NCBI RefSeq assembly: GCF_002855555.1 | Contig: NZ_PKRT01000001.1 | Location: forward strand, 1,516,001-1,580,000 | Length of the DNA: 64,000 bases | DNA from: Novosphingobium sp. TH158 | Lineage (GTDB): Bacteria > Pseudomonadota > Alphaproteobacteria > Sphingomonadales > Sphingomonadaceae | Direction: 5' to 3' | Shown here: positions 1 to 64,000 of the stretch, piece by piece | Layout: each line of letters opens with the position of its first letter | Position numbering within the stretch: position 1 is the stretch's first letter | Position numbers and translations under genes: made by a program | The notes under the pieces: generated by a model | What the model was told of the DNA's origin: nothing | Seen by the model: only the letters and a program-made list of their open reading frames with translations | Database searches by the model: none

Positions 1-1388
1 AATTCGCCGTTCGGTTCATAGGCAATCGCGGCAATCCGCGCGGTTCCGCCCAGCTCGCTGCCCGCTTCGAGTAGCACCACCTTGTGCCCGCGCAAGGTGA
101 GCCGCCGCGCCGCTTCCATGCCGCCGGGGCCGCCGCCGACCACGACAACCCGCTTCGGCTCGGTTGCAGGGGCGAGCAGGTTCGCGCGCTCATAACCAAG
201 GTCGGCATTGACCGCGCAGCGCAGCGGCGAGGCCATCATCGCCTTGCTGAAGCAGGTGTAGCAGACGATGCAGGGGCGGACCGCCGCCTTCCCGCCCGCC
301 GCCAGATTCTTCGCAAAGTCGGGATCGGCAAGCTGCTTGCGGCCCATGGCCATGAAATCGAACTTGCCCTCCCCGATCGCTTGGTCCGCCCTTTCCGGGT
401 CGATGCGGCCAACGGCGATCACCGGGATTTTCACGGCGGCCTTGATCGCCGCAGCATAGGGGATCAGCTTGGCCGGCTCGTGCGGCAGGTAGGAACTGGT
501 GAGCCCGCGGGCGACGCTGATGTCGTGGTTGGCCGAAGCCGTGATGGCATCGGCACCGGCGGCTTCGGCCACCTGCGCGAAATAGCAGGCTTCTTCGCTG
601 GTAAGGCCGTTGTCCGTGAAGAACTCCACCGAATCGAGCTTGCACCACACGGGATAGTCCGGCCCGACGCGGGCTCGCACTGCCTCGGTCACCTCGCGCA
701 GCAGGCGGGCGCGGTTCTCCAGCGAGCCGCCGTAGTCATCGGTCCGCCGGTTGCTCCCGCGCGAGAGGAAGCCGGCAATGATATAGCCGTGGCCGCCGTG
801 TATCTCGACCGCGTCGAAACCCGCCTGCTTTGCGCGCAGGGCACCGGCGGCGAACCATTCGACCAGCTGGGCAATTTCTTCCGGTCCGATTTCCCTGAAC
901 CTGGGTGGCGAGGTGATCCTAGCCGCCTGGGTCAGCGCACGCTCGTCAGGATAGAGTGCGCCCTGAAAGCCCCTGCCCTTGGGCGGCAGCGGCATGGAGG
1001 GAACCCAGACATCGCGCCCGTCGATCATGTCGCGCGCAGCGTTAATTCCAGCGAAGTGCAGTTGCAGCGCGATCCGCGCCCCATGCTGCTTTACCGCTCC
1101 GGCCAGCCTTGCCAGGCCCGGAATATACTTGTCGTCCGAAATGCCGATCTGGTTGAAAAGCGCGGCGCCCTGCGGCCAGCCCACGGCCACAGCCTCGGTA
1201 ATGATCAGGCCGACGCCGCCGCGGGCGCGCGCTTCGTAATAGGCGACCAGTTCATCACCGAAGAAGCCGCCCGGTTCGGCCAGGTTGGTGCCCATCGCAC
1301 TCTGCATCAGCCGGTTGCGGATCTCCAGGCTGCCGATCCGCCCGGGCGAGAGAAGGTGCCTTAATGCTGTCACTGCTTTCTCCCCCAT
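1..1388 (-). CDS. NADH:flavin oxidoreductase, 2,4-dienoyl-CoA reductase-like (3' end outside window)
   Basis: The reverse strand stays open from an ATG at 1388 to the window edge, giving about 462 residues. The N-terminal part reads as an old-yellow-enzyme TIM barrel (start SPGRIGSLEIRNRL, the HGGHGY active-site segment near residue 190). A cysteine cluster C-x2-C-x2-C-x11-C follows and should hold an Fe-S centre. The last visible part has the dinucleotide fold GGGPGGMEAA. This FMN/Fe-S/FAD order is that of FadH-type reductases, which reduce enoyl double bonds. The true substrate cannot be told. An alternative GTG start at 1373 has a better ribosome site (GGGGGAG); the ATG at 1388 has only AGGA. 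The C-terminus is missing because of the window boundary. Confidence 0.88.
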   Translation of the reverse strand, partial: MGEKAVTALRHLLSPGRIGSLEIRNRLMQSAMGTNLAEPGGFFGDELVAYYEARARGGVGLIITEAVAVGWPQGAALFNQIGISDDKYIPGLARLAGAVKQHGARIALQLHFAGINAARDMIDGRDVWVPSMPLPPKGRGFQGALYPDERALTQAARITSPPRFREIGPEEIAQLVEWFAAGALRAKQAGFDAVEIHGGHGYIIAGFLSRGSNRRTDDYGGSLENRARLLREVTEAVRARVGPDYPVWCKLDSVEFFTDNGLTSEEACYFAQVAEAAGADAITASANHDISVARGLTSSYLPHEPAKLIPYAAAIKAAVKIPVIAVGRIDPERADQAIGEGKFDFMAMGRKQLADPDFAKNLAAGGKAAVRPCIVCYTCFSKAMMASPLRCAVNADLGYERANLLAPATEPKRVVVVGGGPGGMEAARRLTLRGHKVVLLEAGSELGGTARIAAIAYEPNGE

Positions 1389-1533
1389 TCCATCCTGGTC
1401 CGGCTGTTCCGCAATCCGGCGTCTCTTCGTTGCGGCTCTGAACGCACCATATCACCGCGGCATGGGTCAAGCGCCGATTTGTACTGGGGCCAGTGAGGCA
1501 CTTGTAGTAGACTTCGGTGATGCCCGACGCGCA

Positions 1534-2421
1534 ATGCAGACCCTAGTGACCGGCCTGATCGAGCTTGGCAACGCGGCCTGCAGGCTGGTCCTCGATCCCG
1601 ATCGGGGAGGCTCGATTGTCGCGTTCGAATGGAACGGCAATGCCGTCATGCGGCAGGCCTGCGGGCCGGGCGTGCTGGATGCGGCCTGCTTTCCGCTGGT
1701 GCCGTTCTCCAACCGCATCGCACAAGGGCGCTTCACCTTCGAAGGCAAGGAAATCACGATCGCGCCGAATTTTCCCGGCACGGGAAACCAGCCCCACCCG
1801 ATGCACGGGTTCGGCTGGCTGGCGAACTGGACCGTCGCCCAATCGGCGCCAGACCGCGCGGTACTGGCGCATGAATATGACGGCGGGGAGTGGCCCGGGC
1901 CATACCATGCCGAGCAGGTCTTCACCCTGCTGCCGCAGGGCCTTGAGGTTGAACTGGCCGTCACCGCACTGGGCAACGATCCCATGCCGGCAGGCCTGGG
2001 CTTTCACCCCTATTTCCCGCGCGATGCGGACACGGTCTACCACGGCCTGCACCGCGGCGAATGGCAGACCGGCAATGATGGCCTGCCCCGAAGCCTGCTG
2101 CTGAAGGACCGCGCCGTAGACTGGTGGCATGGCCAGCCCGTTGGCGGGCGCACCGTCGATATGGTCTATACCATGCGCGAAGGGATGCTGCGGATCAGCT
2201 GGCCCTCGCGCGGGATGGCCGTGACGATCGATCCCGATCCCCTGCTATCCTGCACCACCGTCTATGTGCCGGAGGGCGAGACGTTCTTCTGCGTCGAGCC
2301 GGTGAGCCACCGCACCGATGCGATTAATGCCCGAGGGCTTGACCGAATGCGCGTGCTCCAACCGGGGGAAACGCTGAAGGCTGGCATGCGACTGCGCATT
2401 CAGCCACTGGCTGCGAGCTAG
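1534..2421 (+). CDS. aldose 1-epimerase (galactose mutarotase-like) family protein
   Basis: The product of about 295 residues has the hallmarks of the mutarotase fold: an early N-R-I segment (FSNRIAQG), the histidine motif HPMHGFGW, a second histidine in GFHPYF, and a late glutamate region (FFCVEPVSH). Family members interconvert alpha and beta anomers of sugars in the cytoplasm. Length is slightly shorter than the usual 300-340. I chose the ATG at 1534 because recognisable family sequence begins right after it. An in-frame ATG at 1462 would add 24 residues without family likeness. No strong ribosome site is seen at either. It is divergent from the reductase at 1-1388 and convergent with the FAH-family gene. 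The sugar substrate is unknown. Confidence 0.85.
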   Translation: MQTLVTGLIELGNAACRLVLDPDRGGSIVAFEWNGNAVMRQACGPGVLDAACFPLVPFSNRIAQGRFTFEGKEITIAPNFPGTGNQPHPMHGFGWLANWTVAQSAPDRAVLAHEYDGGEWPGPYHAEQVFTLLPQGLEVELAVTALGNDPMPAGLGFHPYFPRDADTVYHGLHRGEWQTGNDGLPRSLLLKDRAVDWWHGQPVGGRTVDMVYTMREGMLRISWPSRGMAVTIDPDPLLSCTTVYVPEGETFFCVEPVSHRTDAINARGLDRMRVLQPGETLKAGMRLRIQPLAAS

Positions 2422-2442
2422 CTTCGCGAACGACAGGCGGAT

Positions 2443-3141
2443 TCAGCTTTCTGCGCGCGGACCGATCGTTATCCGCGTATCCGAGAGCCCGGCAATCGAG
2501 ACAACAATCTCGTCTTCCGGCGTCACCGGGCCGACCCCCGCAGGCGTGCCGGTGTAGATCAGGTCGCCCGGCTCAAGCCGATAGGCCTGCGAAACATAAG
2601 CGATGATATCGGCAACCGGCCAGATCATCTCGGCAAGGTCGCCATCCTGCCGAACCTCGCCGTTGACCGTAAGCCGGATCGATCCGGCCGTCGGGTGCCC
2701 CGTCTCGCTGGCGGGGTGGATCAGCCCCAGCGGCGCGGCCTGCTCGAAATTCTTGCCGGTATCCCACGGCCGCCCCTTGTCGCGCGCCTCGAACTGGAGG
2801 TCGCGGCGGGTCATGTCGAGCCCGGTGGCATAGCCGTAAACATGCGAAAGCGCCTGTGCCGGGTCGATATTGCGCCCGCCCCGGCCGATCGCCACGACCA
2901 GTTCCGCCTCGTAATGCAGGTTCGAGGTGAGCGGAGGATAGCAGATCGTCGTGCCGCTTGGCACCACGGCCTCAGCCCACTTGGTGAAGTAGAACGGTGC
3001 CTCGCGGTCGGGATCCATGCCCATTTCGCGCGCGTGGGCGGCATAGTTGCGGCCGATGCAGAACAGCCGGCGCACCGGGAACAGATGCCCGTCGCTGGTC
3101 GGGGCGAGTACCGGTTCGGGGGCGGGGAACAGCAGGCTCAA
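2443..3141 (-). CDS. fumarylacetoacetate hydrolase (FAH) family protein
   Basis: The 232-residue product carries the FAH core: FCIGRNYAAHAREMG near the start, the metal-binding acidic segment NLHYEAELVVAIG, a GLDMTRRDLQ segment and the C-terminal GDLIYTGTPAGVGP motif. Family members cleave C-C bonds in acyl-pyruvates, such as fumarylpyruvate, or decarboxylate related oxo-acids at the end of aromatic-ring catabolism. I chose the TTG at 3141 because GGGAG lies about 9 bases upstream and because family length fits. An ATG at 3207 would add an unlike N-terminal tail. It lies beside an acyl-activating enzyme and an OYE-type reductase, which fits a catabolic role. The exact substrate is not deducible. 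Confidence 0.87.
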   Translation of the reverse strand: MSLLFPAPEPVLAPTSDGHLFPVRRLFCIGRNYAAHAREMGMDPDREAPFYFTKWAEAVVPSGTTICYPPLTSNLHYEAELVVAIGRGGRNIDPAQALSHVYGYATGLDMTRRDLQFEARDKGRPWDTGKNFEQAAPLGLIHPASETGHPTAGSIRLTVNGEVRQDGDLAEMIWPVADIIAYVSQAYRLEPGDLIYTGTPAGVGPVTPEDEIVVSIAGLSDTRITIGPRAES

Positions 3142-3422
3142 CGGATGTACTCCCGGTATGGATCGCGACTGGTTTGCGGCGCCGGCGTGGCTCGTTGCGC
3201 AGTCCACGCCCTGTCCGGCATTCCATGCCGCGCCAGGTCTGTAAGGGCAACCGGGAGCTTAAAGCAGGTGTCGCCTGTCTCCACACTAATCGACCGCACC
3301 GGATCAGCTTGGCTTTTCGGACGCTCGGCAAAGTTCCGGCACCCTTGCGCGTCAGGCATGGATAAATTACACGGTATTACACAAATGCGGAGCGGCCTGA
3401 TCCGACTCCGCAAAGGGAAAGG

Positions 3423-4775
3423 ATGACCATGACCGGCACCGTCGAACAGCTGCTTTCCCACATGCCCGCGCGGACAGGCTTCGACCTGCCCTATGCCGAG
3501 GTCCGCGAGGCACAGCTGGCGGCGCTGGGTGAACGCTTCCGCCAGGCGGTGGAACGGATCAAGCTGGTGCGGCACCGCGCAGAAGAGGCGGGCATCACCG
3601 GGATCCGCACCCTGGAAGACGTGGTGCCGCTGCTGCTGCCGCACACGGCCTACAAGAGCTATCCGGAAAGCTTCCTGACCAGCAAACGCTGGGACCGGCT
3701 GACGCGCTGGCTGGGAACGGTGAGCAGCCAGCCGGTCGACAACATCGACGTGTCGGGCGTGGAGGATGTCGATGGCTGGATCGCCGCATGCGAGGCTGCG
3801 GGACATTTCGTTTCCTGCACCAGCGGCACTACCGGCAAACCGGCCATGCTGCCCGCCAGCAAGGCGGATCTGGAATTTGCCGCCCGCGAAGGGGTGGAGG
3901 CGGTGCAATGGGGCAGCGCCATCCGCGCCGGTGACAAGCGCATCGTGGCCGGTTTTGCCGCCACCGCGCAGACTTCCCGCAATGCCGCCAACGGCGGCGC
4001 GATGATCCAGGCCTTCGTCGATTTCACCAGGATACCGGCGCCTAGCGATGCACCTGTCATCACCATCGGTTCGATCACCAGGATGATCGAATTGCGCAAG
4101 GCAATCGCCGACGGCACCGCCGCGCCCGAGGAAATCGCCGCCTTCGAGCGCGAAAGCGCCACGCGACAGGCCGGGCTCGACGGCGCGCTGGATGCGGCTG
4201 TAGAGCACATCATCGCCAGCCGCAGCGAACGGCTGATGATCATGGCCATGTGGGCGCCCCTGTTCCAGCTTGCCGAAAAGGTCCGCGCACGCGGCCTTTC
4301 CGCCAAGGACTTCCATCCGGAAAACGGCGTGTTCCTGGGCGGCGGCCTGAAGGGCGCGCGGCTGCCCGAAAACTACAAGGAATACATCTACGAGACGTTC
4401 AATCTCTCGCCCGAATACATTTACCAGATGTACGGCATGCAGGAGACGCAAACCTCGATGGCCCGCTGCTCGCACGGGCGCTATCACATTCCGGCCTGGA
4501 TGGTCTGCCTGCCGCTCGACAAGGAGGGTTCCTCCCTCCTGCCCATCGGCGACGAAGAAATCACCGCGCGTGCGGCCTTTTTCGACCTTTCGCTGGAAGG
4601 GCGCTGGGGCGGCATCATCTCGGGCGACCGCATCGAGGTGGATTTCCGTCCCTGCACCTGCGGCTCGCCATCACCCTCGATCCGCGACACCATCGCGCGC
4701 TTCGCCGACCTTGAGGGCGATGACAAGATCGCCTGCTCCGGCACGGTCGATGCCTATGTTCGCGGCGTAGCCTGA
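3423..4775 (+). CDS. LuxE/PaaK-like acyl-activating (AMP-forming) enzyme
   Basis: The 450-residue protein has the adenylate-forming P-loop SCTSGTTGKPAM near residue 137, a MYGMQETQ segment matching the A5 motif of the superfamily, and a C-terminal GRWGGIISGDRIEV stretch followed by CTCGSPSPSI. That ending resembles the cysteine-containing end of phenylacetate-CoA-ligase-like and LuxE-like proteins. It should activate a carboxylic acid to an acyl-adenylate and pass it to CoA or a protein thiol. The substrate is unknown. The start may be the ATG at 3423 or at 3429, with GGGAAAGG just upstream favouring 3429. Its 3' end lies only 5 bases from the convergent TetR gene, which is a candidate regulator. 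Confidence 0.8.
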   Translation: MTMTGTVEQLLSHMPARTGFDLPYAEVREAQLAALGERFRQAVERIKLVRHRAEEAGITGIRTLEDVVPLLLPHTAYKSYPESFLTSKRWDRLTRWLGTVSSQPVDNIDVSGVEDVDGWIAACEAAGHFVSCTSGTTGKPAMLPASKADLEFAAREGVEAVQWGSAIRAGDKRIVAGFAATAQTSRNAANGGAMIQAFVDFTRIPAPSDAPVITIGSITRMIELRKAIADGTAAPEEIAAFERESATRQAGLDGALDAAVEHIIASRSERLMIMAMWAPLFQLAEKVRARGLSAKDFHPENGVFLGGGLKGARLPENYKEYIYETFNLSPEYIYQMYGMQETQTSMARCSHGRYHIPAWMVCLPLDKEGSSLLPIGDEEITARAAFFDLSLEGRWGGIISGDRIEVDFRPCTCGSPSPSIRDTIARFADLEGDDKIACSGTVDAYVRGVA

Positions 4776-4780
4776 GGAGA

Positions 4781-5374
4781 TCAGTCCATCGCCACGTGCC
4801 GGGGGACGAGCATCGGCTGGACAATCAGTTCGCGCAGCAGGGTGATGACGTTGGCAACGGGATAGTCCTCGTCCTGCGCCAGCCACCAGGCTAAAATTTC
4901 GAATAGGCCGCTGGCCACGAAGCGCGAGGCGAGCGACACCGGCAGCCAAGAGTTCATGCGTGGTCCGGTATCGCCGGTTTCCTGTGAAATCCGCGCGAAT
5001 TCGGCACGCATGGCGCCAGCCGCCGCGGTGGTCAGCAAGGACTTCCACAGGGCACGGTGCTGCTCGACATAGCCGCAAAGCTGCGCGAGGCTGGCTTCCG
5101 GCTGGCCGGGAACCATGGCCGGATAGGTCGTTTCCAGCAGCCGCCGGACCTGGTCTGCGGCGATATCCTCAAGCAGGTCTTCCTTGCTGCCATAGCGTCG
5201 GAAGAACACCGGATAACTGACCCCGGCGCGGCCAGTGATGTCGCGGATGGTGATTTCGTGGAACGGACGCTCTTCCAGCAGGGCCAGCAGAGCTGCACGC
5301 AAGGCCTCGCGCGAGCGCAAGGCGCGGGCATCGTCGGGACGCGACATGCGCTGGCTGGCTCGGCTGGTGGTCAT
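4781..5374 (-). CDS. TetR/AcrR family transcriptional regulator
   Basis: The protein of about 197 residues has the typical N-terminal TetR helix-turn-helix: a recognition segment EITIRDITGRAGVSYPVFFRRYGSKEDL with a preceding LLEERPF helix. A C-terminal all-helical ligand domain follows. It should be a DNA-binding repressor, probably of the neighbouring receptor or of the acyl-activating gene. It lies downstream of the TonB-dependent receptor on the same strand but beyond that gene's terminator. The ATG at 5374 is chosen; an internal ATG at 5347 is also possible and both ribosome sites are weak. The in-frame extension further upstream crosses the terminator hairpin and is unlikely to be translated. 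Confidence 0.85.
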   Translation of the reverse strand: MTTSRASQRMSRPDDARALRSREALRAALLALLEERPFHEITIRDITGRAGVSYPVFFRRYGSKEDLLEDIAADQVRRLLETTYPAMVPGQPEASLAQLCGYVEQHRALWKSLLTTAAAGAMRAEFARISQETGDTGPRMNSWLPVSLASRFVASGLFEILAWWLAQDEDYPVANVITLLRELIVQPMLVPRHVAMD

Positions 5375-5439
5375 CGTCGGTCTGGCGGCCTCGTCAGGGA
5401 TTCCGCATCCGGTCAAGCAGGCGCATGCAAGTCTGACAA

Positions 5440-5475
5440 CAAAAAAGGGCGGCGCAGGACTTGCCAGCACCGCCC
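5440..5475 (-). terminator. rho-independent terminator of the TonB-dependent receptor gene
   Basis: On the reverse strand, just after the receptor stop codon, a 9-bp stem (GGGCGGTGC pairing with GCGCCGCCC through one G-U) with an 11-base loop is followed by a run of six T. This is a classic intrinsic terminator shape. Confidence 0.85.
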
Positions 5476-5494
5476 CTTCTGCATTCCGCCTCGC

Positions 5495-8032
5495 TCAGCG
5501 CGAACCGAACGAATAGCGCATGGTCACACCGAATTCGCGCGGGGCGGTAACCGCAACCCCGCGATAGTTGCTGGTATAGGTCTGCGAGCCGATCGGCGAT
5601 GGCGTACCACCCGCGCTGAACAGCATGGTGGTCGAATTGTCGAGCGCCGCGCCGTCGCCAGAGACGAGCCGGGTAACGTTGCCCACGTTCTTGACATAGG
5701 CGCCCAGTTCCCACGAACCATCGGCAGCGCGCAGGCCGGCATAGAGGTTGACGATGCCATAGGAACCGACGTCGTCGATCGCGTTGGCCGGATCGTTCTT
5801 GGTGCTGCCTTTCCACGCCAGCAGGCCACGGACATAGCCCTTCATGCTGTCGGTCAGGTCAGCGTTGTATTCGGCCTGAACGGTGCCGCTCCATTCGGGC
5901 AGGAAGGTGGCCGAACCGCTGGCCGCGCACTGGGCGAGATGTTCGGTTCCGTAAGCCGCCTGGAGCTGAGCCAGTGTCGGGATGGCGGTATCCTGGATGC
6001 CGTCCTTGTTGACGTCGGTACAGGCCACCTTGGCGTTCTTCGAGATCGCGCTCTTCGACCAGTTGAGCGTCGTGCTCAGGCTGAAGTTGTCGGACGGGTT
6101 GTAGGCAAGATCGGCTTCCACGCCATCCACCTTCACCGGCACGGCGCTGATGAAGTTGAAGCGGCTGCGGGTGTCCTGGTTGCTGCTGTTGACGTTGATG
6201 TAATAGATGCCCGCGCCCGCCGCGCGGAACGGATAGTTCTGGAACGTCTGGTGGTAGTAGGTCGCGTTCAGGCGCACCTTGCGGTCCAGCCAGCTGGACT
6301 TGAAGCCCGCTTCATAGGACTTCGAGGTTTCCGAACCGAAAGTGGTGTGCACCAGTTCGAGCGGCGAATACCGGATCGAGAAGTTGCCGATGGCGCGTAC
6401 CGGCGGACGGGCCGAGCTGCCGGTCGATGCATAGACCATCAGGTCGTCGCTGAAGCGATGGCGGATCGATGCGCTGTAGATCGTGTGCGACAGGTCATAG
6501 TTGTTGTTGGTATTGGGCGTGACCGTGCACGAACCGGCGGCATAGGCCGCAGGGGTGCAGCTGATGAACAGGCCCTTCGCGTCGTTCTTGAACTTGATGT
6601 GACGCAGACCGCCCGAGATTTCCGTGCCCTGGCCAAGATAGGCGGTCAGGTTACCGAAGAACGATTCTTCGCGGGTGGTGCCCGGTGCGAGGTAGATCGG
6701 CGTGTTGTTGGCCAGCGTCGCCACGTTGTATAGCCGCATATCCCCGCCGCCAGCGAAGATCGGCGAGTAGATTTCCAGCACCGAGGGGCTGGAGAGGACG
6801 GTTTCCGATCCGCCCTTCTGGTTGAAATAGCCGATCACGTAATCGAACATGCCGGCGATCCGCTCGTCATTCTGCAGGCGGACTTCGTGGCTGACGTCGT
6901 TGCTCTTGGTCTGGGTATCCTGGCGCAGGGTCAGGTTGGGCCAGACGGCGCCGATATCGGAATTGGTGATCGGGTGGAACTTCGTGCGGGTATCCGCACC
7001 GACATAGATCAGGCGCTGGCCGGCAAAGCTTGCCTCTGCATTCCACTGGAAGAAGCGGAACGTGGTGGAAACGATGCGCGGCGAGAACATCACCGCCTTG
7101 CGATCGGCCAGGGTGATCGTGCCATAGTTGCCCGCCAGCGAAGTTGAGGGGAACGGCGCGGTAAAGGGCGCAATCGAGGCGGTAATCGCCCGGTCGACTG
7201 CAGGAACCGTGAAGCCCGGTACAGCCGCCTTCATGGATTCGACCTGATCGAACTGCGTCGCGTTGAAGCGCATGCCTTCATAGACGAAGCCGGCCTTGAA
7301 GAAATCGACCGGTTCGAAGGCGAGCGAAGCGCGGATGGCGTCAGTCTTTACCCGCGGCTCCTCGTTGTGGTTGATGCTGCGGATGCGGTTGCCCTGGCTG
7401 ACATCGCGCAGGCCTGCGACGCGGATCGCCAGAACGTCCTTGATGATCGGCGCGCCGACCCCGAACTGCACGTTGCGGGTTTCCCCCTCGCCGAAGGTGA
7501 GCGAGGCGGTGCCGCCGACTTCGCTGAGGTCGGGCTTGCGCCAGTTTATGTTGATTGCGCCCGACGGCGTGGAACGGCCGCGCAACGTGCCTTGTGGGCC
7601 GCGTTCCACCGTGATCTGCCCGATATCGAACATGGCTTGGAGCGCCAGGTTCGAACTGACCGGAACGTCATTGATGTAATACTGGATCGTGCCGTTGTTG
7701 CCCGAAACGTTCACGTCGTGGTTGACGCCGCGCATCGACGAGGACGAGCCGATGCCGTTGGAGTTGGAGACGAGCGACAGGCCCGGCACCACCGTGGTGA
7801 TTTCGCGCACGTCGCGGATGTTCAGCTTGTCGATCTGCTCTGCGGTTACCGCGTTGATCACCTGCGGCACGTCCTGCACGCTTTCGTCGCGGCGGCGGGC
7901 CTGGACGATGATGGTATCATCGACGCTGGCGTTTTCGTCGTTGTCGGCGGCTCCGGATGATTGTGCCTGTGCAGAGCCCGCAAGGGCAACCAGGCTGATG
8001 CTCGCCAAGGCAATCGAACGCAGGATACGCAT
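5495..8032 (-). CDS. TonB-dependent outer-membrane receptor
   Basis: The 845-residue product begins with a clear signal peptide (MRILRSIALASISLVALAG, cleavage after AQA), then a TonB-box-like segment DDTIIVQARRR and a plug domain (VQDVPQVINAVTAEQI, then RGVNHD and VERGPQGTLRGR). A long beta-barrel ends in YSFGSR. Such receptors import siderophores, vitamins or, often in sphingomonads, carbon substrates using TonB energy. The substrate is unknown. The neighbours (acyl-activating enzyme, FAH hydrolase) suggest an organic nutrient. The ATG at 8032 is well supported by GAGGAGGGG eight bases upstream. A longer in-frame reading to 8281 exists but would place the signal peptide inside the protein. 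Confidence 0.93.
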   Translation of the reverse strand: MRILRSIALASISLVALAGSAQAQSSGAADNDENASVDDTIIVQARRRDESVQDVPQVINAVTAEQIDKLNIRDVREITTVVPGLSLVSNSNGIGSSSSMRGVNHDVNVSGNNGTIQYYINDVPVSSNLALQAMFDIGQITVERGPQGTLRGRSTPSGAININWRKPDLSEVGGTASLTFGEGETRNVQFGVGAPIIKDVLAIRVAGLRDVSQGNRIRSINHNEEPRVKTDAIRASLAFEPVDFFKAGFVYEGMRFNATQFDQVESMKAAVPGFTVPAVDRAITASIAPFTAPFPSTSLAGNYGTITLADRKAVMFSPRIVSTTFRFFQWNAEASFAGQRLIYVGADTRTKFHPITNSDIGAVWPNLTLRQDTQTKSNDVSHEVRLQNDERIAGMFDYVIGYFNQKGGSETVLSSPSVLEIYSPIFAGGGDMRLYNVATLANNTPIYLAPGTTREESFFGNLTAYLGQGTEISGGLRHIKFKNDAKGLFISCTPAAYAAGSCTVTPNTNNNYDLSHTIYSASIRHRFSDDLMVYASTGSSARPPVRAIGNFSIRYSPLELVHTTFGSETSKSYEAGFKSSWLDRKVRLNATYYHQTFQNYPFRAAGAGIYYINVNSSNQDTRSRFNFISAVPVKVDGVEADLAYNPSDNFSLSTTLNWSKSAISKNAKVACTDVNKDGIQDTAIPTLAQLQAAYGTEHLAQCAASGSATFLPEWSGTVQAEYNADLTDSMKGYVRGLLAWKGSTKNDPANAIDDVGSYGIVNLYAGLRAADGSWELGAYVKNVGNVTRLVSGDGAALDNSTTMLFSAGGTPSPIGSQTYTSNYRGVAVTAPREFGVTMRYSFGSR

Positions 8033-8402
8033 ACACCCCTCCTCTGTCTCTCCGCCGGGATCTTCTGACCGGCCAGAATTTATGCTATTTACTGTCGCAT
8101 AGGCTGTCCAGCAAATTATGCCACACAGTGAAGCACAGGCAGCAGCCAGGGGTACACGGCCACAATCGGGATAGAGGGGAAGGAGGAAAGCAGGCCGCGG
8201 CAGATCGGGGTCTCGCCCCGATTGCGGCTTGGGCCAAACTGACGCCATTTGGCCAACGGGCGGTGCCGGTATGTCCGACACCGCCCTTGGGAGGAATACG
8301 CAGGCTATCGCTGGCGCGAAACACTGTCCAGAATTTTGTGCGTCATTGTATAGCGCAAGATGGACGAACGGGGAGAGTTACACGCCCTCGGTCCAGGAGC
8401 GC
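8033..8402. other. 370-bp intergenic region between helicase end and receptor start
   Basis: This gap holds the promoter region of the receptor gene. The octamer CTGTCCAG occurs at 8104-8111 and again at 8324-8331, each followed by A/T-rich sequence. I see no gene, RNA element or confident promoter. Confidence 0.4.
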
Positions 8403-10106
8403 TCAGCGCTCGCGCCTCGGCCCTTTGGGTCGGCCGAACTTCCTGTCGCGTGGTTGCGCATTCCGATCGTTGCCGCGAGGCGCACCACGATGACCGCCCT
8501 GCCGCTTGGCTTCCATGCGCGGGCTGCCTTCGACTGCGACGATCTCCACGCCGTCGTCCTCTTCGGCGGTGCGGCGCACGGCATCAAGGAAGCGGGCGGC
8601 AGCGGGGCCTGCCACTTCGAACAGGCTTTCATTGGCGGTGATCCGGATCGCACCGATCTCGCGGCGGGTGATATGGCCGCGGCGGCACAGCAGCGGCAGG
8701 ATCCAGCGCGGATCGGCATTCTGCCGTCGTCCCACGTTGAGCCGGAACCAGGCGCTGCCTTCGAAACCGGGGCGCGGCCCCTGCGGCGGCGGGGCATCGC
8801 TGGCCAGCAATTCCTCCGGCTGCGGCAGGCGCGAGCGATGGGCCTGGACCAGCGCCAGGGCAATTTCCTCTGCACTGCGCTCTGCCATCAGGCGCGATGC
8901 GATCTCCCGATCGCCCTCACCGGGCTCGACCGGCGCCAGCAGGGCAGAAAGCAGGCGATCGGCGTCTGCCGCACGAATTTCCTCGGCAGAGGGGGGCGAT
9001 CGCCATTCGGCCGGGACCCGCGCGTTGCGCAGCATCATCTCCACCCGGCGGCGGCGCGGATAGGGCACGAGCAGGATCGCGGTGCCCTTCTTGCCCGCGC
9101 GGCCGGTGCGGCCCGAGCGGTGCTGAAGCGTTTCGGCATCGCGCGGCACTTCCACGTGGATCACCAGCGAAAGGCCGGGCAGGTCGATGCCGCGCGCGGC
9201 GACGTCGGTTGCCACGCAAACGCGTGCGCGCCGGTCGCGCAGGGCCTGAAGCGCGTGGTTGCGCTCGTTCTGGCTGTGCTCCCCGGAAAGCGCCACCACG
9301 GCAAAGCCGCGCTCGGTCAGGCTGGCGTGAAGGTGCCGGACATTGTCGCGCGTGGCGCAGAACAGGATCGCAGTTTCCGCTTCGTGAAAGCGCAGCACGT
9401 TGACCACCGCATTCTCGATATCCGCCGGCGCGATCGCCATGGCCTGATAGGCAATATCGCCATGCCCGCGATCGGCATCGACTGTCGATATCCGCAGCGC
9501 ATCGCGCTGGTAACGGCGGGCAAGCGCGACGATGGGCTTGGGCATGGTGGCCGAGAACAGCAGCGTCCGGCGACCTTCGGGCGTCGCGTCGAGCAGTTCC
9601 TCAAGGTCTTCGCGGAAGCCCATGTCGAGCATCTCGTCCGCCTCGTCGAGCACGGCGACAGCAAGGCTGCCAAGGTCAAGCGCACCGCGTTCGAGGTGAT
9701 CGCGCAGGCGCCCCGGCGTGCCGACCACGATGTGCGCGCCATGCGCCAGTGCGCGCCGTTCGCGCGAAGGGTCCATGCCGCCCACGCAGGTGGCAACCCG
9801 GGCACCGGTGCCCTCGTAAAGCCAGGCGAGTTCGCGGCTGACCTGCAGCGCCAGTTCGCGCGTTGGCGCGATCACCAGCGCCAGCGGCGCACTGGAGGAC
9901 AAGGCGCGGCCATCGGCTTCGAGCAGTTCGGGCGCCATGGCGAGCCCGAAGGCAACAGTCTTGCCCGAACCGGTCTGGGCCGAAACGACCAGATCACGGC
10001 CCAGGGCTTCCTCTTCGAGGACGGCAGCCTGAACGGAAGTGGGGGCCGCATAGCCGCGCGCAGCCAACGCAGCACCAAGCAGCGCGAAAGGGGTCTGGAA
10101 AGTCAT
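8403..10106 (-). CDS. DEAD-box RNA helicase with DbpA-like C-terminal domain
   Basis: The 567-residue protein shows the helicase motifs in order: Q-motif region (FALLGAALAARGYAAPTSVQ), motif I SAQTGSGKT, motif Ia PTRELA, motif II LDEAD, motif III SAT, and motif VI HRSGRTGR near residue 330. The last 80 residues (GSAWFRLNVGRRQNADPRWI onward) look like the DbpA/DeaD RNA-binding domain, which targets rRNA in known members. It should unwind or remodel structured RNA, most likely in ribosome assembly or cold adaptation. The ATG at 10106 starts just before the Q motif; a TTG at 10136 is the alternative. It reads in the same direction as the Gre-type and ABC-F genes upstream. Confidence 0.93.
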   Translation of the reverse strand: MTFQTPFALLGAALAARGYAAPTSVQAAVLEEEALGRDLVVSAQTGSGKTVAFGLAMAPELLEADGRALSSSAPLALVIAPTRELALQVSRELAWLYEGTGARVATCVGGMDPSRERRALAHGAHIVVGTPGRLRDHLERGALDLGSLAVAVLDEADEMLDMGFREDLEELLDATPEGRRTLLFSATMPKPIVALARRYQRDALRISTVDADRGHGDIAYQAMAIAPADIENAVVNVLRFHEAETAILFCATRDNVRHLHASLTERGFAVVALSGEHSQNERNHALQALRDRRARVCVATDVAARGIDLPGLSLVIHVEVPRDAETLQHRSGRTGRAGKKGTAILLVPYPRRRRVEMMLRNARVPAEWRSPPSAEEIRAADADRLLSALLAPVEPGEGDREIASRLMAERSAEEIALALVQAHRSRLPQPEELLASDAPPPQGPRPGFEGSAWFRLNVGRRQNADPRWILPLLCRRGHITRREIGAIRITANESLFEVAGPAAARFLDAVRRTAEEDDGVEIVAVEGSPRMEAKRQGGHRGAPRGNDRNAQPRDRKFGRPKGPRRER

Positions 10107-10178
10107 GGTAACAGGGAACTCGTCTTGCGCGGCCAATCCGGCCGGAATCGGGCATCTGGCCCGCGTGATGCGGCCGCG

Positions 10179-10670
10179 TTAGGCGCTTCCGTCCGCCGGA
10201 ACAACGGCAATTTCCAGAATCTCGATTGCCTCGTCGTTTCCGCCGAAGGGACGCAGCTCCCCTTCCTCCGCTCCCAGCATGGCCCGGGCGATCGGCGCGG
10301 AGAAGGCAATACGGCCCGCAGCAGGGTCAGCCTCGTCGTCGCCGGTGATGCTCAGGCTGCGGTCGCGGCCGTTAAGGCAGAAGGTTACGCGGGTGCCGAT
10401 CTCCACCGTATCGCCTCTGGGCACGGGCACCGGCTCGGCGGTAATCTGCCGCGTTTGCCAGTAGCGAAGATCCCGCTTGGCCACATCGACCTGCGACTGT
10501 TCGGCCCCGGCGGCGACCAGCTCGGCAACCCGTGCCTCCAGCTCCGCCACCCGCTCGTTGATCTGAGCAAGCCCGCGCGCGGTAACCAGGTTCGGCCCGG
10601 GCGGTATGGGGATTTCGAACTTGGGCTCAAGGTGTTCCTCGTCACCATCGCGCCGGAATGCCACGCTCAT
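10179..10670 (-). CDS. GreA/GreB family transcription elongation factor-like protein
   Basis: The 163-residue product has an N-terminal helical stretch (GLAQINERVAELEARVAELV), expected to form the antiparallel coiled coil that enters the RNA polymerase secondary channel. A C-terminal FKBP-like part follows (GTRVTF, then SAPIARAMLGAEEGE). Length matches Gre factors. Such factors rescue backtracked polymerase by stimulating transcript cleavage. Its sequence is divergent from standard GreA, so it may be a second family member. The ATG at 10670 has GGGAG upstream. It lies 13 bases after the ABC-F gene on the same strand, so the two are probably co-transcribed. Confidence 0.85.
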   Translation of the reverse strand: MSVAFRRDGDEEHLEPKFEIPIPPGPNLVTARGLAQINERVAELEARVAELVAAGAEQSQVDVAKRDLRYWQTRQITAEPVPVPRGDTVEIGTRVTFCLNGRDRSLSITGDDEADPAAGRIAFSAPIARAMLGAEEGELRPFGGNDEAIEILEIAVVPADGSA

Positions 10671-10683
10671 GCCTGTTCTCCCG

Positions 10684-12558
10684 TCACGCTGCGACGGCTT
10701 CAAGCGCTTCGCTGGCCTCAAGCCAGGCAGCCTCCGCCTGCTCGATCTGCGCTTCCAGGGCGGCGCGGCGCTTCATCAGCTCGGTCATCGTCAGCTTGGC
10801 CAGCGCCGGGGCGGCGGCCGAAGGATCGAACATCGCCCGGTCAATCGCGCTGCGATCGGCAGTCAGTCGTTCGAGCTCCGCTTCGGCGGCGCGGGCCTGC
10901 TTGCGCAGCGCCTGGCTCTTTTCCCGCGCCTCGGCATTGGCCTTGCGCTGGTCCTTCTTGTTGACCCCGCGAGTGCCCTCGCCCTTTTCCGCCACCGGAT
11001 CGCGGGCGAGGACGAAGGCGATGTAATCATCGATCGAGCCGTCGAATTCCTTCGCCGTCCCGCTATCGACCAGCACCAGCCGGTCGGCGGTCATTTCCAG
11101 CATGTGCCGGTCGTGGCTGACGATGATTACCGCGCCGGTATAATCGTTGAGCGCCTGGACCAGCGCCTCGCGCGCATCGACATCCAGGTGGTTGGTCGGC
11201 TCGTCCAGGATCAGCAGGTGCGGCGCATCGCGGGTGATCAGCGCCAGCGCCAGCCGCGCGCGCTCGCCCCCGGAAAGCTTGCCGACCTCCGTCGTCGCCT
11301 TGGGGCCGGCGAAGCCGAACCGGCCAAGCTGCGCCCGCACCGCAGCGGGACTGGCGCTGGGCATGGCCACGGTCATGTGCTGCAGCGGCGTTTCGCTGCG
11401 ATCCAGTTCCTCGACCTGGTACTGGGTGAAATAGCCCACGCGCATCCGGCCACTGGCGGTCATGCCCCCGTCCATCGGCGCAAGCTGCGCGGCCAGCAGG
11501 CGCGCCAGCGTGGTCTTGCCGTTGCCGTTGCGGCCCAGCAGGGCGATCCGGTCATCCGGATCGATCCGCAGGTTGAGCCGTTGCAGCACCGGCATATCCC
11601 CATAACCGACCGAGGCGAGGTCAAGCGTGATCAGCGGCGGGCGCAATTCATCGGGCGGCGGGAAATCGAAGCTGAGCGAGGGATCGTCAATCAGCTCGGC
11701 AATCGGCTGCAACTTGGCCAGCGCCTTGGCGCGCGATTGCGCCTGCTTGGCAGTGGAGGCACGCGCCGAATTGCGCGCGACGTAATCGCGCAGCCGCTCC
11801 CGCATCGCGTCCTGCCTGGCCTTGGCCGAGGCAAGCTGCGCCTGCCGCTCTGCGCGCTGGCGTTCGAAGGCATCGTAGCCACCGGGATAGAGCGTCAGCT
11901 TGCCGCCTGACAGGTGCAGGATGTGATCGACAACATTGTTGAGGAAATCGCGCTCGTGGCTGACCAGCAGGATCGTTGCCGGGTATGAGCGCAGGAAATC
12001 CTCCAGCCACATCACCGCTTCCAGATCGAGGTGGTTGCTCGGTTCGTCGAGCAGCAGCAGGTCCGGCTGGGAGAACAGAAGCGCGGCCAGCGCCACGCGC
12101 ATCCGCCAGCCGCCCGAAAAGCTTTCGAGCGGACGGTGCTGCGCCTCCTCGTCGAACCCAAGGCCCACCAGAATGCGCGCCGCACGCGATGGCGCGGAAT
12201 GCGCCTCGATGGCGATAAGGCGCTCATGCACCTCGGCAAGGCGCTGCGCATCGGTGCAGGTTTCACTCTCTGCCACCAGCGCAGCGCGCTCGGTATCGGC
12301 CGCCAGAACGGTCTCGAACGGCGTGGCATCCCCCCCGGGAGCCTCCTGCGCGATGTAGCCCAGCCGGCTGCCGCGCGGCATGGTGACGCTGCCCGCGTCT
12401 GCCTCAAGCATCCCGGCGATCACCCGCACCAGCGTGGACTTGCCCGCGCCGTTGCGACCGATTAACCCGATCCGCCCGCGCGGGGGCAGCTTGGCGGTTG
12501 CGTCGTCGATGATCGTCCGCCCGCCAAGGCGAACCGTGATGCCGGTAAGGTTAAGCAT
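10684..12558 (-). CDS. ABC-F family ATPase (ribosome-associated type)
   Basis: The 624-residue protein contains two ABC nucleotide-binding domains and no membrane segment, which defines ABC-F. Domain 1 has Walker A GRNGAGKST near residue 36 and signature SGGWRMR. Domain 2 has Walker A GRNGNGKTT, signature LSGGERARLAL and Walker B LLILDEPTNHLD. A charged linker lies between them and a C-terminal coiled coil rich in Lys, Glu and Ala ends the protein, as in Uup and YheS. Members act on the ribosome during translation. The start codon directly precedes the canonical first strand. It is followed closely by the Gre-type gene. Confidence 0.93.
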   Translation of the reverse strand: MLNLTGITVRLGGRTIIDDATAKLPPRGRIGLIGRNGAGKSTLVRVIAGMLEADAGSVTMPRGSRLGYIAQEAPGGDATPFETVLAADTERAALVAESETCTDAQRLAEVHERLIAIEAHSAPSRAARILVGLGFDEEAQHRPLESFSGGWRMRVALAALLFSQPDLLLLDEPSNHLDLEAVMWLEDFLRSYPATILLVSHERDFLNNVVDHILHLSGGKLTLYPGGYDAFERQRAERQAQLASAKARQDAMRERLRDYVARNSARASTAKQAQSRAKALAKLQPIAELIDDPSLSFDFPPPDELRPPLITLDLASVGYGDMPVLQRLNLRIDPDDRIALLGRNGNGKTTLARLLAAQLAPMDGGMTASGRMRVGYFTQYQVEELDRSETPLQHMTVAMPSASPAAVRAQLGRFGFAGPKATTEVGKLSGGERARLALALITRDAPHLLILDEPTNHLDVDAREALVQALNDYTGAVIIVSHDRHMLEMTADRLVLVDSGTAKEFDGSIDDYIAFVLARDPVAEKGEGTRGVNKKDQRKANAEAREKSQALRKQARAAEAELERLTADRSAIDRAMFDPSAAAPALAKLTMTELMKRRAALEAQIEQAEAAWLEASEALEAVAA

Positions 12559-12735
12559 GGCCGCGCGTCTAACAGCACCTGCGCTTTCGCAAAAGCGTGT
12601 TCGGCCCTTTCGGCGACGACCGCCTGCGCGGGGCCGTCGAATTCTTCGCCACAGCCCCGTGGGGAGTTCACAAAGCGATACGATCAGCTATGCGGGCAAA
12701 TGCCTATTTTCCCGGAGCGGGCACAGACACACGGA

Positions 12736-13749
12736 ATGGAAAATCTGCGCTTCCTTGAACCGGCTGACGCAGAGGCATTCGCGCATGACGGCTTCTTTGT
12801 CCGGCGCCTGTTCGAAGTCGAAGAAGCAGCGTCCATGGCTGCGGAGTTCGAAACCCTTACCGCGGGCAGTCCGCTAAGTCCCAACGAGGCGGGCAATTAC
12901 TATTCCGTGATGGATGCCGATCAGGCCTTGTCTGCAGCGATACAGGAATGGTCCGCCGGAAAGCTGTCTCCGGCAATGGATCGCGTCGCCGTCGGCTGGA
13001 AGCCGATCCGCACCGGCGTGCTGATCAAGCCTGCCCATGGCAAGGAAACGCGCTTCCATCTCCATCAGCCGATAACGGATCATCCATTCGGCCTGTCCGT
13101 GATCGGCTGGTGTGCCTTGCGGGATTGCGACGAGCACAATGGCTGCCTTCGCGTGATCCCCGGTTCGCACCTGCTGTTCCGCCACATCGGCGCGGGAAGC
13201 GCGATCTATCCCGAAAATGCAGAAGACCAGAAACTCCTGATCCAGCGCCATGCCATCCCCGTTCCGTTGAAATCGGGGGAGGCGATTTTCTTTCACAACG
13301 GCCTGCTCCATGGCGCACATCCCAACAGCACCGGACAGGCCCGGCCGGCAATCGGGATCCACTTCACAACGCCAGACCAGAATCCGGCACTTTACCGGCC
13401 GCATGGCGATGGCATGGCCGCTTTCCGTCTTCCTGACGGGAACTATACCGGGCTCTTCGGCGCTAACCGCATTACCGAACTCGACAAGGCGGACATCCTG
13501 CGAACCTTTCCGGCCTGGAACCCGAGGCCCAACCTGGCCCAGGTCGAAGCCTTGCTGCAGGCGCGAGGACCCCGCGCCCGCGAGGATTACGAGCCACTGG
13601 ACCTTGTCCGCCACCTTGCCACGCCAACCGGACCGGACGCCACCGAAGATGCCTTACGTCCCTTGGCATTTCGCCGCCTGGTAGCGAAAATTCCGGGTGC
13701 TCGCGCCGTTTATCGCCTTGTCCGTTCCCGACCCAGGATCTCGAAATGA
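12736..13749 (+). CDS. PhyH (phytanoyl-CoA dioxygenase)-like protein lacking the usual iron-ligand aspartate
   Basis: The protein of about 337 residues has PhyH-family landmarks: an N-terminal DGFFVRRLF segment, the core GWCALRDCDEHNGCLRVIPGSH, the distal histidine region LLHGAHPN and the 2-oxoglutarate-binding Arg in ARPAIGIHF. In the usual H-x-D iron motif the sequence is H-Q-P (LHQPITDHP), so the carboxylate ligand seems absent. The protein may therefore be a halogenase-like enzyme, another kind of oxygenase or a non-catalytic homologue. The last 60 residues are basic. An upstream ATG at 12700 would add 12 residues. It overlaps the next gene by 4 bases (ATGA), so the two are translationally coupled. 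Confidence 0.8.
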   Translation: MENLRFLEPADAEAFAHDGFFVRRLFEVEEAASMAAEFETLTAGSPLSPNEAGNYYSVMDADQALSAAIQEWSAGKLSPAMDRVAVGWKPIRTGVLIKPAHGKETRFHLHQPITDHPFGLSVIGWCALRDCDEHNGCLRVIPGSHLLFRHIGAGSAIYPENAEDQKLLIQRHAIPVPLKSGEAIFFHNGLLHGAHPNSTGQARPAIGIHFTTPDQNPALYRPHGDGMAAFRLPDGNYTGLFGANRITELDKADILRTFPAWNPRPNLAQVEALLQARGPRAREDYEPLDLVRHLATPTGPDATEDALRPLAFRRLVAKIPGARAVYRLVRSRPRISK

Positions 13750-15572
13750 ACACCCCCTCCCGAACGATCTTCCGTGACCCTGCCATCGAGGCCGAATTTC
13801 GCGAAAACGGCTTCGCGCGGACAAGTCTGCTTTCGCCAAAGGCCGTGGCCGACCTGCTGGGCGAACTGTCTTCGCTCAAGCCGGGAGACGGCTTTGCGCC
13901 CGATGGCAGCAGCCTGGTCGGGAACACCTATCACTGCACCTTCGTGGACCCGAACCTCGACTACAAGCGGGCGGCCTTTGATTTGCTGGCGAAGCATTGC
14001 AGCGAGCCGATTTCCCGTATTCTCGCGGATTACCGGATCCTGGCAGCGAATTTCCAGATCAAGCAGCCGGGGCAAGGCTATCTTCAGCTGCACCAGAACT
14101 GGCCCGTACTGGAGCTGGACGAGACATCCGTTTCGGTGTGGTGCGCGCTGGTCGACGTCGATGAAGCAAACGGCACGCTGCATGTGATACCGGGGAGTCA
14201 CAAACTGGTTCCGCATGTCGAAAGCGCGGGCAATCCCTGCTTTATCTCCGATGTCATGGCAGAAGCGGAAGAGCTGCTGGAACCCGTTTCGGCGCGGGCG
14301 GGCGAGGCTATCAACTTCGATGACAGCCTGCTCCATGGCTCACCCCCCAATGGCAGCGATGCCCCCCGGATCGCCATCCAGCTTACCTGCATCCCAAAGG
14401 AAGCTAGCCCCGTCTACTTCTGCCAGCACAGCGCCACCCATCTGGAGGCAGTGCACGCAGACACTGATTTCTACACTGGCCAGCACGTTAGCGAACTGGC
14501 CAGGCGATCGCCGGACTGGAAAAGCGTCGGGTTCGTCGAAAACCGCAATCGCCAGATTTCCATCGCCGAACTGCAAGACCTGATTGCCCGCGGGCCACAG
14601 ATCCGCAGCGAAGGATTTGGCCTGAAGATCCAGCCGGATGCCGTTCCGCCCTTCAACGCCAACCCAGCGGGCGCGCCAACCCTGCGCCAGCGCATCCGGG
14701 CCGCCGCCGGGCGCCGTGCTCCTGTCCCGCTCAAGCGCCTTTATCGCCGGCTTCGGGGCCGCCCCTTGACCGACACGCCACCCAGCCCGATCCGCGATGC
14801 CCGGTCGAACTCCGCTCCGCACGCAGTGAGCGATGTACGCGACTATTACGAGGAACTCACCGGCGACTATCTCGCGGGTTTCGGGCAGGTGTTCCAGGGG
14901 AGCCGTCCTGAATCGACCGAGGAACTGCTCGATTACCTTGTCGATGCGGCGGCGCTGGAAGACGGCATGACCGTTCTTGACGCCGGTTGCGGGGTCGGCG
15001 GCCCGGCCATGGGCCTCGCAGCCCGGCGCGACATCCGCGTAGAGGGCCTGACGCTCGCCCGCGCGCAAGTCGAACGCGGAACCGCGCTGATTGCCGAGCG
15101 AGGGCTCAGCGACCGGATTACACTGCGGCAGGGGGATTTCCACCAGCTGGACAGCATTTTCCCGGCCGAGCACTTTGACCGTGTGCTGTTCCTGGAATCG
15201 ATCTGCCATGCACAGGACTATGCGGCCGTGTTGCGCGGCGCCTACCGCGTCCTGAAGCCCGGTGGAGCGCTCTACATCAAGGACTTCCACTGCGTCGATA
15301 ACCGGGCCCGGCCTTCCATGGCAGCCGGGCAGGCGGCGGACCTTGCCAAGCTGCACGACGTCTACCGCCTGCAGATGCCGGACCAGGCCAGCATGGTCGA
15401 CGTCATCACCGGCCTTGGCTTCATGATCCGCTACATGCGGATGCCGGACTATCAGCCAACCTACACGCACTGGGCGCATTACGAGCACGTTTCCGGTCGC
15501 GGATGGCACCCCACCAGCGCGGAGCCGGGGGACATCATCCAGGCCGTGGAATTCCTGTGCCTCAAGCGATGA
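13746..15572 (+). CDS. fusion of PhyH-like oxygenase domain with SAM-dependent methyltransferase
   Basis: Of 608 residues, about 1-300 are PhyH-like: QLHQNWPV at the iron site, then VWCALVDVDEANGTLHVIPG, LLHGSPPN and PRIAIQL. A basic linker of about 60 residues (RRAPVPLKRLYRRLRGRPL) follows. Residues from about 360 on are a class I methyltransferase with motif I VLDAGCGVGGPA, an acidic strand partner EGLTL and a late RVLKPGGALYIKDF motif. The methyltransferase half resembles sterol/tocopherol and small-molecule C/N/O-methyltransferases. In the iron motif H-x-D is replaced by H-Q-N. The fused halves suggest hydroxylation and methylation of the same molecule. The preceding gene encodes a similar oxygenase-like domain without the methyltransferase. 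Confidence 0.83.
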   Translation: MNTPSRTIFRDPAIEAEFRENGFARTSLLSPKAVADLLGELSSLKPGDGFAPDGSSLVGNTYHCTFVDPNLDYKRAAFDLLAKHCSEPISRILADYRILAANFQIKQPGQGYLQLHQNWPVLELDETSVSVWCALVDVDEANGTLHVIPGSHKLVPHVESAGNPCFISDVMAEAEELLEPVSARAGEAINFDDSLLHGSPPNGSDAPRIAIQLTCIPKEASPVYFCQHSATHLEAVHADTDFYTGQHVSELARRSPDWKSVGFVENRNRQISIAELQDLIARGPQIRSEGFGLKIQPDAVPPFNANPAGAPTLRQRIRAAAGRRAPVPLKRLYRRLRGRPLTDTPPSPIRDARSNSAPHAVSDVRDYYEELTGDYLAGFGQVFQGSRPESTEELLDYLVDAAALEDGMTVLDAGCGVGGPAMGLAARRDIRVEGLTLARAQVERGTALIAERGLSDRITLRQGDFHQLDSIFPAEHFDRVLFLESICHAQDYAAVLRGAYRVLKPGGALYIKDFHCVDNRARPSMAAGQAADLAKLHDVYRLQMPDQASMVDVITGLGFMIRYMRMPDYQPTYTHWAHYEHVSGRGWHPTSAEPGDIIQAVEFLCLKR

Positions 15573-15673
15573 TGGCGCCGCCGCGTGCGTCTTGCGCGTT
15601 TGCTGTGCAAAGCTCTGGAAAACGCCGGCGTGGCGCTTGGCGCGAATCTGCCTGACCCACTAGGCCGGCTCCG

Positions 15674-17143
15674 GTGAGCGCCCCCATCCAAATCGGTGTC
15701 GACCCGAACGACAGCCCGATCACCATCGACGTCGAAGAACTTCTCGCCACGCGTCTGCTGGTGCAGGGCAACAGCGGCTCGGGCAAATCGCACCTGCTGC
15801 GCCGCATCCTTGAAGAAAGCGCCACGCTCGTCCAGCAGATCGTGATCGACCCGGAGGGGGACTTCGTCACGCTGGCCGAGGTATTCGGCCATATCGTGAT
15901 CGATGGCGCCGCCTATTCACCGCCGGAGCTGACCCGCCTTGCCGCGCGTATCCGCAAGCACCGCGCCTCCGTGGTGCTTGCGCTCGACGGGCTGGAGATC
16001 GAGGCCCAGATGCGCTGCGCCGCCCAGTTCCTTGCGGCCCTGTTCGATGCCCCGCATGAACAGTGGTTCCCCGCACTCGTCGTGGTGGACGAGGCGCAGT
16101 TGCTCGCCCCCGCTGCAGCCGGGGAAGTGAGCGACGAGGCGCGGCGGATCAGCTTGGCGGCCATGACCAACCTGATGTGCCGCGGCCGCAAGCGCGGGCT
16201 TGCCGGGATCGTCGCCACGCAGCGCCTGGCCAAGCTGGCCAAGAACGTTGCCGCAGAAGCATCGAATTTCCTCATGGGCCGGACCTTCCTCGATATCGAC
16301 ATGGCCCGCGCGGCGGACCTGCTGGGCATGGAACGCCGGCAGGCCGAACAGATCCGCGATCTTGCACGCGGGCAGTTTCTTGGCCTTGGCCCGGCGATCA
16401 GCCGGCGGCCGGTTTCGGTGCGGATCGGCTCTGTGCGCACCGGAGCCAAGGTGGTGATGCAGAAGATGATCCCGCCGCCAAATGCGCTGCCGGACGAACT
16501 TCACGCCCTGCTCCACGAAGACCTCCATATCGACGAGGCCACGCCTTTCGAACCCGCCCCGGCTCCGCAAAGGCCCGCTGCCGACGAACTGATCGAAAAG
16601 ATAGCCGGCCATGCCATCGAAGCGGAAGAGTTGCCGGCAGCGCCAGCCGCACCCACCCTCTCGCAGGCCGAGGTCGATGCGGCGATCGCAGCGATCCTGT
16701 CCGACATCGCGGCAGAGGAAGGCTGCACCTTCCAGCCGCAATCGAAGCTGTTCCAGGATTTCACCGTGCGCTGCCGGATGCAGCGGCTGACCGCCGGCCG
16801 CGTGGACATGAACCAGTTTCGCCGCCGTTTTGCCATGGCAGTCGCCGGCGTGACCGACGAGACCAGCGACAGCTGGCGCGATATCCTGCGGGTGGCAGCC
16901 GTACTGGCGGATGACCTGCTGGCTCCCTTCCTCGCCATCGCCGGCGCAGCGCGCGATGGCCTGCCCTGCCCCGCCGATGAAGAACTGGCGCGCATCTATG
17001 GCACCAATTCGCTGGGGCGCATCCGCCGCCTGCTGGACCATTACGAACGCTGCGGCCTGATCGTCGTGCGCAACGATTTCAGCGGTCGCCGCTCGGTTTC
17101 GATACCCGAACTGGGCTTCGCCACGGAACCGCTTGAGGCATGA
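15674..17143 (+). CDS. HerA/DUF87-like ATP-binding protein
   Basis: The 489-residue protein has Walker A GNSGSGKSH near residue 34, Walker B LVVVDEAQL near residue 130, and an arginine-rich RGRKRGLAGIVATQR segment typical of HerA/FtsK-type hexameric ATPases annotated as DUF87. A variable C-terminal third follows with no recognised domain. HerA-like proteins translocate DNA or act with nucleases. No NurA nuclease lies nearby, so the role here is open. The GTG start is chosen because the recognisable fold begins immediately. It overlaps the following glycosyltransferase by 4 bases (ATGA), so expression is coupled, though the functions look unrelated. Confidence 0.78.
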   Translation: MSAPIQIGVDPNDSPITIDVEELLATRLLVQGNSGSGKSHLLRRILEESATLVQQIVIDPEGDFVTLAEVFGHIVIDGAAYSPPELTRLAARIRKHRASVVLALDGLEIEAQMRCAAQFLAALFDAPHEQWFPALVVVDEAQLLAPAAAGEVSDEARRISLAAMTNLMCRGRKRGLAGIVATQRLAKLAKNVAAEASNFLMGRTFLDIDMARAADLLGMERRQAEQIRDLARGQFLGLGPAISRRPVSVRIGSVRTGAKVVMQKMIPPPNALPDELHALLHEDLHIDEATPFEPAPAPQRPAADELIEKIAGHAIEAEELPAAPAAPTLSQAEVDAAIAAILSDIAAEEGCTFQPQSKLFQDFTVRCRMQRLTAGRVDMNQFRRRFAMAVAGVTDETSDSWRDILRVAAVLADDLLAPFLAIAGAARDGLPCPADEELARIYGTNSLGRIRRLLDHYERCGLIVVRNDFSGRRSVSIPELGFATEPLEA

Positions 17144-18147
17144 GCGACCTGCCGCCAGGCCGGTCCGGGCAGGCCGTGGCAGTCGTCATGCCGGTATACA
17201 ATGCCCAGCCCTATCTGGACGAAGCCATCGCCAGCATCCTGGCGCAGACCCACGCGGACTTCACCTTTCACATCTACGACGATTGCTCCACCGACGGGTC
17301 CTACGAACGCGTGCTCGAATGGGCGGCGAAGGACAGTCGGATCCGGGTAAGCAGGGGCGCGGTGCGGATTGGGCCGAGCGCCAGTTCGAATGCGGCCATG
17401 GCGATGACCGATGCCGAATTCGTCGCCCGCATGGATGCAGACGATATCGCCTGGCCGCCCCGGCTGGAGCTGCAAGCCAAGGCACTGCGCGATAATCCCG
17501 ATGCCGTGATGGTGGGATCGACCTTCCGCCTGATCGATGCCGAAGGACGGGTGCTGCGCGAAGAAACGCCCAGCCGCATCCTGGGATCCGCACCGCCCTT
17601 TGCCCATCCCAGCATCATGCTGCGCAAGTCGGTGTTTGATGCCATCGGAGGCTACAGCCCTGAGAGCGACTATTTCGAGGACGCGGACCTTATCCGCCGG
17701 ATCGCAACGAAGGGGCGCATCCTGGTATACCGGCAGCCGCTGCTGGAACTGCGGTTCGCGGGCCAGAACGCGCGTCTGCGCGATGAACGGATAGAAGTGC
17801 TGCGCAAGATCGACCGGCTGTACAATCCGCAGCGATCGGCCAGTGCATCGTCAGGCAGGGACGGGAGGCCCGAGCGCATTTCGATCATGCCGTTCTATTC
17901 GATTGCCGTCCTGCACATCCTCGCACTGCAAAGGCCGAGGCTGACCCGCATGATCCTGCGCCACGCCGACCTGCGGGACGTGCCGCGCCTGCTCGCCGTG
18001 CTGTCGATCATCGCCATCGCCAACCTTTCCCCGCGACTGGCGCGGGGGATCAGCCATGCCGTTTCGCAGCTGCGGGAATGGATCAGCGGCCCGCGGCTCG
18101 GATCGCAGGACCTGCTGTGCTGGGCACCGCCCGGTCAGGAGCGATAG
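17140..18147 (+). CDS. family 2 glycosyltransferase
   Basis: The 335-residue protein begins with the GT2 signature VVMPVYNAQPYLDEAIASIL, has the nucleotide-sugar/metal motif in RMDADDIAWPPRLE near residue 95, and an acceptor-side ED motif (YFEDADLIRRI). GT2 enzymes transfer an activated sugar to a growing glycan or lipid carrier on the cytoplasmic face. The C-terminal third is hydrophobic in patches and may contact the membrane. It overlaps the HerA-like gene upstream, and its 3' end overlaps the convergent UbiA-family gene by 13 bases. The sugar is unknown. Confidence 0.88.
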   Translation: MSDLPPGRSGQAVAVVMPVYNAQPYLDEAIASILAQTHADFTFHIYDDCSTDGSYERVLEWAAKDSRIRVSRGAVRIGPSASSNAAMAMTDAEFVARMDADDIAWPPRLELQAKALRDNPDAVMVGSTFRLIDAEGRVLREETPSRILGSAPPFAHPSIMLRKSVFDAIGGYSPESDYFEDADLIRRIATKGRILVYRQPLLELRFAGQNARLRDERIEVLRKIDRLYNPQRSASASSGRDGRPERISIMPFYSIAVLHILALQRPRLTRMILRHADLRDVPRLLAVLSIIAIANLSPRLARGISHAVSQLREWISGPRLGSQDLLCWAPPGQER

Positions 18148-19196
18148 GGGCGGCGGATATAACGTGGATCGAACATCTTCCTGACATCGCTGGCAATCTG
18201 CCGGATCCGGACCGGAAAAAGGATCAGATGAAGGCCGAGGACCGCCAGCACCGCCGGATCGCGGAACAGGCCGACCACGAGCAGGGCGAGCGGCAGGAAG
18301 ACATCGTAGTATTCATGCAGGGCGATGCAGCTGCGCTCTCGCGGCACCACCACCACCACGCGCATTTCGAACCGATAGATCCGCTCATGCAGAAGTCCGG
18401 CGTAAAGCACGGCGGCAACGGCCCCCGCCACCTGCACCAGCGGCCCGGCCATGACGGCAATTGCCGCCAGGGACAGCATTTCGATGGGAAAGACGATCCG
18501 GCTGGCGATGCGGGCGGCGCGATCGGCCCCATGCCGCGCGACAAAGGTCTGCGCGCCGGCCATGCGGTCTGCGGCAAGGTCACCGATCTGGTGCCACAGG
18601 ATGCCGCGCAGCCCGAACATCAACGACCAGATCGCGATGATGCCGGCCATCGCAGCGGGCAACTGCTGGTCAAGCGCGTGGGCAGACAGTTGCGCACACA
18701 GCAGCGCCGGAACCACGTTTGCGCCGATGGCATCGCACAGCACCCCGGCAAAGCCCCGGTGCTTGAAGCGGAACGGCGGCAGCGAATACAGCGTATAGGC
18801 CGTCCAGCCCAGGGCATAACTTGCCACCAGCAGCGGATCGTCCCGCCAGGTCCAGGCAAGCACCAGTCCGGCCGCGAGGCACAGGGCTATGAGCGCGATT
18901 GCGAATATGGGGTTGCGCCCCGCCTGCCGGTTGGCCTTTCCCGCCGCGGCATCATCAGCAAGGTCGGTGAGATCGTTCAGCAGGCTCACGAACACGGCAC
19001 CCGGCACCAGCGAGACGATGGCCCAGCCAAGACCCGACAGGCCTGCCCAGGGGCTTGCCCCCAGCGCGAGGCTGACCGCATAGCCAATGCCGATGGCGGG
19101 CAGCAGCTTGTACTCCCACCACTCCGAGGCGCGGCCCATGGTAAGAACGCGCCGGATCCTGCCAAGCAGCGCCCGTAGGAGCTGGCTGCTGTTCAT
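18135..19196 (-). CDS. UbiA-family prenyltransferase
   Basis: The protein of about 353 residues is strongly hydrophobic with about eight or nine predicted membrane segments. It has the first aspartate-rich motif as NDLTDLADD near residue 95 and a second acidic segment DLAADRMAG near residue 205. Both are characteristic of UbiA-type intramembrane prenyltransferases, which attach polyprenyl chains to aromatic or sugar-phosphate acceptors. Placed between two glycosyltransferases, it could make a polyprenyl-linked carrier, as in decaprenylphosphoryl sugar synthesis, or a prenylated lipid. Which one is not deducible. The ATG at 19196 has GGAGAC upstream; an in-frame extension to 19250 lacks support. 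Confidence 0.82.
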   Translation of the reverse strand: MNSSQLLRALLGRIRRVLTMGRASEWWEYKLLPAIGIGYAVSLALGASPWAGLSGLGWAIVSLVPGAVFVSLLNDLTDLADDAAAGKANRQAGRNPIFAIALIALCLAAGLVLAWTWRDDPLLVASYALGWTAYTLYSLPPFRFKHRGFAGVLCDAIGANVVPALLCAQLSAHALDQQLPAAMAGIIAIWSLMFGLRGILWHQIGDLAADRMAGAQTFVARHGADRAARIASRIVFPIEMLSLAAIAVMAGPLVQVAGAVAAVLYAGLLHERIYRFEMRVVVVVPRERSCIALHEYYDVFLPLALLVVGLFRDPAVLAVLGLHLILFPVRIRQIASDVRKMFDPRYIRRPYRS

Positions 19197-19318
19197 CGCC
19201 GAATGTCTCCGTTTAGGCCCTTGCCCCGAAGGTGGAGCTTGGCGCGCCATATCCTTCCTGTATTAGACGGTTCGTGCTGGCAATGTCACGCCGGCCGCTT
19301 CCCCGGGGGTATCCGCTC

Positions 19319-20560
19319 ATGCCAGGCGCAGCACCGCGCATCTTTTTCCTGAGTTGCAACGAAACGCCCTGGGGAGGCAGCGAGGAACTGTGGGCCCGCG
19401 CGGCCCTGTCTCTTGCCGAAGCGGGAGTCGAGGTGCGCGCCGCCAAGCCGCGCGTCGATCGCGATGCGGCTCCGGTCCGCGCGCTCGAACAGCGCGGCAT
19501 CAGGGTATCCGATCTGGGCCGCGTCAGCCTGCTTCCCGGCAAGCTGATGATCCTGCTGCAATACCTGCTCCGTCCCGCCAGCCGCGCCTTCCAGTTGCTG
19601 CCGCTGTGGCTGCAGATCAAGCGGGCAAAGCCGGACCTGGTTGTCCTGTCGCAGGGCGGTAACTGGGACGGGGTGCACATGGGCTGGGTGCTTGGCCAGA
19701 TCGGCGTTCCCTATGCCCTCATCTGCCAGAAGGCGACCGACCTTTACTGGCCGCCCGACCATATCCGGCCGAAGGTCAAGGCCATGGCGCTTGGAGCCCG
19801 GCACATGTTCTGCGTGTCGCGCCACAACCTGCAACTGTTCGAGGAACAGATCGCCGCGCCGCTGCCGCGTTCCACGGTTGTCCGCAACCCCTTCCTGGTC
19901 GATCACGCGGCACCGCTCCCCTGGCCCGACAGCGCGGACGATACCGTGCGCCTGGCCTGTGTCGGCAGGCTCTACCCGATGGAGAAAGGGCAGGACTTGC
20001 TGCTGCGGGTCCTCTCGCGGCCCAAGTGGCGCGATCGCAAGCTGGTGGTCGATTGCTATGGCGCCGGGGTCAACGCGCAAGGCCTCGCCGAAATGGCGCA
20101 GTTCCTGGGCTGCAACCAGGTGCGCTTCCACGGCCATGTCGATGACGTGAAGGAAATCTGGCGCACCCATCACGGGCTGGTGCTGCCCTCGCGCGCCGAA
20201 GGCCTGCCGCTGGTGCTGGTCGAGGCGATGCTGGCCGGTCGCGTGGCCGTGATCAGCCGCGCAGGCGGCAGCGGCGAAGTGGTCGATGATGGCAAGACCG
20301 GCTTCCTGATGGCCGGCTACGACGAAGACGGGCTCGACGATGCGCTTGAGCGCGCGTGGCAGGCGCGCAGCGATTGGCAACGGATTGGCGAGGATGCAGC
20401 CACCGCGATCCGCGCGCAGGTGCCCCTTGATCCGGCAGGAGAGCTTGCCCAGCAACTGCTCGCGCTCGCCCAGCAATCGCGCGTTTTGGCGCAGACGATG
20501 GACGAGGCCTTTGCGCAGGATCGTGGAACGGTCCTCGCCGGCGACGCCGCCAGCCAGTAA
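19319..20560 (+). CDS. GT-B glycosyltransferase (family 4/1-like)
   Basis: The protein of about 413 residues has a GT-B architecture: an N-terminal half starting RIFFLSCNETPWGGSEELW and a C-terminal nucleotide-sugar domain with VGRLYPMEKGQDLLL and the E-x7-E region EGLPLVLVEAMLAG followed by GGSGEVVDDGKTGFL. Such enzymes are retaining cytoplasmic transferases for lipid-linked glycans. The ATG at 19319 is preferred (GGGGG upstream, sequence starts at the first beta strand). ATG 19283 and GTG 19232 are in frame. It is divergent from the UbiA gene and convergent with the sulfotransferase, with a 9-base gap. Confidence 0.86.
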   Translation: MPGAAPRIFFLSCNETPWGGSEELWARAALSLAEAGVEVRAAKPRVDRDAAPVRALEQRGIRVSDLGRVSLLPGKLMILLQYLLRPASRAFQLLPLWLQIKRAKPDLVVLSQGGNWDGVHMGWVLGQIGVPYALICQKATDLYWPPDHIRPKVKAMALGARHMFCVSRHNLQLFEEQIAAPLPRSTVVRNPFLVDHAAPLPWPDSADDTVRLACVGRLYPMEKGQDLLLRVLSRPKWRDRKLVVDCYGAGVNAQGLAEMAQFLGCNQVRFHGHVDDVKEIWRTHHGLVLPSRAEGLPLVLVEAMLAGRVAVISRAGGSGEVVDDGKTGFLMAGYDEDGLDDALERAWQARSDWQRIGEDAATAIRAQVPLDPAGELAQQLLALAQQSRVLAQTMDEAFAQDRGTVLAGDAASQ

Positions 20561-20569
20561 GCCGCAGTT

Positions 20570-21469
20570 TCAGGCCACGCCGCGCACGCCCCGGTAGAGC
20601 TCGCGATAGGGTGCGTAGATCGCTTCTTTGAGCAGTTCCGGGCAGACCTTGTCGGCATCGATCGCTGGTGCCCAGTCAAACTCGCTGACCGACTCCGCAG
20701 GCCGTTGCCCCAGCAGTCGCAGGACAGGCAAGACGGGCTTCCACCCACCGATGGCGATCATGCGCCGATGCAGTCCAAGCAATTTGCGGGCAATCCAGGG
20801 CTGCGGGAAACGCCTCAGGAAACGCCCCATGCGGGGGTACCAGTACAGCTCCTCTTCCGACAGCGAAGGATTGACCTTCTCTGCGGCGATGTCGAACGGA
20901 TCGACGCCGATGAACCGCTCTATCTGGGCCAGAAATTCGCGCCGGTCGGCAACCAGCAATTCATAGGGCAATGCCAGCACCCTGCCGCCAAAGCGATTGC
21001 GATAGGTGCGCAGCACAAGGTCGAAATCGCTCATTTCCAGCGCGAGCTTCGCACTGATCGCAAGCAGGTCAGTGGCAGAAAGATCGCTGCCCTGCCGGAT
21101 CATCTGCGAATAGCCCGATCGCAGAAGGTCGGTGTGATTGCGCGTGACCATCAGGATCAGCGCATCGGGATACATCCGCGCCAGTCGATCGCACAGCGCG
21201 GCCGTCCGCTCATGCTGCAGGGCGTTGTCGGTCGCATCGACAGAACCATAATTGGCAGGATCGCGGGGGGCCGACAGCTGCTCCGCACTGGTCACCCTGC
21301 ACCGCTCTTCCCCGGTGCCCTCGATCACCTCCTGGATCAGGTCGAACACCGAGTACCTGCCGGCAAGACCGCCGGGTTTGTAAGCGATCTGCGGATGGGC
21401 CGCGAACCACTGCTGCAGGAAGGTGGACGCGCATTTGGGAAAGCCGATGTGGATCAGATGGGGTTGCAT
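20570..21469 (-). CDS. sulfotransferase family protein
   Basis: The 299-residue product has the PAPS-binding loop HIGFPKCASTFLQQWF at the very N-terminus and the 3'-phosphate-binding segment TRNHTDLLRSGYSQM near residue 112, with the expected Arg and Ser. These define PAPS-dependent sulfotransferases, which move sulfate to a hydroxyl or amine of a carbohydrate or small molecule. The ATG at 21469 follows AAGAGATC. It is the last gene of a six-gene run on this strand (epimerase, Wzm, Wzt, PhyH, cyclase-like, sulfotransferase), which suggests the exported product is sulfated. The acceptor is unknown. Confidence 0.85.
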   Translation of the reverse strand: MQPHLIHIGFPKCASTFLQQWFAAHPQIAYKPGGLAGRYSVFDLIQEVIEGTGEERCRVTSAEQLSAPRDPANYGSVDATDNALQHERTAALCDRLARMYPDALILMVTRNHTDLLRSGYSQMIRQGSDLSATDLLAISAKLALEMSDFDLVLRTYRNRFGGRVLALPYELLVADRREFLAQIERFIGVDPFDIAAEKVNPSLSEEELYWYPRMGRFLRRFPQPWIARKLLGLHRRMIAIGGWKPVLPVLRLLGQRPAESVSEFDWAPAIDADKVCPELLKEAIYAPYRELYRGVRGVA

Positions 21470-21504
21470 GATCTCTTGGCTATAGGGGACCGTAGGCGAT
21501 TGCG

Positions 21505-22593
21505 TCACGGGCATTCGCTGCGCCGTTGCCGCAAGACGCAGGAAAGTGCCTCGATGGCAAAGGCGGTGGTCAGTTCCTCCGATCCCCAGCGGGGGGTATC
21601 CGGGTGTGCCGGCGCGAGGCGGCCATCGGCAATCCGCTCTCGCCCGCCAAAATATACCGCGGCGCGGCGCCAGCTGCCATCGGCGCGCTGGGTATCGAGC
21701 AGCGCGGCAAGATCGGCCGGACCAGCCGGCTGCCCGCACCGGGACCGGGTGGTGACGGCCAGCGCGTGCTCCAGTCCGTTGCTGGGCACTGCGCCCCGCA
21801 TCCGGGCAAGGATCAGCGGTGCAGCTTGGGGCTCCAGCGGAACCAGCGCGCGGGCCAGAAGGTACCACAGGACAAAGCGGTTATCGTACCACTTGTCAGC
21901 ATCCGCCTCGGTCCCGTTGCGCAGGATTGCCATCAGGTAATCGACCACGGCCCTGTGCCCGGGAAAAGCGCCAAGGTAATACAGGGCATTGGCATTCACG
22001 CCAGCGTCGACATCGTCCGGTGCTGCGGACGTCTTGCGGAAGAACAATGTCAGCAACAGGGGATGGAGCAAGCGCGGCAGGGTTGCCCGCGCGTGTTGCC
22101 AGCCCCGCCAGCGCCAGCCCGGAACGAACCAGGTCAGGAAACGCCCCTTGCCGTCGCGATTGGCCAGCAGCAGTTCGGCGCAGGCCCCCTCCCCCAATCC
22201 GGCCTGCGACAGCACCCGTGAGGCGCAGCAGGTATCGTCCATGTCCGCTGGCGTCGCCTTGAAGGCGGGGTGCGAGCGCGGCCAGTGGTGCCATAATCCC
22301 GCAGCCGAACGTTCGCCCAGCAAATAGGCTGCAACCCCGGCCCGCAGCGCTTCGGCATCATCCACTCCGGCAAGGCACTGGCCGATGAGAGCCGTCGGGA
22401 AGACGGAAGGATCGGCAGTGCCTTCGTCGTCCATGTCGACGAGGAACGAGGTGTAGGCGTTGAACGAACCGTCCGGCAGCTGCGCAGCCGTCAGGAACCT
22501 GACTGCGCTTCGCAGCGCGTCCGACACACGCTGTTCCGAGTCCGGACCCTGCAACGGGTCTTCGCGGTTTGCCGGCATCACCTGCGTTGTCAC
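21505..22593 (-). CDS. short squalene/terpene class-II-cyclase-like (prenyltransferase repeat) protein
   Basis: The 362-residue protein is an alpha/alpha-barrel-like sequence with QW-type repeats (AAQLPDGSFNA near the start, DTQRADGSWRRA near residue 300) and two acidic D-M-D-D motifs, one in FLVDMDDEG and one in ADMDDTCCA. D-x-D-D is the proton-donor motif of class II terpene cyclases such as squalene-hopene cyclase, but those are usually over 600 residues. It could be a single-domain cyclase, a divergent relative or a carbohydrate- or lipid-binding barrel. It starts at a GTG overlapping the upstream PhyH stop (GTGA), so the two are tightly coupled. No signal peptide is seen. Confidence 0.65.
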   Translation of the reverse strand: MTTQVMPANREDPLQGPDSEQRVSDALRSAVRFLTAAQLPDGSFNAYTSFLVDMDDEGTADPSVFPTALIGQCLAGVDDAEALRAGVAAYLLGERSAAGLWHHWPRSHPAFKATPADMDDTCCASRVLSQAGLGEGACAELLLANRDGKGRFLTWFVPGWRWRGWQHARATLPRLLHPLLLTLFFRKTSAAPDDVDAGVNANALYYLGAFPGHRAVVDYLMAILRNGTEADADKWYDNRFVLWYLLARALVPLEPQAAPLILARMRGAVPSNGLEHALAVTTRSRCGQPAGPADLAALLDTQRADGSWRRAAVYFGGRERIADGRLAPAHPDTPRWGSEELTTAFAIEALSCVLRQRRSECP

Positions 22594-23630
22594 CGGCCCG
22601 TGGCCAAGCGCAGCAAGGAGGCGATCCGATTTCTTGCCCTGCGGACGAAGGACGGCCCCTCGCCGGCCTGCTTTCCCTGCACCGGCTCGGCGGGGCGCAA
22701 TGCGCTTTGCGCTCGCGAGGTGGCGACCAGCTGTTCGATGGTAAGGGTGCCGCTGCGAATGTCTTCGGCACGCTCCAGCACCAGCTCCACCTCTTCAGGC
22801 TGAAGGCGGGTGGCAGAGGCGGGTCGCGTCCTGACCAGCGGTGTTTCGAACTGGCCCTTCAGCAGGCCTTCCGGCCCAAGATCCAGGTAGTCCTCCGTCT
22901 CCATGCGGAAGGTCTCGATGATACCCGGGTCTTGCGGCGAAGAGCGGTGCATCACCCCCGTCTGATCTGCCGGGATGCAGGTAAGCCGGAAGGCAAAACG
23001 CGGTGCACCCGAGATGTTGGGCCGCGAGGAATGGAAGATCGAAGCATCGAAGACCAGGGCTTCACCGGCCTTGAGCGGAACCGGCACGGCCCTTCCGGCG
23101 ATCCGTTTCAGGCCGCGAAAATAGCCCGGATCGATCGTGGCACCATAAGGCCCGCGAAACAGTCCGTGACTGCCGGGAATGACGCAAAGGGTCCCGTTCT
23201 CTTCGGTCGTATCCTGCAAGGCGCACCATACATAGACCGTCGGCTGAATGGCCTCGTCCTGAACCGTCGGATCGATATGGATCGGAACTTCCGCGCGTTC
23301 GGGCATCTTCACCGCCAGCGTGGACGCAAGCAGGCGGTAATCCGCAAGCAGGCCATCGACAAAACCCGAAAACCAAAGGTTCGACAGTTCGGCAACCCGC
23401 TGCTTATAGGCGCGGTTGCTGTCCAGTTCGGACTGATGATAGCCGCCGCTCAGCGCGGCAATGTCGGGTGCGGGATCAAACCGGTCATCGGGCTTGAGCG
23501 CGTTAACTGCATCGCGCAGCTCCGCAGCCCGCTCGGCGGACAGGACGCGGGTCACGACAAAACCGTCGCGATCGAACCGCGCTCGCAGTTCCGGATCACG
23601 GAAAGGGGCGCTCGCGCTGCACTGGCTCAT
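22590..23630 (-). CDS. PhyH-family Fe(II)/2-oxoglutarate dioxygenase
   Basis: The protein of about 346 residues has a standard PhyH core: DGFVVTRVLS at the N-terminus, the iron motif H-x-D in VPIHIDPTV, the strand VYVWCALQDTTEENGTLCVI, a distal histidine in IFHSSRPN and a 2-oxoglutarate Arg in APRFAFRLTC. Unlike the two relatives at 12.7-15.6 kb it keeps the aspartate ligand and should be an active hydroxylase or related oxidase. The ATG at 23630 has GCAGGAG upstream. It sits between Wzt and the cyclase-like gene, so the substrate is probably part of, or a lipid attached to, the exported glycan. Confidence 0.86.
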   Translation of the reverse strand: MSQCSASAPFRDPELRARFDRDGFVVTRVLSAERAAELRDAVNALKPDDRFDPAPDIAALSGGYHQSELDSNRAYKQRVAELSNLWFSGFVDGLLADYRLLASTLAVKMPERAEVPIHIDPTVQDEAIQPTVYVWCALQDTTEENGTLCVIPGSHGLFRGPYGATIDPGYFRGLKRIAGRAVPVPLKAGEALVFDASIFHSSRPNISGAPRFAFRLTCIPADQTGVMHRSSPQDPGIIETFRMETEDYLDLGPEGLLKGQFETPLVRTRPASATRLQPEEVELVLERAEDIRSGTLTIEQLVATSRAQSALRPAEPVQGKQAGEGPSFVRRARNRIASLLRLATGR

Positions 23631-23656
23631 GACCCAACTCCTGCGGGGTTGATGGC

Positions 23657-24892
23657 TCAGGCGCCCCCCGGTGCCGTTTCGGGCTGCGACCATTCATGGT
23701 CAATTGCCACGATTTGCCCGATATGTCTCGTCAACAGGTTCAGGCGCGTGACCGGTTCCTCAACTTTCAGTTCCGAAGGCGATGTATTGTAACCCCAGCG
23801 GGCAATGGAGATCATCGTTTCGGAATCGAGCAAGGTGGCGCGCACCTGGTACGTACCGTGCGACAGTGGAAGCGCCGGTATGCGGCACGATTGCCGGTAA
23901 GATCCGGGCTGGTACAGTATCGCTTCGGGCTCGGTGAAAGTGGAAATGCAGCACGATCCGTCGCGCGTCCAGATGCCCAGCGAGCACGCCACGCGAACCG
24001 GCTGGCGCACCACGAATTCCATGACGATCGTGGTTTCGGCACCGCTGAGGGCGGCACCATCGCCGGCGCTTTCAAACTTGACAGCCGCAATGGACGCCAG
24101 GCCTTCCCCGGCGCTTTGATGGGTTTGCGGCGTTGCATCGGCCTGCAAGGCGAACATGGTGTCGATGCAGTCCTCGATGGAGCCGTCGAACACCAGTTTG
24201 CCGTGGTCGAGCAGGATGCCACGTCGGCAGAGCGCCTGCATCTGCACCGGATTGTGCGAGACGAGGATGAGCGCACCTCCGGCATCGAGATGCTGCCGCA
24301 GGTTGGCGAAGCACTTTCGCTGGAAAGCCACATCGCCGACTGCCAGAACTTCGTCGAGCAAGAGCAGGTCGCAGGGAACAGCCGCCGCTATGGCATAGGC
24401 CAGGCGCACCTGCATGCCGGCGCTGTAACTGTGCACAGGCGCATCGAACATGGCGCCCAGTTCGGCAAATTCGGCAACCGCCTCAATCGAACCGACATTG
24501 TCGGCACCGCGCCAGGCAAGGCCGATCTCGGCATTTTCGCGCCCCGTCAGCATCAGGTTGAGGCCTTGGCCCAGCTCAATCACCGGATTGACCGTGCCGG
24601 ATACGGCAAGGTGGCCGCCATCGGGCTTCAGCAGGCCCGCCAGCACCCGCAACAGGGTTGTCTTTCCCGCACCGTTGCGCCCGCCGATCGCCACGGCTTC
24701 ACCTGCATTGATGGTGAAGCTGGCATCGTCGAGCGCCCAGAATTCGTCCTTGCGAAGGGCTGGCTTGCCTCTTTCGCCGGGCAGGAACTCGCCCGCGAGA
24801 TCCGCGAGCGCATAGTGTAGCGATCGCCGGGTATTGCGGCAGAAGCGCTTGGACAGCGAAACCGCTTCAAGCAGGGGGCGCGAACCGGTCAT
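23657..24892 (-). CDS. wzt: Wzt-type ABC transporter ATP-binding protein with C-terminal substrate domain
   Basis: The 411-residue protein has an ABC domain (Walker A GRNGAGKTT, signature YSAGMQVRLAYAI, Walker B LLLLDEVLAVGD followed by the switch SHN) and about 150 extra C-terminal residues forming a beta-rich domain. That tail matches Wzt proteins that recognise the non-reducing end of O-antigen-like polymers. With the upstream permease it should export an undecaprenyl-linked polysaccharide across the inner membrane. The ATG at 24892 lies one base after the permease stop. The C-terminal domain suggests that a terminal modification, perhaps made by the neighbouring oxygenase, methyltransferase or sulfotransferase, marks the chain for export. 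Confidence 0.9.
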   Translation of the reverse strand: MTGSRPLLEAVSLSKRFCRNTRRSLHYALADLAGEFLPGERGKPALRKDEFWALDDASFTINAGEAVAIGGRNGAGKTTLLRVLAGLLKPDGGHLAVSGTVNPVIELGQGLNLMLTGRENAEIGLAWRGADNVGSIEAVAEFAELGAMFDAPVHSYSAGMQVRLAYAIAAAVPCDLLLLDEVLAVGDVAFQRKCFANLRQHLDAGGALILVSHNPVQMQALCRRGILLDHGKLVFDGSIEDCIDTMFALQADATPQTHQSAGEGLASIAAVKFESAGDGAALSGAETTIVMEFVVRQPVRVACSLGIWTRDGSCCISTFTEPEAILYQPGSYRQSCRIPALPLSHGTYQVRATLLDSETMISIARWGYNTSPSELKVEEPVTRLNLLTRHIGQIVAIDHEWSQPETAPGGA

Positions 24893-24893
24893 G

Positions 24894-25724
24894 TCAATGC
24901 GCCCGCGCGGCAATGTGGGGGCGGGAAATGGCGTTGAACAACCAGCCGGGCACCAGCAGCAGCAAAGCGCAGGCCAGCGCCGGCAGCAGTCCTGTCGGCG
25001 CGAAGGTACCGGCAATGGCCAGCCGGGCGGTTTCCAGCACCCCGGCAAACGGACTTGCCGCGAGCAGGCTGCCGGCCGGCACCGGGTAGAATACCGGCGA
25101 AACGAACATGCCGAAGGTGATCGCCATGGCGACCAGCGAGCCGATATCGTCGAACAGCTGGGCGAAAGGCGCCACGAGCAGGGAAAGGGCAAATCCGCAG
25201 AGTGTCATCGTCAGGCCGCAGGCGACGATTGCCAGCCAGGCCGCGGACGGTGCCAGCCCGAACGCCAGCATCGCGCAGGCAAGGATCACAAGCCGCACGC
25301 ACAGGTTCAGCAGGGCTTCGGCCAGTGCCGCCAGCAATACGGCCTGGAACGGCGCTGGCACGATGGCCAGGAACCGGCGCTGATAGTTGAGTTGCTGCAC
25401 CGGCACGTTCACGCCGTCGCCCAGACTCTGCCACAGGAACACGCCCGAAAGCACGAACAGCGCATAAGGCACCCCGACCTCACCCGTGCCGATCAGCGCA
25501 TGCTTGCGCAGCAGGGCAAATGTCAGGGCCGAGACTGCGCCCGGGATTGCCAGCCACAGATAGCCCAAAGCCATGCGGCGGTGGCGCGCACGCAGGTTGG
25601 CGCGGAACAGCAGCGTGGCAATCCGCAGCGCCGTATCCATGCGGGCGAAAGCTCCCGACAGCGTGCGGCGCGGAACCGCTATGGCCGGCATGGAATCGCA
25701 ATGGACCTGCGTGTCCGCGGGCAT
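24894..25724 (-). CDS. wzm: Wzm-type ABC transporter permease
   Basis: The protein of about 276 residues has six hydrophobic membrane segments after a basic amphipathic stretch (FRANLRARHRRMALGYLWLAI), the arrangement of ABC-2 polysaccharide exporters. It ends TGA-C-ATG next to the ATPase gene, confirming the pair. It should form the inner-membrane channel for a lipid-linked glycan. The ATG at 25724 follows GGGGGAG and gives a family-like length. It is the second gene of the reverse-strand run beginning with the epimerase. Confidence 0.88.
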   Translation of the reverse strand: MPADTQVHCDSMPAIAVPRRTLSGAFARMDTALRIATLLFRANLRARHRRMALGYLWLAIPGAVSALTFALLRKHALIGTGEVGVPYALFVLSGVFLWQSLGDGVNVPVQQLNYQRRFLAIVPAPFQAVLLAALAEALLNLCVRLVILACAMLAFGLAPSAAWLAIVACGLTMTLCGFALSLLVAPFAQLFDDIGSLVAMAITFGMFVSPVFYPVPAGSLLAASPFAGVLETARLAIAGTFAPTGLLPALACALLLLVPGWLFNAISRPHIAARAH

Positions 25725-25796
25725 TCCTGTTGCTCCCCCTTGCCGCTGGATGGACCGGGCGCGGCCTTGCCGTCCTGCCTGGTTCAGCTTTGGCAC

Positions 25797-26711
25797 TCAG
25801 CGTGCGCTGGCCACCGCAGGCGCTCCGTCAGCCTCGGCCAGCTTTGCGAAATCGTCAACCAGCCGCGCGAAGCCCGCCTCGACCGGGATTTTCGCCTCCC
25901 AGCCCAGCAGCTCCCTTGCGCGGGAGGGATCGCCGACGAAGCGCGCCACATCGAACCGGCGCGGCGGTGCTTCGCGCAGGGTTACCGGGCGACGGGCTTC
26001 CTTGACGGCCATGGCAGCCAGTTCGCCGAGGGTGGTGCCCTTGCCGGTCAGGAAGTGGATGCTCGGCAGATCGCGCCCTTCGATCATCGCCACGATCGCC
26101 TTGAACAGGCCAAGCGCCGCATCGTCGACATGGGTGAAATCGAACAGGTTCTCCGATCCATCGATGCGCAGTTCGCCGCCCAGCGCGGCGGTGCGCGCAA
26201 AGGCCGGCACGACCCGGTCTTCATGGTCGGCTGTCGATCCATAGACGTTCGAAAAACGCACCGTCTGTGCGCGCATGCCGCCGCCCCTTGCCGCCGCGGT
26301 CTGTTCCTCCCCTGCAACCTTGGAGCGGGCGTAGGTGTTGAGCGGCTCCAGCGGATCATCCTCGACCACTGGCAGGCGGGCCTGTTCGCCATAGACCTCG
26401 CGGCTGCTGGCGAAGATCAGCCAGGGCGAAAGCGGGCTGTCCTGCATCAGCCCGATCAGCGAACGAAGCGCCTCGACATTGACCTGCTGCGTCAGATCCG
26501 GATCATTCTGCGCCCAGACCACGCGCGATACTGCGGCAAGGTGAACGACCCCGGTGGCACCATCCAGCGCCTCGGCAAGGGCGCTACTGTTCCGCGTGTC
26601 CTGGGCAGCATCCTCACGCATGTCGAAACCACGGGCAGCGATACCCGCCTCGGCAAGAAGCCCGAGCACGGCCGTGCCGATCAGACCGGCAGAGCCAGTA
26701 ACCAAAATCAT
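25797..26711 (-). CDS. NAD-dependent epimerase/dehydratase (extended SDR)
   Basis: The 304-residue protein starts MILVTGSAGLIGTAV (GxxGxxG dinucleotide site), has an active-site serine region FASSREVYGE and the catalytic pair Y-x3-K in NTYARSKVAGEE near residue 140. These are hallmarks of extended short-chain dehydrogenases that modify nucleotide sugars (UDP-glucose/galactose epimerases, dehydratases, reductases). It is the first gene of the polysaccharide-export run on this strand. The ATG at 26711 is preceded by GGGGAC. The precise sugar reaction cannot be named from sequence. Confidence 0.87.
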   Translation of the reverse strand: MILVTGSAGLIGTAVLGLLAEAGIAARGFDMREDAAQDTRNSSALAEALDGATGVVHLAAVSRVVWAQNDPDLTQQVNVEALRSLIGLMQDSPLSPWLIFASSREVYGEQARLPVVEDDPLEPLNTYARSKVAGEEQTAAARGGGMRAQTVRFSNVYGSTADHEDRVVPAFARTAALGGELRIDGSENLFDFTHVDDAALGLFKAIVAMIEGRDLPSIHFLTGKGTTLGELAAMAVKEARRPVTLREAPPRRFDVARFVGDPSRARELLGWEAKIPVEAGFARLVDDFAKLAEADGAPAVASAR

Positions 26712-26952
26712 GAAATAGTCCCCGCCATCGAGTCCGTGATTGCTGCCCCCTCCTCTGGATTTTGCACCTAGCGTCAAGCGGCATGCGATAAGCTAAACCG
26801 ATTTACGGGTTTTTACTATTCGGTTTCCCCAAGAATCTCGCGCGCACGCCGGATTTTGCGGCGAACCACCACACCGGATCGCGCATGGCGAATGCTCAAA
26901 TGATGCGACAAAGCCACGCCCCTTCCCTGTCGCCACCTCGCTGCCGGACAGC

Positions 26953-27732
26953 TCAGTTCCGGCGCTCCATTTCTTCCCGCAGGACGGCGTTTTCTAGGAG
27001 GGCGTCCGTCAGCATCTGGCGAAGGCGGCGGTTCTGCTCTTCGGTGTCTTCGCTCGGAACGGGGCGCGGCAGGAGGCCGTTGAGGAACAGCTCGATCGAG
27101 CTGTATGTCCGGCGTTGCAGTTCTGCGGCATCGAATTCCACCCCCCAGGCCGCCATGCTCGATGGCCCGCCCACGACGAGGTGAAGAAAGGCATGGGCCG
27201 CTTCGCCGGCATCGAAGCCCGACCGGTCCGAAAGTTCGACCCGCCGCGCAAACAGGTCCGTCAGGAAGGCGACAGTCGGCTCCGTCCCCTGCCGGACATT
27301 CGCGGCTGCCAGTTCGGGCATGCGGCTGGAGACGGTGTTGGTCAGGCGAAACAGCCGCAAACCCGAAGGGCTGAGAATATTTTCGACGAGTATCCCGCCG
27401 ACATTGCGCAGCGTTTCGCGCAGGTCATCGCACTCTGCCGCCTGAAGGCGCTCCACAGGCACGATCCAGTCCTCGATCGCGCGACTCAGCGCGGAGCGGA
27501 ACAGGGTCTCCTTGTCGGCATAGCGGGCATAGATCGTACGCTTCGCCATTCCTGCCGCGAGCGCGATAGCTTCTACGCTGGTGCCCTCGTATCCGTCGTT
27601 GAGGAACAGATCGAGCGCGATATCGAGCAATTGCCCGTCACTCAGCGTCGGCCGGCCGATCTTGCGGGGCCTGGCCGCCTCGTCCGCGCCGCGCTGCACC
27701 AGGCTCTGTTGCGCTTTCGACGCCCGCTGCAT
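26953..27732 (-). CDS. TetR/AcrR family transcriptional regulator
   Basis: The protein of about 259 residues has a TetR DNA-binding domain (GRPTLSDGQLLDIALDLFL, then TSVEAIALAAGMAKRTIY with RYADKETLF). A long C-terminal ligand domain resembles the AefR-type tail. It is divergent from the Baeyer-Villiger monooxygenase gene, so it probably controls that cassette through the palindromes at 27858-27878. The ATG at 27732 has GGAG six bases upstream; an ATG at 27744 would add four residues. The C-terminus ends in a short charged helix. The inducer is unknown. Confidence 0.88.
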   Translation of the reverse strand: MQRASKAQQSLVQRGADEAARPRKIGRPTLSDGQLLDIALDLFLNDGYEGTSVEAIALAAGMAKRTIYARYADKETLFRSALSRAIEDWIVPVERLQAAECDDLRETLRNVGGILVENILSPSGLRLFRLTNTVSSRMPELAAANVRQGTEPTVAFLTDLFARRVELSDRSGFDAGEAAHAFLHLVVGGPSSMAAWGVEFDAAELQRRTYSSIELFLNGLLPRPVPSEDTEEQNRRLRQMLTDALLENAVLREEMERRN

Positions 27733-27857
27733 CGCAATCTCCATCCGTTCGGGCCCGCCGGGAACGAGCCATGACGATGAAACTGATTAGGTGCTTAATG
27801 CTGGAGTTACAAGCGTCGCACCAGAAAAATACGTCATGCAAAGGTTGACTTTATCCC

Positions 27858-27878
27858 GGTTACGGTAACAAAATTACC
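27858..27878. promoter_or_regulatory. overlapping palindromes, candidate TetR operator
   Basis: GTTAC-G-GTAAC (27859-27869) overlaps GGTAA-N5-TTACC (27864-27878). A TTGACT hexamer at 27845-27850, facing the monooxygenase gene, could be a -35 box, placing the palindromes over the spacer and -10. This is a plausible repressor site for the divergent TetR gene. Confidence 0.5.
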
Positions 27879-28082
27879 AGAGACTCAAGGCGCGATTCGG
27901 AGAAAGGGCCGGGTAGCGTCGGATTTGAAACGACTTGAGTGCTAAAGTGGGATGGGAACGCAGCACACCTCACCTTTTGCCGGTGCATCCAGGCGGATAC
28001 CGGCCTCCGGAGCAGAAGGCGCATGCAGCGATGCACGCTCCCGGTCCGGTTTTTGCCGCTGCGCGGAACATGTGAGCCAGCC

Positions 28083-29918
28083 ATGAAAACAGACTGCGAA
28101 CCGACCGACATTCCGGCAATCGAAGAGATCGATGTGCCGCGACTGCTGGAAAAGTACGCGCATGAGCGGGACCGGCGCATGCGTCCCGAGGCGCAGGAGC
28201 AATATGTCTCGCCACGCGGCAAGTTTGCCGAGATCAGCGATGCCGATCCGCACATGCCGCTCATCGAGCGCGAACCGATAGCGGAAGACCTCGACGTCAT
28301 GGTCCTGGGCGGCGGCTTTGGCGGCGTGCTGGCCGGTTATTACCTGCGCCAGGCGGGACTGGGCGATTTCCGCATCGTCGACCACGCCGGCGATTTCGGC
28401 GGTTGCTGGTACTGGAACCGCTATCCCGGCGTGGAGTGCGACAACGTCTCCTACGTTTACCTGCCGCTGCTCGAAGAAATGGGCTTCATGCCCTCGAAGA
28501 AGTTTTCGCCAGGCTATGAGATCCGCGAGTATATCCAGAGCATCGCCAGCAAGGCCGGGCTTTACGACAAGGCCCTGATGCATACCCGGGTCAACGCGAT
28601 GCGCTGGGACGAAAGCATCAGCCGCTGGCGCGTCACGACCAACCGCGGCGACGAACTGCGCCCGCGCTTCATCGTTTTCTCGCACAGCCCCGCAAACACC
28701 CCGAAGCTGCCCGACATTCCGGGCCTCGACGCGTTCGGCGGCACAATTTTCCATAGCTCGCGCTGGGATTACGATTACACCGGCGGCAGCCAGAAAATGC
28801 CCGTGCTCGACAAGCTGCACGACAAGCGCGTTGCCGTGCTGGGGACCGGCGCCTCCGCTGTCCAGATCGTGCCCTTCCTTGGCGAATACGCGAAGCACGT
28901 CCACGTGATCCAGCGCACGCCTTCGAGCGTCGATGCCAGGGACAATCGCGATACCGATCCGGACTGGGCGGCATCGCTCAAGCCCGGCTGGCATCAGGAA
29001 ATGCTGGTGAATTTCCAGCACGGCCTGTGGAACGGTCTCGGCCGGGACGAGCCTGACCAGATCTGCGACATCTGGACCGAGATCAATCGCAACATCCGCC
29101 ACGAGCGCGAACAGGCAGGCTGGCCGGAACTGGGCCTGGAAGAACTGCTCGCCCTGCGTGACCAGCACGATCACCGTACGATGGAACGGATGCGGCGGCG
29201 GGTGGACGAGATCGTTGCCGACAAGGACACCGCCGAGCGGCTGAAGCCCTATTACCGCTATCTCTGCAAGCGGCCCTGCTCGAACGACAATTACTACCCG
29301 GCCTTCAACCGGCCGAATGTCGATCTGATCGACGTGTCGGATACACGCGGCCTTGAAGGCCTGACCGCCAAGGGTTTCACCCACCAGGGCAAGGAGCACG
29401 AGGTCGACTGCATCATCCTTGCCAGCGGTTATGAGCAGACCAGCTCGTTGCGCAAGCGGTGGTCATTCGACGTTGCCGAGGGCCGCAACGGCCTGTCGCT
29501 CTTCGACCACTGGGACGCTGGCTACAAGACGCTGCACGGCATGAGCACGCACGGCTTTCCGAACAAGTTCTTCATCGGTTTCGTGCAGGGCGGCGTTCAC
29601 GCATCGACCACCGAGACTTTCCGGCGCCAGGCCGAGCATATCGCCTATATCATTTCGACGGCGAAGCAGCGCGGCATCAAGTCCATGGAACTGACCAGGG
29701 AGGCGGAGGACGCCTGGGTGGCGCACCACCGCGCCACCGAACTGGACGTGGAAAGCTTCGCACGCGCCTGCACGCCGGGCTACTACAACAGCGAAGGCGG
29801 CGAGGTTTTCCGCTATTTCCTCGGCGATTCCTACGGCCCCGGGCCCTATGCCTTCTGGGAGAAGCTGGCCGAATGGCGCGCCGACGACCGGCTCGAAGGC
29901 TTTGACTGCAAGTTTTGA
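28083..29918 (+). CDS. flavin-binding Baeyer-Villiger-type monooxygenase
   Basis: The protein of about 611 residues has two Rossmann motifs (GGGFGGVLAGYYL for FAD, GTGASAVQI for NADPH) and, between them, the Baeyer-Villiger fingerprint F-x-G-x3-H-x3-W-D (FGGTIFHSSRWD). An N-terminal extension of about 70 residues precedes the FAD site, as in large-ring and steroid monooxygenases. It should insert oxygen next to a ketone, giving an ester or lactone, with NADPH and O2. The ATG at 28083 is used; an ATG at 28023 has a strong ribosome site (GGAG and AAGG upstream) and would add 20 residues. The next genes (TauD, KstD-like) fit alicyclic or steroid-like catabolism. Confidence 0.9.
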   Translation: MKTDCEPTDIPAIEEIDVPRLLEKYAHERDRRMRPEAQEQYVSPRGKFAEISDADPHMPLIEREPIAEDLDVMVLGGGFGGVLAGYYLRQAGLGDFRIVDHAGDFGGCWYWNRYPGVECDNVSYVYLPLLEEMGFMPSKKFSPGYEIREYIQSIASKAGLYDKALMHTRVNAMRWDESISRWRVTTNRGDELRPRFIVFSHSPANTPKLPDIPGLDAFGGTIFHSSRWDYDYTGGSQKMPVLDKLHDKRVAVLGTGASAVQIVPFLGEYAKHVHVIQRTPSSVDARDNRDTDPDWAASLKPGWHQEMLVNFQHGLWNGLGRDEPDQICDIWTEINRNIRHEREQAGWPELGLEELLALRDQHDHRTMERMRRRVDEIVADKDTAERLKPYYRYLCKRPCSNDNYYPAFNRPNVDLIDVSDTRGLEGLTAKGFTHQGKEHEVDCIILASGYEQTSSLRKRWSFDVAEGRNGLSLFDHWDAGYKTLHGMSTHGFPNKFFIGFVQGGVHASTTETFRRQAEHIAYIISTAKQRGIKSMELTREAEDAWVAHHRATELDVESFARACTPGYYNSEGGEVFRYFLGDSYGPGPYAFWEKLAEWRADDRLEGFDCKF

Positions 29919-29941
29919 AATTGACCGAGAGGAACAGGACC

Positions 29942-30754
29942 ATGGCTTTGCAGACCCGCAAGCTTACTGAAACCATCGGCACCGAAGTGATCGCGCCGGT
30001 AGAGGAATTGCTCAAGCCGGAGGTCGCCGCGCAGGTGCGGCAGATCCTCGTCGAACGCGGTGTCCTGCTCTTTCCGCAGCTGGGCATTTCCGACGAGGAC
30101 CAGGTGCGGCTCGCCAGCCTGATCGGCACGGTGCGCGAGGAAGGCGAGAAGGGCATCTTCAAGATCACGCTCGACAACAAGGCGAATGCCCAGGCCCTTT
30201 ACCTCAAGGGCTCGTTCAACTGGCACATGGACGGCACCCATGACCATGTGCCTGTCTTCGGCAGCCTGCTGACCGCGCGCGTGCTGTCCAAGGAGGGCGG
30301 CGATACCCTGTTCGCCAACAGCTACGCTGCCTATGAAGCGCTGCCGCAGGCGATGAAGGATCGCATCGCCGACCTGCGCGTGGTCCACAGCTTTGCCTAT
30401 TCGATGGAGCAGGCCGGCATCGAGAAGACCCCGGAAACCGAAGCGCACTGGAATTCGATCCCGGACCAGACCCACGCGCTGGTCTGGCCGCACAAGTCGG
30501 GCCGCAAGTCGCTGGTGATCGGCTGCCATGCCAGCCATGTCGTCGGCATGGACCCGGATGAAAGCGCGGCGCTGATCGCGGAACTGATGGACTGGGTGAC
30601 GCAGGAACGCTTTACCTATCGCCACAAGTGGACCGTTGGCGACATGCTGATCTGGGACAATACCGGCGTTTTGCACCGCGCCACCCCCTATGCTCTTGGC
30701 AGCGGCCGAATGATGCACCGCACGACGCTGATGGGCGAAGAAGCCTTCGCCTGA
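29942..30754 (+). CDS. TauD/TfdA family Fe(II)/2-oxoglutarate dioxygenase
   Basis: The 270-residue protein has the TauD iron triad (WHMDGTHD, H-x-D, near residue 93, and a distal His in DNTGVLHRAT) and a 2-oxoglutarate-binding Arg in MMHRTTL. TauD-type enzymes hydroxylate a carbon next to sulfonate, ether, carboxylate or steroid-like groups. A paralogue at 53541-54377 shares the same layout and the motif AAYEAL. The start follows GAGAGGAACAGGACC, a strong ribosome site, 24 bases after the monooxygenase. The substrate is probably the molecule handled by the neighbouring enzymes. Confidence 0.9.
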   Translation: MALQTRKLTETIGTEVIAPVEELLKPEVAAQVRQILVERGVLLFPQLGISDEDQVRLASLIGTVREEGEKGIFKITLDNKANAQALYLKGSFNWHMDGTHDHVPVFGSLLTARVLSKEGGDTLFANSYAAYEALPQAMKDRIADLRVVHSFAYSMEQAGIEKTPETEAHWNSIPDQTHALVWPHKSGRKSLVIGCHASHVVGMDPDESAALIAELMDWVTQERFTYRHKWTVGDMLIWDNTGVLHRATPYALGSGRMMHRTTLMGEEAFA

Positions 30755-30793
30755 TCGACCAAAATCAGAACAGTTCTCTGGAGAGTTAAGGCA

Positions 30794-32476
30794 ATGCTGA
30801 GCAATCTTCCCGCACATTGGGACATGGAGGCTGATCTCGTCGCGATCGGTTCGGGCATCGGCGGGCTGTCCGCCGCAATCACCGCCCATGAAAACGGGCT
30901 GAGCGCCATCGTGCTTGAACGCTCGAACGAAGTCGGCGGCGTCACCGCCCTTTCCCAGGGACAGGTATGGATCGCGGGCAGCCGCCACGCTGCCGAACTG
31001 GGCGTCGATGACAGCGCAGAGAGCGGCTTCCGATATCTCCAGCGCCTGGGCATGGGCTATGCCGAGGACAGTGCGATCCGCAACTTCACCACGCACGCGC
31101 CGGTGGCATTGCACTGGTTCGAGGACACCATCGGCCTGCGGATGGTTCCGATCCGGGGCTGTCCCGACTATTACTACGGCCTCACCAACGACAGCGTTTC
31201 AGAGGGCAGGCTGCTGGAAGTGGAACCCTTCCCCGGCGCCACGCTGGGAGAATGGCAGAGCCGCACCCGGCTATCGCCACAGGTTCCTTATGGCCTGACC
31301 ACGCAGGACATTGCCGACAAGGGTGGCCTTGCCGCAATGACCAAGTGGGATTTCGAGCTGATGGGCCGCCGCATGATGAATGACGAGCGCTGTGCCGGTT
31401 CGGGCCTCGCCGCCTATTTCGTCAAAGGCGCGATCGACCGGGGCATCCCGCTGGAAACCGGCGTGAACGCCCAGGAACTGATCGCCGATGGCGAGCGCGT
31501 GGTTGGCGTGCGCTGCACGCGCGATGGCGCGGACCTGTTCGTCAAGGCGAACAAGGGCGTGGTCATCGCCGTCAGCTCCTATGAACGCGAACAGAAGCTG
31601 GAAAAGCACCTCGGCAACCAGCTCGATGCAATCTCCATGCTGTTCACGGCGGTCGATGGCGCCAACATCCGCCTTGCCGGACCGCTTGGCGCACGGGTTT
31701 CGCGGGTGCCGGAAATCAGCATGGCCGGGTTCAACCAGCCCGGAGAAGAGACCGAGGAGGGCCAGCCCCTCTGGCGCAGCTCGATGCCGTTCATCGGCTT
31801 GCCGCACACCATCGTGGTCAACCGCCGCGGCAAGCGGTTCGGCAACGAAAGCTTCTACCGCTCGTTCTTCTACCAGCTCGACGTGATCGATGGCACCACC
31901 CAGACGCACCCCAATTTCCCCTGCTGGGTGATCCTCGATAGCCAGGCCCGCGCCAAGTACGGCTTCGGCTCGATCGCACCGGGCCAGGATTGGCCCGAAG
32001 GCTTCGGCGTGGTGGCGGACACTATCGAGGAACTGGCGCGAAAGGCGGGCATCGATGCCGAAGGCCTTGTCGAAACGGTGGCCCGTTTCAACCCCAACGC
32101 CGAAGCGGGCAAGGATCCCGATTTCGGCCGGGGCGAGCAGCCGTGGGGAGCCTGGATGACCGGCGACAAGGAGCACCAGCCCAACCCCAACCTGGGACCG
32201 CTGTCCAAGGGGCCGTTCTTTGCCGTTCAGCTGCGGCGCATGGGCGCAACCGGCATTCCTGCGGCCGGCCTTCAGATCGATCGCAATGCCAACGTCGTCG
32301 GCTGGGACGAAAAGCCGATCCCCGGCCTCTATGCGGCTGGCAACTCGGTCGCCCGGCTTGAAACCGGCGCGGTGATGCAAAGCGGCGTCTCCAACGCCCG
32401 CGGCATGACTTATGGCTGGCTGGCTGCCCTTCACGCCGCCGGGCAGCCCAGCACCCTGCTGGACAGCGCCCGGTGA
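30794..32476 (+). CDS. FAD-dependent dehydrogenase, 3-ketosteroid dehydrogenase/fumarate reductase-like
   Basis: The 560-residue protein has an N-terminal FAD site (LVAIGSGIGGLSAAITAHENG), a KstD-like segment VTALSQGQVWIAG soon after, and a C-terminal IPGLYAAGNSVA with the second FAD contact. This is the succinate dehydrogenase/fumarate reductase flavoprotein family, whose KstD members introduce a 1,2-double bond into 3-ketosteroids. A steroid or similar cyclic ketone is a reasonable substrate but is not proven. It sits 39 bases after the TauD gene and overlaps the SRPBCC gene by 4 bases, so it belongs to the cassette. Confidence 0.86.
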   Translation: MLSNLPAHWDMEADLVAIGSGIGGLSAAITAHENGLSAIVLERSNEVGGVTALSQGQVWIAGSRHAAELGVDDSAESGFRYLQRLGMGYAEDSAIRNFTTHAPVALHWFEDTIGLRMVPIRGCPDYYYGLTNDSVSEGRLLEVEPFPGATLGEWQSRTRLSPQVPYGLTTQDIADKGGLAAMTKWDFELMGRRMMNDERCAGSGLAAYFVKGAIDRGIPLETGVNAQELIADGERVVGVRCTRDGADLFVKANKGVVIAVSSYEREQKLEKHLGNQLDAISMLFTAVDGANIRLAGPLGARVSRVPEISMAGFNQPGEETEEGQPLWRSSMPFIGLPHTIVVNRRGKRFGNESFYRSFFYQLDVIDGTTQTHPNFPCWVILDSQARAKYGFGSIAPGQDWPEGFGVVADTIEELARKAGIDAEGLVETVARFNPNAEAGKDPDFGRGEQPWGAWMTGDKEHQPNPNLGPLSKGPFFAVQLRRMGATGIPAAGLQIDRNANVVGWDEKPIPGLYAAGNSVARLETGAVMQSGVSNARGMTYGWLAALHAAGQPSTLLDSAR

Positions 32477-33015
32477 TCGAAACCGAACAGACGGTCACCG
32501 TCGGCTGCGATATCGACAGCACCTGGGCCTATGCCCGCGACTTCCAGCGCTGGGCCAGCATCATGCCGGGCTACCAGTCCTGCGAGATGGAAGACGAAGA
32601 CAACTCGCTCTGGGTGCTCAAGGTCGGCGTCGGAGCCATGGTCCGCACCGTAAAAGTGAAGGTCAGTGTCAGCGAATGGGCCGGGCCGGAGCGCGTCGAT
32701 TTCACCTACAAGCTGGTCGGCGATCCGGTGGAAGGTCACGGATCCTACCTGGCTGCACCTGCGGGGAGCGGCCAGACGGCCATGACGCTCAAGGTGCGCA
32801 TCATCGGCAGCGGCCCGCTCGCCCCTATGTGGGAGGCGATGTGCGGCCCGGTCCTGCCCAAGTTCGCCCGCAGCTTTGCCGAGCAGTTGCGGGACCGTAT
32901 CGAGGAATTCAACGGCGCCCCGGCGCACGACGCAGACGTGCTCACCGCACCCGTCCGGGCGGGAATGATCGACCGCCTGATAAGCTGGCTGCGCAGGTTG
33001 CTGGGGCAGGCTTGA
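32473..33015 (+). CDS. SRPBCC (START-like, CoxG-like) family protein
   Basis: The 180-residue product has a beta-rich SRPBCC pattern: an N-terminal EQTVTVGCDIDSTWAYARDFQRWASIMPG, a central strand run with VRTVKVKVSVSEWAGPERVDF, and a C-terminal helix LPKFARSFAEQLRDRIEEF. That helix closes the hydrophobic cavity in relatives such as CoxG. SRPBCC proteins bind hydrophobic ligands or aid enzymes. The last 25 residues form a hydrophobic-basic tail that may bind membrane. It starts at a GTG overlapping the KstD-like stop (GTGA), so it ends the cassette. Its task may be substrate binding or delivery. Confidence 0.78.
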   Translation: MIETEQTVTVGCDIDSTWAYARDFQRWASIMPGYQSCEMEDEDNSLWVLKVGVGAMVRTVKVKVSVSEWAGPERVDFTYKLVGDPVEGHGSYLAAPAGSGQTAMTLKVRIIGSGPLAPMWEAMCGPVLPKFARSFAEQLRDRIEEFNGAPAHDADVLTAPVRAGMIDRLISWLRRLLGQA

Positions 33016-33046
33016 GCCCGCGCCACCCCGGCACAGGCGAATTGCG

Positions 33047-33072
33047 ATCGGGCATTCGGCCCGATGGGCCGA
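33047..33072. promoter_or_regulatory. two overlapping, mutually exclusive hairpins upstream of nasT
   Basis: ATCGGGC (33047-33053) pairs with GCCCGAT (33059-33065), and TCGGCCC (33056-33062) pairs with GGGCCGA (33066-33072). The two stems share bases and cannot form together. No T-run follows, so termination is not certain. Confidence 0.35.
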
Positions 33073-33116
33073 GGTAGGGGATTGCATCGCGTGATGCTGC
33101 GCTGCACAATGGCCGT

Positions 33117-33695
33117 ATGCGAATTGCGATTGTCGATGAAAGCGCTTCGCGTGCTGCTGTGATCCACGAAGGCCTTGCGGCGCTAAACGACTGCGAGATC
33201 TTTGTCGTTACCGAGCGCTCCGGCCTGGTGAAACGGATCGGCGAGATCGCACCCGATATTGTCCTGATCGACCTTGGCAACCCTTCTCGCGACATGCTGG
33301 AGGAATACTTCGCAGTCACGCGCGCGCTGGCGCGCCCCATCGCCATGTTCGTTGACGAATCCGATGATGAGGCAATTGCCGCCTCGATCGATGCAGGGGT
33401 TTCCTCCTATGTCATCGATGGCCTTGCTCCGCATCGGATCCGGCCCATCCTCGACCTTGCCGTGCGCCGCTTCAATGCCTTTACCCGACTTCAAGCCGAC
33501 CTTGCCGAAGCACAGGGCAAGCTGGCCGAGCGCGAATGCATTGACCGGGCCAAGCGGATCCTGATGGACAGCCGCCGAATGTCGGAGCCCGAAGCCTATG
33601 CCGAACTGCGCAAGACGGCGATGAACCAGGGCCGCCGGATTGGTGAAATTGCCGAAGCGGTCGTCACCGCGCACAAGTTGATGGGAGGCGCATGA
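33117..33695 (+). CDS. nasT: NasT-type ANTAR-domain antiterminator
   Basis: The 192-residue protein has a receiver-like N-terminal half (MRIAIVDESASRAAVIHEGL, DIVLIDLGNPS) and a C-terminal ANTAR domain (ERECIDRAKRILMDSRRMSE, then AYAELRKTAMNQGRRIGEIA). ANTAR domains bind paired hexaloop hairpins in leader RNA and prevent a downstream terminator from forming. Two such leaders lie upstream of nrtA and nirB. It overlaps nasS by 4 bases. In the Azotobacter and Paracoccus systems NasS holds NasT inactive until nitrate or nitrite is bound. A weaker copy of the locus's 16-bp motif lies just before its start. Confidence 0.92.
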   Translation: MRIAIVDESASRAAVIHEGLAALNDCEIFVVTERSGLVKRIGEIAPDIVLIDLGNPSRDMLEEYFAVTRALARPIAMFVDESDDEAIAASIDAGVSSYVIDGLAPHRIRPILDLAVRRFNAFTRLQADLAEAQGKLAERECIDRAKRILMDSRRMSEPEAYAELRKTAMNQGRRIGEIAEAVVTAHKLMGGA

Positions 33696-34900
33696 TGGCC
33701 GAATTGACGATCGGTTTCCTCCCTCTGGTCGATGCCTGCCTGCCGATCCTTGCGCGCGAACACGGCTTTGCCGAGGCCGAGGGGATTTCCCTGCGGCTGC
33801 TCAAGGACATGAGCTGGGCCACGGTGCTCGACCGGCTACTCTATGGCCACAGCGATGCCGCACACATGGTCGCGCCGCTGGCGATTGCGGCGACTCTGGG
33901 GCGCGGGCGGCCGGCGCAGCCTCTCTCGGTGCCTTTCGTGCTCGGGCTGAATGGCAATGCGATCACCCTGCGGCCCGAGCTTGCCGATCAGGTCTGCCCC
34001 AAGGGGCAACTCGGCGATCCCCGGGAAGTTGGCGCATCGCTGCTCAAGGTGGCAACCGCGCGGGCGCAGCAGGGGCGCCCCCTGCGCTTTGGCGTGGTCC
34101 ATCGCTATTCGAGCCACAACTACATGCTGCGCTACTGGCTTGCGGCCAGCGGCATCCGGCCCGACCATGATGTAGAGATCGTCACCATCGCGCCGCCCTT
34201 CTGCACCGATGCCCTTGATGCTGGCGAAGTGGACGGGATCTGCGTGGGCGAGCCGTGGAACTCCGTCGCTGTCGAGCGCGGCGCCGGCCGCATCGTACTG
34301 GTCACGGCTCAGGTCTGGCGGCGCGGGGTGGAAAAGGTGCTGGCCCTGCGCGAACCGGTGCTGGAAGCACGGCACGAGGAGGTGGAAGCCTTGGTCCGCG
34401 CGCTGATCGCCACCGCGCGCCATTTCGTCGATCCGGAGAATTGGGACACGAACGCCGCAATCCTTGCCCGACCCGAATACCTTGACGGGTCGGCCGAGCT
34501 GATCCGCCGAGCCATCGCCGATCGCCTGCTATTGGCGCAAGGCGAGGAACCGATCCATTTTCCGGATTTCATGTTCCAGTATCGCGAAGCTGCGAACTTC
34601 CCCTGGGTCAGCCAGGCCGAGTGGCTATATACCCAGATGGTGCGCTGGGACGGCGGCGGATTCGTCGCCGCCGATGCCGCCAAGGCCGCCCGCGTGTTCC
34701 GGCCCGACGTATACCGCAGTGCACTATTGGGCACGGCCGAACCGCTGCCGGGCGCCAGCTCGAAGGTCGAAGGCAGCCTTGGCGGACCGACCGTGGTGGG
34801 CACCCAGCAGGGCCTTATCACCATGGAACGAAACGCCTTTTTCGATGGCCGCGTGTTCGATCCGGCTGACCTTCCCGGATATCTCGCCAGCCTGCCCTGA
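33692..34900 (+). CDS. nasS: NasS-type soluble nitrate/nitrite sensor
   Basis: The 402-residue protein belongs to the NrtA/CmpA substrate-binding family (LTIGFLPLVDACLPIL, RYSSHNYMLRYWLAASG, ICVGEPWNSVAV) but has no signal peptide or lipobox, which marks it as the cytoplasmic NasS sensor. It should sequester NasT when nitrate and nitrite are absent. The start is the first ATG of ATGATGG overlapping the nasT stop. Compare the related but exported NrtA at 35121-36551, which shares the N-Y-I/M-L-R-Y-W-L-A segment. Confidence 0.9.
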   Translation: MMAELTIGFLPLVDACLPILAREHGFAEAEGISLRLLKDMSWATVLDRLLYGHSDAAHMVAPLAIAATLGRGRPAQPLSVPFVLGLNGNAITLRPELADQVCPKGQLGDPREVGASLLKVATARAQQGRPLRFGVVHRYSSHNYMLRYWLAASGIRPDHDVEIVTIAPPFCTDALDAGEVDGICVGEPWNSVAVERGAGRIVLVTAQVWRRGVEKVLALREPVLEARHEEVEALVRALIATARHFVDPENWDTNAAILARPEYLDGSAELIRRAIADRLLLAQGEEPIHFPDFMFQYREAANFPWVSQAEWLYTQMVRWDGGGFVAADAAKAARVFRPDVYRSALLGTAEPLPGASSKVEGSLGGPTVVGTQQGLITMERNAFFDGRVFDPADLPGYLASLP

Positions 34901-34911
34901 CGAAAAATTTA

Positions 34912-34927
34912 TGCTGCACTGCAAAAA
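34912..34927 (+). promoter_or_regulatory. 16-bp element shared by the two nitrate operons (copy 1)
   Basis: TGCTGCACTGCAAAAA occurs here and again, identical, at 40564-40579. Each copy is followed 19-20 bases after its start by CTTGCC, which could contain a -35 box, and lies 68-70 bases before the first leader hairpin. It is probably an activator or promoter element. Confidence 0.55.
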
Positions 34928-34979
34928 TCGCTTGCCGATGCATCCGCGAATCGCTTAGCAATAGCTCTGCAGGAGCGGG

Positions 34980-35089
34980 GCGGACCAAGGAAGGGCCGCG
35001 GTTTTCCGCCTTGCAACCAGTTTCACATTGCGTGGCAACGGAGCCGCCCGACCTGACCCTCTACCGGGGTCTGTTCGAGGCGGTTTTTT
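34980..35089 (+). promoter_or_regulatory. ANTAR-target leader RNA before nrtA (hairpins P1 and P2 plus terminator)
   Basis: P1 (34980-34999) has loop AAGGAA and P2 (35032-35047, stem GTGGC/GCCGC) has loop AACGGA. Both are six-base loops with A at position 1 and G at 4, the known ANTAR signature. The 3' arm of P2 is also the 5' arm of a terminator stem, CCGCC (35044-35048) with GGCGG (35079-35083), followed by six T. The folds are therefore mutually exclusive, so NasT bound to P2 would permit read-through. Confidence 0.85.
35044..35089 (+). terminator. regulated intrinsic terminator in the nrtA leader
   Basis: The stem CCGCC/GGCGG encloses an inner GACCC/GGGTC hairpin and ends in TTTTTT at 35084-35089, 31 bases before the nrtA start. 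It shares bases with hairpin P2 of the leader. Confidence 0.75.
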
Positions 35090-35120
35090 GTTGTTCGCGC
35101 TTCAGACGGGGTACGGCGCG

Positions 35121-36551
35121 ATGGCACAGTGTTCGGCAATTCGTTTCGACAGGCGCGGCATGGTGGCAGCGCTGCTGCTGGCAAGCGCACTCGCCGGCTG
35201 CGGCAGCTCCGGCGGCGATGACCCGGCCCCGACCGGCGACATCGCCAGGATCGCGGGCGAAAAGGGTATCGAGAAATCGAATCTGAAGCTCGGCTTCATC
35301 AAGCTGACCGACATCGCTCCGCTGGTCGTCGCCAAGGAAAAGGGCTTCTTCGCCGAGGAAGGACTTAACGTGACGCTAGAGCCGCAGGCCAACTGGAAGG
35401 TGCTGCTGGACGGCGTGACCGGCGGCCAGCTCGACGGCGCACACATGCTGGCGGGCCAGGTCCTCGCATCGGGCGCAGGCATCGGCGCCAGGCAGAAGCT
35501 GGTAACCCCCTTCAGCCTCGACCTCAACGGCAAGGGCGTGACAATCTCCAACCAGGTCTACGGCCTTATCGCCCCCGGCCTGCCCAAGGGGCCGGATGGC
35601 AAGGTTACGCACCCCGTTTCCGCCGCAGCGCTGAAACCCGTGGTCGAAAAGTTCAAGGCCGAGGGCAAGCCCTTCAAGATGGGCATGGTCTTCCCCGTCT
35701 CCACGCACAACTACATCCTGCGCTACTGGCTGGCGGCTGGCGGGCTGAACCCCGGTTACTACCTGCCCGGCGACACCGCGGGCACCACCCGCGCGGAAGT
35801 GCAGCTTTCGGTCACCCCGCCGCCGCAGATGCCCGCCACGCTGGAGGCCGGCACGATCAACGGCTATTCGGTGGGCGAACCCTGGAACCAGGCCGCCGTC
35901 GCCAAGAAGATCGGTGTGCCGATCATCGTCGACCCCGACATTGCCGGGACGACGGGCGACAAGGTCTTTGGCCTGACCGAGGACTTCGCCAAGGCCAATC
36001 CCAAGACCACCCAGGCGCTGACCCGCGCGCTGATCCGCGCCTCGATGTGGCTCGATGCAGAGGGCGGCAAGAACCGGCCCGAGGCGGTGAAGCTGCTCGC
36101 CTCGCCCAAATATGTCGGCGCGGACGAGAAGGTGCTGATGGCATCGATGACCGGCAAGTTCACCTTCGGCGAAGGCGACACGCGCGACACGCCGGAGTTC
36201 AACCTGTTCTTCGACCAGCAAGCGAGCTACCCCTTCTGGTCGGACGCCATCTGGTTCCTGACGCAGATGCGCCGCTGGGGCCAGATCGCCGAAGCCAAGC
36301 CCGACCAGTGGTATCTTGATACGGCCAAGGCGGTCTATCGCACCGACATCTACGATACCGCCGCCGCCAGCCTGGTGGCCGAGGGCAAGGCTCCGGCCGC
36401 TGCCTTTCCCAAGAGCGACGGCTTCCGCACCTACACTCGCAAGGCGATCGACGGCGTGACCTTCGATCCGAAGAAGCCCGCCGCCTATGCGGCCGGTTTC
36501 GCCATTGGCCTGAAGGACGGCCAGACCGTTACCCCGGCCGGCGTGAAGTAA
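35121..36551 (+). CDS. nrtA: nitrate ABC transporter substrate-binding lipoprotein NrtA
   Basis: The 476-residue protein has a lipoprotein signal: basic IRFDRRG, a hydrophobic core, then lipobox LAGC at about residues 24-27. Substrate-binding repeats of the NrtA/CmpA family follow ([45 protein letters not shown]). It should capture nitrate or nitrite in the periplasm for NrtB and NrtCD. The ATG at 35121 gives the full signal peptide; an ATG at 35160 would lose the basic part. It is the first gene after the NasT-responsive leader. It is a homologue of NasS but exported. Confidence 0.92.
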
Positions 36552-36564
36552 GGACCCCGATACC

Positions 36565-37563
36565 ATGAACGCTACCGCAGCAGTGAAGGACACCTTCGAA
36601 GTGGACCAGGAGATTGCCCCACCTGCCGAGATGGCGAAGCCTGCTCCGGCAGAGCCGGTGAAGGCCGGCCTGCCCTTCGGCCTAAAGCTGCCGCCGGCCC
36701 GTGCCGTCTTTGACGCAACATGGCCGCCGGCAGCCGGTATCGGGGGCTTCCTGCTGCTCTGGGCCCTGCTCGCGCCCCTTGTGAAGACCTCGCTCGGCAC
36801 CCTGCCGGGACCGGGCGATGTCTGGACCGCCTTCACCGGCCTGATGGGCGAGGCAGCGGCATCACGCGCCGAAGCGGCAGCCATCGAGGCGAGCGGCGGC
36901 AGCTTTACCGGGCCGCCCAGCTTCACAGACCAGATCGTCACCTCGCTGCACACGGTTGCGCTCGGCTTCATCCTCGCCAGCCTTGTCGCCGTACCGCTGG
37001 GGCTGGTCGCCGGAATGTCGAAGCGGATCAACGCGGCGATCAACCCCCTGATCCAGGTCATGCGCCCGGTCAGCCCGCTGGCATGGCTGCCGATCGTGAC
37101 GATGTTGGTCTCGGCATCGATGTCGAGCGGGGATGACAGCTTCCTGCCGAAGAGCTTCGTGATCTCGGCCGTGGTGGTCATGCTCTGCTCGCTGTGGCCG
37201 ACACTCATCAACACCGCCGTCGGCACCGCCTCCATCGACAAGGACCTGATCAACGTCGGCCGTGTGCTCAAGCTCGGCTGGGCAGCGCGGCTCACGAAGC
37301 TGGTCCTGCCCAGCTCGCTGCCCTTCATCTTCACCGGCATGCGCCTTTCGCTCGGCACTGGCTGGATGGTGCTGATCGCGGCGGAAATGCTGGCGCAGAA
37401 CCCCGGCCTGGGCAAGTTCGTCTGGGACGAGTTCCAGAACGGCAGCGAAAAGTCGCTCGCCCGCATCATGGTCGCCGTGGTGGTCATCGGCCTGATCGGC
37501 TTCGCCCTCGACCGCATCATGATGGTGCTGCAATCCTTCGTCAGCCGCAACCGGACCTTCTGA
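36565..37563 (+). CDS. nrtB: nitrate ABC transporter permease NrtB
   Basis: The 332-residue protein has a long hydrophilic N-terminus of about 50 residues, then membrane segments and the permease EAA-like loop (DKDLINVGRVLKLGWAARLT, next to VLPSSLPFIFTG). It should form the inner-membrane channel as a homodimer. A loop of about 40 residues (SRAEAAAIEASGGSFTGPPS) between the first two membrane segments is longer than I expect for this family. It lies 13 bases after nrtA and 2 bases before the ATPase gene, so they are co-transcribed. Confidence 0.92.
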   Translation: MNATAAVKDTFEVDQEIAPPAEMAKPAPAEPVKAGLPFGLKLPPARAVFDATWPPAAGIGGFLLLWALLAPLVKTSLGTLPGPGDVWTAFTGLMGEAAASRAEAAAIEASGGSFTGPPSFTDQIVTSLHTVALGFILASLVAVPLGLVAGMSKRINAAINPLIQVMRPVSPLAWLPIVTMLVSASMSSGDDSFLPKSFVISAVVVMLCSLWPTLINTAVGTASIDKDLINVGRVLKLGWAARLTKLVLPSSLPFIFTGMRLSLGTGWMVLIAAEMLAQNPGLGKFVWDEFQNGSEKSLARIMVAVVVIGLIGFALDRIMMVLQSFVSRNRTF

Positions 37564-37565
37564 CC

Positions 37566-39248
37566 ATGACCCAGACCCCCATCCTTTCCCTTCGCGGCGT
37601 GACCAAGCGCTACGCCTCGGCGAGCGGCACCAGCGAAGTCCTCGGCGGTATCGATCTCGATGTGCGCGAAGGCGAATTCATCGCCGTCCTCGGCTTCTCC
37701 GGCGCGGGCAAGACCACGCTGGTTTCGACCATCGCCGGCTTGATCGAACCCGACGAGGGCGAGATCCTGCTTCGCGGCGTGACCGTAGACGGACCCGGCA
37801 AGGACCGGGGCTTGGTCTTCCAGTCCTACTCGCTGTTCCCCTGGCTGACCGTGGAGGCCAATGTCGCGCTCGCAGTCGACGCCGTCCACAAGGACCGCAG
37901 CGCCGAAGACCGGGCCGCTCTGGTGCGGCAGAAGGTCGAACTGGTCGGGCTCGGCCACGCGATGGACCGTAAGCCCGCGCAGCTTTCGGGCGGCATGCGC
38001 CAGCGCGTCGCCGTGGCCCGCGCGCTCGCCATGGAGCCGGAAATTCTGCTGCTCGACGAGCCGCTTTCCGCGCTCGATGCCTTGACCCGCGCCAAGTTGC
38101 AGGACGAGATCGAGCGCATCCGCAAGGAAGAGAAGCGCACGATCATCCTCGTCACCAACGATGTCGACGAGGCGCTGCTGCTGGCGGATCGCGTGGCCGT
38201 GCTCACCCCCGCCCCCGCCGCCACCATCGGCCGGATCTTCGACGTCGCCATCCCCCGCCCGCGCGATCGCGAGGCGGTGAACGACGATGCCGCGTTCCAG
38301 GCCCTGCGGCGCGAGATCGTCAATTACCTTGGCTCGCTGGTGGCGCAGAAGCAGGCGGGCGGCAGCGACTATGGCAACCTGCCAAACGTTACTCCGCTCG
38401 ACCTTGCACCGCTTCCCAAGGCCTATGTCGAGGCCGCCAAGGGCAACAACGCGCGGCGCTATCTGGAATTCTACAACCTCCACAAGGTCTACCCCACGCC
38501 CAAGGGGCCGCTGATCGTGGTCGAGAATTTCAACCTGCTGATGGACAAGGGCGAGTTCATCTCGCTGATCGGCCATTCGGGCTGCGGCAAGTCGACCGTG
38601 CTGACCATGGCCTCGGGCCTCAACGCGATCAGCAAGGGTTCGATCATTCTCGACAACCGCGAGGTTGACGCAGCTGGGCCGGACAAGGCCGTAGTCTTCC
38701 AGGCACCCAGCCTGATGCCATGGCTGACCGCACGGCAGAACGTCGCGCTCGGCGTGGAGCGGGTCTATCCGCACGCATCCAAGGCCGAACGCCGCGAGAT
38801 CGTCGACTATTACCTCGAACGCGTCGGACTTGCCGATGCGCGCGACAAGCTGGCGGCGGAGATGTCGAACGGCATGCGCCAGCGCGTCGGCATCGCCCGC
38901 GCCTTTGCTCTGAGCCCGCGCCTGCTGCTGCTCGACGAGCCCTTCGGCATGCTCGACAGCCTGACCCGCTGGGACCTGCAGGACGTGCTGGTCGAAGTGT
39001 GGAACCGCACCAAGGTGACTGCGATCATGGTGACGCACGATGTCGACGAGGCGATCCTGCTGGCCGACCGCGTGGTGATGATGACCAACGGCCCCAACGC
39101 CACCATCGGCAAGATCCTGAAGGTCGACCTGCCGCGCCCGCGCGACCGCAAGGCGCTGCTCAAGGACCCGCAGTTCTACGCTTACCGGCAGGAGGTTCTG
39201 CACTTCCTCGCCGAATACGACCACGGACCGGACGCAGAGGCGGCCTGA
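37566..39248 (+). CDS. nrtCD: nitrate ABC transporter ATP-binding protein, two fused nucleotide-binding domains
   Basis: The 560-residue protein contains two complete ABC domains. The first has Walker A GFSGAGKTT near residue 45, signature LSGGMRQRVAV and Walker B ILLLDEPLSALD. The second has Walker A GHSGCGKST near residue 343, signature MSNGMRQRVGI (Asn in place of the first Gly) and Walker B LLLLDEPFGMLD. In cyanobacteria NrtC and NrtD are separate ATPases; here they are one chain. NrtC-like C-terminal regulatory domains are absent. It energises nitrate import with NrtB. It is followed by the outer-membrane channel gene after 53 bases. Confidence 0.92.
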   Translation: MTQTPILSLRGVTKRYASASGTSEVLGGIDLDVREGEFIAVLGFSGAGKTTLVSTIAGLIEPDEGEILLRGVTVDGPGKDRGLVFQSYSLFPWLTVEANVALAVDAVHKDRSAEDRAALVRQKVELVGLGHAMDRKPAQLSGGMRQRVAVARALAMEPEILLLDEPLSALDALTRAKLQDEIERIRKEEKRTIILVTNDVDEALLLADRVAVLTPAPAATIGRIFDVAIPRPRDREAVNDDAAFQALRREIVNYLGSLVAQKQAGGSDYGNLPNVTPLDLAPLPKAYVEAAKGNNARRYLEFYNLHKVYPTPKGPLIVVENFNLLMDKGEFISLIGHSGCGKSTVLTMASGLNAISKGSIILDNREVDAAGPDKAVVFQAPSLMPWLTARQNVALGVERVYPHASKAERREIVDYYLERVGLADARDKLAAEMSNGMRQRVGIARAFALSPRLLLLDEPFGMLDSLTRWDLQDVLVEVWNRTKVTAIMVTHDVDEAILLADRVVMMTNGPNATIGKILKVDLPRPRDRKALLKDPQFYAYRQEVLHFLAEYDHGPDAEAA

Positions 39249-39301
39249 CGCTATCCGGGGAGGATGCCTGAAGGAGTCAAGGCTTCTCAGGAGGGAAAAA
39301 G

Positions 39302-40555
39302 ATGAGGAAAATCGTTCTGGCGGCGACCGCACTCGCGGCGCCGGTCGCCCTTGCTCACCCTGCGCTTGCTGCCCCCGGAGATCCGGTAAAGATCGCCGGC
39401 GGGCTCAGCCTCGATCCGATTTTCGACATGCGGCTGCGCTATGAGAATGTCGACCAGCCGGCGACCAATGCCGATGCCGTGACCCTGCGCGTGCGCGCGG
39501 GAGCGGAGCTGAAGCATGCCAGCGGCCTGTCGCTGCTGGCGGAGGCCGAGGGCACGCTCGGCGTGGTCAATGATTACAACGCCTTCCCCTTCGTCATCGC
39601 CGACAGCCAGCGCCGCCCCGCCTTCTCGGTCGTTGCGGACCCGATGAACATCGACCTCAACCGCCTGCAGGTGCAGTACAAGTCCAAGCCGCTCACCGCC
39701 ACGGTCGGGCGCCAGCGCATCAACCTCGATGACCAGCGCTTCGTCGGCTCCGTCGCCTGGCGCCAGAACGAGCAGACTTTCGACGCGGTGCGCGCCGAGG
39801 CCAGCCTCGGTCCGGTCAGCCTGGATGCGACCTATGCGATCAGCCAGCGCACGATCTTCGGCTTCGATGCTGGTCCGCGCACGGCCTATGACGGCGATTT
39901 CGTGTTCCTCGGCGCAGGCGCAAAGCTGGGGCCGGTGAACCTCAAGGCATTCGGCTACCTGCTCGATTTCGACACCAAGGAGCAGGCGGGCGCCCTCGCC
40001 ACCACCAATGCCGATACGATGACGCTGGGCGCAAGGGCGACGGCGAGCTTCAAGCTTGCGCCCAAGACCACGCTGAACCTCGCCGCCAGCTATGCCCGCC
40101 AGTCCGACTATCAGGACAACCCGGCGAGTTACGGCGTCGATTACATCGCGGCGGAAGCAGGCTTGGCCTTTGGCCCGCTGGGATTGACGGCGGGCTATGA
40201 ACAGCTTGGCTCCGATGGGGTGCGCAGCGTTCAGACGCCGATGGCTACCCTGCACAAGTTCCAGGGCTGGGCCGACCTGTTCCTTACAACCCCCGCAGCG
40301 GGGATCGAGGACATCTACGGCGGCCTGTCCTGGAAGTTCGCGGGCGTGAAAGCGCTGCCGGGACTCAACGCGGCCTTCACCTATCACCGCTACGAAAGCG
40401 CATTCGGATCGGTGCATTACGGTGACGAATGGAACGCATCGATCGGCTTCAAGCTGAAGCGTATCACGGTGTTCGCCAAGTACGCCGATTACGACGCGGA
40501 CCTGTTCGGCAGCGATACGAAGAAGTTCTGGCTGCAGCTCGAAATGGCGTACTGA
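39302..40555 (+). CDS. outer-membrane beta-barrel channel, alginate-export-domain family
   Basis: The 417-residue protein has a signal peptide (MRKIVLAATALAAPVALA, cleaved near ALAA) and alternating amphipathic strands ending in LQLEMAY, a typical barrel terminus. It has the VGRQRINLDDQRFVG segment common to this family. These barrels form passive pores. Here, in the nitrate operon, it probably lets nitrate cross the outer membrane. The ribosome site AGGAGGG lies nine bases before the ATG. It closes the nrtA operon; the next leader begins within 80 bases. Confidence 0.82.
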   Translation: MRKIVLAATALAAPVALAHPALAAPGDPVKIAGGLSLDPIFDMRLRYENVDQPATNADAVTLRVRAGAELKHASGLSLLAEAEGTLGVVNDYNAFPFVIADSQRRPAFSVVADPMNIDLNRLQVQYKSKPLTATVGRQRINLDDQRFVGSVAWRQNEQTFDAVRAEASLGPVSLDATYAISQRTIFGFDAGPRTAYDGDFVFLGAGAKLGPVNLKAFGYLLDFDTKEQAGALATTNADTMTLGARATASFKLAPKTTLNLAASYARQSDYQDNPASYGVDYIAAEAGLAFGPLGLTAGYEQLGSDGVRSVQTPMATLHKFQGWADLFLTTPAAGIEDIYGGLSWKFAGVKALPGLNAAFTYHRYESAFGSVHYGDEWNASIGFKLKRITVFAKYADYDADLFGSDTKKFWLQLEMAY

Positions 40556-40563
40556 GGTGAAAT

Positions 40564-40579
40564 TGCTGCACTGCAAAAA
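40564..40579 (+). promoter_or_regulatory. 16-bp element shared by the two nitrate operons (copy 2)
   Basis: It is identical to the copy at 34912-34927 and followed by CTTGCC at 40584-40589. TTGCCA at 40585-40590 with TAGTCT at 40608-40613 (17-base spacer) could be the nirB promoter, which would put the element just upstream of the -35. Confidence 0.55.
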
Positions 40580-40633
40580 AGTCCTTGCCAGCAGGGGGCG
40601 GGTTCCATAGTCTTCCCCTGACCCGGCACACCG

Positions 40634-40742
40634 CCGCCCAAGGAAGGGCGGGCAACGGCGCCGGACATACAATCGAACACACGTGGCAACGAAGCCGCCT
40701 GTTTCCGTCCCTTCATCGGGCCGGTTGCAAGGCGGCTTTTTT
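40634..40742 (+). promoter_or_regulatory. ANTAR-target leader RNA before nirB (hairpins P1 and P2 plus terminator)
   Basis: P1 (40634-40651) is a perfect CCGCCC/GGGCGG stem with loop AAGGAA. P2 (40683-40698) is GTGGC/GCCGC with loop AACGAA. Both loops have A1 and G4. The 3' arm of P2 lies inside the 5' arm of the terminator, so the two folds compete. The layout matches the nrtA leader, with a linker of 31 bases against 32. Confidence 0.88.
40692..40742 (+). terminator. regulated intrinsic terminator in the nirB leader
   Basis: AAGCCGCC (40692-40699) pairs with GGCGGCTT (40731-40738), enclosing a smaller CCG/CGG hairpin, and runs into TTTTTT at 40737-40742, 28 bases before the nirB start. Confidence 0.78.
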
Positions 40743-40769
40743 CGTTGCGCGTATGCCAAGGAGACCAAG

Positions 40770-43268
40770 GTGAACGCGCCTTCGACTTTCGATCTGAACG
40801 GCAAGGGCGGGGAAACCGCCGAAAGGCTCGTCGTTATCGGCAACGGCATGGCAGGCTGTCGCGCCGTGGAGGAAATCCTTGCCCGCGATCCCGGTCGCTA
40901 TGCCGTGACGATCTTCGGCGCGGAACCCCGCGTCAATTACAACCGCATCATGCTCTCCCCCGTGCTGGCGGGTGAGAAAGCCTTCGACGACATCGTCATC
41001 AATGGTGAGGATTGGTACGCCGACAACGGCATCACGCTGGTGTCCGGCGATCCGGTGGTGGCTATTGACCGCAAGGCGCAGGCCGTGGTGGCAAAATCTG
41101 GCCGGGTCGAACCCTACGACCGCCTGCTGATCGCCACGGGGTCCGATCCCTTCATTATCCCGGTGCCCGGCCACGACTTGCCCGGCGTCGTCACCTTCCG
41201 CGACCTTGACGATGTCGACCGCATGCTGGCGGCGGCGGAAAAGGGCGGCAGCGCGGTGGTGATCGGCGGGGGCCTTCTCGGCCTTGAAGCAGCCCATGGC
41301 CTTTCGCTGCGGGGCATGACCGTGACCGTCGTTCACCTTATGCCGACGCTGATGGAACGCCAGCTCGACGAGGCCGCAGGCTATCTGTTGCGGAGCGAAC
41401 TCGAACGGCGCGGCCAGACCATCGTTACCGGTGGCGATACCGCCGCTATCCTCGAACAGGACGGCCACGTTACCGGCGTCCGCCTCAAGGACGGGCGCGA
41501 ATTTCCCGCCGATATCGTTGTCATGGCCGTCGGCATCCGCCCCGCAACCGCGCTCGCCAAGGCGGCGGGGCTCGAGGTCGAGCGTGGAATCCTAGTCGAT
41601 GACCACATGGTCACTTCCGACCCCGCGATCATGGCCGTGGGCGAATGCGTCCAGCACCGGGGCACCTGCTATGGCCTGGTCGCGCCGCTGTGGGATATGT
41701 GCCGCGCGCTGGCCGATCACGCCACCGGCACGCCGACCGGCTACGAAGGCTCGGTAACTTCGACGAAGCTCAAGGTCTCAGGCATCGACCTGTTTTCCGC
41801 CGGAGACTTTTCCGGCGGCGACGGCGCGGAAGACATCGTCATGCGCGATGCCTCGCGCGGCGTTTACAAACGTGTCATCGTCAAGGAAAACAGGCTGGTC
41901 GGTGCCGTGCTCTATGGCGATACCGCCGACGGCAACTGGTACTTCGACCTGCTCAAGAAAGGCGAAGACGTTTCCGACATCCGCGAGGCGCTGATCTTCG
42001 GGCAGGCCTTTGCTGCCGGAGGTGCCCTTGCGGACCCTAACGCCGCCGTTGCTGCCCTTTCCGACGATGCGGAGATCTGCGGCTGCAACGGCGTATCCAA
42101 GGGCAAGGTGGTCGGCTGCATCCTCGGCGGGGCGCACAGCCTCGACAAGGTGCGCTCGGCCTGCAAGGCTTCGGCAAGCTGCGGTTCGTGCACCGGCCTT
42201 GTCGAGAGCCTGCTCAGCCTGACGCTGGGTGGCGAGATCGAGAGCGGGCCGAAGACGCTGTGCAAGTGCACCAGCTTCACGCATGACGACGTGCGCCGCC
42301 TCATCCTCGAGAAGAACCTCCGCCTCATCCCGCAGGTGATGCAGGAACTGAGCTGGTCCACTCCCGATGGCTGCGCCAGTTGCCGCCCGGCGCTCAACTA
42401 CTACTTGCTCTGCGCCTGGCCGGGCGAATACGTGGACGAGCAGCACAGCCGCTTCGTCAACGAACGGATGCACGCCAACATCCAGAAGGATGGCACTTAT
42501 TCAGTGGTGCCGCGCATGTGGGGCGGCCTCACCAACCCCCGCGAGCTGCGCGCAATTGCCGATGTGGTGGAAAAATACAACGCGCCGATGGTGAAGGTCA
42601 CCGGCGGCCAGCGGCTCGATATCTTCGGCATCAAAAAGGAAGACCTGCCCGCCGTCTGGGCCGATCTCAATGCCGCCGGGATGGTTTCGGGCCACGCCTA
42701 TGGCAAGTCCTTGCGCACCGTGAAGACTTGCGTCGGCAGCGAATGGTGCCGCTTTGGCACGCAGGATTCGACCGGGCTGGGTGTCAAGATCGAGCACATG
42801 ACCTGGGGATCGTGGATGCCCCACAAGTTCAAGATCGCCGTCTCCGGCTGCCCGCGCAATTGCGCTGAGGCGACGATCAAGGACTTTGGCGTGGTCTGTG
42901 TCGATAGCGGTTATGAACTGCACGTCGGCGGCAACGGCGGCATCAAGGTGCGCGCGACCGACCTGCTCTGCAAGGTCGAGACCGAGGCCGAGGCGATGGA
43001 AATGTGCGCCGCCTTCATCCAGCTTTACCGCGAACAGGCGCATTACCTCGAACGCACCGCGCCGTGGATCGAGCGGGTCGGGCTCGACCACGTGAAGGCC
43101 GCACTGTTCGATGATCCCGAGGCTGTCCCGGCACTCGCCGCCCGCTTCTACTACTCGCAGCAGTTCATGCAGGACGACCCCTGGGCCAAGCGCGCCGCGG
43201 GCGAGGATACCGAACTGCACCAGCACCTAGGCGAGGTGCGCCCCCTTGTTCTGGAGACAGCACGATGA
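40770..43268 (+). CDS. nirB: assimilatory nitrite reductase (NADH) large subunit
   Basis: The 832-residue protein has an FAD/NAD reductase half (VVIGNGMAGCRAVEEI, VVIGGGLLGLEAA), a BFD-like [2Fe-2S] segment (C-G-C-N ... CGSC near residue 450), a second cysteine-rich region (CKCTSF ... CASC) and the siroheme/[4Fe-4S] site TCVGSEWC with SGCPRNC. It reduces nitrite to ammonium with NADH. The GTG at 40770 is set by AAGGAG seven bases upstream; an in-frame GTG at 40683 lies inside the leader hairpin. It overlaps nirD by 4 bases. cobA, three genes downstream, makes the siroheme precursor. Confidence 0.95.
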   Translation: MNAPSTFDLNGKGGETAERLVVIGNGMAGCRAVEEILARDPGRYAVTIFGAEPRVNYNRIMLSPVLAGEKAFDDIVINGEDWYADNGITLVSGDPVVAIDRKAQAVVAKSGRVEPYDRLLIATGSDPFIIPVPGHDLPGVVTFRDLDDVDRMLAAAEKGGSAVVIGGGLLGLEAAHGLSLRGMTVTVVHLMPTLMERQLDEAAGYLLRSELERRGQTIVTGGDTAAILEQDGHVTGVRLKDGREFPADIVVMAVGIRPATALAKAAGLEVERGILVDDHMVTSDPAIMAVGECVQHRGTCYGLVAPLWDMCRALADHATGTPTGYEGSVTSTKLKVSGIDLFSAGDFSGGDGAEDIVMRDASRGVYKRVIVKENRLVGAVLYGDTADGNWYFDLLKKGEDVSDIREALIFGQAFAAGGALADPNAAVAALSDDAEICGCNGVSKGKVVGCILGGAHSLDKVRSACKASASCGSCTGLVESLLSLTLGGEIESGPKTLCKCTSFTHDDVRRLILEKNLRLIPQVMQELSWSTPDGCASCRPALNYYLLCAWPGEYVDEQHSRFVNERMHANIQKDGTYSVVPRMWGGLTNPRELRAIADVVEKYNAPMVKVTGGQRLDIFGIKKEDLPAVWADLNAAGMVSGHAYGKSLRTVKTCVGSEWCRFGTQDSTGLGVKIEHMTWGSWMPHKFKIAVSGCPRNCAEATIKDFGVVCVDSGYELHVGGNGGIKVRATDLLCKVETEAEAMEMCAAFIQLYREQAHYLERTAPWIERVGLDHVKAALFDDPEAVPALAARFYYSQQFMQDDPWAKRAAGEDTELHQHLGEVRPLVLETAR

Positions 43269-43606
43269 TCGGAGAATGGCTCGATATCGGCCCGGTAAGC
43301 CAGATCGCCCCCGGCAATGCCCGCACCCTGCCGGTACGCGGCGGAGAGGAGATTGCGGTCTTCCATACGCTCGACAACCAGTTCTATGCCCTCGTCAACA
43401 AGTGCCCGCACAAGCACGGACCACTCAGCCAGGGCATCGTCCACGGCAACGTCGTCACTTGCCCCCTGCACAGCTGGAATATCTCCCTCAAGACCGGCGA
43501 GGCCATGGGCGATGACAAGGGTTGTGTGCCGACGATCCCGCTCAAGGTCGATGCAGGCCGCTTGTACCTGCTGCGCGATGCGGTTGTCGGGAAAGCAGCG
43601 GCGTGA
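43265..43606 (+). CDS. nirD: nitrite reductase (NADH) small subunit, Rieske type
   Basis: The 113-residue protein is a Rieske-like domain with C-P-H-x15-C-P-L-H (KCPHKHGP to CPLHSWNI), so it should carry a [2Fe-2S] cluster. This four-ligand set is intact, unlike the small subunits of some bacteria. It partners NirB. It overlaps nirB and nasA by 4 bases on each side (ATGA, GTGA), indicating coupled translation. Confidence 0.93.
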   Translation: MIGEWLDIGPVSQIAPGNARTLPVRGGEEIAVFHTLDNQFYALVNKCPHKHGPLSQGIVHGNVVTCPLHSWNISLKTGEAMGDDKGCVPTIPLKVDAGRLYLLRDAVVGKAAA

Positions 43607-46194
43607 AGGCGGTCCGCACCACCTGCGCCTATTGCGGGGTCGGCTGCGGCATCCGGGCCGAAGTGACCGGCGCGCGCGCGCTCACCATCAAGGGCGATCC
43701 CGAGCATCCCGCCAACTTCGGACGGCTCTGTTCGAAGGGCACCCACCTGGGTGAGACTGTCGGGCTGGAAGGCCGCCTGCTGGCGCCGATGATCGGGAAC
43801 CGGCAGGCAGGCTGGGACGAAGCGCTGGACCTTGCCGCGGCGAAAATGCGCGAATGCATCGCCGAACATGGGCCAGACAGCGTCGCCTTCTACGTCTCGG
43901 GCCAGCTGCTGACCGAGGATTACTACGTCGCCAACAAGCTGATGAAGGGCTTCATCGGCAGCGGCAACATCGACACGAACAGCCGCCTGTGCATGGCGAG
44001 CGCAGTTGCCGCGCATAACCGCGCCTTCGGCGAGGATATCGTCCCGTGCACCTATGACGACCTCGAGGAAGCGGACCTCATCCTGCTGGTCGGCTCCAAC
44101 ACCGCCTGGTGCCATCCGGTGATCTGGCAACGGATAGAGGCGGCGCGCGAGAAGCGCGGCAGCAAGCTGGTGGTCCTCGACCCGCGCCGCACCGAGACAG
44201 CAGAGCGGGCCGACCTGCATCTCGCCATTGCGCCCGATGGCGATATCGCCTTGTTCAACGCCCTGCTGGCGGAGATGCGCGACCGCGGTTTGGTCGACAG
44301 CGGTTATCTGGCCGCGAACTGCACGGTCCCCCAAGGCTTCTTGGAGAGCCTGGACAGCCGGAGCCCGGGCGTTGACTTCCCGTCCTTCGCTGCCCTGTGC
44401 GACCTTGTCGCTGCCCGCCCGCGCATGGTCACCCTGTTCAGCCAGGGCGCGAACCAGTCGCGAAGCGGGACTGACAAGGGCAATGCAATCATCAACCTGC
44501 ACCTGGCGCTGGGGCGGATCAATTCTGCAGGCGCAGGACCGTTCTCGATCACGGGACAGCCCAATGCGATGGGCGGGCGTGAAGTTGGCGGGCTGGCCAA
44601 TACGCTTGCCTGTCACCTCGGATTTTCCGCAGAGGAGCGCGCCGAGGTGGCGATGTTCTGGAATGCCCCGAACATCTGCGCGGGGCCGGGCCTGAAGGCG
44701 GTCGACCTGTTCCGCGCGGTCCATGATGGCCGGGTGAAGTTCCTCTGGGTCATGGCGACCAACCCCGCCGTGTCGATGCCCGACGCCGGATTCGTGCGCG
44801 AGGCGCTGGCGCGCTGCGAAACGCTGGTCGTGTCCGACATCATCGCCGATACCGACACCGCGCGCCTCGCGCATATCCGCCTGCCCGCGCTCGGCTGGGG
44901 GGAGAAGGACGGCACCGTTACCAATTCCGAGCGCCGCATCAGCCGCCAGCGCGCGCTGTTTGCCGCTCCCAGCCAGGCCCGCGCCGACTGGGCGATCCTG
45001 TGCGATTTCGCACAGCGCATGGGCTGGGGCCGGGCTTTCGATTTCACCTGCGCCGCCGACGTTTTCCGCGAATATGCAGCGATGACCGCGCTCGCGGCCC
45101 GGCATGGCAAGGTGCTCGATCTGTCGCACCTTTCCGCCATCGGTGATGCCGAATATGACGCGATGGAACCCTTCCTTTGGGGCGGCGCGCACCCGCTTGC
45201 AAAGCGCTTCATCCAGGCCGGCGGCAAGGCGCGGGTGGTTGCGGTGGCAGCGCCGGCACCGGTCATGGCGGACATCCACTTCCCCTTCCGCCTCAACACC
45301 GGGCGCTATCGCGACCAGTGGCACACCATGACCCGCACCGGGCTCTCCCCCACCCTCTCGCAGCACCGGCGCGAAGCGCTGCTCGAGGTTCACCCGGATG
45401 ACGCTGCGGCGCAGGGTCTCGAAGACGGCGGCCTCGCCCGCGTCACCACTGCGGCGGGCACCGCACTGTTCCGCGTCGCCGTGACGAATGGTCAGCGCCG
45501 CGGTGATCTGTTCGTGCCGATGCACTGGACGGACGCGATGGCAGGCCAAGCGCGGGCCAACCGCCTGGCGCTGTCCGATACTGATCCCGTTTCCGGCCAG
45601 CCGGGCTTCAAGAACACCCCGGCGCAGGTCGAGCCGGTAACGCCTGACTGGCGCGCCTTCCTCGCCTCCCGGGAAGCCATTCAAGTCTCGGGCGTGCTAT
45701 GGTGGAGCCGCTCCCGCATCGCCCAAGGCTGGCTGGTCGAACTGGCCGGCGTGGGCGACATCGATGTCGAGCCACTGCTCCCCTTTGGCGAGCGGATCGA
45801 AGCAGCAGATCTCGCACGCGGCATGCGGCGGATCATCGTGCGGGGGCCAAGTGACAGCGTAGAGGCAGCGCTTTATGTCACCCGCAGCGGTGAACTGCCC
45901 CCGCGCGACTGGGTTGCCGCGCAGGTGGGTGATGCCGGGGGCGGGCCACTGGAACTGCTCGCCGGCCGTCCCGCCACCCCGCAGCCTGATCGCGGCACCA
46001 TCGTCTGCGTCTGTCACGGCATCGGTGCGAACCAGATCCGCGAGGCGGCCTGCACGGGCGCGGCAACGGTCGAAGCCATTGGCGAGGCGACCAGCGCCGG
46101 CAGCAATTGCGGATCATGTCGCCCGGCCATCGCCCGCATCCTTGAACTCTCCCTTCCCAATCCCAGGAGGCCGCCGAATGACCGATTTTCCTGA
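43603..46194 (+). CDS. nasA: assimilatory nitrate reductase catalytic subunit with C-terminal [2Fe-2S] domain
   Basis: The 863-residue molybdopterin enzyme has an N-terminal [4Fe-4S] motif (CAYCGVGC, then LCSKG), molybdopterin-binding blocks (SNTAWCHPV, GQPNAMGGREVGG, TNPAVSMPD) and the C-terminal dinucleotide domain (FPFRLNTGRYRDQWHTMTR). The last 55 residues are a BFD-like [2Fe-2S] domain (C-V-C-H ... C-G-S-C), as in Klebsiella-type NasA, which lets the subunit take electrons directly. It reduces nitrate to nitrite in the cytoplasm. The GTG at 43603 overlaps the nirD stop. Its end overlaps cobA by 17 bases. Confidence 0.94.
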   Translation: MKAVRTTCAYCGVGCGIRAEVTGARALTIKGDPEHPANFGRLCSKGTHLGETVGLEGRLLAPMIGNRQAGWDEALDLAAAKMRECIAEHGPDSVAFYVSGQLLTEDYYVANKLMKGFIGSGNIDTNSRLCMASAVAAHNRAFGEDIVPCTYDDLEEADLILLVGSNTAWCHPVIWQRIEAAREKRGSKLVVLDPRRTETAERADLHLAIAPDGDIALFNALLAEMRDRGLVDSGYLAANCTVPQGFLESLDSRSPGVDFPSFAALCDLVAARPRMVTLFSQGANQSRSGTDKGNAIINLHLALGRINSAGAGPFSITGQPNAMGGREVGGLANTLACHLGFSAEERAEVAMFWNAPNICAGPGLKAVDLFRAVHDGRVKFLWVMATNPAVSMPDAGFVREALARCETLVVSDIIADTDTARLAHIRLPALGWGEKDGTVTNSERRISRQRALFAAPSQARADWAILCDFAQRMGWGRAFDFTCAADVFREYAAMTALAARHGKVLDLSHLSAIGDAEYDAMEPFLWGGAHPLAKRFIQAGGKARVVAVAAPAPVMADIHFPFRLNTGRYRDQWHTMTRTGLSPTLSQHRREALLEVHPDDAAAQGLEDGGLARVTTAAGTALFRVAVTNGQRRGDLFVPMHWTDAMAGQARANRLALSDTDPVSGQPGFKNTPAQVEPVTPDWRAFLASREAIQVSGVLWWSRSRIAQGWLVELAGVGDIDVEPLLPFGERIEAADLARGMRRIIVRGPSDSVEAALYVTRSGELPPRDWVAAQVGDAGGGPLELLAGRPATPQPDRGTIVCVCHGIGANQIREAACTGAATVEAIGEATSAGSNCGSCRPAIARILELSLPNPRRPPNDRFS

Positions 46195-46966
46195 CGGCAT
46201 GGTCTGGCTCGTCGGGGCAGGACCGGGGGATCCGGAACTGCTGACGCGAAAGGCCGAACGCCTGATCGCCGCCGCGAGCGTGGTGTTTTACGATGCACTG
46301 GTCGGCCAGGGCGTACTCGACCTCATTCCGCGAGGGGTGCGAACCGTGTCGGTCGGCAAGCGTGCCGGCCGGCACTCGAAGGATCAGGCGACCATAGACG
46401 AACTGATCGTCCGGGCAGCACTGGCTGGTGAACGTGTGGTTCGCCTCAAAGGCGGGGATCCGTCCATATTCGGCCGTGCCGCCGAGGAGATCGATGCCTG
46501 CAGAGCAGCCGGGGTTCCGGTGGCGATCTGCCCGGGCATAACCGCCGCAATTGCCGCTGCTGCCAGCCTGTCACGTTCATTGACCCTGCGCGGACTGGCG
46601 CGGAAGCTGGTATTCGCGACGGCGCATTACCGCGCCGGCAAACCGATCGATCTTGATTGGCAGGCGCTCGCCGATCCGCAGACGACGCTCGCCATCTATA
46701 TGGGCAAGGCTGCGGCCGCCGAGGTGTCGCTTGGGCTGCTTTCCCAGGGCCTGCCACCTGATACCCCAGTTGCCGTCATCGAGAACGTTAGCCTCGCAAA
46801 TGAGGTTGTCATCTCTACCCGGCTCGACCTTCTTCCGCTGGCCGCGCAATCGTGTCCGGGAACGGGCCCGGCAGTCCTTCTCATCGGGACGGCAATCGCG
46901 AACCCTGTTGCGACAAATCTGCGGGAAGACGCGGCCTGGTGCAGGTTTACGGAACAGCCATCATGA
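46178..46966 (+). CDS. cobA: uroporphyrinogen-III C-methyltransferase (siroheme synthesis)
   Basis: The 262-residue protein has the SUMT motifs: VWLVGAGPGDPELLT at the N-terminus, VVRLKGGDPSIFGRA near residue 85, and GITAAIAAAASLSRSLTLRG. It makes precorrin-2, the first step to siroheme, which NirB needs. No CysG oxidase/chelatase domain is fused, so those steps must come from elsewhere. The ATG at 46178 has AGGAGG eight bases upstream and overlaps the nasA end. Placement in the operon matches siroheme demand. Confidence 0.93.
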   Translation: MTDFPDGMVWLVGAGPGDPELLTRKAERLIAAASVVFYDALVGQGVLDLIPRGVRTVSVGKRAGRHSKDQATIDELIVRAALAGERVVRLKGGDPSIFGRAAEEIDACRAAGVPVAICPGITAAIAAAASLSRSLTLRGLARKLVFATAHYRAGKPIDLDWQALADPQTTLAIYMGKAAAAEVSLGLLSQGLPPDTPVAVIENVSLANEVVISTRLDLLPLAAQSCPGTGPAVLLIGTAIANPVATNLREDAAWCRFTEQPS

Positions 46967-47178
46967 GCCTGTTCAGCAAACTTCGCAAATGGCTGGACCC
47001 GGCGATCTGTCAGCTTTGCGGCACGGTGTGGTCGGGCCGTTCGGAGGATTGCGAATGGCCCTCATCCCGCCAGCGTGCCGGATGCCCCTGCTGCGGTTTT
47101 GCTTCACCTCGTCGGCTGCCCTTGCATGGGACACGCCAACGGTCTGCGAAGAAGCCAATCAGTGTCACGCGCCAGTAG
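46963..47178 (+). CDS. small putative zinc-ribbon protein
   Basis: A 71-residue frame begins at an ATG overlapping the cobA stop (ATGA) and shows two cysteine pairs: C-x2-C (CQLCG) near residue 16 and C-x2-C (CPCCG) near residue 44. This is a possible four-cysteine zinc ribbon. The tail is basic (R- and K-rich). I do not recognise a family. It could be a chance frame, but the coupling and the cysteine pattern favour a real gene. If real, it may bind RNA or DNA, or a metal. Confidence 0.45.
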   Translation: MSLFSKLRKWLDPAICQLCGTVWSGRSEDCEWPSSRQRAGCPCCGFASPRRLPLHGTRQRSAKKPISVTRQ

Positions 47179-47348
47179 TCCGGCGACGCGCATGAAGTAG
47201 GCAAGGCCACGGAGATTCGTGCAGAACATATAACAACCTGATATGTCTTCATGCCTGCTTTTATCTTGGCGGCATTACTGGCGACTCGATATCCTCTCAT
47301 CTGCAAGCGGGATTTCATGTCCGCATCGGCTGATCAGGAGAGATGACC
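47179..47348. other. intergenic region before the Rieske oxygenase
   Basis: This is more A/T-rich than the flanks and probably holds the promoter of the Rieske gene. I see no confident hairpin or operator. Confidence 0.3.
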
Positions 47349-48476
47349 ATGGCGACCTCGGCGGAATACAATCTGGGCGAATATGAATTTCCGCGGGGCT
47401 GGTTCGTGGTGGCGAACAGCAGCGATATCGTCCCCGGCAAGCCCTACAATGCCCGGTATTTCGGCCAGGATGTCGTCATCTTTCGAACCGCCGACGATGA
47501 GGTTGGCATGCTGGAAGCTTACTGTCCGCACATGGGCACGCACTTCGGCACCAGCACCACGGCCTACATCGCCAAGGCCGGGCTGAACGTGCAGGGCAAC
47601 GGCATCCGCTGCCCGTTCCACGGCTGGCGCTTCGGCACCGACGGCAAGTGCAACCACATCCCCTATTATGACGGCAATATCCCGGAAGCCGCCCAGGTGA
47701 AGAGCTGGCAGACCGTTGAACGCTGGGGCGTTGTGTTCTGCTGGAACGATCCCGAAGGCGGCGCGCCCGATTTCGCTCTGCCGGAATTTCCCGAGTGGGA
47801 CGATCCCGCTTATGTTCGCTGGGAGGGGCTGGATCATCTCGCCGACCTGCCGATCCACCCGATCGAGGTGTTCGACAACAATTCCGACTATGCCCACCTC
47901 AACTACCTGCACGGCGGCGATGTGCAGTATTACGAGAACGAGGTGGACGGCGTTTTTTACCGGCAGCGCCAGTCCGTACGCGGCTCCAGAACCGACACCG
48001 GACCGGAATGGGACCTCAACCCGGGCGTCACGTCATCGCTCACCGAGACGGACCACCACACTGTTTCGACAATCAACGCCTATCACGGCGTGGGCATCAA
48101 TGCTGCGCGGTTCGCTGAAATCGGCGCGGCCGAATTGATCGGCGCAACGCCGATCGAGAACGGTACCTGCCGCGTCTGGCAAGGCGCGATGGTCAAGGCT
48201 CCGGGCGGCGTGGTCAACGACGAGGCCAAAGCCTTCGCGCGGCAGATCAACGACATGTTCAACGCGGGCCTGGGCGTCCATGATGGTGAAGTCTGGGCCA
48301 CCAAGCGCCCGGCCACGCGGATCATGCAATTGCCCACCGATGGCCCCTTCGGTCAGGCACGCATCTGGTACAGCCAGTTCTTCAATCCCAGGAGCATGGC
48401 GGAAAAGATCGTGGCCCGCGTGGCGGGTGTCCACCGCGTCAAGGGTGTGCCCGGTGCACCAGAGGCCGTGGCCTAA
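47349..48476 (+). CDS. Rieske [2Fe-2S] oxygenase, 3-ketosteroid 9-alpha-hydroxylase-like
   Basis: The 375-residue protein has an N-terminal Rieske domain (AYCPHMGTHFG then CPFHGWRFG) and a C-terminal mononuclear-iron site (VFDNNSDYAHLNYLHGG), the layout of single-component KshA/VanA-type oxygenases. The gap between the C-P-H and C-P-F-H pairs is 26 residues, about ten more than the common 15-17. These enzymes hydroxylate steroid or aromatic rings using a separate reductase, which is not in this window. The ATG at 47349 has GGAG eight bases upstream; an ATG at 47343 is too close to it. It may act with the monooxygenase/KstD-like cassette at 28-33 kb. Confidence 0.87.
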   Translation: MATSAEYNLGEYEFPRGWFVVANSSDIVPGKPYNARYFGQDVVIFRTADDEVGMLEAYCPHMGTHFGTSTTAYIAKAGLNVQGNGIRCPFHGWRFGTDGKCNHIPYYDGNIPEAAQVKSWQTVERWGVVFCWNDPEGGAPDFALPEFPEWDDPAYVRWEGLDHLADLPIHPIEVFDNNSDYAHLNYLHGGDVQYYENEVDGVFYRQRQSVRGSRTDTGPEWDLNPGVTSSLTETDHHTVSTINAYHGVGINAARFAEIGAAELIGATPIENGTCRVWQGAMVKAPGGVVNDEAKAFARQINDMFNAGLGVHDGEVWATKRPATRIMQLPTDGPFGQARIWYSQFFNPRSMAEKIVARVAGVHRVKGVPGAPEAVA

Positions 48477-48485
48477 GCTTCCCAG

Positions 48486-48513
48486 GGGCGCGGACGCACT
48501 CGGCGGCGCGCCC
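48486..48513 (+). terminator. possible terminator hairpin after the Rieske gene
   Basis: A perfect 7-bp stem GGGCGCG/CGCGCCC (48486-48492 with 48507-48513) lies 10 bases after the stop codon. No T-run follows, so this is weak. Confidence 0.35.
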
Positions 48514-48528
48514 TCTAGCTTCCAAGTG

Positions 48529-48560
48529 TTGGTGCTCTTCGGACGACCGAGGGGCACCAA
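48529..48560. repeat. long perfect-boundary hairpin (14-bp stem, 4-base loop)
   Basis: TTGGTGCTCTTCGG (48529-48542) pairs with CCGAGGGGCACCAA (48547-48560) through two G-U pairs, leaving loop ACGA. It is not followed by a T-run on either strand. It may be an RNA structure or a remnant of a mobile-element end. Confidence 0.55.
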
Positions 48561-48902
48561 TAGTGCTTCGTACGCGCGAGGCCAGCCCAAGCTTTCCCTT
48601 GAGTTCGCAGAGGTTCGTCGAGAGACGAGGAGATCGGGTATCTGGCGGGGGGCAGTCGACCGGCGTCGAACCTTCTCTGGGCCTTAAGTTATTGATTTAA
48701 ATAATATGACAAATAAATTCGAATCCCATTAACAGAGCAATCGGCGCCTAACTTCAGTGAGGCACCTTCCTCCATTGTTCGGTTCGTCTGAAGCGCTTGA
48801 TGATTAAGTTTTACGCAAATTTTATGCGTTAGCTCTGTATTCCCCATGGAGCTTTAACGACGCATTGGACCAGGACACGACCTCCAGATCTGGAGGATTG
48901 CT

Positions 48903-50807
48903 TTGCACGGCACACCCAATGAAGCTCGCCATTCGCTTGCAGCTCTGACCTTAGGCGCGATTGGCGTTGTATATGGTGATATCGGCACCAGCCCGCTTTA
49001 TGCGTTTCGCGAGGCGCTAGCCCAATCAGCCGCCGATGGGATTAGCCGCGGCGAGATCATCGGTATCCTGTCGCTGGCGTTATGGGCGCTGATTATCGTG
49101 GTGACGCTGAAGTATGTCCTGTTCCTCAGCCGAATGGACAACAATGGCGAAGGCGGCGTGCTGTCGTTGATGGCTTTGGCCAAGCGCGCCACTGGTGGCC
49201 AATGGCTAATCGTCTTGTTGCTGGGCGCTGTCGGGGCGGCGCTGTTTTATGGCGATGCTATCATCACGCCCGCGCTATCGGTCCTTTCCGCGGTTGAGGG
49301 GCTGAAAACCATCCACGGCTTTGAGGGGATGGCTGAGCCGGTAATTCTTGGCGTCGCGATTGGCATTCTCGTGGTGCTGTTTGGCATCCAGTCCCGTGGG
49401 ACGGCGGCGGTATCGGTGTTGTTTGGACCAGTTTGCGCCGTCTGGTTTTTGGTTCTGGCCGGGTTAGGCCTGTGGCATATTGCTGATGCTCCAGAAATTC
49501 TGACCGCTTTCAACCCGGGTAACGCCGTTGCCTTTATGACATCGCACGGCACGACCGGCTTGTTTGTGCTGGGCGCGGTGTTCCTGACCGTCACCGGAGC
49601 TGAAGCACTGATCGCGGACATGGGACATTTCGGGCGTCAGCCGATTCAGTTGGGCTGGGTGACTTTCGTGTGGCCAGCGCTGACCCTCAATTACCTTGGC
49701 CAGGGAGCTCTTGCGCTGAAGGGATTGGCCATTGCTCATGCAAGTGGACACACGCTTGCAAATGCCGATTGGTTTTTCCTTATGGCTCCAGATGCCCTGC
49801 GCGCACCGCTGGTCGTGCTGGCAACGCTGGCCACGATCATTGCCAGTCAGGCCGTTATCACCGGGGCCTATTCGCTAACCCATCAGGCTATCGCCTTGGG
49901 CCTGTTGCCTCGGCTAACGATCCGCCAGACGTCCGAACACCAAATCGGACAGATCTATATGCCTGGCGTGAACTGGCTCTTGCTGTTCGGTGTCCTGGTC
50001 CTCGTGCTAAACTTCCGCTCAAGTTCGGCAATGGCCGCCGCCTATGGCATTGCCGTTACAGGAACCATGGTGGTCACAACCTGCTTGTCGTTCATTATTG
50101 CGTGGCGGTTCTGGCGTTGGGAACCGATCTGGACCGGGCTATTGATCGCGCCATTCCTCTCGCTCGACTTGTTCTTTTTTGGGGCTAACATCCTGCGCGT
50201 GACCGAGGGCGGCTGGGTGCCTTTGCTGGTTGCCAGCCTGATGGGGTTGATCATCCTAACGTGGATCAAAGGGCGGCAAGCGGCGCTGGAACGGAGCAGC
50301 GAACAAGGAATTATGCTGTCCGACATGGTGCGGGCACTTGCCGCCCGCCCGCCGGTTTTAATCGAAGGGACCGCGATTTTTCTGACCCAGGACCTCGATG
50401 TTGCACCGTCTGCGCTGCTGCATAATCTAAAGCACAACAAAGCCCTGCATCGGCAAAATGTCATGCTAAAGGTCGAAACCCAGACGACCCCCTATGTTGC
50501 CTCGTGCGACCGGCTGGAAATCGACCCCGTCGCCGAGCATTTCATGCGGGCGCGTCTGCGTTATGGCTATATGGATACGATCGACGTGCCGAGCGATCTG
50601 GCACGCCAGGAAGGGCTGCTTTCGGCCCGGGGGGGCACGTCGTTTTTCGTTGGGCGCAGCGTTATCCGGCAATCCACCAAACCCATCCTGCCGCGCTGGA
50701 TGACCTTTCTTTATGGCATATTGCACCGCAACGCAGCCGATCCGACCGCCTATTTTTCGATCCCCCCAAATCGCGTGATCGAACTTGGCAGCCAGATTGA
50801 GTTATAA
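48903..50807 (+). CDS. kup: Kup-family low-affinity potassium uptake protein
   Basis: The 634-residue protein has the Kup signature near its start (GAIGVVYGDIGTSPLYAFREA), about 12 membrane segments and a C-terminal cytoplasmic part of about 170 residues (LPRWMTFLYGILHRNA near the end). It imports K+ with H+. The TTG start has GGAGG eight bases upstream. Its codon use looks less GC-biased than the nitrate genes (many A/T-ending codons), and its upstream region is A/T-rich, so it may be more recently acquired. It is followed by an IS remnant. Confidence 0.95.
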   Translation: MHGTPNEARHSLAALTLGAIGVVYGDIGTSPLYAFREALAQSAADGISRGEIIGILSLALWALIIVVTLKYVLFLSRMDNNGEGGVLSLMALAKRATGGQWLIVLLLGAVGAALFYGDAIITPALSVLSAVEGLKTIHGFEGMAEPVILGVAIGILVVLFGIQSRGTAAVSVLFGPVCAVWFLVLAGLGLWHIADAPEILTAFNPGNAVAFMTSHGTTGLFVLGAVFLTVTGAEALIADMGHFGRQPIQLGWVTFVWPALTLNYLGQGALALKGLAIAHASGHTLANADWFFLMAPDALRAPLVVLATLATIIASQAVITGAYSLTHQAIALGLLPRLTIRQTSEHQIGQIYMPGVNWLLLFGVLVLVLNFRSSSAMAAAYGIAVTGTMVVTTCLSFIIAWRFWRWEPIWTGLLIAPFLSLDLFFFGANILRVTEGGWVPLLVASLMGLIILTWIKGRQAALERSSEQGIMLSDMVRALAARPPVLIEGTAIFLTQDLDVAPSALLHNLKHNKALHRQNVMLKVETQTTPYVASCDRLEIDPVAEHFMRARLRYGYMDTIDVPSDLARQEGLLSARGGTSFFVGRSVIRQSTKPILPRWMTFLYGILHRNAADPTAYFSIPPNRVIELGSQIEL

Positions 50808-50839
50808 GGCAGCCATGCGACCTGCGATCACGTCTTATA

Positions 50840-51329
50840 TCATCACCATTGCGGGCGTCGCATGTGTGGCGTGGGCTGCCGCGCCAGCGTAATTGCTGAT
50901 CTGGCTTGCCGTGATGAAGAAGCTCAAGGGGCGACCGTTGGCATCGGTGACGGCGTGAAGCTTGGTGTTCATGCCGCCCTTGGTCCATCCGATCAGGCGC
51001 CCGAGATCCCCCTTTTTACCCCAAGGCTGGAAGCCGTGCGGTCGGCCTTGAGATAGGTCGCATCGATCATGACGGTCTGGGGCTCGCCCCTCTGGGCCGA
51101 GAGGCCTTCCATCATTCTGGTGAACACGCCCATCGCGCCCCACCGTTTCCAGCGGTTGTAAAGCGTCTTGTGCGGTCCGTATTCCGTGGGCGCATCCCGC
51201 CAACGCAGGTCATTTCGATTGACGAATATGATCCCGCTCAGAACCCGCCCATCATCAACCCGTAGCTTTCCATGGCTCTTGCGACAGACGCGCCATCTGC
51301 TCGTCAGTCAGCCAGCACAGGTCACTCAT
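50840..51329 (-). pseudogene. IS5-family transposase remnant (frameshifted, 3' truncated)
   Basis: The reverse strand starts as an IS5-type transposase (MSDLCWLTDEQMARLS). After a break it continues in other frames with family sequence: FVNR-like, YGPHKTLYNRWKRWG-like, then GWTKGGMNTKLHAVTDANGR and PLSFFITASQ. Homology stops near 50875, so the catalytic C-terminus is gone. It cannot be functional. Insertion scars on both sides are not clear. Confidence 0.8.
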
Positions 51330-51475
51330 GCTCAGTTTCCTCGCGGAGCCTGAATCACATCACTACCTGCCAATCAATGGACCCTTAGCCTAAGGACTAA
51401 ATTCACCGGTTCCAAAAATACCAGCGCTATGATTAGGAGCCATAGAAGAAATGCAAGGCTTGGAAGGCTGACGCT
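51330..51475. other. intergenic region between IS remnant and LysR gene
   Basis: This holds the presumed IS outer end (near 51340-51355) and the promoter region of the LysR gene. No further element is clear. Confidence 0.35.
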
Positions 51476-52396
51476 GTGGACTTCAAACGTCTGGGTTACT
51501 TCGCGGTGGTTGCCGAACTCGGCTCGCTCTCAAAGACATCCGCGCAGGTAGGGATTGCCCAACCGTCGCTCAGCAGGCAGATGCGGATGCTGGAAGAAGA
51601 GCTCGGTGTTCCGCTTTTCATCCGCGGGCCGCGAGGGATGGCACTGACTCCTGCGGGTCAGTTGCTCTACACGCGTATCGTCGATCCTCTGCGAGAGATC
51701 GGACATGCAATCTACGAAGTCCGCTCCTTGCCGACACAGGGGAGAGGCGAGGTGGTCCTCGGGATGCCACCCTCTATGGTGCAGGCTATTGCCGGCGCCG
51801 TGGCCCGTCGTGTGACTACATTTGCCCCAAAGATAAGCCTTCGGCTCGTCGATGCTTATTCGGGTTATCTTCAGAAGTGGCTTCAGGAGGGCGATCTGGA
51901 TGCCGCGATTCTTTATGGGCCGACGCCGACCGGTTTCAACGCGACGCTCCTCTTGGAGGATGAACTGGTCCTCGTGGGACCGGCGCACTCGCCATTTGGC
52001 AGCGAATTCATTGACGGAAAGCGCCTCGAGGACCTGCCATTTATCCTGTCGAGCCCGGCCCACGGTTTGCGCGGCATCATCGAGGAGGTGGCGGCGAAGG
52101 CCGGGATCGGCCTGAACATCACGACACAGGCGGATTCCTTTCAGTTGCTGAAGGAAATGGTGGATTCGGGCATCGGGTACACACTCCTCCCCTATTGCGG
52201 GATCGCCCGTGAGGTCTCCACCGGACGGTTTTCCGTAGCAAGGTTACGCAGACCCCAGTTCATGCGTCAGCTGTTCTTCGCGATGCGCGCCGATGCTGAA
52301 GCTCCCCGTGCCGTGTTGCAGGTGGAGGAGTACGTTCGTCAGGAGGTGGCAGCCTTGATGCAAACTCTGCGGCCATCTGGCGATGCTCGGAACTGA
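51476..52396 (+). CDS. LysR-family transcriptional regulator
   Basis: The 306-residue protein has the N-terminal LysR helix-turn-helix (LGYFAVVAELGSLSKTSAQV, AQPSLSRQMRMLEEELG) and a periplasmic-binding-like effector domain. It reads toward the DUF1330/CMD/TauD genes. The palindrome at 52497-52515, between this gene and the next, fits a LysR box. The start is a GTG at 51476 with GGAAGG upstream. The effector is unknown, probably a metabolite of the downstream cassette. Confidence 0.92.
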   Translation: MDFKRLGYFAVVAELGSLSKTSAQVGIAQPSLSRQMRMLEEELGVPLFIRGPRGMALTPAGQLLYTRIVDPLREIGHAIYEVRSLPTQGRGEVVLGMPPSMVQAIAGAVARRVTTFAPKISLRLVDAYSGYLQKWLQEGDLDAAILYGPTPTGFNATLLLEDELVLVGPAHSPFGSEFIDGKRLEDLPFILSSPAHGLRGIIEEVAAKAGIGLNITTQADSFQLLKEMVDSGIGYTLLPYCGIAREVSTGRFSVARLRRPQFMRQLFFAMRADAEAPRAVLQVEEYVRQEVAALMQTLRPSGDARN

Positions 52397-52496
52397 CCCG
52401 ACCAGAATGGGGTTGCCGGTCGGAGGGAAGGACTGATGCCCCAGTCTTGGCGCTAAGGCTACTCGAGTTCCATTGAGGACTTTGCGGTAGGTATAG

Positions 52497-52515
52497 GTAT
52501 AGCTGATTGCTATAC
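52497..52515. promoter_or_regulatory. perfect palindrome, candidate LysR operator
   Basis: GTATAGC-TGATT-GCTATAC, 7-bp arms and 5-base spacer, contains a T-N11-A core expected of LysR-type sites. It lies 97 bases before the DUF1330 start and 100 bases after the LysR stop. Confidence 0.6.
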
Positions 52516-52611
52516 TGACGACGGCGATTGTCATGGTCATCCGATCCGTTGGCGCTAAGCTCGGGACCAACGCTGCTCCTGCTGGCAGCCTCGAACGTGC
52601 CGGAGGGATAC

Positions 52612-52917
52612 TTGACTGCCTATCTGATTGTCTATCGCGAGACCCCTGTCACTGATCCCGAAGCCATTGCCGAATACTCCCGGCGCAATCAGGAAAACGC
52701 CCCGGCGTCCCAGGCGCAGTTCTCGGTCGTGCCGAGGGTCGTCTATGGGAAGGCCGAAGGTCTCGAAGGACCGACTCCGGACGGCGTCGTCATGCTAGAG
52801 TTCCCGACTGTCGAAGCTGCCCGCGGCTGGTACGAGAGCGAAGCCTACCAGCAGGCGATCCCATTCCGACTGAAGGCGGCAAAGTGGCGGGTGGTGCTGG
52901 TCGAAGGCCTAGGGTGA
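52612..52917 (+). CDS. DUF1330 domain protein
   Basis: The 101-residue product (TAYLIVYRETPVTDPEAIAE near the start; ARGWYESEAYQQAIPFRLKA near the end) fits the DUF1330 dimeric alpha/beta-barrel family, whose biochemical role is unknown. The TTG start has GGAGGG four bases upstream. Stop and next start overlap as TGATG with the CMD-family gene. It is the first gene of the LysR-linked cassette. Confidence 0.82.
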   Translation: MTAYLIVYRETPVTDPEAIAEYSRRNQENAPASQAQFSVVPRVVYGKAEGLEGPTPDGVVMLEFPTVEAARGWYESEAYQQAIPFRLKAAKWRVVLVEGLG

Positions 52918-53519
52918 TGGGAACGGGCGAACGCATACCCAATTTGCCGGCAGATGCATGGACGCCGGAAGTCCAGGCCCTCTTTCCGCTGATGCTGCCG
53001 CACGGTTCGACCGCGCGCGGGTCCGACTTCAATTCCATCCTCGTCCTGGTCCGGCATCCCGAGTTGGCGGAACCCTACCTGCGTTTCAACGCAGCACTCG
53101 CCAAGGGCGTCGACCTTTCCGCGCGTCTCAAGGAGATCGCCATCCTGCGTGTCGCTTGGCGGCGCGGCAGCGAATACGAATGGGTTCATCACGCGATCTC
53201 GGCCTTGCGCACCGGGCTTACGCCGGAACATCTTGCCGCGCTCATGCAGGCAGAGCCGGCTGCGATCTTCACGTCGGAAGAGCAGGCGGTGGTCGCCGCG
53301 ACCGACGACATCTGCCTTTCGGGCGGCATAGGGGACGCAACATGGCCGGCCTTGAGCAATGCCCTAACCACGAAGCAGGCCATGGAAATGCTGTTCGTGG
53401 TTGGCTGCTACATCATGCTGGGCTCGATCCTGAAGACGGCCGGTGCGCCCGTCGAACCCCAGGTGGCGGCACATTTCGATGAACTGGGCTTGCAGCGGCT
53501 CCGGCCGGCGCTCAACTGA
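52917..53519 (+). CDS. carboxymuconolactone decarboxylase (CMD/AhpD-like) family protein
   Basis: The 200-residue protein has the CMD core: LKEIAILRVAWRRGSEYEW followed by VHHAISALRTGLTPEHL, and a second repeat AVVAATDDICLSGG with EMLFVVGCYIMLGS. Family members decarboxylate lactones or act as peroxidase-like reductases. The C-x-x-C pair of AhpD is not seen. A second CMD protein lies at 55694-56311. It is coupled to the DUF1330 gene. Confidence 0.85.
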   Translation: MGTGERIPNLPADAWTPEVQALFPLMLPHGSTARGSDFNSILVLVRHPELAEPYLRFNAALAKGVDLSARLKEIAILRVAWRRGSEYEWVHHAISALRTGLTPEHLAALMQAEPAAIFTSEEQAVVAATDDICLSGGIGDATWPALSNALTTKQAMEMLFVVGCYIMLGSILKTAGAPVEPQVAAHFDELGLQRLRPALN

Positions 53520-53540
53520 ACCAAGCACTGGAGAGTGAAC

Positions 53541-54377
53541 ATGACGACGATGGAACAAAGCCGCCTGCGTTGCGAACTGGTCAAGTCGACGATCGGCGCG
53601 CGCGTCCTCAACACCAAGGAAGAACTTCTCAGTGGCGCCCTTGCAGAGGAGATCATGGACCTGCTCGAACAGTGCGGCGTCATCGTCTTCCCGCAGTTGA
53701 ACCTCACCGACGATGAGCAGGTGGCGTTCACCAACACCCTCGGCAAGTTCGCGCACGAACTGCGCGGCGAGGCCGTCTACAAGATCAGCCTGGACCCCAG
53801 CGTGACCGCTACGGCCGATTACCTGAACGCGGCCTTCTTCTGGCACTTCGACGGTTTCATGTCGCCGATGCCGATCCGTGCCAGCGTGATGAGCGCAAAG
53901 GTCCTGTCTCCGGCTGGTACGGGCAACACCGAGTTCGCCAATACTTATGCTGCGTATGAGGCGCTGTCGGACGAGGACAAGGCGCACCTCGCTGACCTTC
54001 GCGCTGTCCATGCCCTGGCTGCCACCCAGCTGGATGTCTATCCCGAGCCGTCTTATAAACAGTGGCAGCAGTGGCGCGCCGTGGGCCGCAAGGAACTGCC
54101 CTTGGTCTGGACGCACCGGTCAGGCCGTAAATCGCTGGTCATCGGGAACTCGGCCCACAACATCCTCGACTACGACCCGCTGGATGGAGAAGAGCTGCTG
54201 GTCCGCCTGCGCGATTTCGCGACCAGCGATCAGTTCACCTACCTTCACGAATGGACCGTGGGTGACTGCGTCCTCTGGGACAACACCGGTACCTTGCACC
54301 GCGCGACCCGCTACGATCCCACCTGCGGACGCGTCCTGCACCGCACCAAGATCGAGGGCGACGAGCCGATCGTATAA
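53541..54377 (+). CDS. TauD/TfdA family dioxygenase (paralogue of 29942-30754)
   Basis: The 278-residue protein has the TauD triad (WHFDGF near residue 97, TLHRATRY near residue 252) and a terminal Arg in LHRTKIEG. It shares order and several blocks with the protein at 29942-30754 (VFPQLNLTDDEQ, ANTYAAYEAL, SGRKSLVIG). It probably oxidises a related substrate. The ATG at 53541 has GGAGAG upstream. It lies 21 bases after the CMD gene. Confidence 0.9.
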   Translation: MTTMEQSRLRCELVKSTIGARVLNTKEELLSGALAEEIMDLLEQCGVIVFPQLNLTDDEQVAFTNTLGKFAHELRGEAVYKISLDPSVTATADYLNAAFFWHFDGFMSPMPIRASVMSAKVLSPAGTGNTEFANTYAAYEALSDEDKAHLADLRAVHALAATQLDVYPEPSYKQWQQWRAVGRKELPLVWTHRSGRKSLVIGNSAHNILDYDPLDGEELLVRLRDFATSDQFTYLHEWTVGDCVLWDNTGTLHRATRYDPTCGRVLHRTKIEGDEPIV

Positions 54378-54408
54378 TTGAGACCCATAAGGACATACAG
54401 GAGAAGTC

Positions 54409-55266
54409 ATGACGAAGCCACTGGGACGCATCGGCGTCTGGTCCCTGGAAATGCGCTTCGGCGACAAGGAGCAGGCTGCCGAGGCCGCGGCGGAACTCGA
54501 TGAACTGGGGTTTGGCGCGCTCTGGGTACCCGGCGGCGTCGGCGGAGACGTCACAGGTGATCTTGATCACCTGCTTGGCGCGACAAGCCGGATGGTCATC
54601 GCGACGGGCATCCTCAACATCTGGAAACACGATCCCGCCGAGGTCGCACGGTGGTGGCTGGCTTTGCCGCAGGACCGGCAGGAGCGGGTCCTGCTCGGTC
54701 TTGGCGTGAGCCATCCGCACGCGATCGGCGATGCCTGGCAAAAGCCACTGGCAAAAATGGCTGATTACCTGTCGCAACTGGCCGATTCCGGCTTGCCAGG
54801 CGATGCCACCTGTCTCGCAGCGCTCGGGCCGAAAATGCTCCACCTCGCGCGGGAGCGTACCTCGGGCGTCCATCCTTACCTAGTGACTCCGGAGCATACG
54901 GCGCTTGCTCGTCAGGCTCTCGGTCCTGATCGCCTTGTCGCGCCGGAGCAAGGTGTCGTGCTTGAGACTGAACCGCAGCGGGCACGGGAACTGGCCCGCA
55001 AGGCGCTGTCTCAGTATCAGTCTTATCCGAACTACATCAACAGCTGGAAGCGGCTTGGCTTCTCGGACGAGGAAATCGCGACGGTCAGCGATCGCCTTGT
55101 GGACTCCCTGTTCGCATGGGGCCCCATGGAGCGCATCGAGGGCCGGATCGGCGAGCACTTCGCCGCGGGCGCCGATCACGTCTGCGTGCAGGTCATAACC
55201 GGTGCAGGGCTCGACATCGCAGCTGCGCGCGAAGGCTGGAGAGCGATCGCCAAAGCCTTGCTCTAG
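54409..55266 (+). CDS. LLM-class flavin/F420-type oxidoreductase
   Basis: The 285-residue protein reads as the luciferase-like family often called MSMEG_4141-type: LGRIGVWSLEMRFG, ELGFGALWVPGG, SRMVIATGILNIWKHDP, LLGLGVSHPHA, VHPYLVTPEHTALAR, and ADHVCVQVIT at the end. This subfamily is usually annotated as F420-dependent. An alphaproteobacterium may use FMN instead, or have F420. It probably reduces or oxidises a cyclic ketone or nitro compound. It is coupled to the TauD gene by 31 bases, with GGAG before its ATG. Confidence 0.85.
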   Translation: MTKPLGRIGVWSLEMRFGDKEQAAEAAAELDELGFGALWVPGGVGGDVTGDLDHLLGATSRMVIATGILNIWKHDPAEVARWWLALPQDRQERVLLGLGVSHPHAIGDAWQKPLAKMADYLSQLADSGLPGDATCLAALGPKMLHLARERTSGVHPYLVTPEHTALARQALGPDRLVAPEQGVVLETEPQRARELARKALSQYQSYPNYINSWKRLGFSDEEIATVSDRLVDSLFAWGPMERIEGRIGEHFAAGADHVCVQVITGAGLDIAAAREGWRAIAKALL

Positions 55267-55291
55267 GAAAAACCGCCGCCGAAAGGCATCG

Positions 55292-55504
55292 ATGGGGCTG
55301 CTCTCCCACTTCGATGACCCGCAGGTTTGGGAACTCGTCGCGCATGCCGCCAGCAGAATCCGGCCGTCCGGCAAATATCTTGCCTCGACCTTGCACCCTG
55401 GCAAGACCTGCCGCGAGATGTTCGATCAGGGTTATGGCCTTATCCTGGCCAGCAAGGATGTCGATTTCCTGCTGAACGGTGTGAAAGCAATGCGACTTAG
55501 CTGA
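55292..55504 (+). pseudogene. C-terminal fragment of HpcH/HpaI aldolase
   Basis: A 70-codon stretch (GLLSHFDDPQVWELVAHAA onward, with GYGLILASKDVDFLLNG) looks like the C-terminal end of a 2,4-dihydroxyhept-2-enedioate/citrate-lyase-type aldolase. The N-terminal three quarters and the metal ligands are missing. It begins 25 bases after the LLM gene. It is probably the rest of a lost catabolic gene. Confidence 0.6.
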
Positions 55505-55637
55505 TCGGTTTTCCTTCGGTGTGTCCACCAAGGGACGAACCAACTCGGTCCTGGTCCTTGACCTGCACCCTGAATTCTGGACCGTTCTGAGCTGTAAAAT
55601 TCTAGTTATGATTGGATGCCAGGATATGGAATGTGTG

Positions 55638-55697
55638 ATGAAGAGATCGAAGTTTTCGGAGGCGCAGATACGCCCGCCGCAAGGTGAAGTGACATGA
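55638..55697 (+). mobile_element. IS3-type transposase scrap (start of orfA)
   Basis: A 20-codon frame reads MKRSKFSEAQI and then loses family sequence. This is the typical start of IS3-family OrfA. Nothing else of the IS is present nearby, so it is a fragment left in front of the CMD gene at 55694. Confidence 0.5.
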
Positions 55698-56311
55698 CCG
55701 ACGACGCAAATGCCTCCGGATCGGCCCTTCCTCAGGATCCCGCGCCAAGGCTCCCCCCGGTGCGGCCCGATGACTTCACAGATGAAATGCGCGCCTTCTT
55801 CGGCAAGTGGACGGGCGGCTTCTTCAGCAATGCGGACAAGAATCCGCCGCTAATGACCTTTGCGCATCATCCGCGTCTTGCCGATGTGTTCTCGCAGTTC
55901 AACATCCACCTTCTCACCACCAACACGCTGCCGGTGAAGCAGCGCCAGATCGCGATCATGCGCACCGCCTGGGTGACAAAAGCCACCTACATGTGGTCGA
56001 GCCACCTCAAAACCAGCAGGCTGGCCGGGCTTTCGGACGACATGTATGCACCGATCCAGAACGGAGCCGACGATCCTTACTTCACGCCCTTCGAGAGTGC
56101 GGTGATACGCGCGACGGACGAGCTGGTCTTGGATCACGAAGTCAGCGATGCAAGCTGGGAGGCACTCATGACCGAGTGGAACAAGCAGCAGATGCTCGAT
56201 TTCCTGTTCACGGTGGGAGGCTATGTCCTGAGTGCCGGAGTGATGCGGTCGGCCCGCATTCAGCGCCAGCCCGACCTGCTCGCGCTGGCGGAACGCTATG
56301 GCGCCCCGTGA
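55694..56311 (+). CDS. carboxymuconolactone decarboxylase family protein (second copy)
   Basis: The 205-residue protein shares the CMD layout with that at 52917-53519 but is distant (LPVKQRQIAIMRTAWVTKATY, SSHLKTSRLAGL, LDFLFTVGGYVLSAGVM). The first His of the usual H-H pair is replaced by Ser (SSH). It may be a hydrolase or decarboxylase of ring-cleavage products. It follows AAGGTGAAG. It starts within the IS3 scrap, so its native promoter may be gone. Confidence 0.82.
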   Translation: MTDDANASGSALPQDPAPRLPPVRPDDFTDEMRAFFGKWTGGFFSNADKNPPLMTFAHHPRLADVFSQFNIHLLTTNTLPVKQRQIAIMRTAWVTKATYMWSSHLKTSRLAGLSDDMYAPIQNGADDPYFTPFESAVIRATDELVLDHEVSDASWEALMTEWNKQQMLDFLFTVGGYVLSAGVMRSARIQRQPDLLALAERYGAP

Positions 56312-57030
56312 CCGACCTCTCCACGCGCTTTGGCGACACCATTCTGATCCATCGCGGGCTGCGCTTGCGGCAAAGTACCTAGCGATAGCTGGGCAGCATC
56401 CCGACATCCGCTAGGCTATCGGCAAGAACGTCGAGCAATCACGCGTGATGCAGATCGCATTGATCGAGGAAGCACGCACGCGTGTTTCGGGAGAACGTGT
56501 TCCGTCCGCTGCTGCCATCTCGATGATGATAGCTGAGCGCGCGCGAGCCGTAACTATGGAACAGGCAGTGGGGGCGGTGTTGGGCCATGCTGAGATCATT
56601 ACTGAGGTCGGTCGATTGCTGGAAGTACTCGAACCTAACGAGGGTGTCGGCGTCACACGAGCTCGCTGAGGTCATTGATCATTGGTTGAGGCGTACGAAA
56701 AGTTGTGGCGCAGAAAGCTCGAGTGCCTGCTCTTTTTGGAAGTCGCCGTTTTAAGCAACGACGAGTAACGACCGCTTCGTCCCAATGGCAGTCATTCACA
56801 TTCGCCAGCAGCTGGTTGAACGAGGAGCAGCTTTCAAGTGAGGCAGTCGAAGGTCCAAACATCGGCTCTGTTTGCGGAAACTGCCATCACGCAATCCCAC
56901 CAACAAACCCCACCGTTTCACCTTGATGCGGCATGGCAAGGCGCATCAAGCCTTGGCACCCCCGTTGGCGACAGCGCGCACGCAGCTCCACCTGCGCTAG
57001 CGTGAGGTGGCTGACACCCCGTCGGGCTAG
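56312..57030. other. decayed 720-bp stretch with one possible small frame
   Basis: I see no complete gene. An open stretch reads protein-like on both sides of a TAG at 56412-56414 (upstream LAAKYLAIAGQHPDIR, downstream AIGKNVEQSRVMQIALIEE), so it may be a gene broken by a stop codon. The family is not recognised. Confidence 0.35.
56445..56669 (+). CDS. hypothetical small protein or gene fragment
   Basis: A 74-residue frame (IALIEEARTRVSGERVPSAA, ERARAVTMEQAVGAVLGHAE) is helix-rich and Ala/Val-rich. It continues, in the same frame, from protein-like sequence before the TAG at 56412. I do not recognise a family; it may be the surviving 3' part of a degraded gene. Confidence 0.25.
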   Translation: MMQIALIEEARTRVSGERVPSAAAISMMIAERARAVTMEQAVGAVLGHAEIITEVGRLLEVLEPNEGVGVTRAR

Positions 57031-57084
57031 GAGTTCGGTGCCGGTAAGGGCGCACGCGCCATCGACTTTGCAGGTCTCATCCGT

Positions 57085-58170
57085 TTGGCGCCCTCTGTCG
57101 AACTGGAAGTGGCCCCAAAATTCCTGGGACTTGAAGACGCCGATTCTGCCTGGAGAGAGGACTTTTTCTTTCTCTCCACACTCTCCAGGCATGGCCGGCT
57201 TTTGGCGACAGAGCGCTTGTTCGCTGCAAGTGGTGCACCTCGTGACCTTTCCACTTTGGTGGCCAGATCGATCACGAGCATGTACGATTCGCGGAAGCGA
57301 AGACCTCTCCGCAGTTACCGCAGGATCAAGGAGGCTGACTTCTTTATTGATGGGGATCCAGATCCATTGGACCTCATTTTTCCTTCGCCTGATGGTTTCG
57401 AACAGGAACTAACCCGCTTTGATCGGCGCAACGGATGGAACGCCGACATTGTGGCCGCCGCTAGGGAGCTATTGCCCGAGGTGAGCGACCCATCGGTTGT
57501 CAGCGCTTTGGTGCGACTGATTGAAGATTTGTCCCCGCAAAACACTCCAAGCAATCGCCGAAAGCCGATTCCAGCAAGGCACCGGGCATGGAAGCCGCTG
57601 CACGAGCTATCAGTCGATGTGCTTGGAGGCCTTGGAATTAGCTATAAGCAAGGCAACGCACATGCCCCTGGCTATCTCGTCAGCACTTGGCGTGTTTGGG
57701 AGGACCTGTTGACGCTGGCAACGCGAATGGGCTTTGGTCGTTCAGCTGTCATGCCGCAAAAGGGCTTCCAACTAGGCACTAAGACCAATTTCAGCACAGG
57801 CAAAGTGAGTAAACTGTCAGTTTATCCTGACTGTGTGCTTTTGGCTGATGGTTCTAGGCCTACCATGCTATTAGATGCCAAATATAAAGGTCACGTAGAA
57901 AAGAGTCAGCTTCGTATTAGCGAGGCTGATATCTACGAATCTCTGGCCTTCTCTCGAGCCACGGGCTGTAACCTTGTGGTGCTTGCTTATCCCGCTCAGC
58001 CAAACGAACCACCTCGCCCTGTGGGCACGTGCGTTGTTTTCGAACGGGCCCTAGTGGATGACGTGCACATTGTGGGCATAGAGATCGAAGGTAGATTTAT
58101 TTCGAGAAAGGGAGCCCTACGGGACTTCTCTGCCAACTTAACGGCGGGGATTGCCGGATTATTTCAGTAG
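57085..58170 (+). CDS. McrC-like PD-(D/E)xK nuclease, 5'-truncated
   Basis: The 361-residue frame resembles McrC, the nuclease subunit of the McrBC 5-methylcytosine restriction system. It has a GLIRL...ELEVAPKFL-type strand just before and after the start, and the nuclease motif VYPDCVLLADG then LLDAKYKG (D ... D-A-K) near residue 250. The family usually has another 80-100 N-terminal residues, and an in-frame TAG at 57028 cuts them off. The TTG at 57085 is used. No McrB GTPase gene is visible, so this is probably an orphan remnant. Codon use is more A/T-rich than its neighbours. Confidence 0.62.
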   Translation: MAPSVELEVAPKFLGLEDADSAWREDFFFLSTLSRHGRLLATERLFAASGAPRDLSTLVARSITSMYDSRKRRPLRSYRRIKEADFFIDGDPDPLDLIFPSPDGFEQELTRFDRRNGWNADIVAAARELLPEVSDPSVVSALVRLIEDLSPQNTPSNRRKPIPARHRAWKPLHELSVDVLGGLGISYKQGNAHAPGYLVSTWRVWEDLLTLATRMGFGRSAVMPQKGFQLGTKTNFSTGKVSKLSVYPDCVLLADGSRPTMLLDAKYKGHVEKSQLRISEADIYESLAFSRATGCNLVVLAYPAQPNEPPRPVGTCVVFERALVDDVHIVGIEIEGRFISRKGALRDFSANLTAGIAGLFQ

Positions 58171-59125
58171 ATCGGAGCATTGATCGACTTAGGGCATACC
58201 TTGCGTCGCGACGACGAACACGCCACCGCCGGAGGCGCCGTCATCCGATCCGCGCCTTGGCCGTTTTCCGAAACACCTCGCTGCCGATGCCGGTCAACGC
58301 CAGCACGACGGTCAGGACGTCGGCCTGGGTCAGCCCTTCGGGCAGAATATGTAATGGCCTGACCCCCAGCCTTCCCCCAGCTGGTATTTGGGTCTGGCGG
58401 TTGTTTTGCGCATCAGCGCAGTCGAAGCAGCGGGCTGCCAAGCGATGGCTGTAGGGCGCAGCAAAACAGGCCATTGCATACTCAGTTCAGCGGCGAACGC
58501 GGCCAGTGTCGCGTAACCAAGTGACGCCTGTGGTCTGGGGCGGCTGCATAGAGCGGAGTTGATGATGGGGCATGCTCGACAAATGAGTGCTTATCTCAAA
58601 CTTTCAACCAGACTGTAAAATAAGTTCAGGATATTCAATGGGATATTATCATCCACTAAATCGGGTCTGGTCGAGAGCTTTGGAGAATATCGGGCCGAAG
58701 AGAGCATATTTGCTCCGGTGCCACAGATGTGCGGTGGAGAGCCCTTGGCCTATAACCCTTGAAATGCACGGGATTTTTCGCGCCGAACCCAAGGAATATA
58801 ATGATTCCAATGGGTTAAATGGCGGTGGGGAGGCGACTCGCATCCAACCTTCTCTGCAACATAATTTATGGATTACAATCTCATCAAGGCGCGTCCGATA
58901 CCGCAGCGGTCGAGCCAAATTCTTGCGACGTCTCAGCCGGGCTGAATATTACGAAGCGCGCCGAACCTGAAGGCTTCTGCATGGGGCTGCCGGGGGTGCT
59001 GTTGCGTCACTCTACTCGCCGCTTTCGCGAGCACTGCAGGGTAGCTGGACACCACATTATGATCAGCTGCTCCGGGACCACGATGCCCGCATCATCCAAC
59101 CCGACACGCTGATCAGCGAGTGCTT
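58171..59125. other. non-coding, decayed 955-bp stretch with mixed composition
   Basis: Apart from the transposase remnant at 58400-58545, nothing is recognised. Part of 58590-58900 is A/T-rich. Short open frames on both strands have no family likeness. Confidence 0.4.
58400..58545 (-). mobile_element. IS3-like transposase C-terminal remnant
   Basis: The reverse strand reads ASLGYATLAAFAAELS, close to the HSSLGYxTPAAFAA end of IS3-type OrfB transposases, then continues open to a TGA at 58330. The catalytic core is missing. It is a fragment only. Confidence 0.5.
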
Positions 59126-63527
<4,402 letters not shown>

Positions 63528-63531
<4 letters not shown>

Positions 63532-64000
63532 TGTACTTCCTCCCCGGCGACGACGTCGAAGCGTCCAGTCAGCCGGTCGATCTGGGACAGGATGTCGCGG
63601 TAGCGGGTCATTGCCTCGACCCACTGCGACTGAACCTCGATGATGGCGTCGGCACCGTCCTGCACATCGCTGAAACGGAAACCGCCGCGATTGTAGCCTT
63701 CGCGGACCTGCTGGAGTGTGCGGACCGCCTGGGGATAGACATCCTGCATGATCCCGTCGGCGCGCATCCGGGCGGCATCAGCCTCGGCCCTGAGCGAGGC
63801 CAACTGGCGCAGGCGGTCAAGGCGGGCCGCTTCGGCCAGCAGTTCGATTCGTTGCCGCTCGGCCTGCGCGCGCTCGATGTTGCCCCGATTGCGGTCGAAA
63901 CGGCCCAGCGGGATCGAGATCCCGGCCACCAGTGCGACATCGCCCGTCTCGCGCAGATGCCGCACGCCGCCGCTCACCGTGTAATCCTGCACGCCGCGCG
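63528..64000 (-). CDS. czcC: CzcC-type outer-membrane efflux protein (5' end outside window)
   Basis: The frame is open to the window edge. Its C-terminal 157 residues have the TolC-like pattern: a barrel strand (GGVRHLRETGDVALVAGISI), a long helix rich in Ala, Glu and Arg (RAQAERQRIELLAEAARLD), and then DILSQIDRLTGRF. It is the outer-membrane channel of the metal pump. The signal peptide and first half lie outside. It overlaps czcB, so the order czcCBA is transcribed from right to left. Confidence 0.85.

Follow-up and report, generated by a model that had tools for sequence, protein, structure and literature searches.

Two RNA leaders of one design stand in the nitrate-assimilation locus of the window (the whole analyzed stretch of 64,000 nucleotides from Novosphingobium sp. 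TH158), one before nrtA and the other before nirB. The leader before nirB is very probably a two-hairpin, ANTAR-type element at which NasT is predicted to prevent formation of a terminator and thereby admit polymerase into nirB, with a like leader for nrtA. The paired two-leader layout recurs in dozens of related genomes, where one hairpin, P1, and the upper part of the terminator covary; among 119 genomes of the family, leaders were found only in company with an ANTAR gene.

Organization of the nitrate-assimilation locus

The 2.98-Mb genome around the window is 99.96% complete. From nasT to cobA every gene points in the same direction (+ strand), in the order nasT, nasS, leader 1, nrtA, nrtB, nrtCD, porin, leader 2, nirB, a nirD-like frame lying between nirB and nasA, nasA and cobA. 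The nasT gene (33117..33695; Pfam ANTAR, 65.3 bits) encodes a response-regulator-like ANTAR antiterminator and is the single ANTAR match in the whole genome; sequence relatives of its product in the PDB include the putative antiterminator 1s8n, the nitrate regulatory protein 4akk, and AmiR 1qo0. The adjoining gene nasS (33692..34900; Pfam NMT1_2, 217.6 bits) overlaps the end of nasT and provides the NMT1_2-family partner that characterizes a NasS-NasT system. By analogy with Paracoccus NasS, as described in the available part of PMC3795266, NasS is likely the nitrate/nitrite sensor.

Judged from their domains, nrtA, nrtB, and the double-ATPase nrtCD (35121..39248; Pfam NMT1_2, BPD_transp_1, and two ABC_tran stretches) likely serve nitrate uptake, and a gene for a porin-like outer-membrane protein (39302..40555; Pfam Alginate_exp and Porin_4) is the final gene of this first unit. 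The second unit begins with nirB (40770..43268; Pfam Pyr_redox_2, NIR_SIR, and Fer2_BFD), the gene for the large subunit of assimilatory nitrite reductase, whose product is closest to those of Novosphingobium and kin among the fetched loci. Downstream are genes for a nasA-type molybdopterin nitrate reductase and a cobA-type methylase (43603..46966; Pfam), the nasA start near 43603 being a by-eye reading. The longest nirB open frame begins at a GTG inside the P2 hairpin of the leader (40683 onward), so automatic annotation could put the nirB start inside the leader; the true start is likely the GTG at 40770, behind the probable ribosome-binding site AAGGAGA (40758..40764).

Anatomy of the two leaders

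A second NasT-type leader with a perfect P1 stem had been proposed before nirB from the sequence alone, and the stem, loops, and terminator can indeed be read there directly. The upper P1 hairpin pairs CCGCCC with GGGCGG (40634-40639/40646-40651) in a perfect 6-bp stem around the loop AAGGAA (40640-40645). The second hexaloop hairpin, P2 (40683..40698), is the predicted antiterminator, identified by sequence and fold; it pairs GTGGC with GCCGC (40683-40687/40694-40698; 5 bp, one G-U pair) around the loop AACGAA (40688-40693) and is modest when folded alone, with 9 of 200 shuffles equally good. The intrinsic terminator (40694..40742; -26.6 kcal/mol, z -4.93) consists of a stem at 40694-40736 followed by six T (40737-40742), and its upper stem shows covariation in relatives. 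Bases 40694-40698 are common to the 3' arm of P2 and the 5' arm of the terminator. When the whole leader is folded, P1 and the terminator are present and P2 is absent, which matches the expected off state. Of the leader extent first given, 40634..40742, the end stands but the start does not, as the base of P1 pairs from 40623. The bases after the T run (e.g., GCGTGCG or CGTTGCG; 40743-40752 in the window) are alike in many leaders, and in the window pairing is possible between TTCGTTGC (40741-40748) and the P2 bases GCAACGAA (40686-40693).

Leader 1 (34974..35089), recovered by the descriptor scan and by a window-free profile (E 2.3e-22), has its upper P1 at 34981-34998 (loop AAGGAA, 34987-34992; one A-G mismatch), its P2 at 35032-35047 (loop AACGGA, 35037-35042), a terminator from 35043, and a T run at 35084-35089. 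Both hexaloops have A1 and G4 in both window leaders. The sequence-only reading had described a two-hairpin-plus-terminator design repeated some 5.7 kb apart with almost the same spacing, and the measurements agree: P1 and P2 of leader 1 lie 5653 and 5651 bases upstream of their counterparts in leader 2, and the loop-to-loop spacing is 48 in leader 2 versus 50 in leader 1. Its further statement that stems differ while loops are conserved between the two leaders is true for P1 alone, because P2 has the same stem in both, with loops that diverge at position 5 (AACGAA versus AACGGA). The minimum-energy fold of leader 1 from 34973 lacks the AAGGAA hexaloop; folded from 34960 the hexaloop is present, but 14 of 200 shuffles fold equally well.

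Concerted evolution of the two leaders as a general process was considered and rejected, as within-genome identity is not above between-genome identity for the promoter (0.567 and 0.567) or P1 (0.551 and 0.548) across the 42 loci with both leaders; for the terminator it is barely above (0.664 and 0.645). As a separate observation, the terminators of the two leaders are near-identical (0.82-0.89) in the top four loci (L003, L004, L007, and L011), all of the Novosphingobium group, as though through copying of one onto its partner.

Specificity of the leader motif

A descriptor comprising two A1/G4 hexaloop hairpins and an overlapping terminator gave 93 matches in 82 stretches versus 5 when each stretch was dinucleotide-shuffled once, in scans of both strands; among the 93 are L001, which duplicates part of the window, and a few matches evidently due to chance. 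In the window and 80 loci the P2 motif occurs at 116 places on the + strand and at 1 on the other. With window rows excluded, a profile built from 39 relatives returned the two leaders as the sole matches in the 64 kb among matches listed to E 10 (E 8.8e-23 and 2.3e-22), and in the whole genome model R1, which includes the window leaders, found them at E 2.7e-22 and 4.2e-22, the next match being at E 0.28. No Rfam family reaches its gathering score in the window, and a search of 34900-40800 at E up to 5 yielded two sub-threshold Rfam matches, both outside the leaders and neither relevant. A simple terminator scan, with 1 found versus 0.5 in shuffles, is weak evidence.

Conservation and covariation of the leaders

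The scan confirmed 239 NirB-relative stretches, and the best 80 of these 239 were used as the set of loci. By strict motif, a leader stands before nirB in 64 of these 80 loci and is missing in 16. Counting the window, nasT, nasS, and nirB stand in this order in 55 stretches; both leaders are present in 41 of these, the first only in 5, and neither in 9. These nine belong to Sphingomonas and Sphingobium, and in them model R1 finds a diverged leader, with clear matches in eight (E from 5.9e-9 to 6.9e-4) and a weak one in the ninth (L078; before nirB, E 0.015). On the NirB tree, the leader presence label requires 4 changes, of which starred branches force 3.

The 116 motif places were reduced to 110 rows by dropping three cut by a locus end, one chance match (L046), and two in which the P1 rule found no hairpin (L052 and L060). 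Of these 110 leaders, 41 were hand-picked for alignment A2, and A3 holds 64 of the 65 nirB leaders, L028 being omitted as much like L023. A P1 hairpin is present under the rule in 110 of 112 complete motif places, compared with 1-53 of 112 in eight shifted slots. When no loop rule is applied, the best 6-loop hairpin at the P1 place has G4 in 108 and A1 in 89 of the 112; G1 occurs in the P1 loop of 19 of the 110 retained leaders. The equivalent count for the P2 loop is no test, since the collecting motif fixed its A1 and G4. A terminator tail follows 114 of the 116 places, the misses being L042 (variant stem) and the chance match L046.

Compensatory changes in relatives had been set beforehand as the test of the proposal, and they are found for P1. 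Its positions pair in 88.8% of cells (110 rows, 103 distinct), and double changes keep pairing at 5 of the 6 pairs, in 104 cells. The covariation score is 0.467 versus 0.158 in shuffles, none of 500 of which reaches it, and at most 0.148 when slid. For P1 and the terminator together, the score is 0.349 versus at most 0.120 slid (41 of the 110 leaders), and double changes are also present in the upper terminator stem of these 41. The five pairs of P2 are constant across the 41 rows, for which the collecting motif, which fixes P2, is partly responsible, and they thus give no covariation evidence either way. A class-wide R1 search of 289 genomes, our own included, gave matches in just 5, one of them outside the family, making R1 too clade-specific for testing P2 covariation at a distance.

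A predicted base helix under P1

The whole P1 domain (40623..40664), delineated by its fold and by an arm-swap control in relatives, sets the upper hexaloop hairpin (40634-40651) on a bulged base helix with pairs at 40623-40627/40660-40664 and 40631-40633/40656-40658 and a four-base bulge. The fold of this domain in leader 2 has z -2.62, with 3 of 200 shuffles equally good. A base helix of at least 4 pairs is present in 48 of 65 nirB leaders versus an arm-swap mean of 25 and maximum of 35 (500 swaps); the window helix has three contiguous pairs by this count. Among the upstream leaders, the mean base-helix score of 8.37 exceeds all 500 swaps (maximum 8.29), but those with at least 4 pairs, 20 of 45, are below the swap maximum of 21. 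Minimum-energy folds have at least 4 outer pairs around upper P1 in 63 of 65 nirB leaders and 38 of 45 upstream leaders, versus swap maxima of 53 and 32 (100 swaps). The base helix is absent from the consensus fold of the ungapped P1 alignment.

Upper P1 is followed by a linker of about 33 nt on average, of which about 9 nt remain outside P1 in minimum-energy folds. For EutV, lengthening of the linker by 20 nt is reported to abolish antitermination, only a limited linker being tolerated (PMC8934654, in the part available). Given that limited tolerance, the base helix may act to bring P2 near.

A shared promoter block with a PhaR-like box

A 16-base promoter element, TGCTGCACTGCAAAAA, stands in perfect copy before both leaders (34912..34927 and 40564..40579), and the copy before leader 2 contains the PhaR-box core TGCACTGCA, whose consensus derives from Sinorhizobium as given in the available text of PMC12542648. 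Behind it we predict a promoter at 40584..40613, with a -35-like CTTGCC (40584-40589) and a -10-like stretch ending near 40613, read by eye within the conserved block. A sigma-70 consensus scan of 40540-40800 gave zero matches, so that it is conservation on which the promoter call is based. A sigma-54 promoter in the upstream block was also considered and is unsupported on a by-eye reading.

The element matches at 11 or more of its 16 bases before 62 of 65 nirB leaders and 41 of 45 upstream leaders, as against 94 of 2000 random 150-nt windows, and, with one exception in each set, it is 72-81 bases upstream of the P1 loop. In the genome it is perfect at the two leaders only and recurs within two mismatches at six further places; read backwards, it has zero genome matches within two mismatches. 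Some of the six near copies adjoin a phasin gene, phaC, and a thiolase gene, and two have no visible PHB link; the PHB-linked recurrences are at 376082, 2139390, 2141341, and 2141386 of contig G000:C1.

The PhaR core YGCRNYGCR occurs at a fixed place before 60 of 65 nirB leaders and 41 of 45 upstream leaders versus 156 of 4000 random 40-nt slots. The complete Sinorhizobium consensus of 21 bases fits in 8 of the 65 nirB leaders and in 8 of the 45 upstream ones, with 3 fits in 4000 control slots, and neither window copy is exact. The exact 12-mer core has eight occurrences in the genome, three without a visible PHB link, the reversed control giving one match, and across 21 genomes the 12-base core appears 62 times versus 8 for the reversed control. 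A PhaR-domain gene is present at 482585. We regard the PhaR-like box at the nas promoters as a lead, not proof. A tentative extension, to which we give somewhat less than even credence, is that PhaR, as a sensor of PHB carbon, gates the promoters while NasS and NasT gate the leaders of both units, coupling nitrate assimilation to carbon reserves. Our literature search of titles and abstract starts found no report linking PhaR with nitrate assimilation or nas; if PhaR does read the element, nitrate assimilation would be tied to carbon storage in Novosphingobium and kin.

Leaders accompany the ANTAR gene and probably mark separate units

Among 119 genomes of the family, an ANTAR gene is present in 41 and a leader, by model R1, in 25. 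Every one of the 25 leader genomes also has an ANTAR gene, which leaves no leader in the remaining 78 (25 of 41 versus 0 of 78; Fisher p 3e-15, from genome lists matched by handle and compared by eye). For the 16 ANTAR-positive genomes in which R1 finds no leader, either R1 is tuned to its clade or NasT has a different role there. Two or three leaders are present in 15 of the 25 leader-bearing genomes.

That one regulator would govern uptake and reduction as separate units, as first proposed, is supported by the single ANTAR gene and by four results that fit separateness: the promoter block at a nearly fixed distance before each kind of leader, short gaps before nirB where the leader is missing, second leaders on the opposite strand, and a distant leader. 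Where the leader before nirB is missing, the upstream open frame lies 13-55 bases from nirB in 12 of 16 loci; where it is present, the median gap is 231 (range 1-430; 65 loci, by a crude open-frame measure). In genomes G036 and G051 the second leader is on the strand opposite to the nasT leader, before a cobA-nirB-nasA group, and in G098 about 475 kb separate the leader before nirB from nasT. Read-through checkpoints within a single operon therefore cannot account for every second leader. The leader element common to both units and the covariation of P1 make it likely that a single NasT opens both separately, through binding and read-through that we infer.

The principal alternative is that nirB is mostly read through from the nrt unit, with leader 2 serving as a second NasT checkpoint within one long operon. 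The uniform gene direction from nasT to cobA fits this arrangement, and the relatives without a second leader, with nirB at most 55 bases from the upstream frame in 12 of 16, indicate that a single-operon layout exists. We nonetheless consider it unlikely for the window, given the promoter block 72-81 bases before P1 in nearly all leaders and the opposite-strand and distant second leaders just described. As it keeps NasT at leader 2, the rest of the preferred explanation would be compatible with it.

Two further readings would remove NasT or antitermination from the scheme. The hairpins and terminator could form a simple attenuator, or could serve to terminate the porin unit, with NasT uninvolved; at -26.6 kcal/mol the terminator is strong by itself, and P2 is without covariation. 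P1, however, is unneeded by a terminator and yet covaries and keeps G4 in its loop, and the absence of leaders from all 78 ANTAR-less family genomes argues in the same direction, so that this reading is very improbable. Still less probable is a leader that acts post-transcriptionally, for instance by hiding or exposing the ribosome-binding site, even though ANTAR elements without terminators near ribosome-binding sites are described in the available part of Ramesh et al. (PMC3369931); in leader 2 the terminator overlaps P2 and ends at 40742, before the ribosome-binding site begins at 40758.

Under the preferred reading, NasT-dependent antitermination at both leaders, NasS would hold NasT when nitrate is lacking, and the terminator would halt transcription before nirB. 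Nitrate or nitrite would likely free NasT from NasS, as is reported for Paracoccus in the available part of PMC3795266. The freed NasT would bind the P1 loop through A1 and G4 and then P2, and P2 held in this way would withhold 40694-40698 from the terminator stem. The bulged base helix of P1 would absorb part of the roughly 33-nt linker and draw the loops nearer, and the two leaders would place uptake and reduction, as separate units, under one nitrate signal.

Kinase and narK genes beside leaders in relatives

In several loci (L002, L005, L015, L034, L043, L045, L048, L050, L059, and, from G098, L120), a NasT leader is followed by an opposite-strand PP2C-Ser/Thr kinase gene and then by narK on the leader strand. 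The kinase frame ends 39-61 bases beyond the leader T run in eight of nine named loci (the frame in L034 is unclear). Read-through, in several relatives from the first leader, would cross the kinase gene antisense, and this gene order is a candidate noncontiguous operon. Elsewhere, a third leader (L118; G013:C43, - strand, 10331) lies on a different contig from nasT and precedes a short frame and a gene for a PP2C-kinase fusion that shares its strand, and the kinase may therefore belong to the NasT regulon. A search of our own genome, run without a positive control, did not find a relative of the kinase-phosphatase.

Discussion

NasT leaders in Novosphingobium, and the combination of Novosphingobium, nirB, and antitermination, are the subject of no report found in our literature search of titles and abstract starts. 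The leaders are a well-supported addition to a switch type that is already known; what is novel is that the two-unit layout recurs, that P1 has a base helix, and that both promoters share a PhaR-like box. The natural set assembled here (110 leaders with P1; 42 loci with both leaders) bears on how one ANTAR protein reads two leaders and on how far apart two hexaloops may lie.

Romeo (2012) and Nie (2024) reportedly treat the NasT-NalA leader that precedes nirBD in Pseudomonas aeruginosa and P. putida. Antitermination by NasT at the nirBD leaders of Pseudomonas has been reported (PMC12830290, in the text available; title of Romeo 2012), and the likeness is close, NasT antiterminating a leader before nirB there and being predicted to do so here. 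According to the same portion of PMC12830290, Pseudomonas nalA is driven by sigma-54 and NtrC, whereas here no sigma-54 motif is seen by eye and a promoter block is common to the two leaders. In Paracoccus denitrificans, NasT binds a two-hairpin leader RNA with nitrate (PMC3795266 and PMC5424462, as far as their available parts go), and nasTS likewise stands beside the two-hairpin nasA leader; that system has one leader and one nas operon in these accounts, whereas here two leaders split the locus. EutV (Enterococcus eut) and NasR (Klebsiella nasF) share the A1/G4 hexaloops and a P2 overlapping the terminator (available sections of PMC7496416 and PMC8934654), but the linker here averages about 33 nt and is partly folded into the P1 base helix. 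In Bradyrhizobium, NasT hairpins precede nirA, narK, and others, and not all act as expected: narK-bjgb, with predicted NasT hairpins on its mRNAs, is expressed more strongly without nasT (PMC6759348, in the excerpt available). Finally, Desulfotomaculum and Pelobacter have ANTAR elements on several nitrogen operons per genome, with nitrite reductase and nitrate transporters among the targets of such multi-leader regulons, as here (Ramesh 2012, PMC3369931, part of the text); those regulons span several units, whereas here a locus of two units recurs, and one and the same promoter block precedes both leaders.
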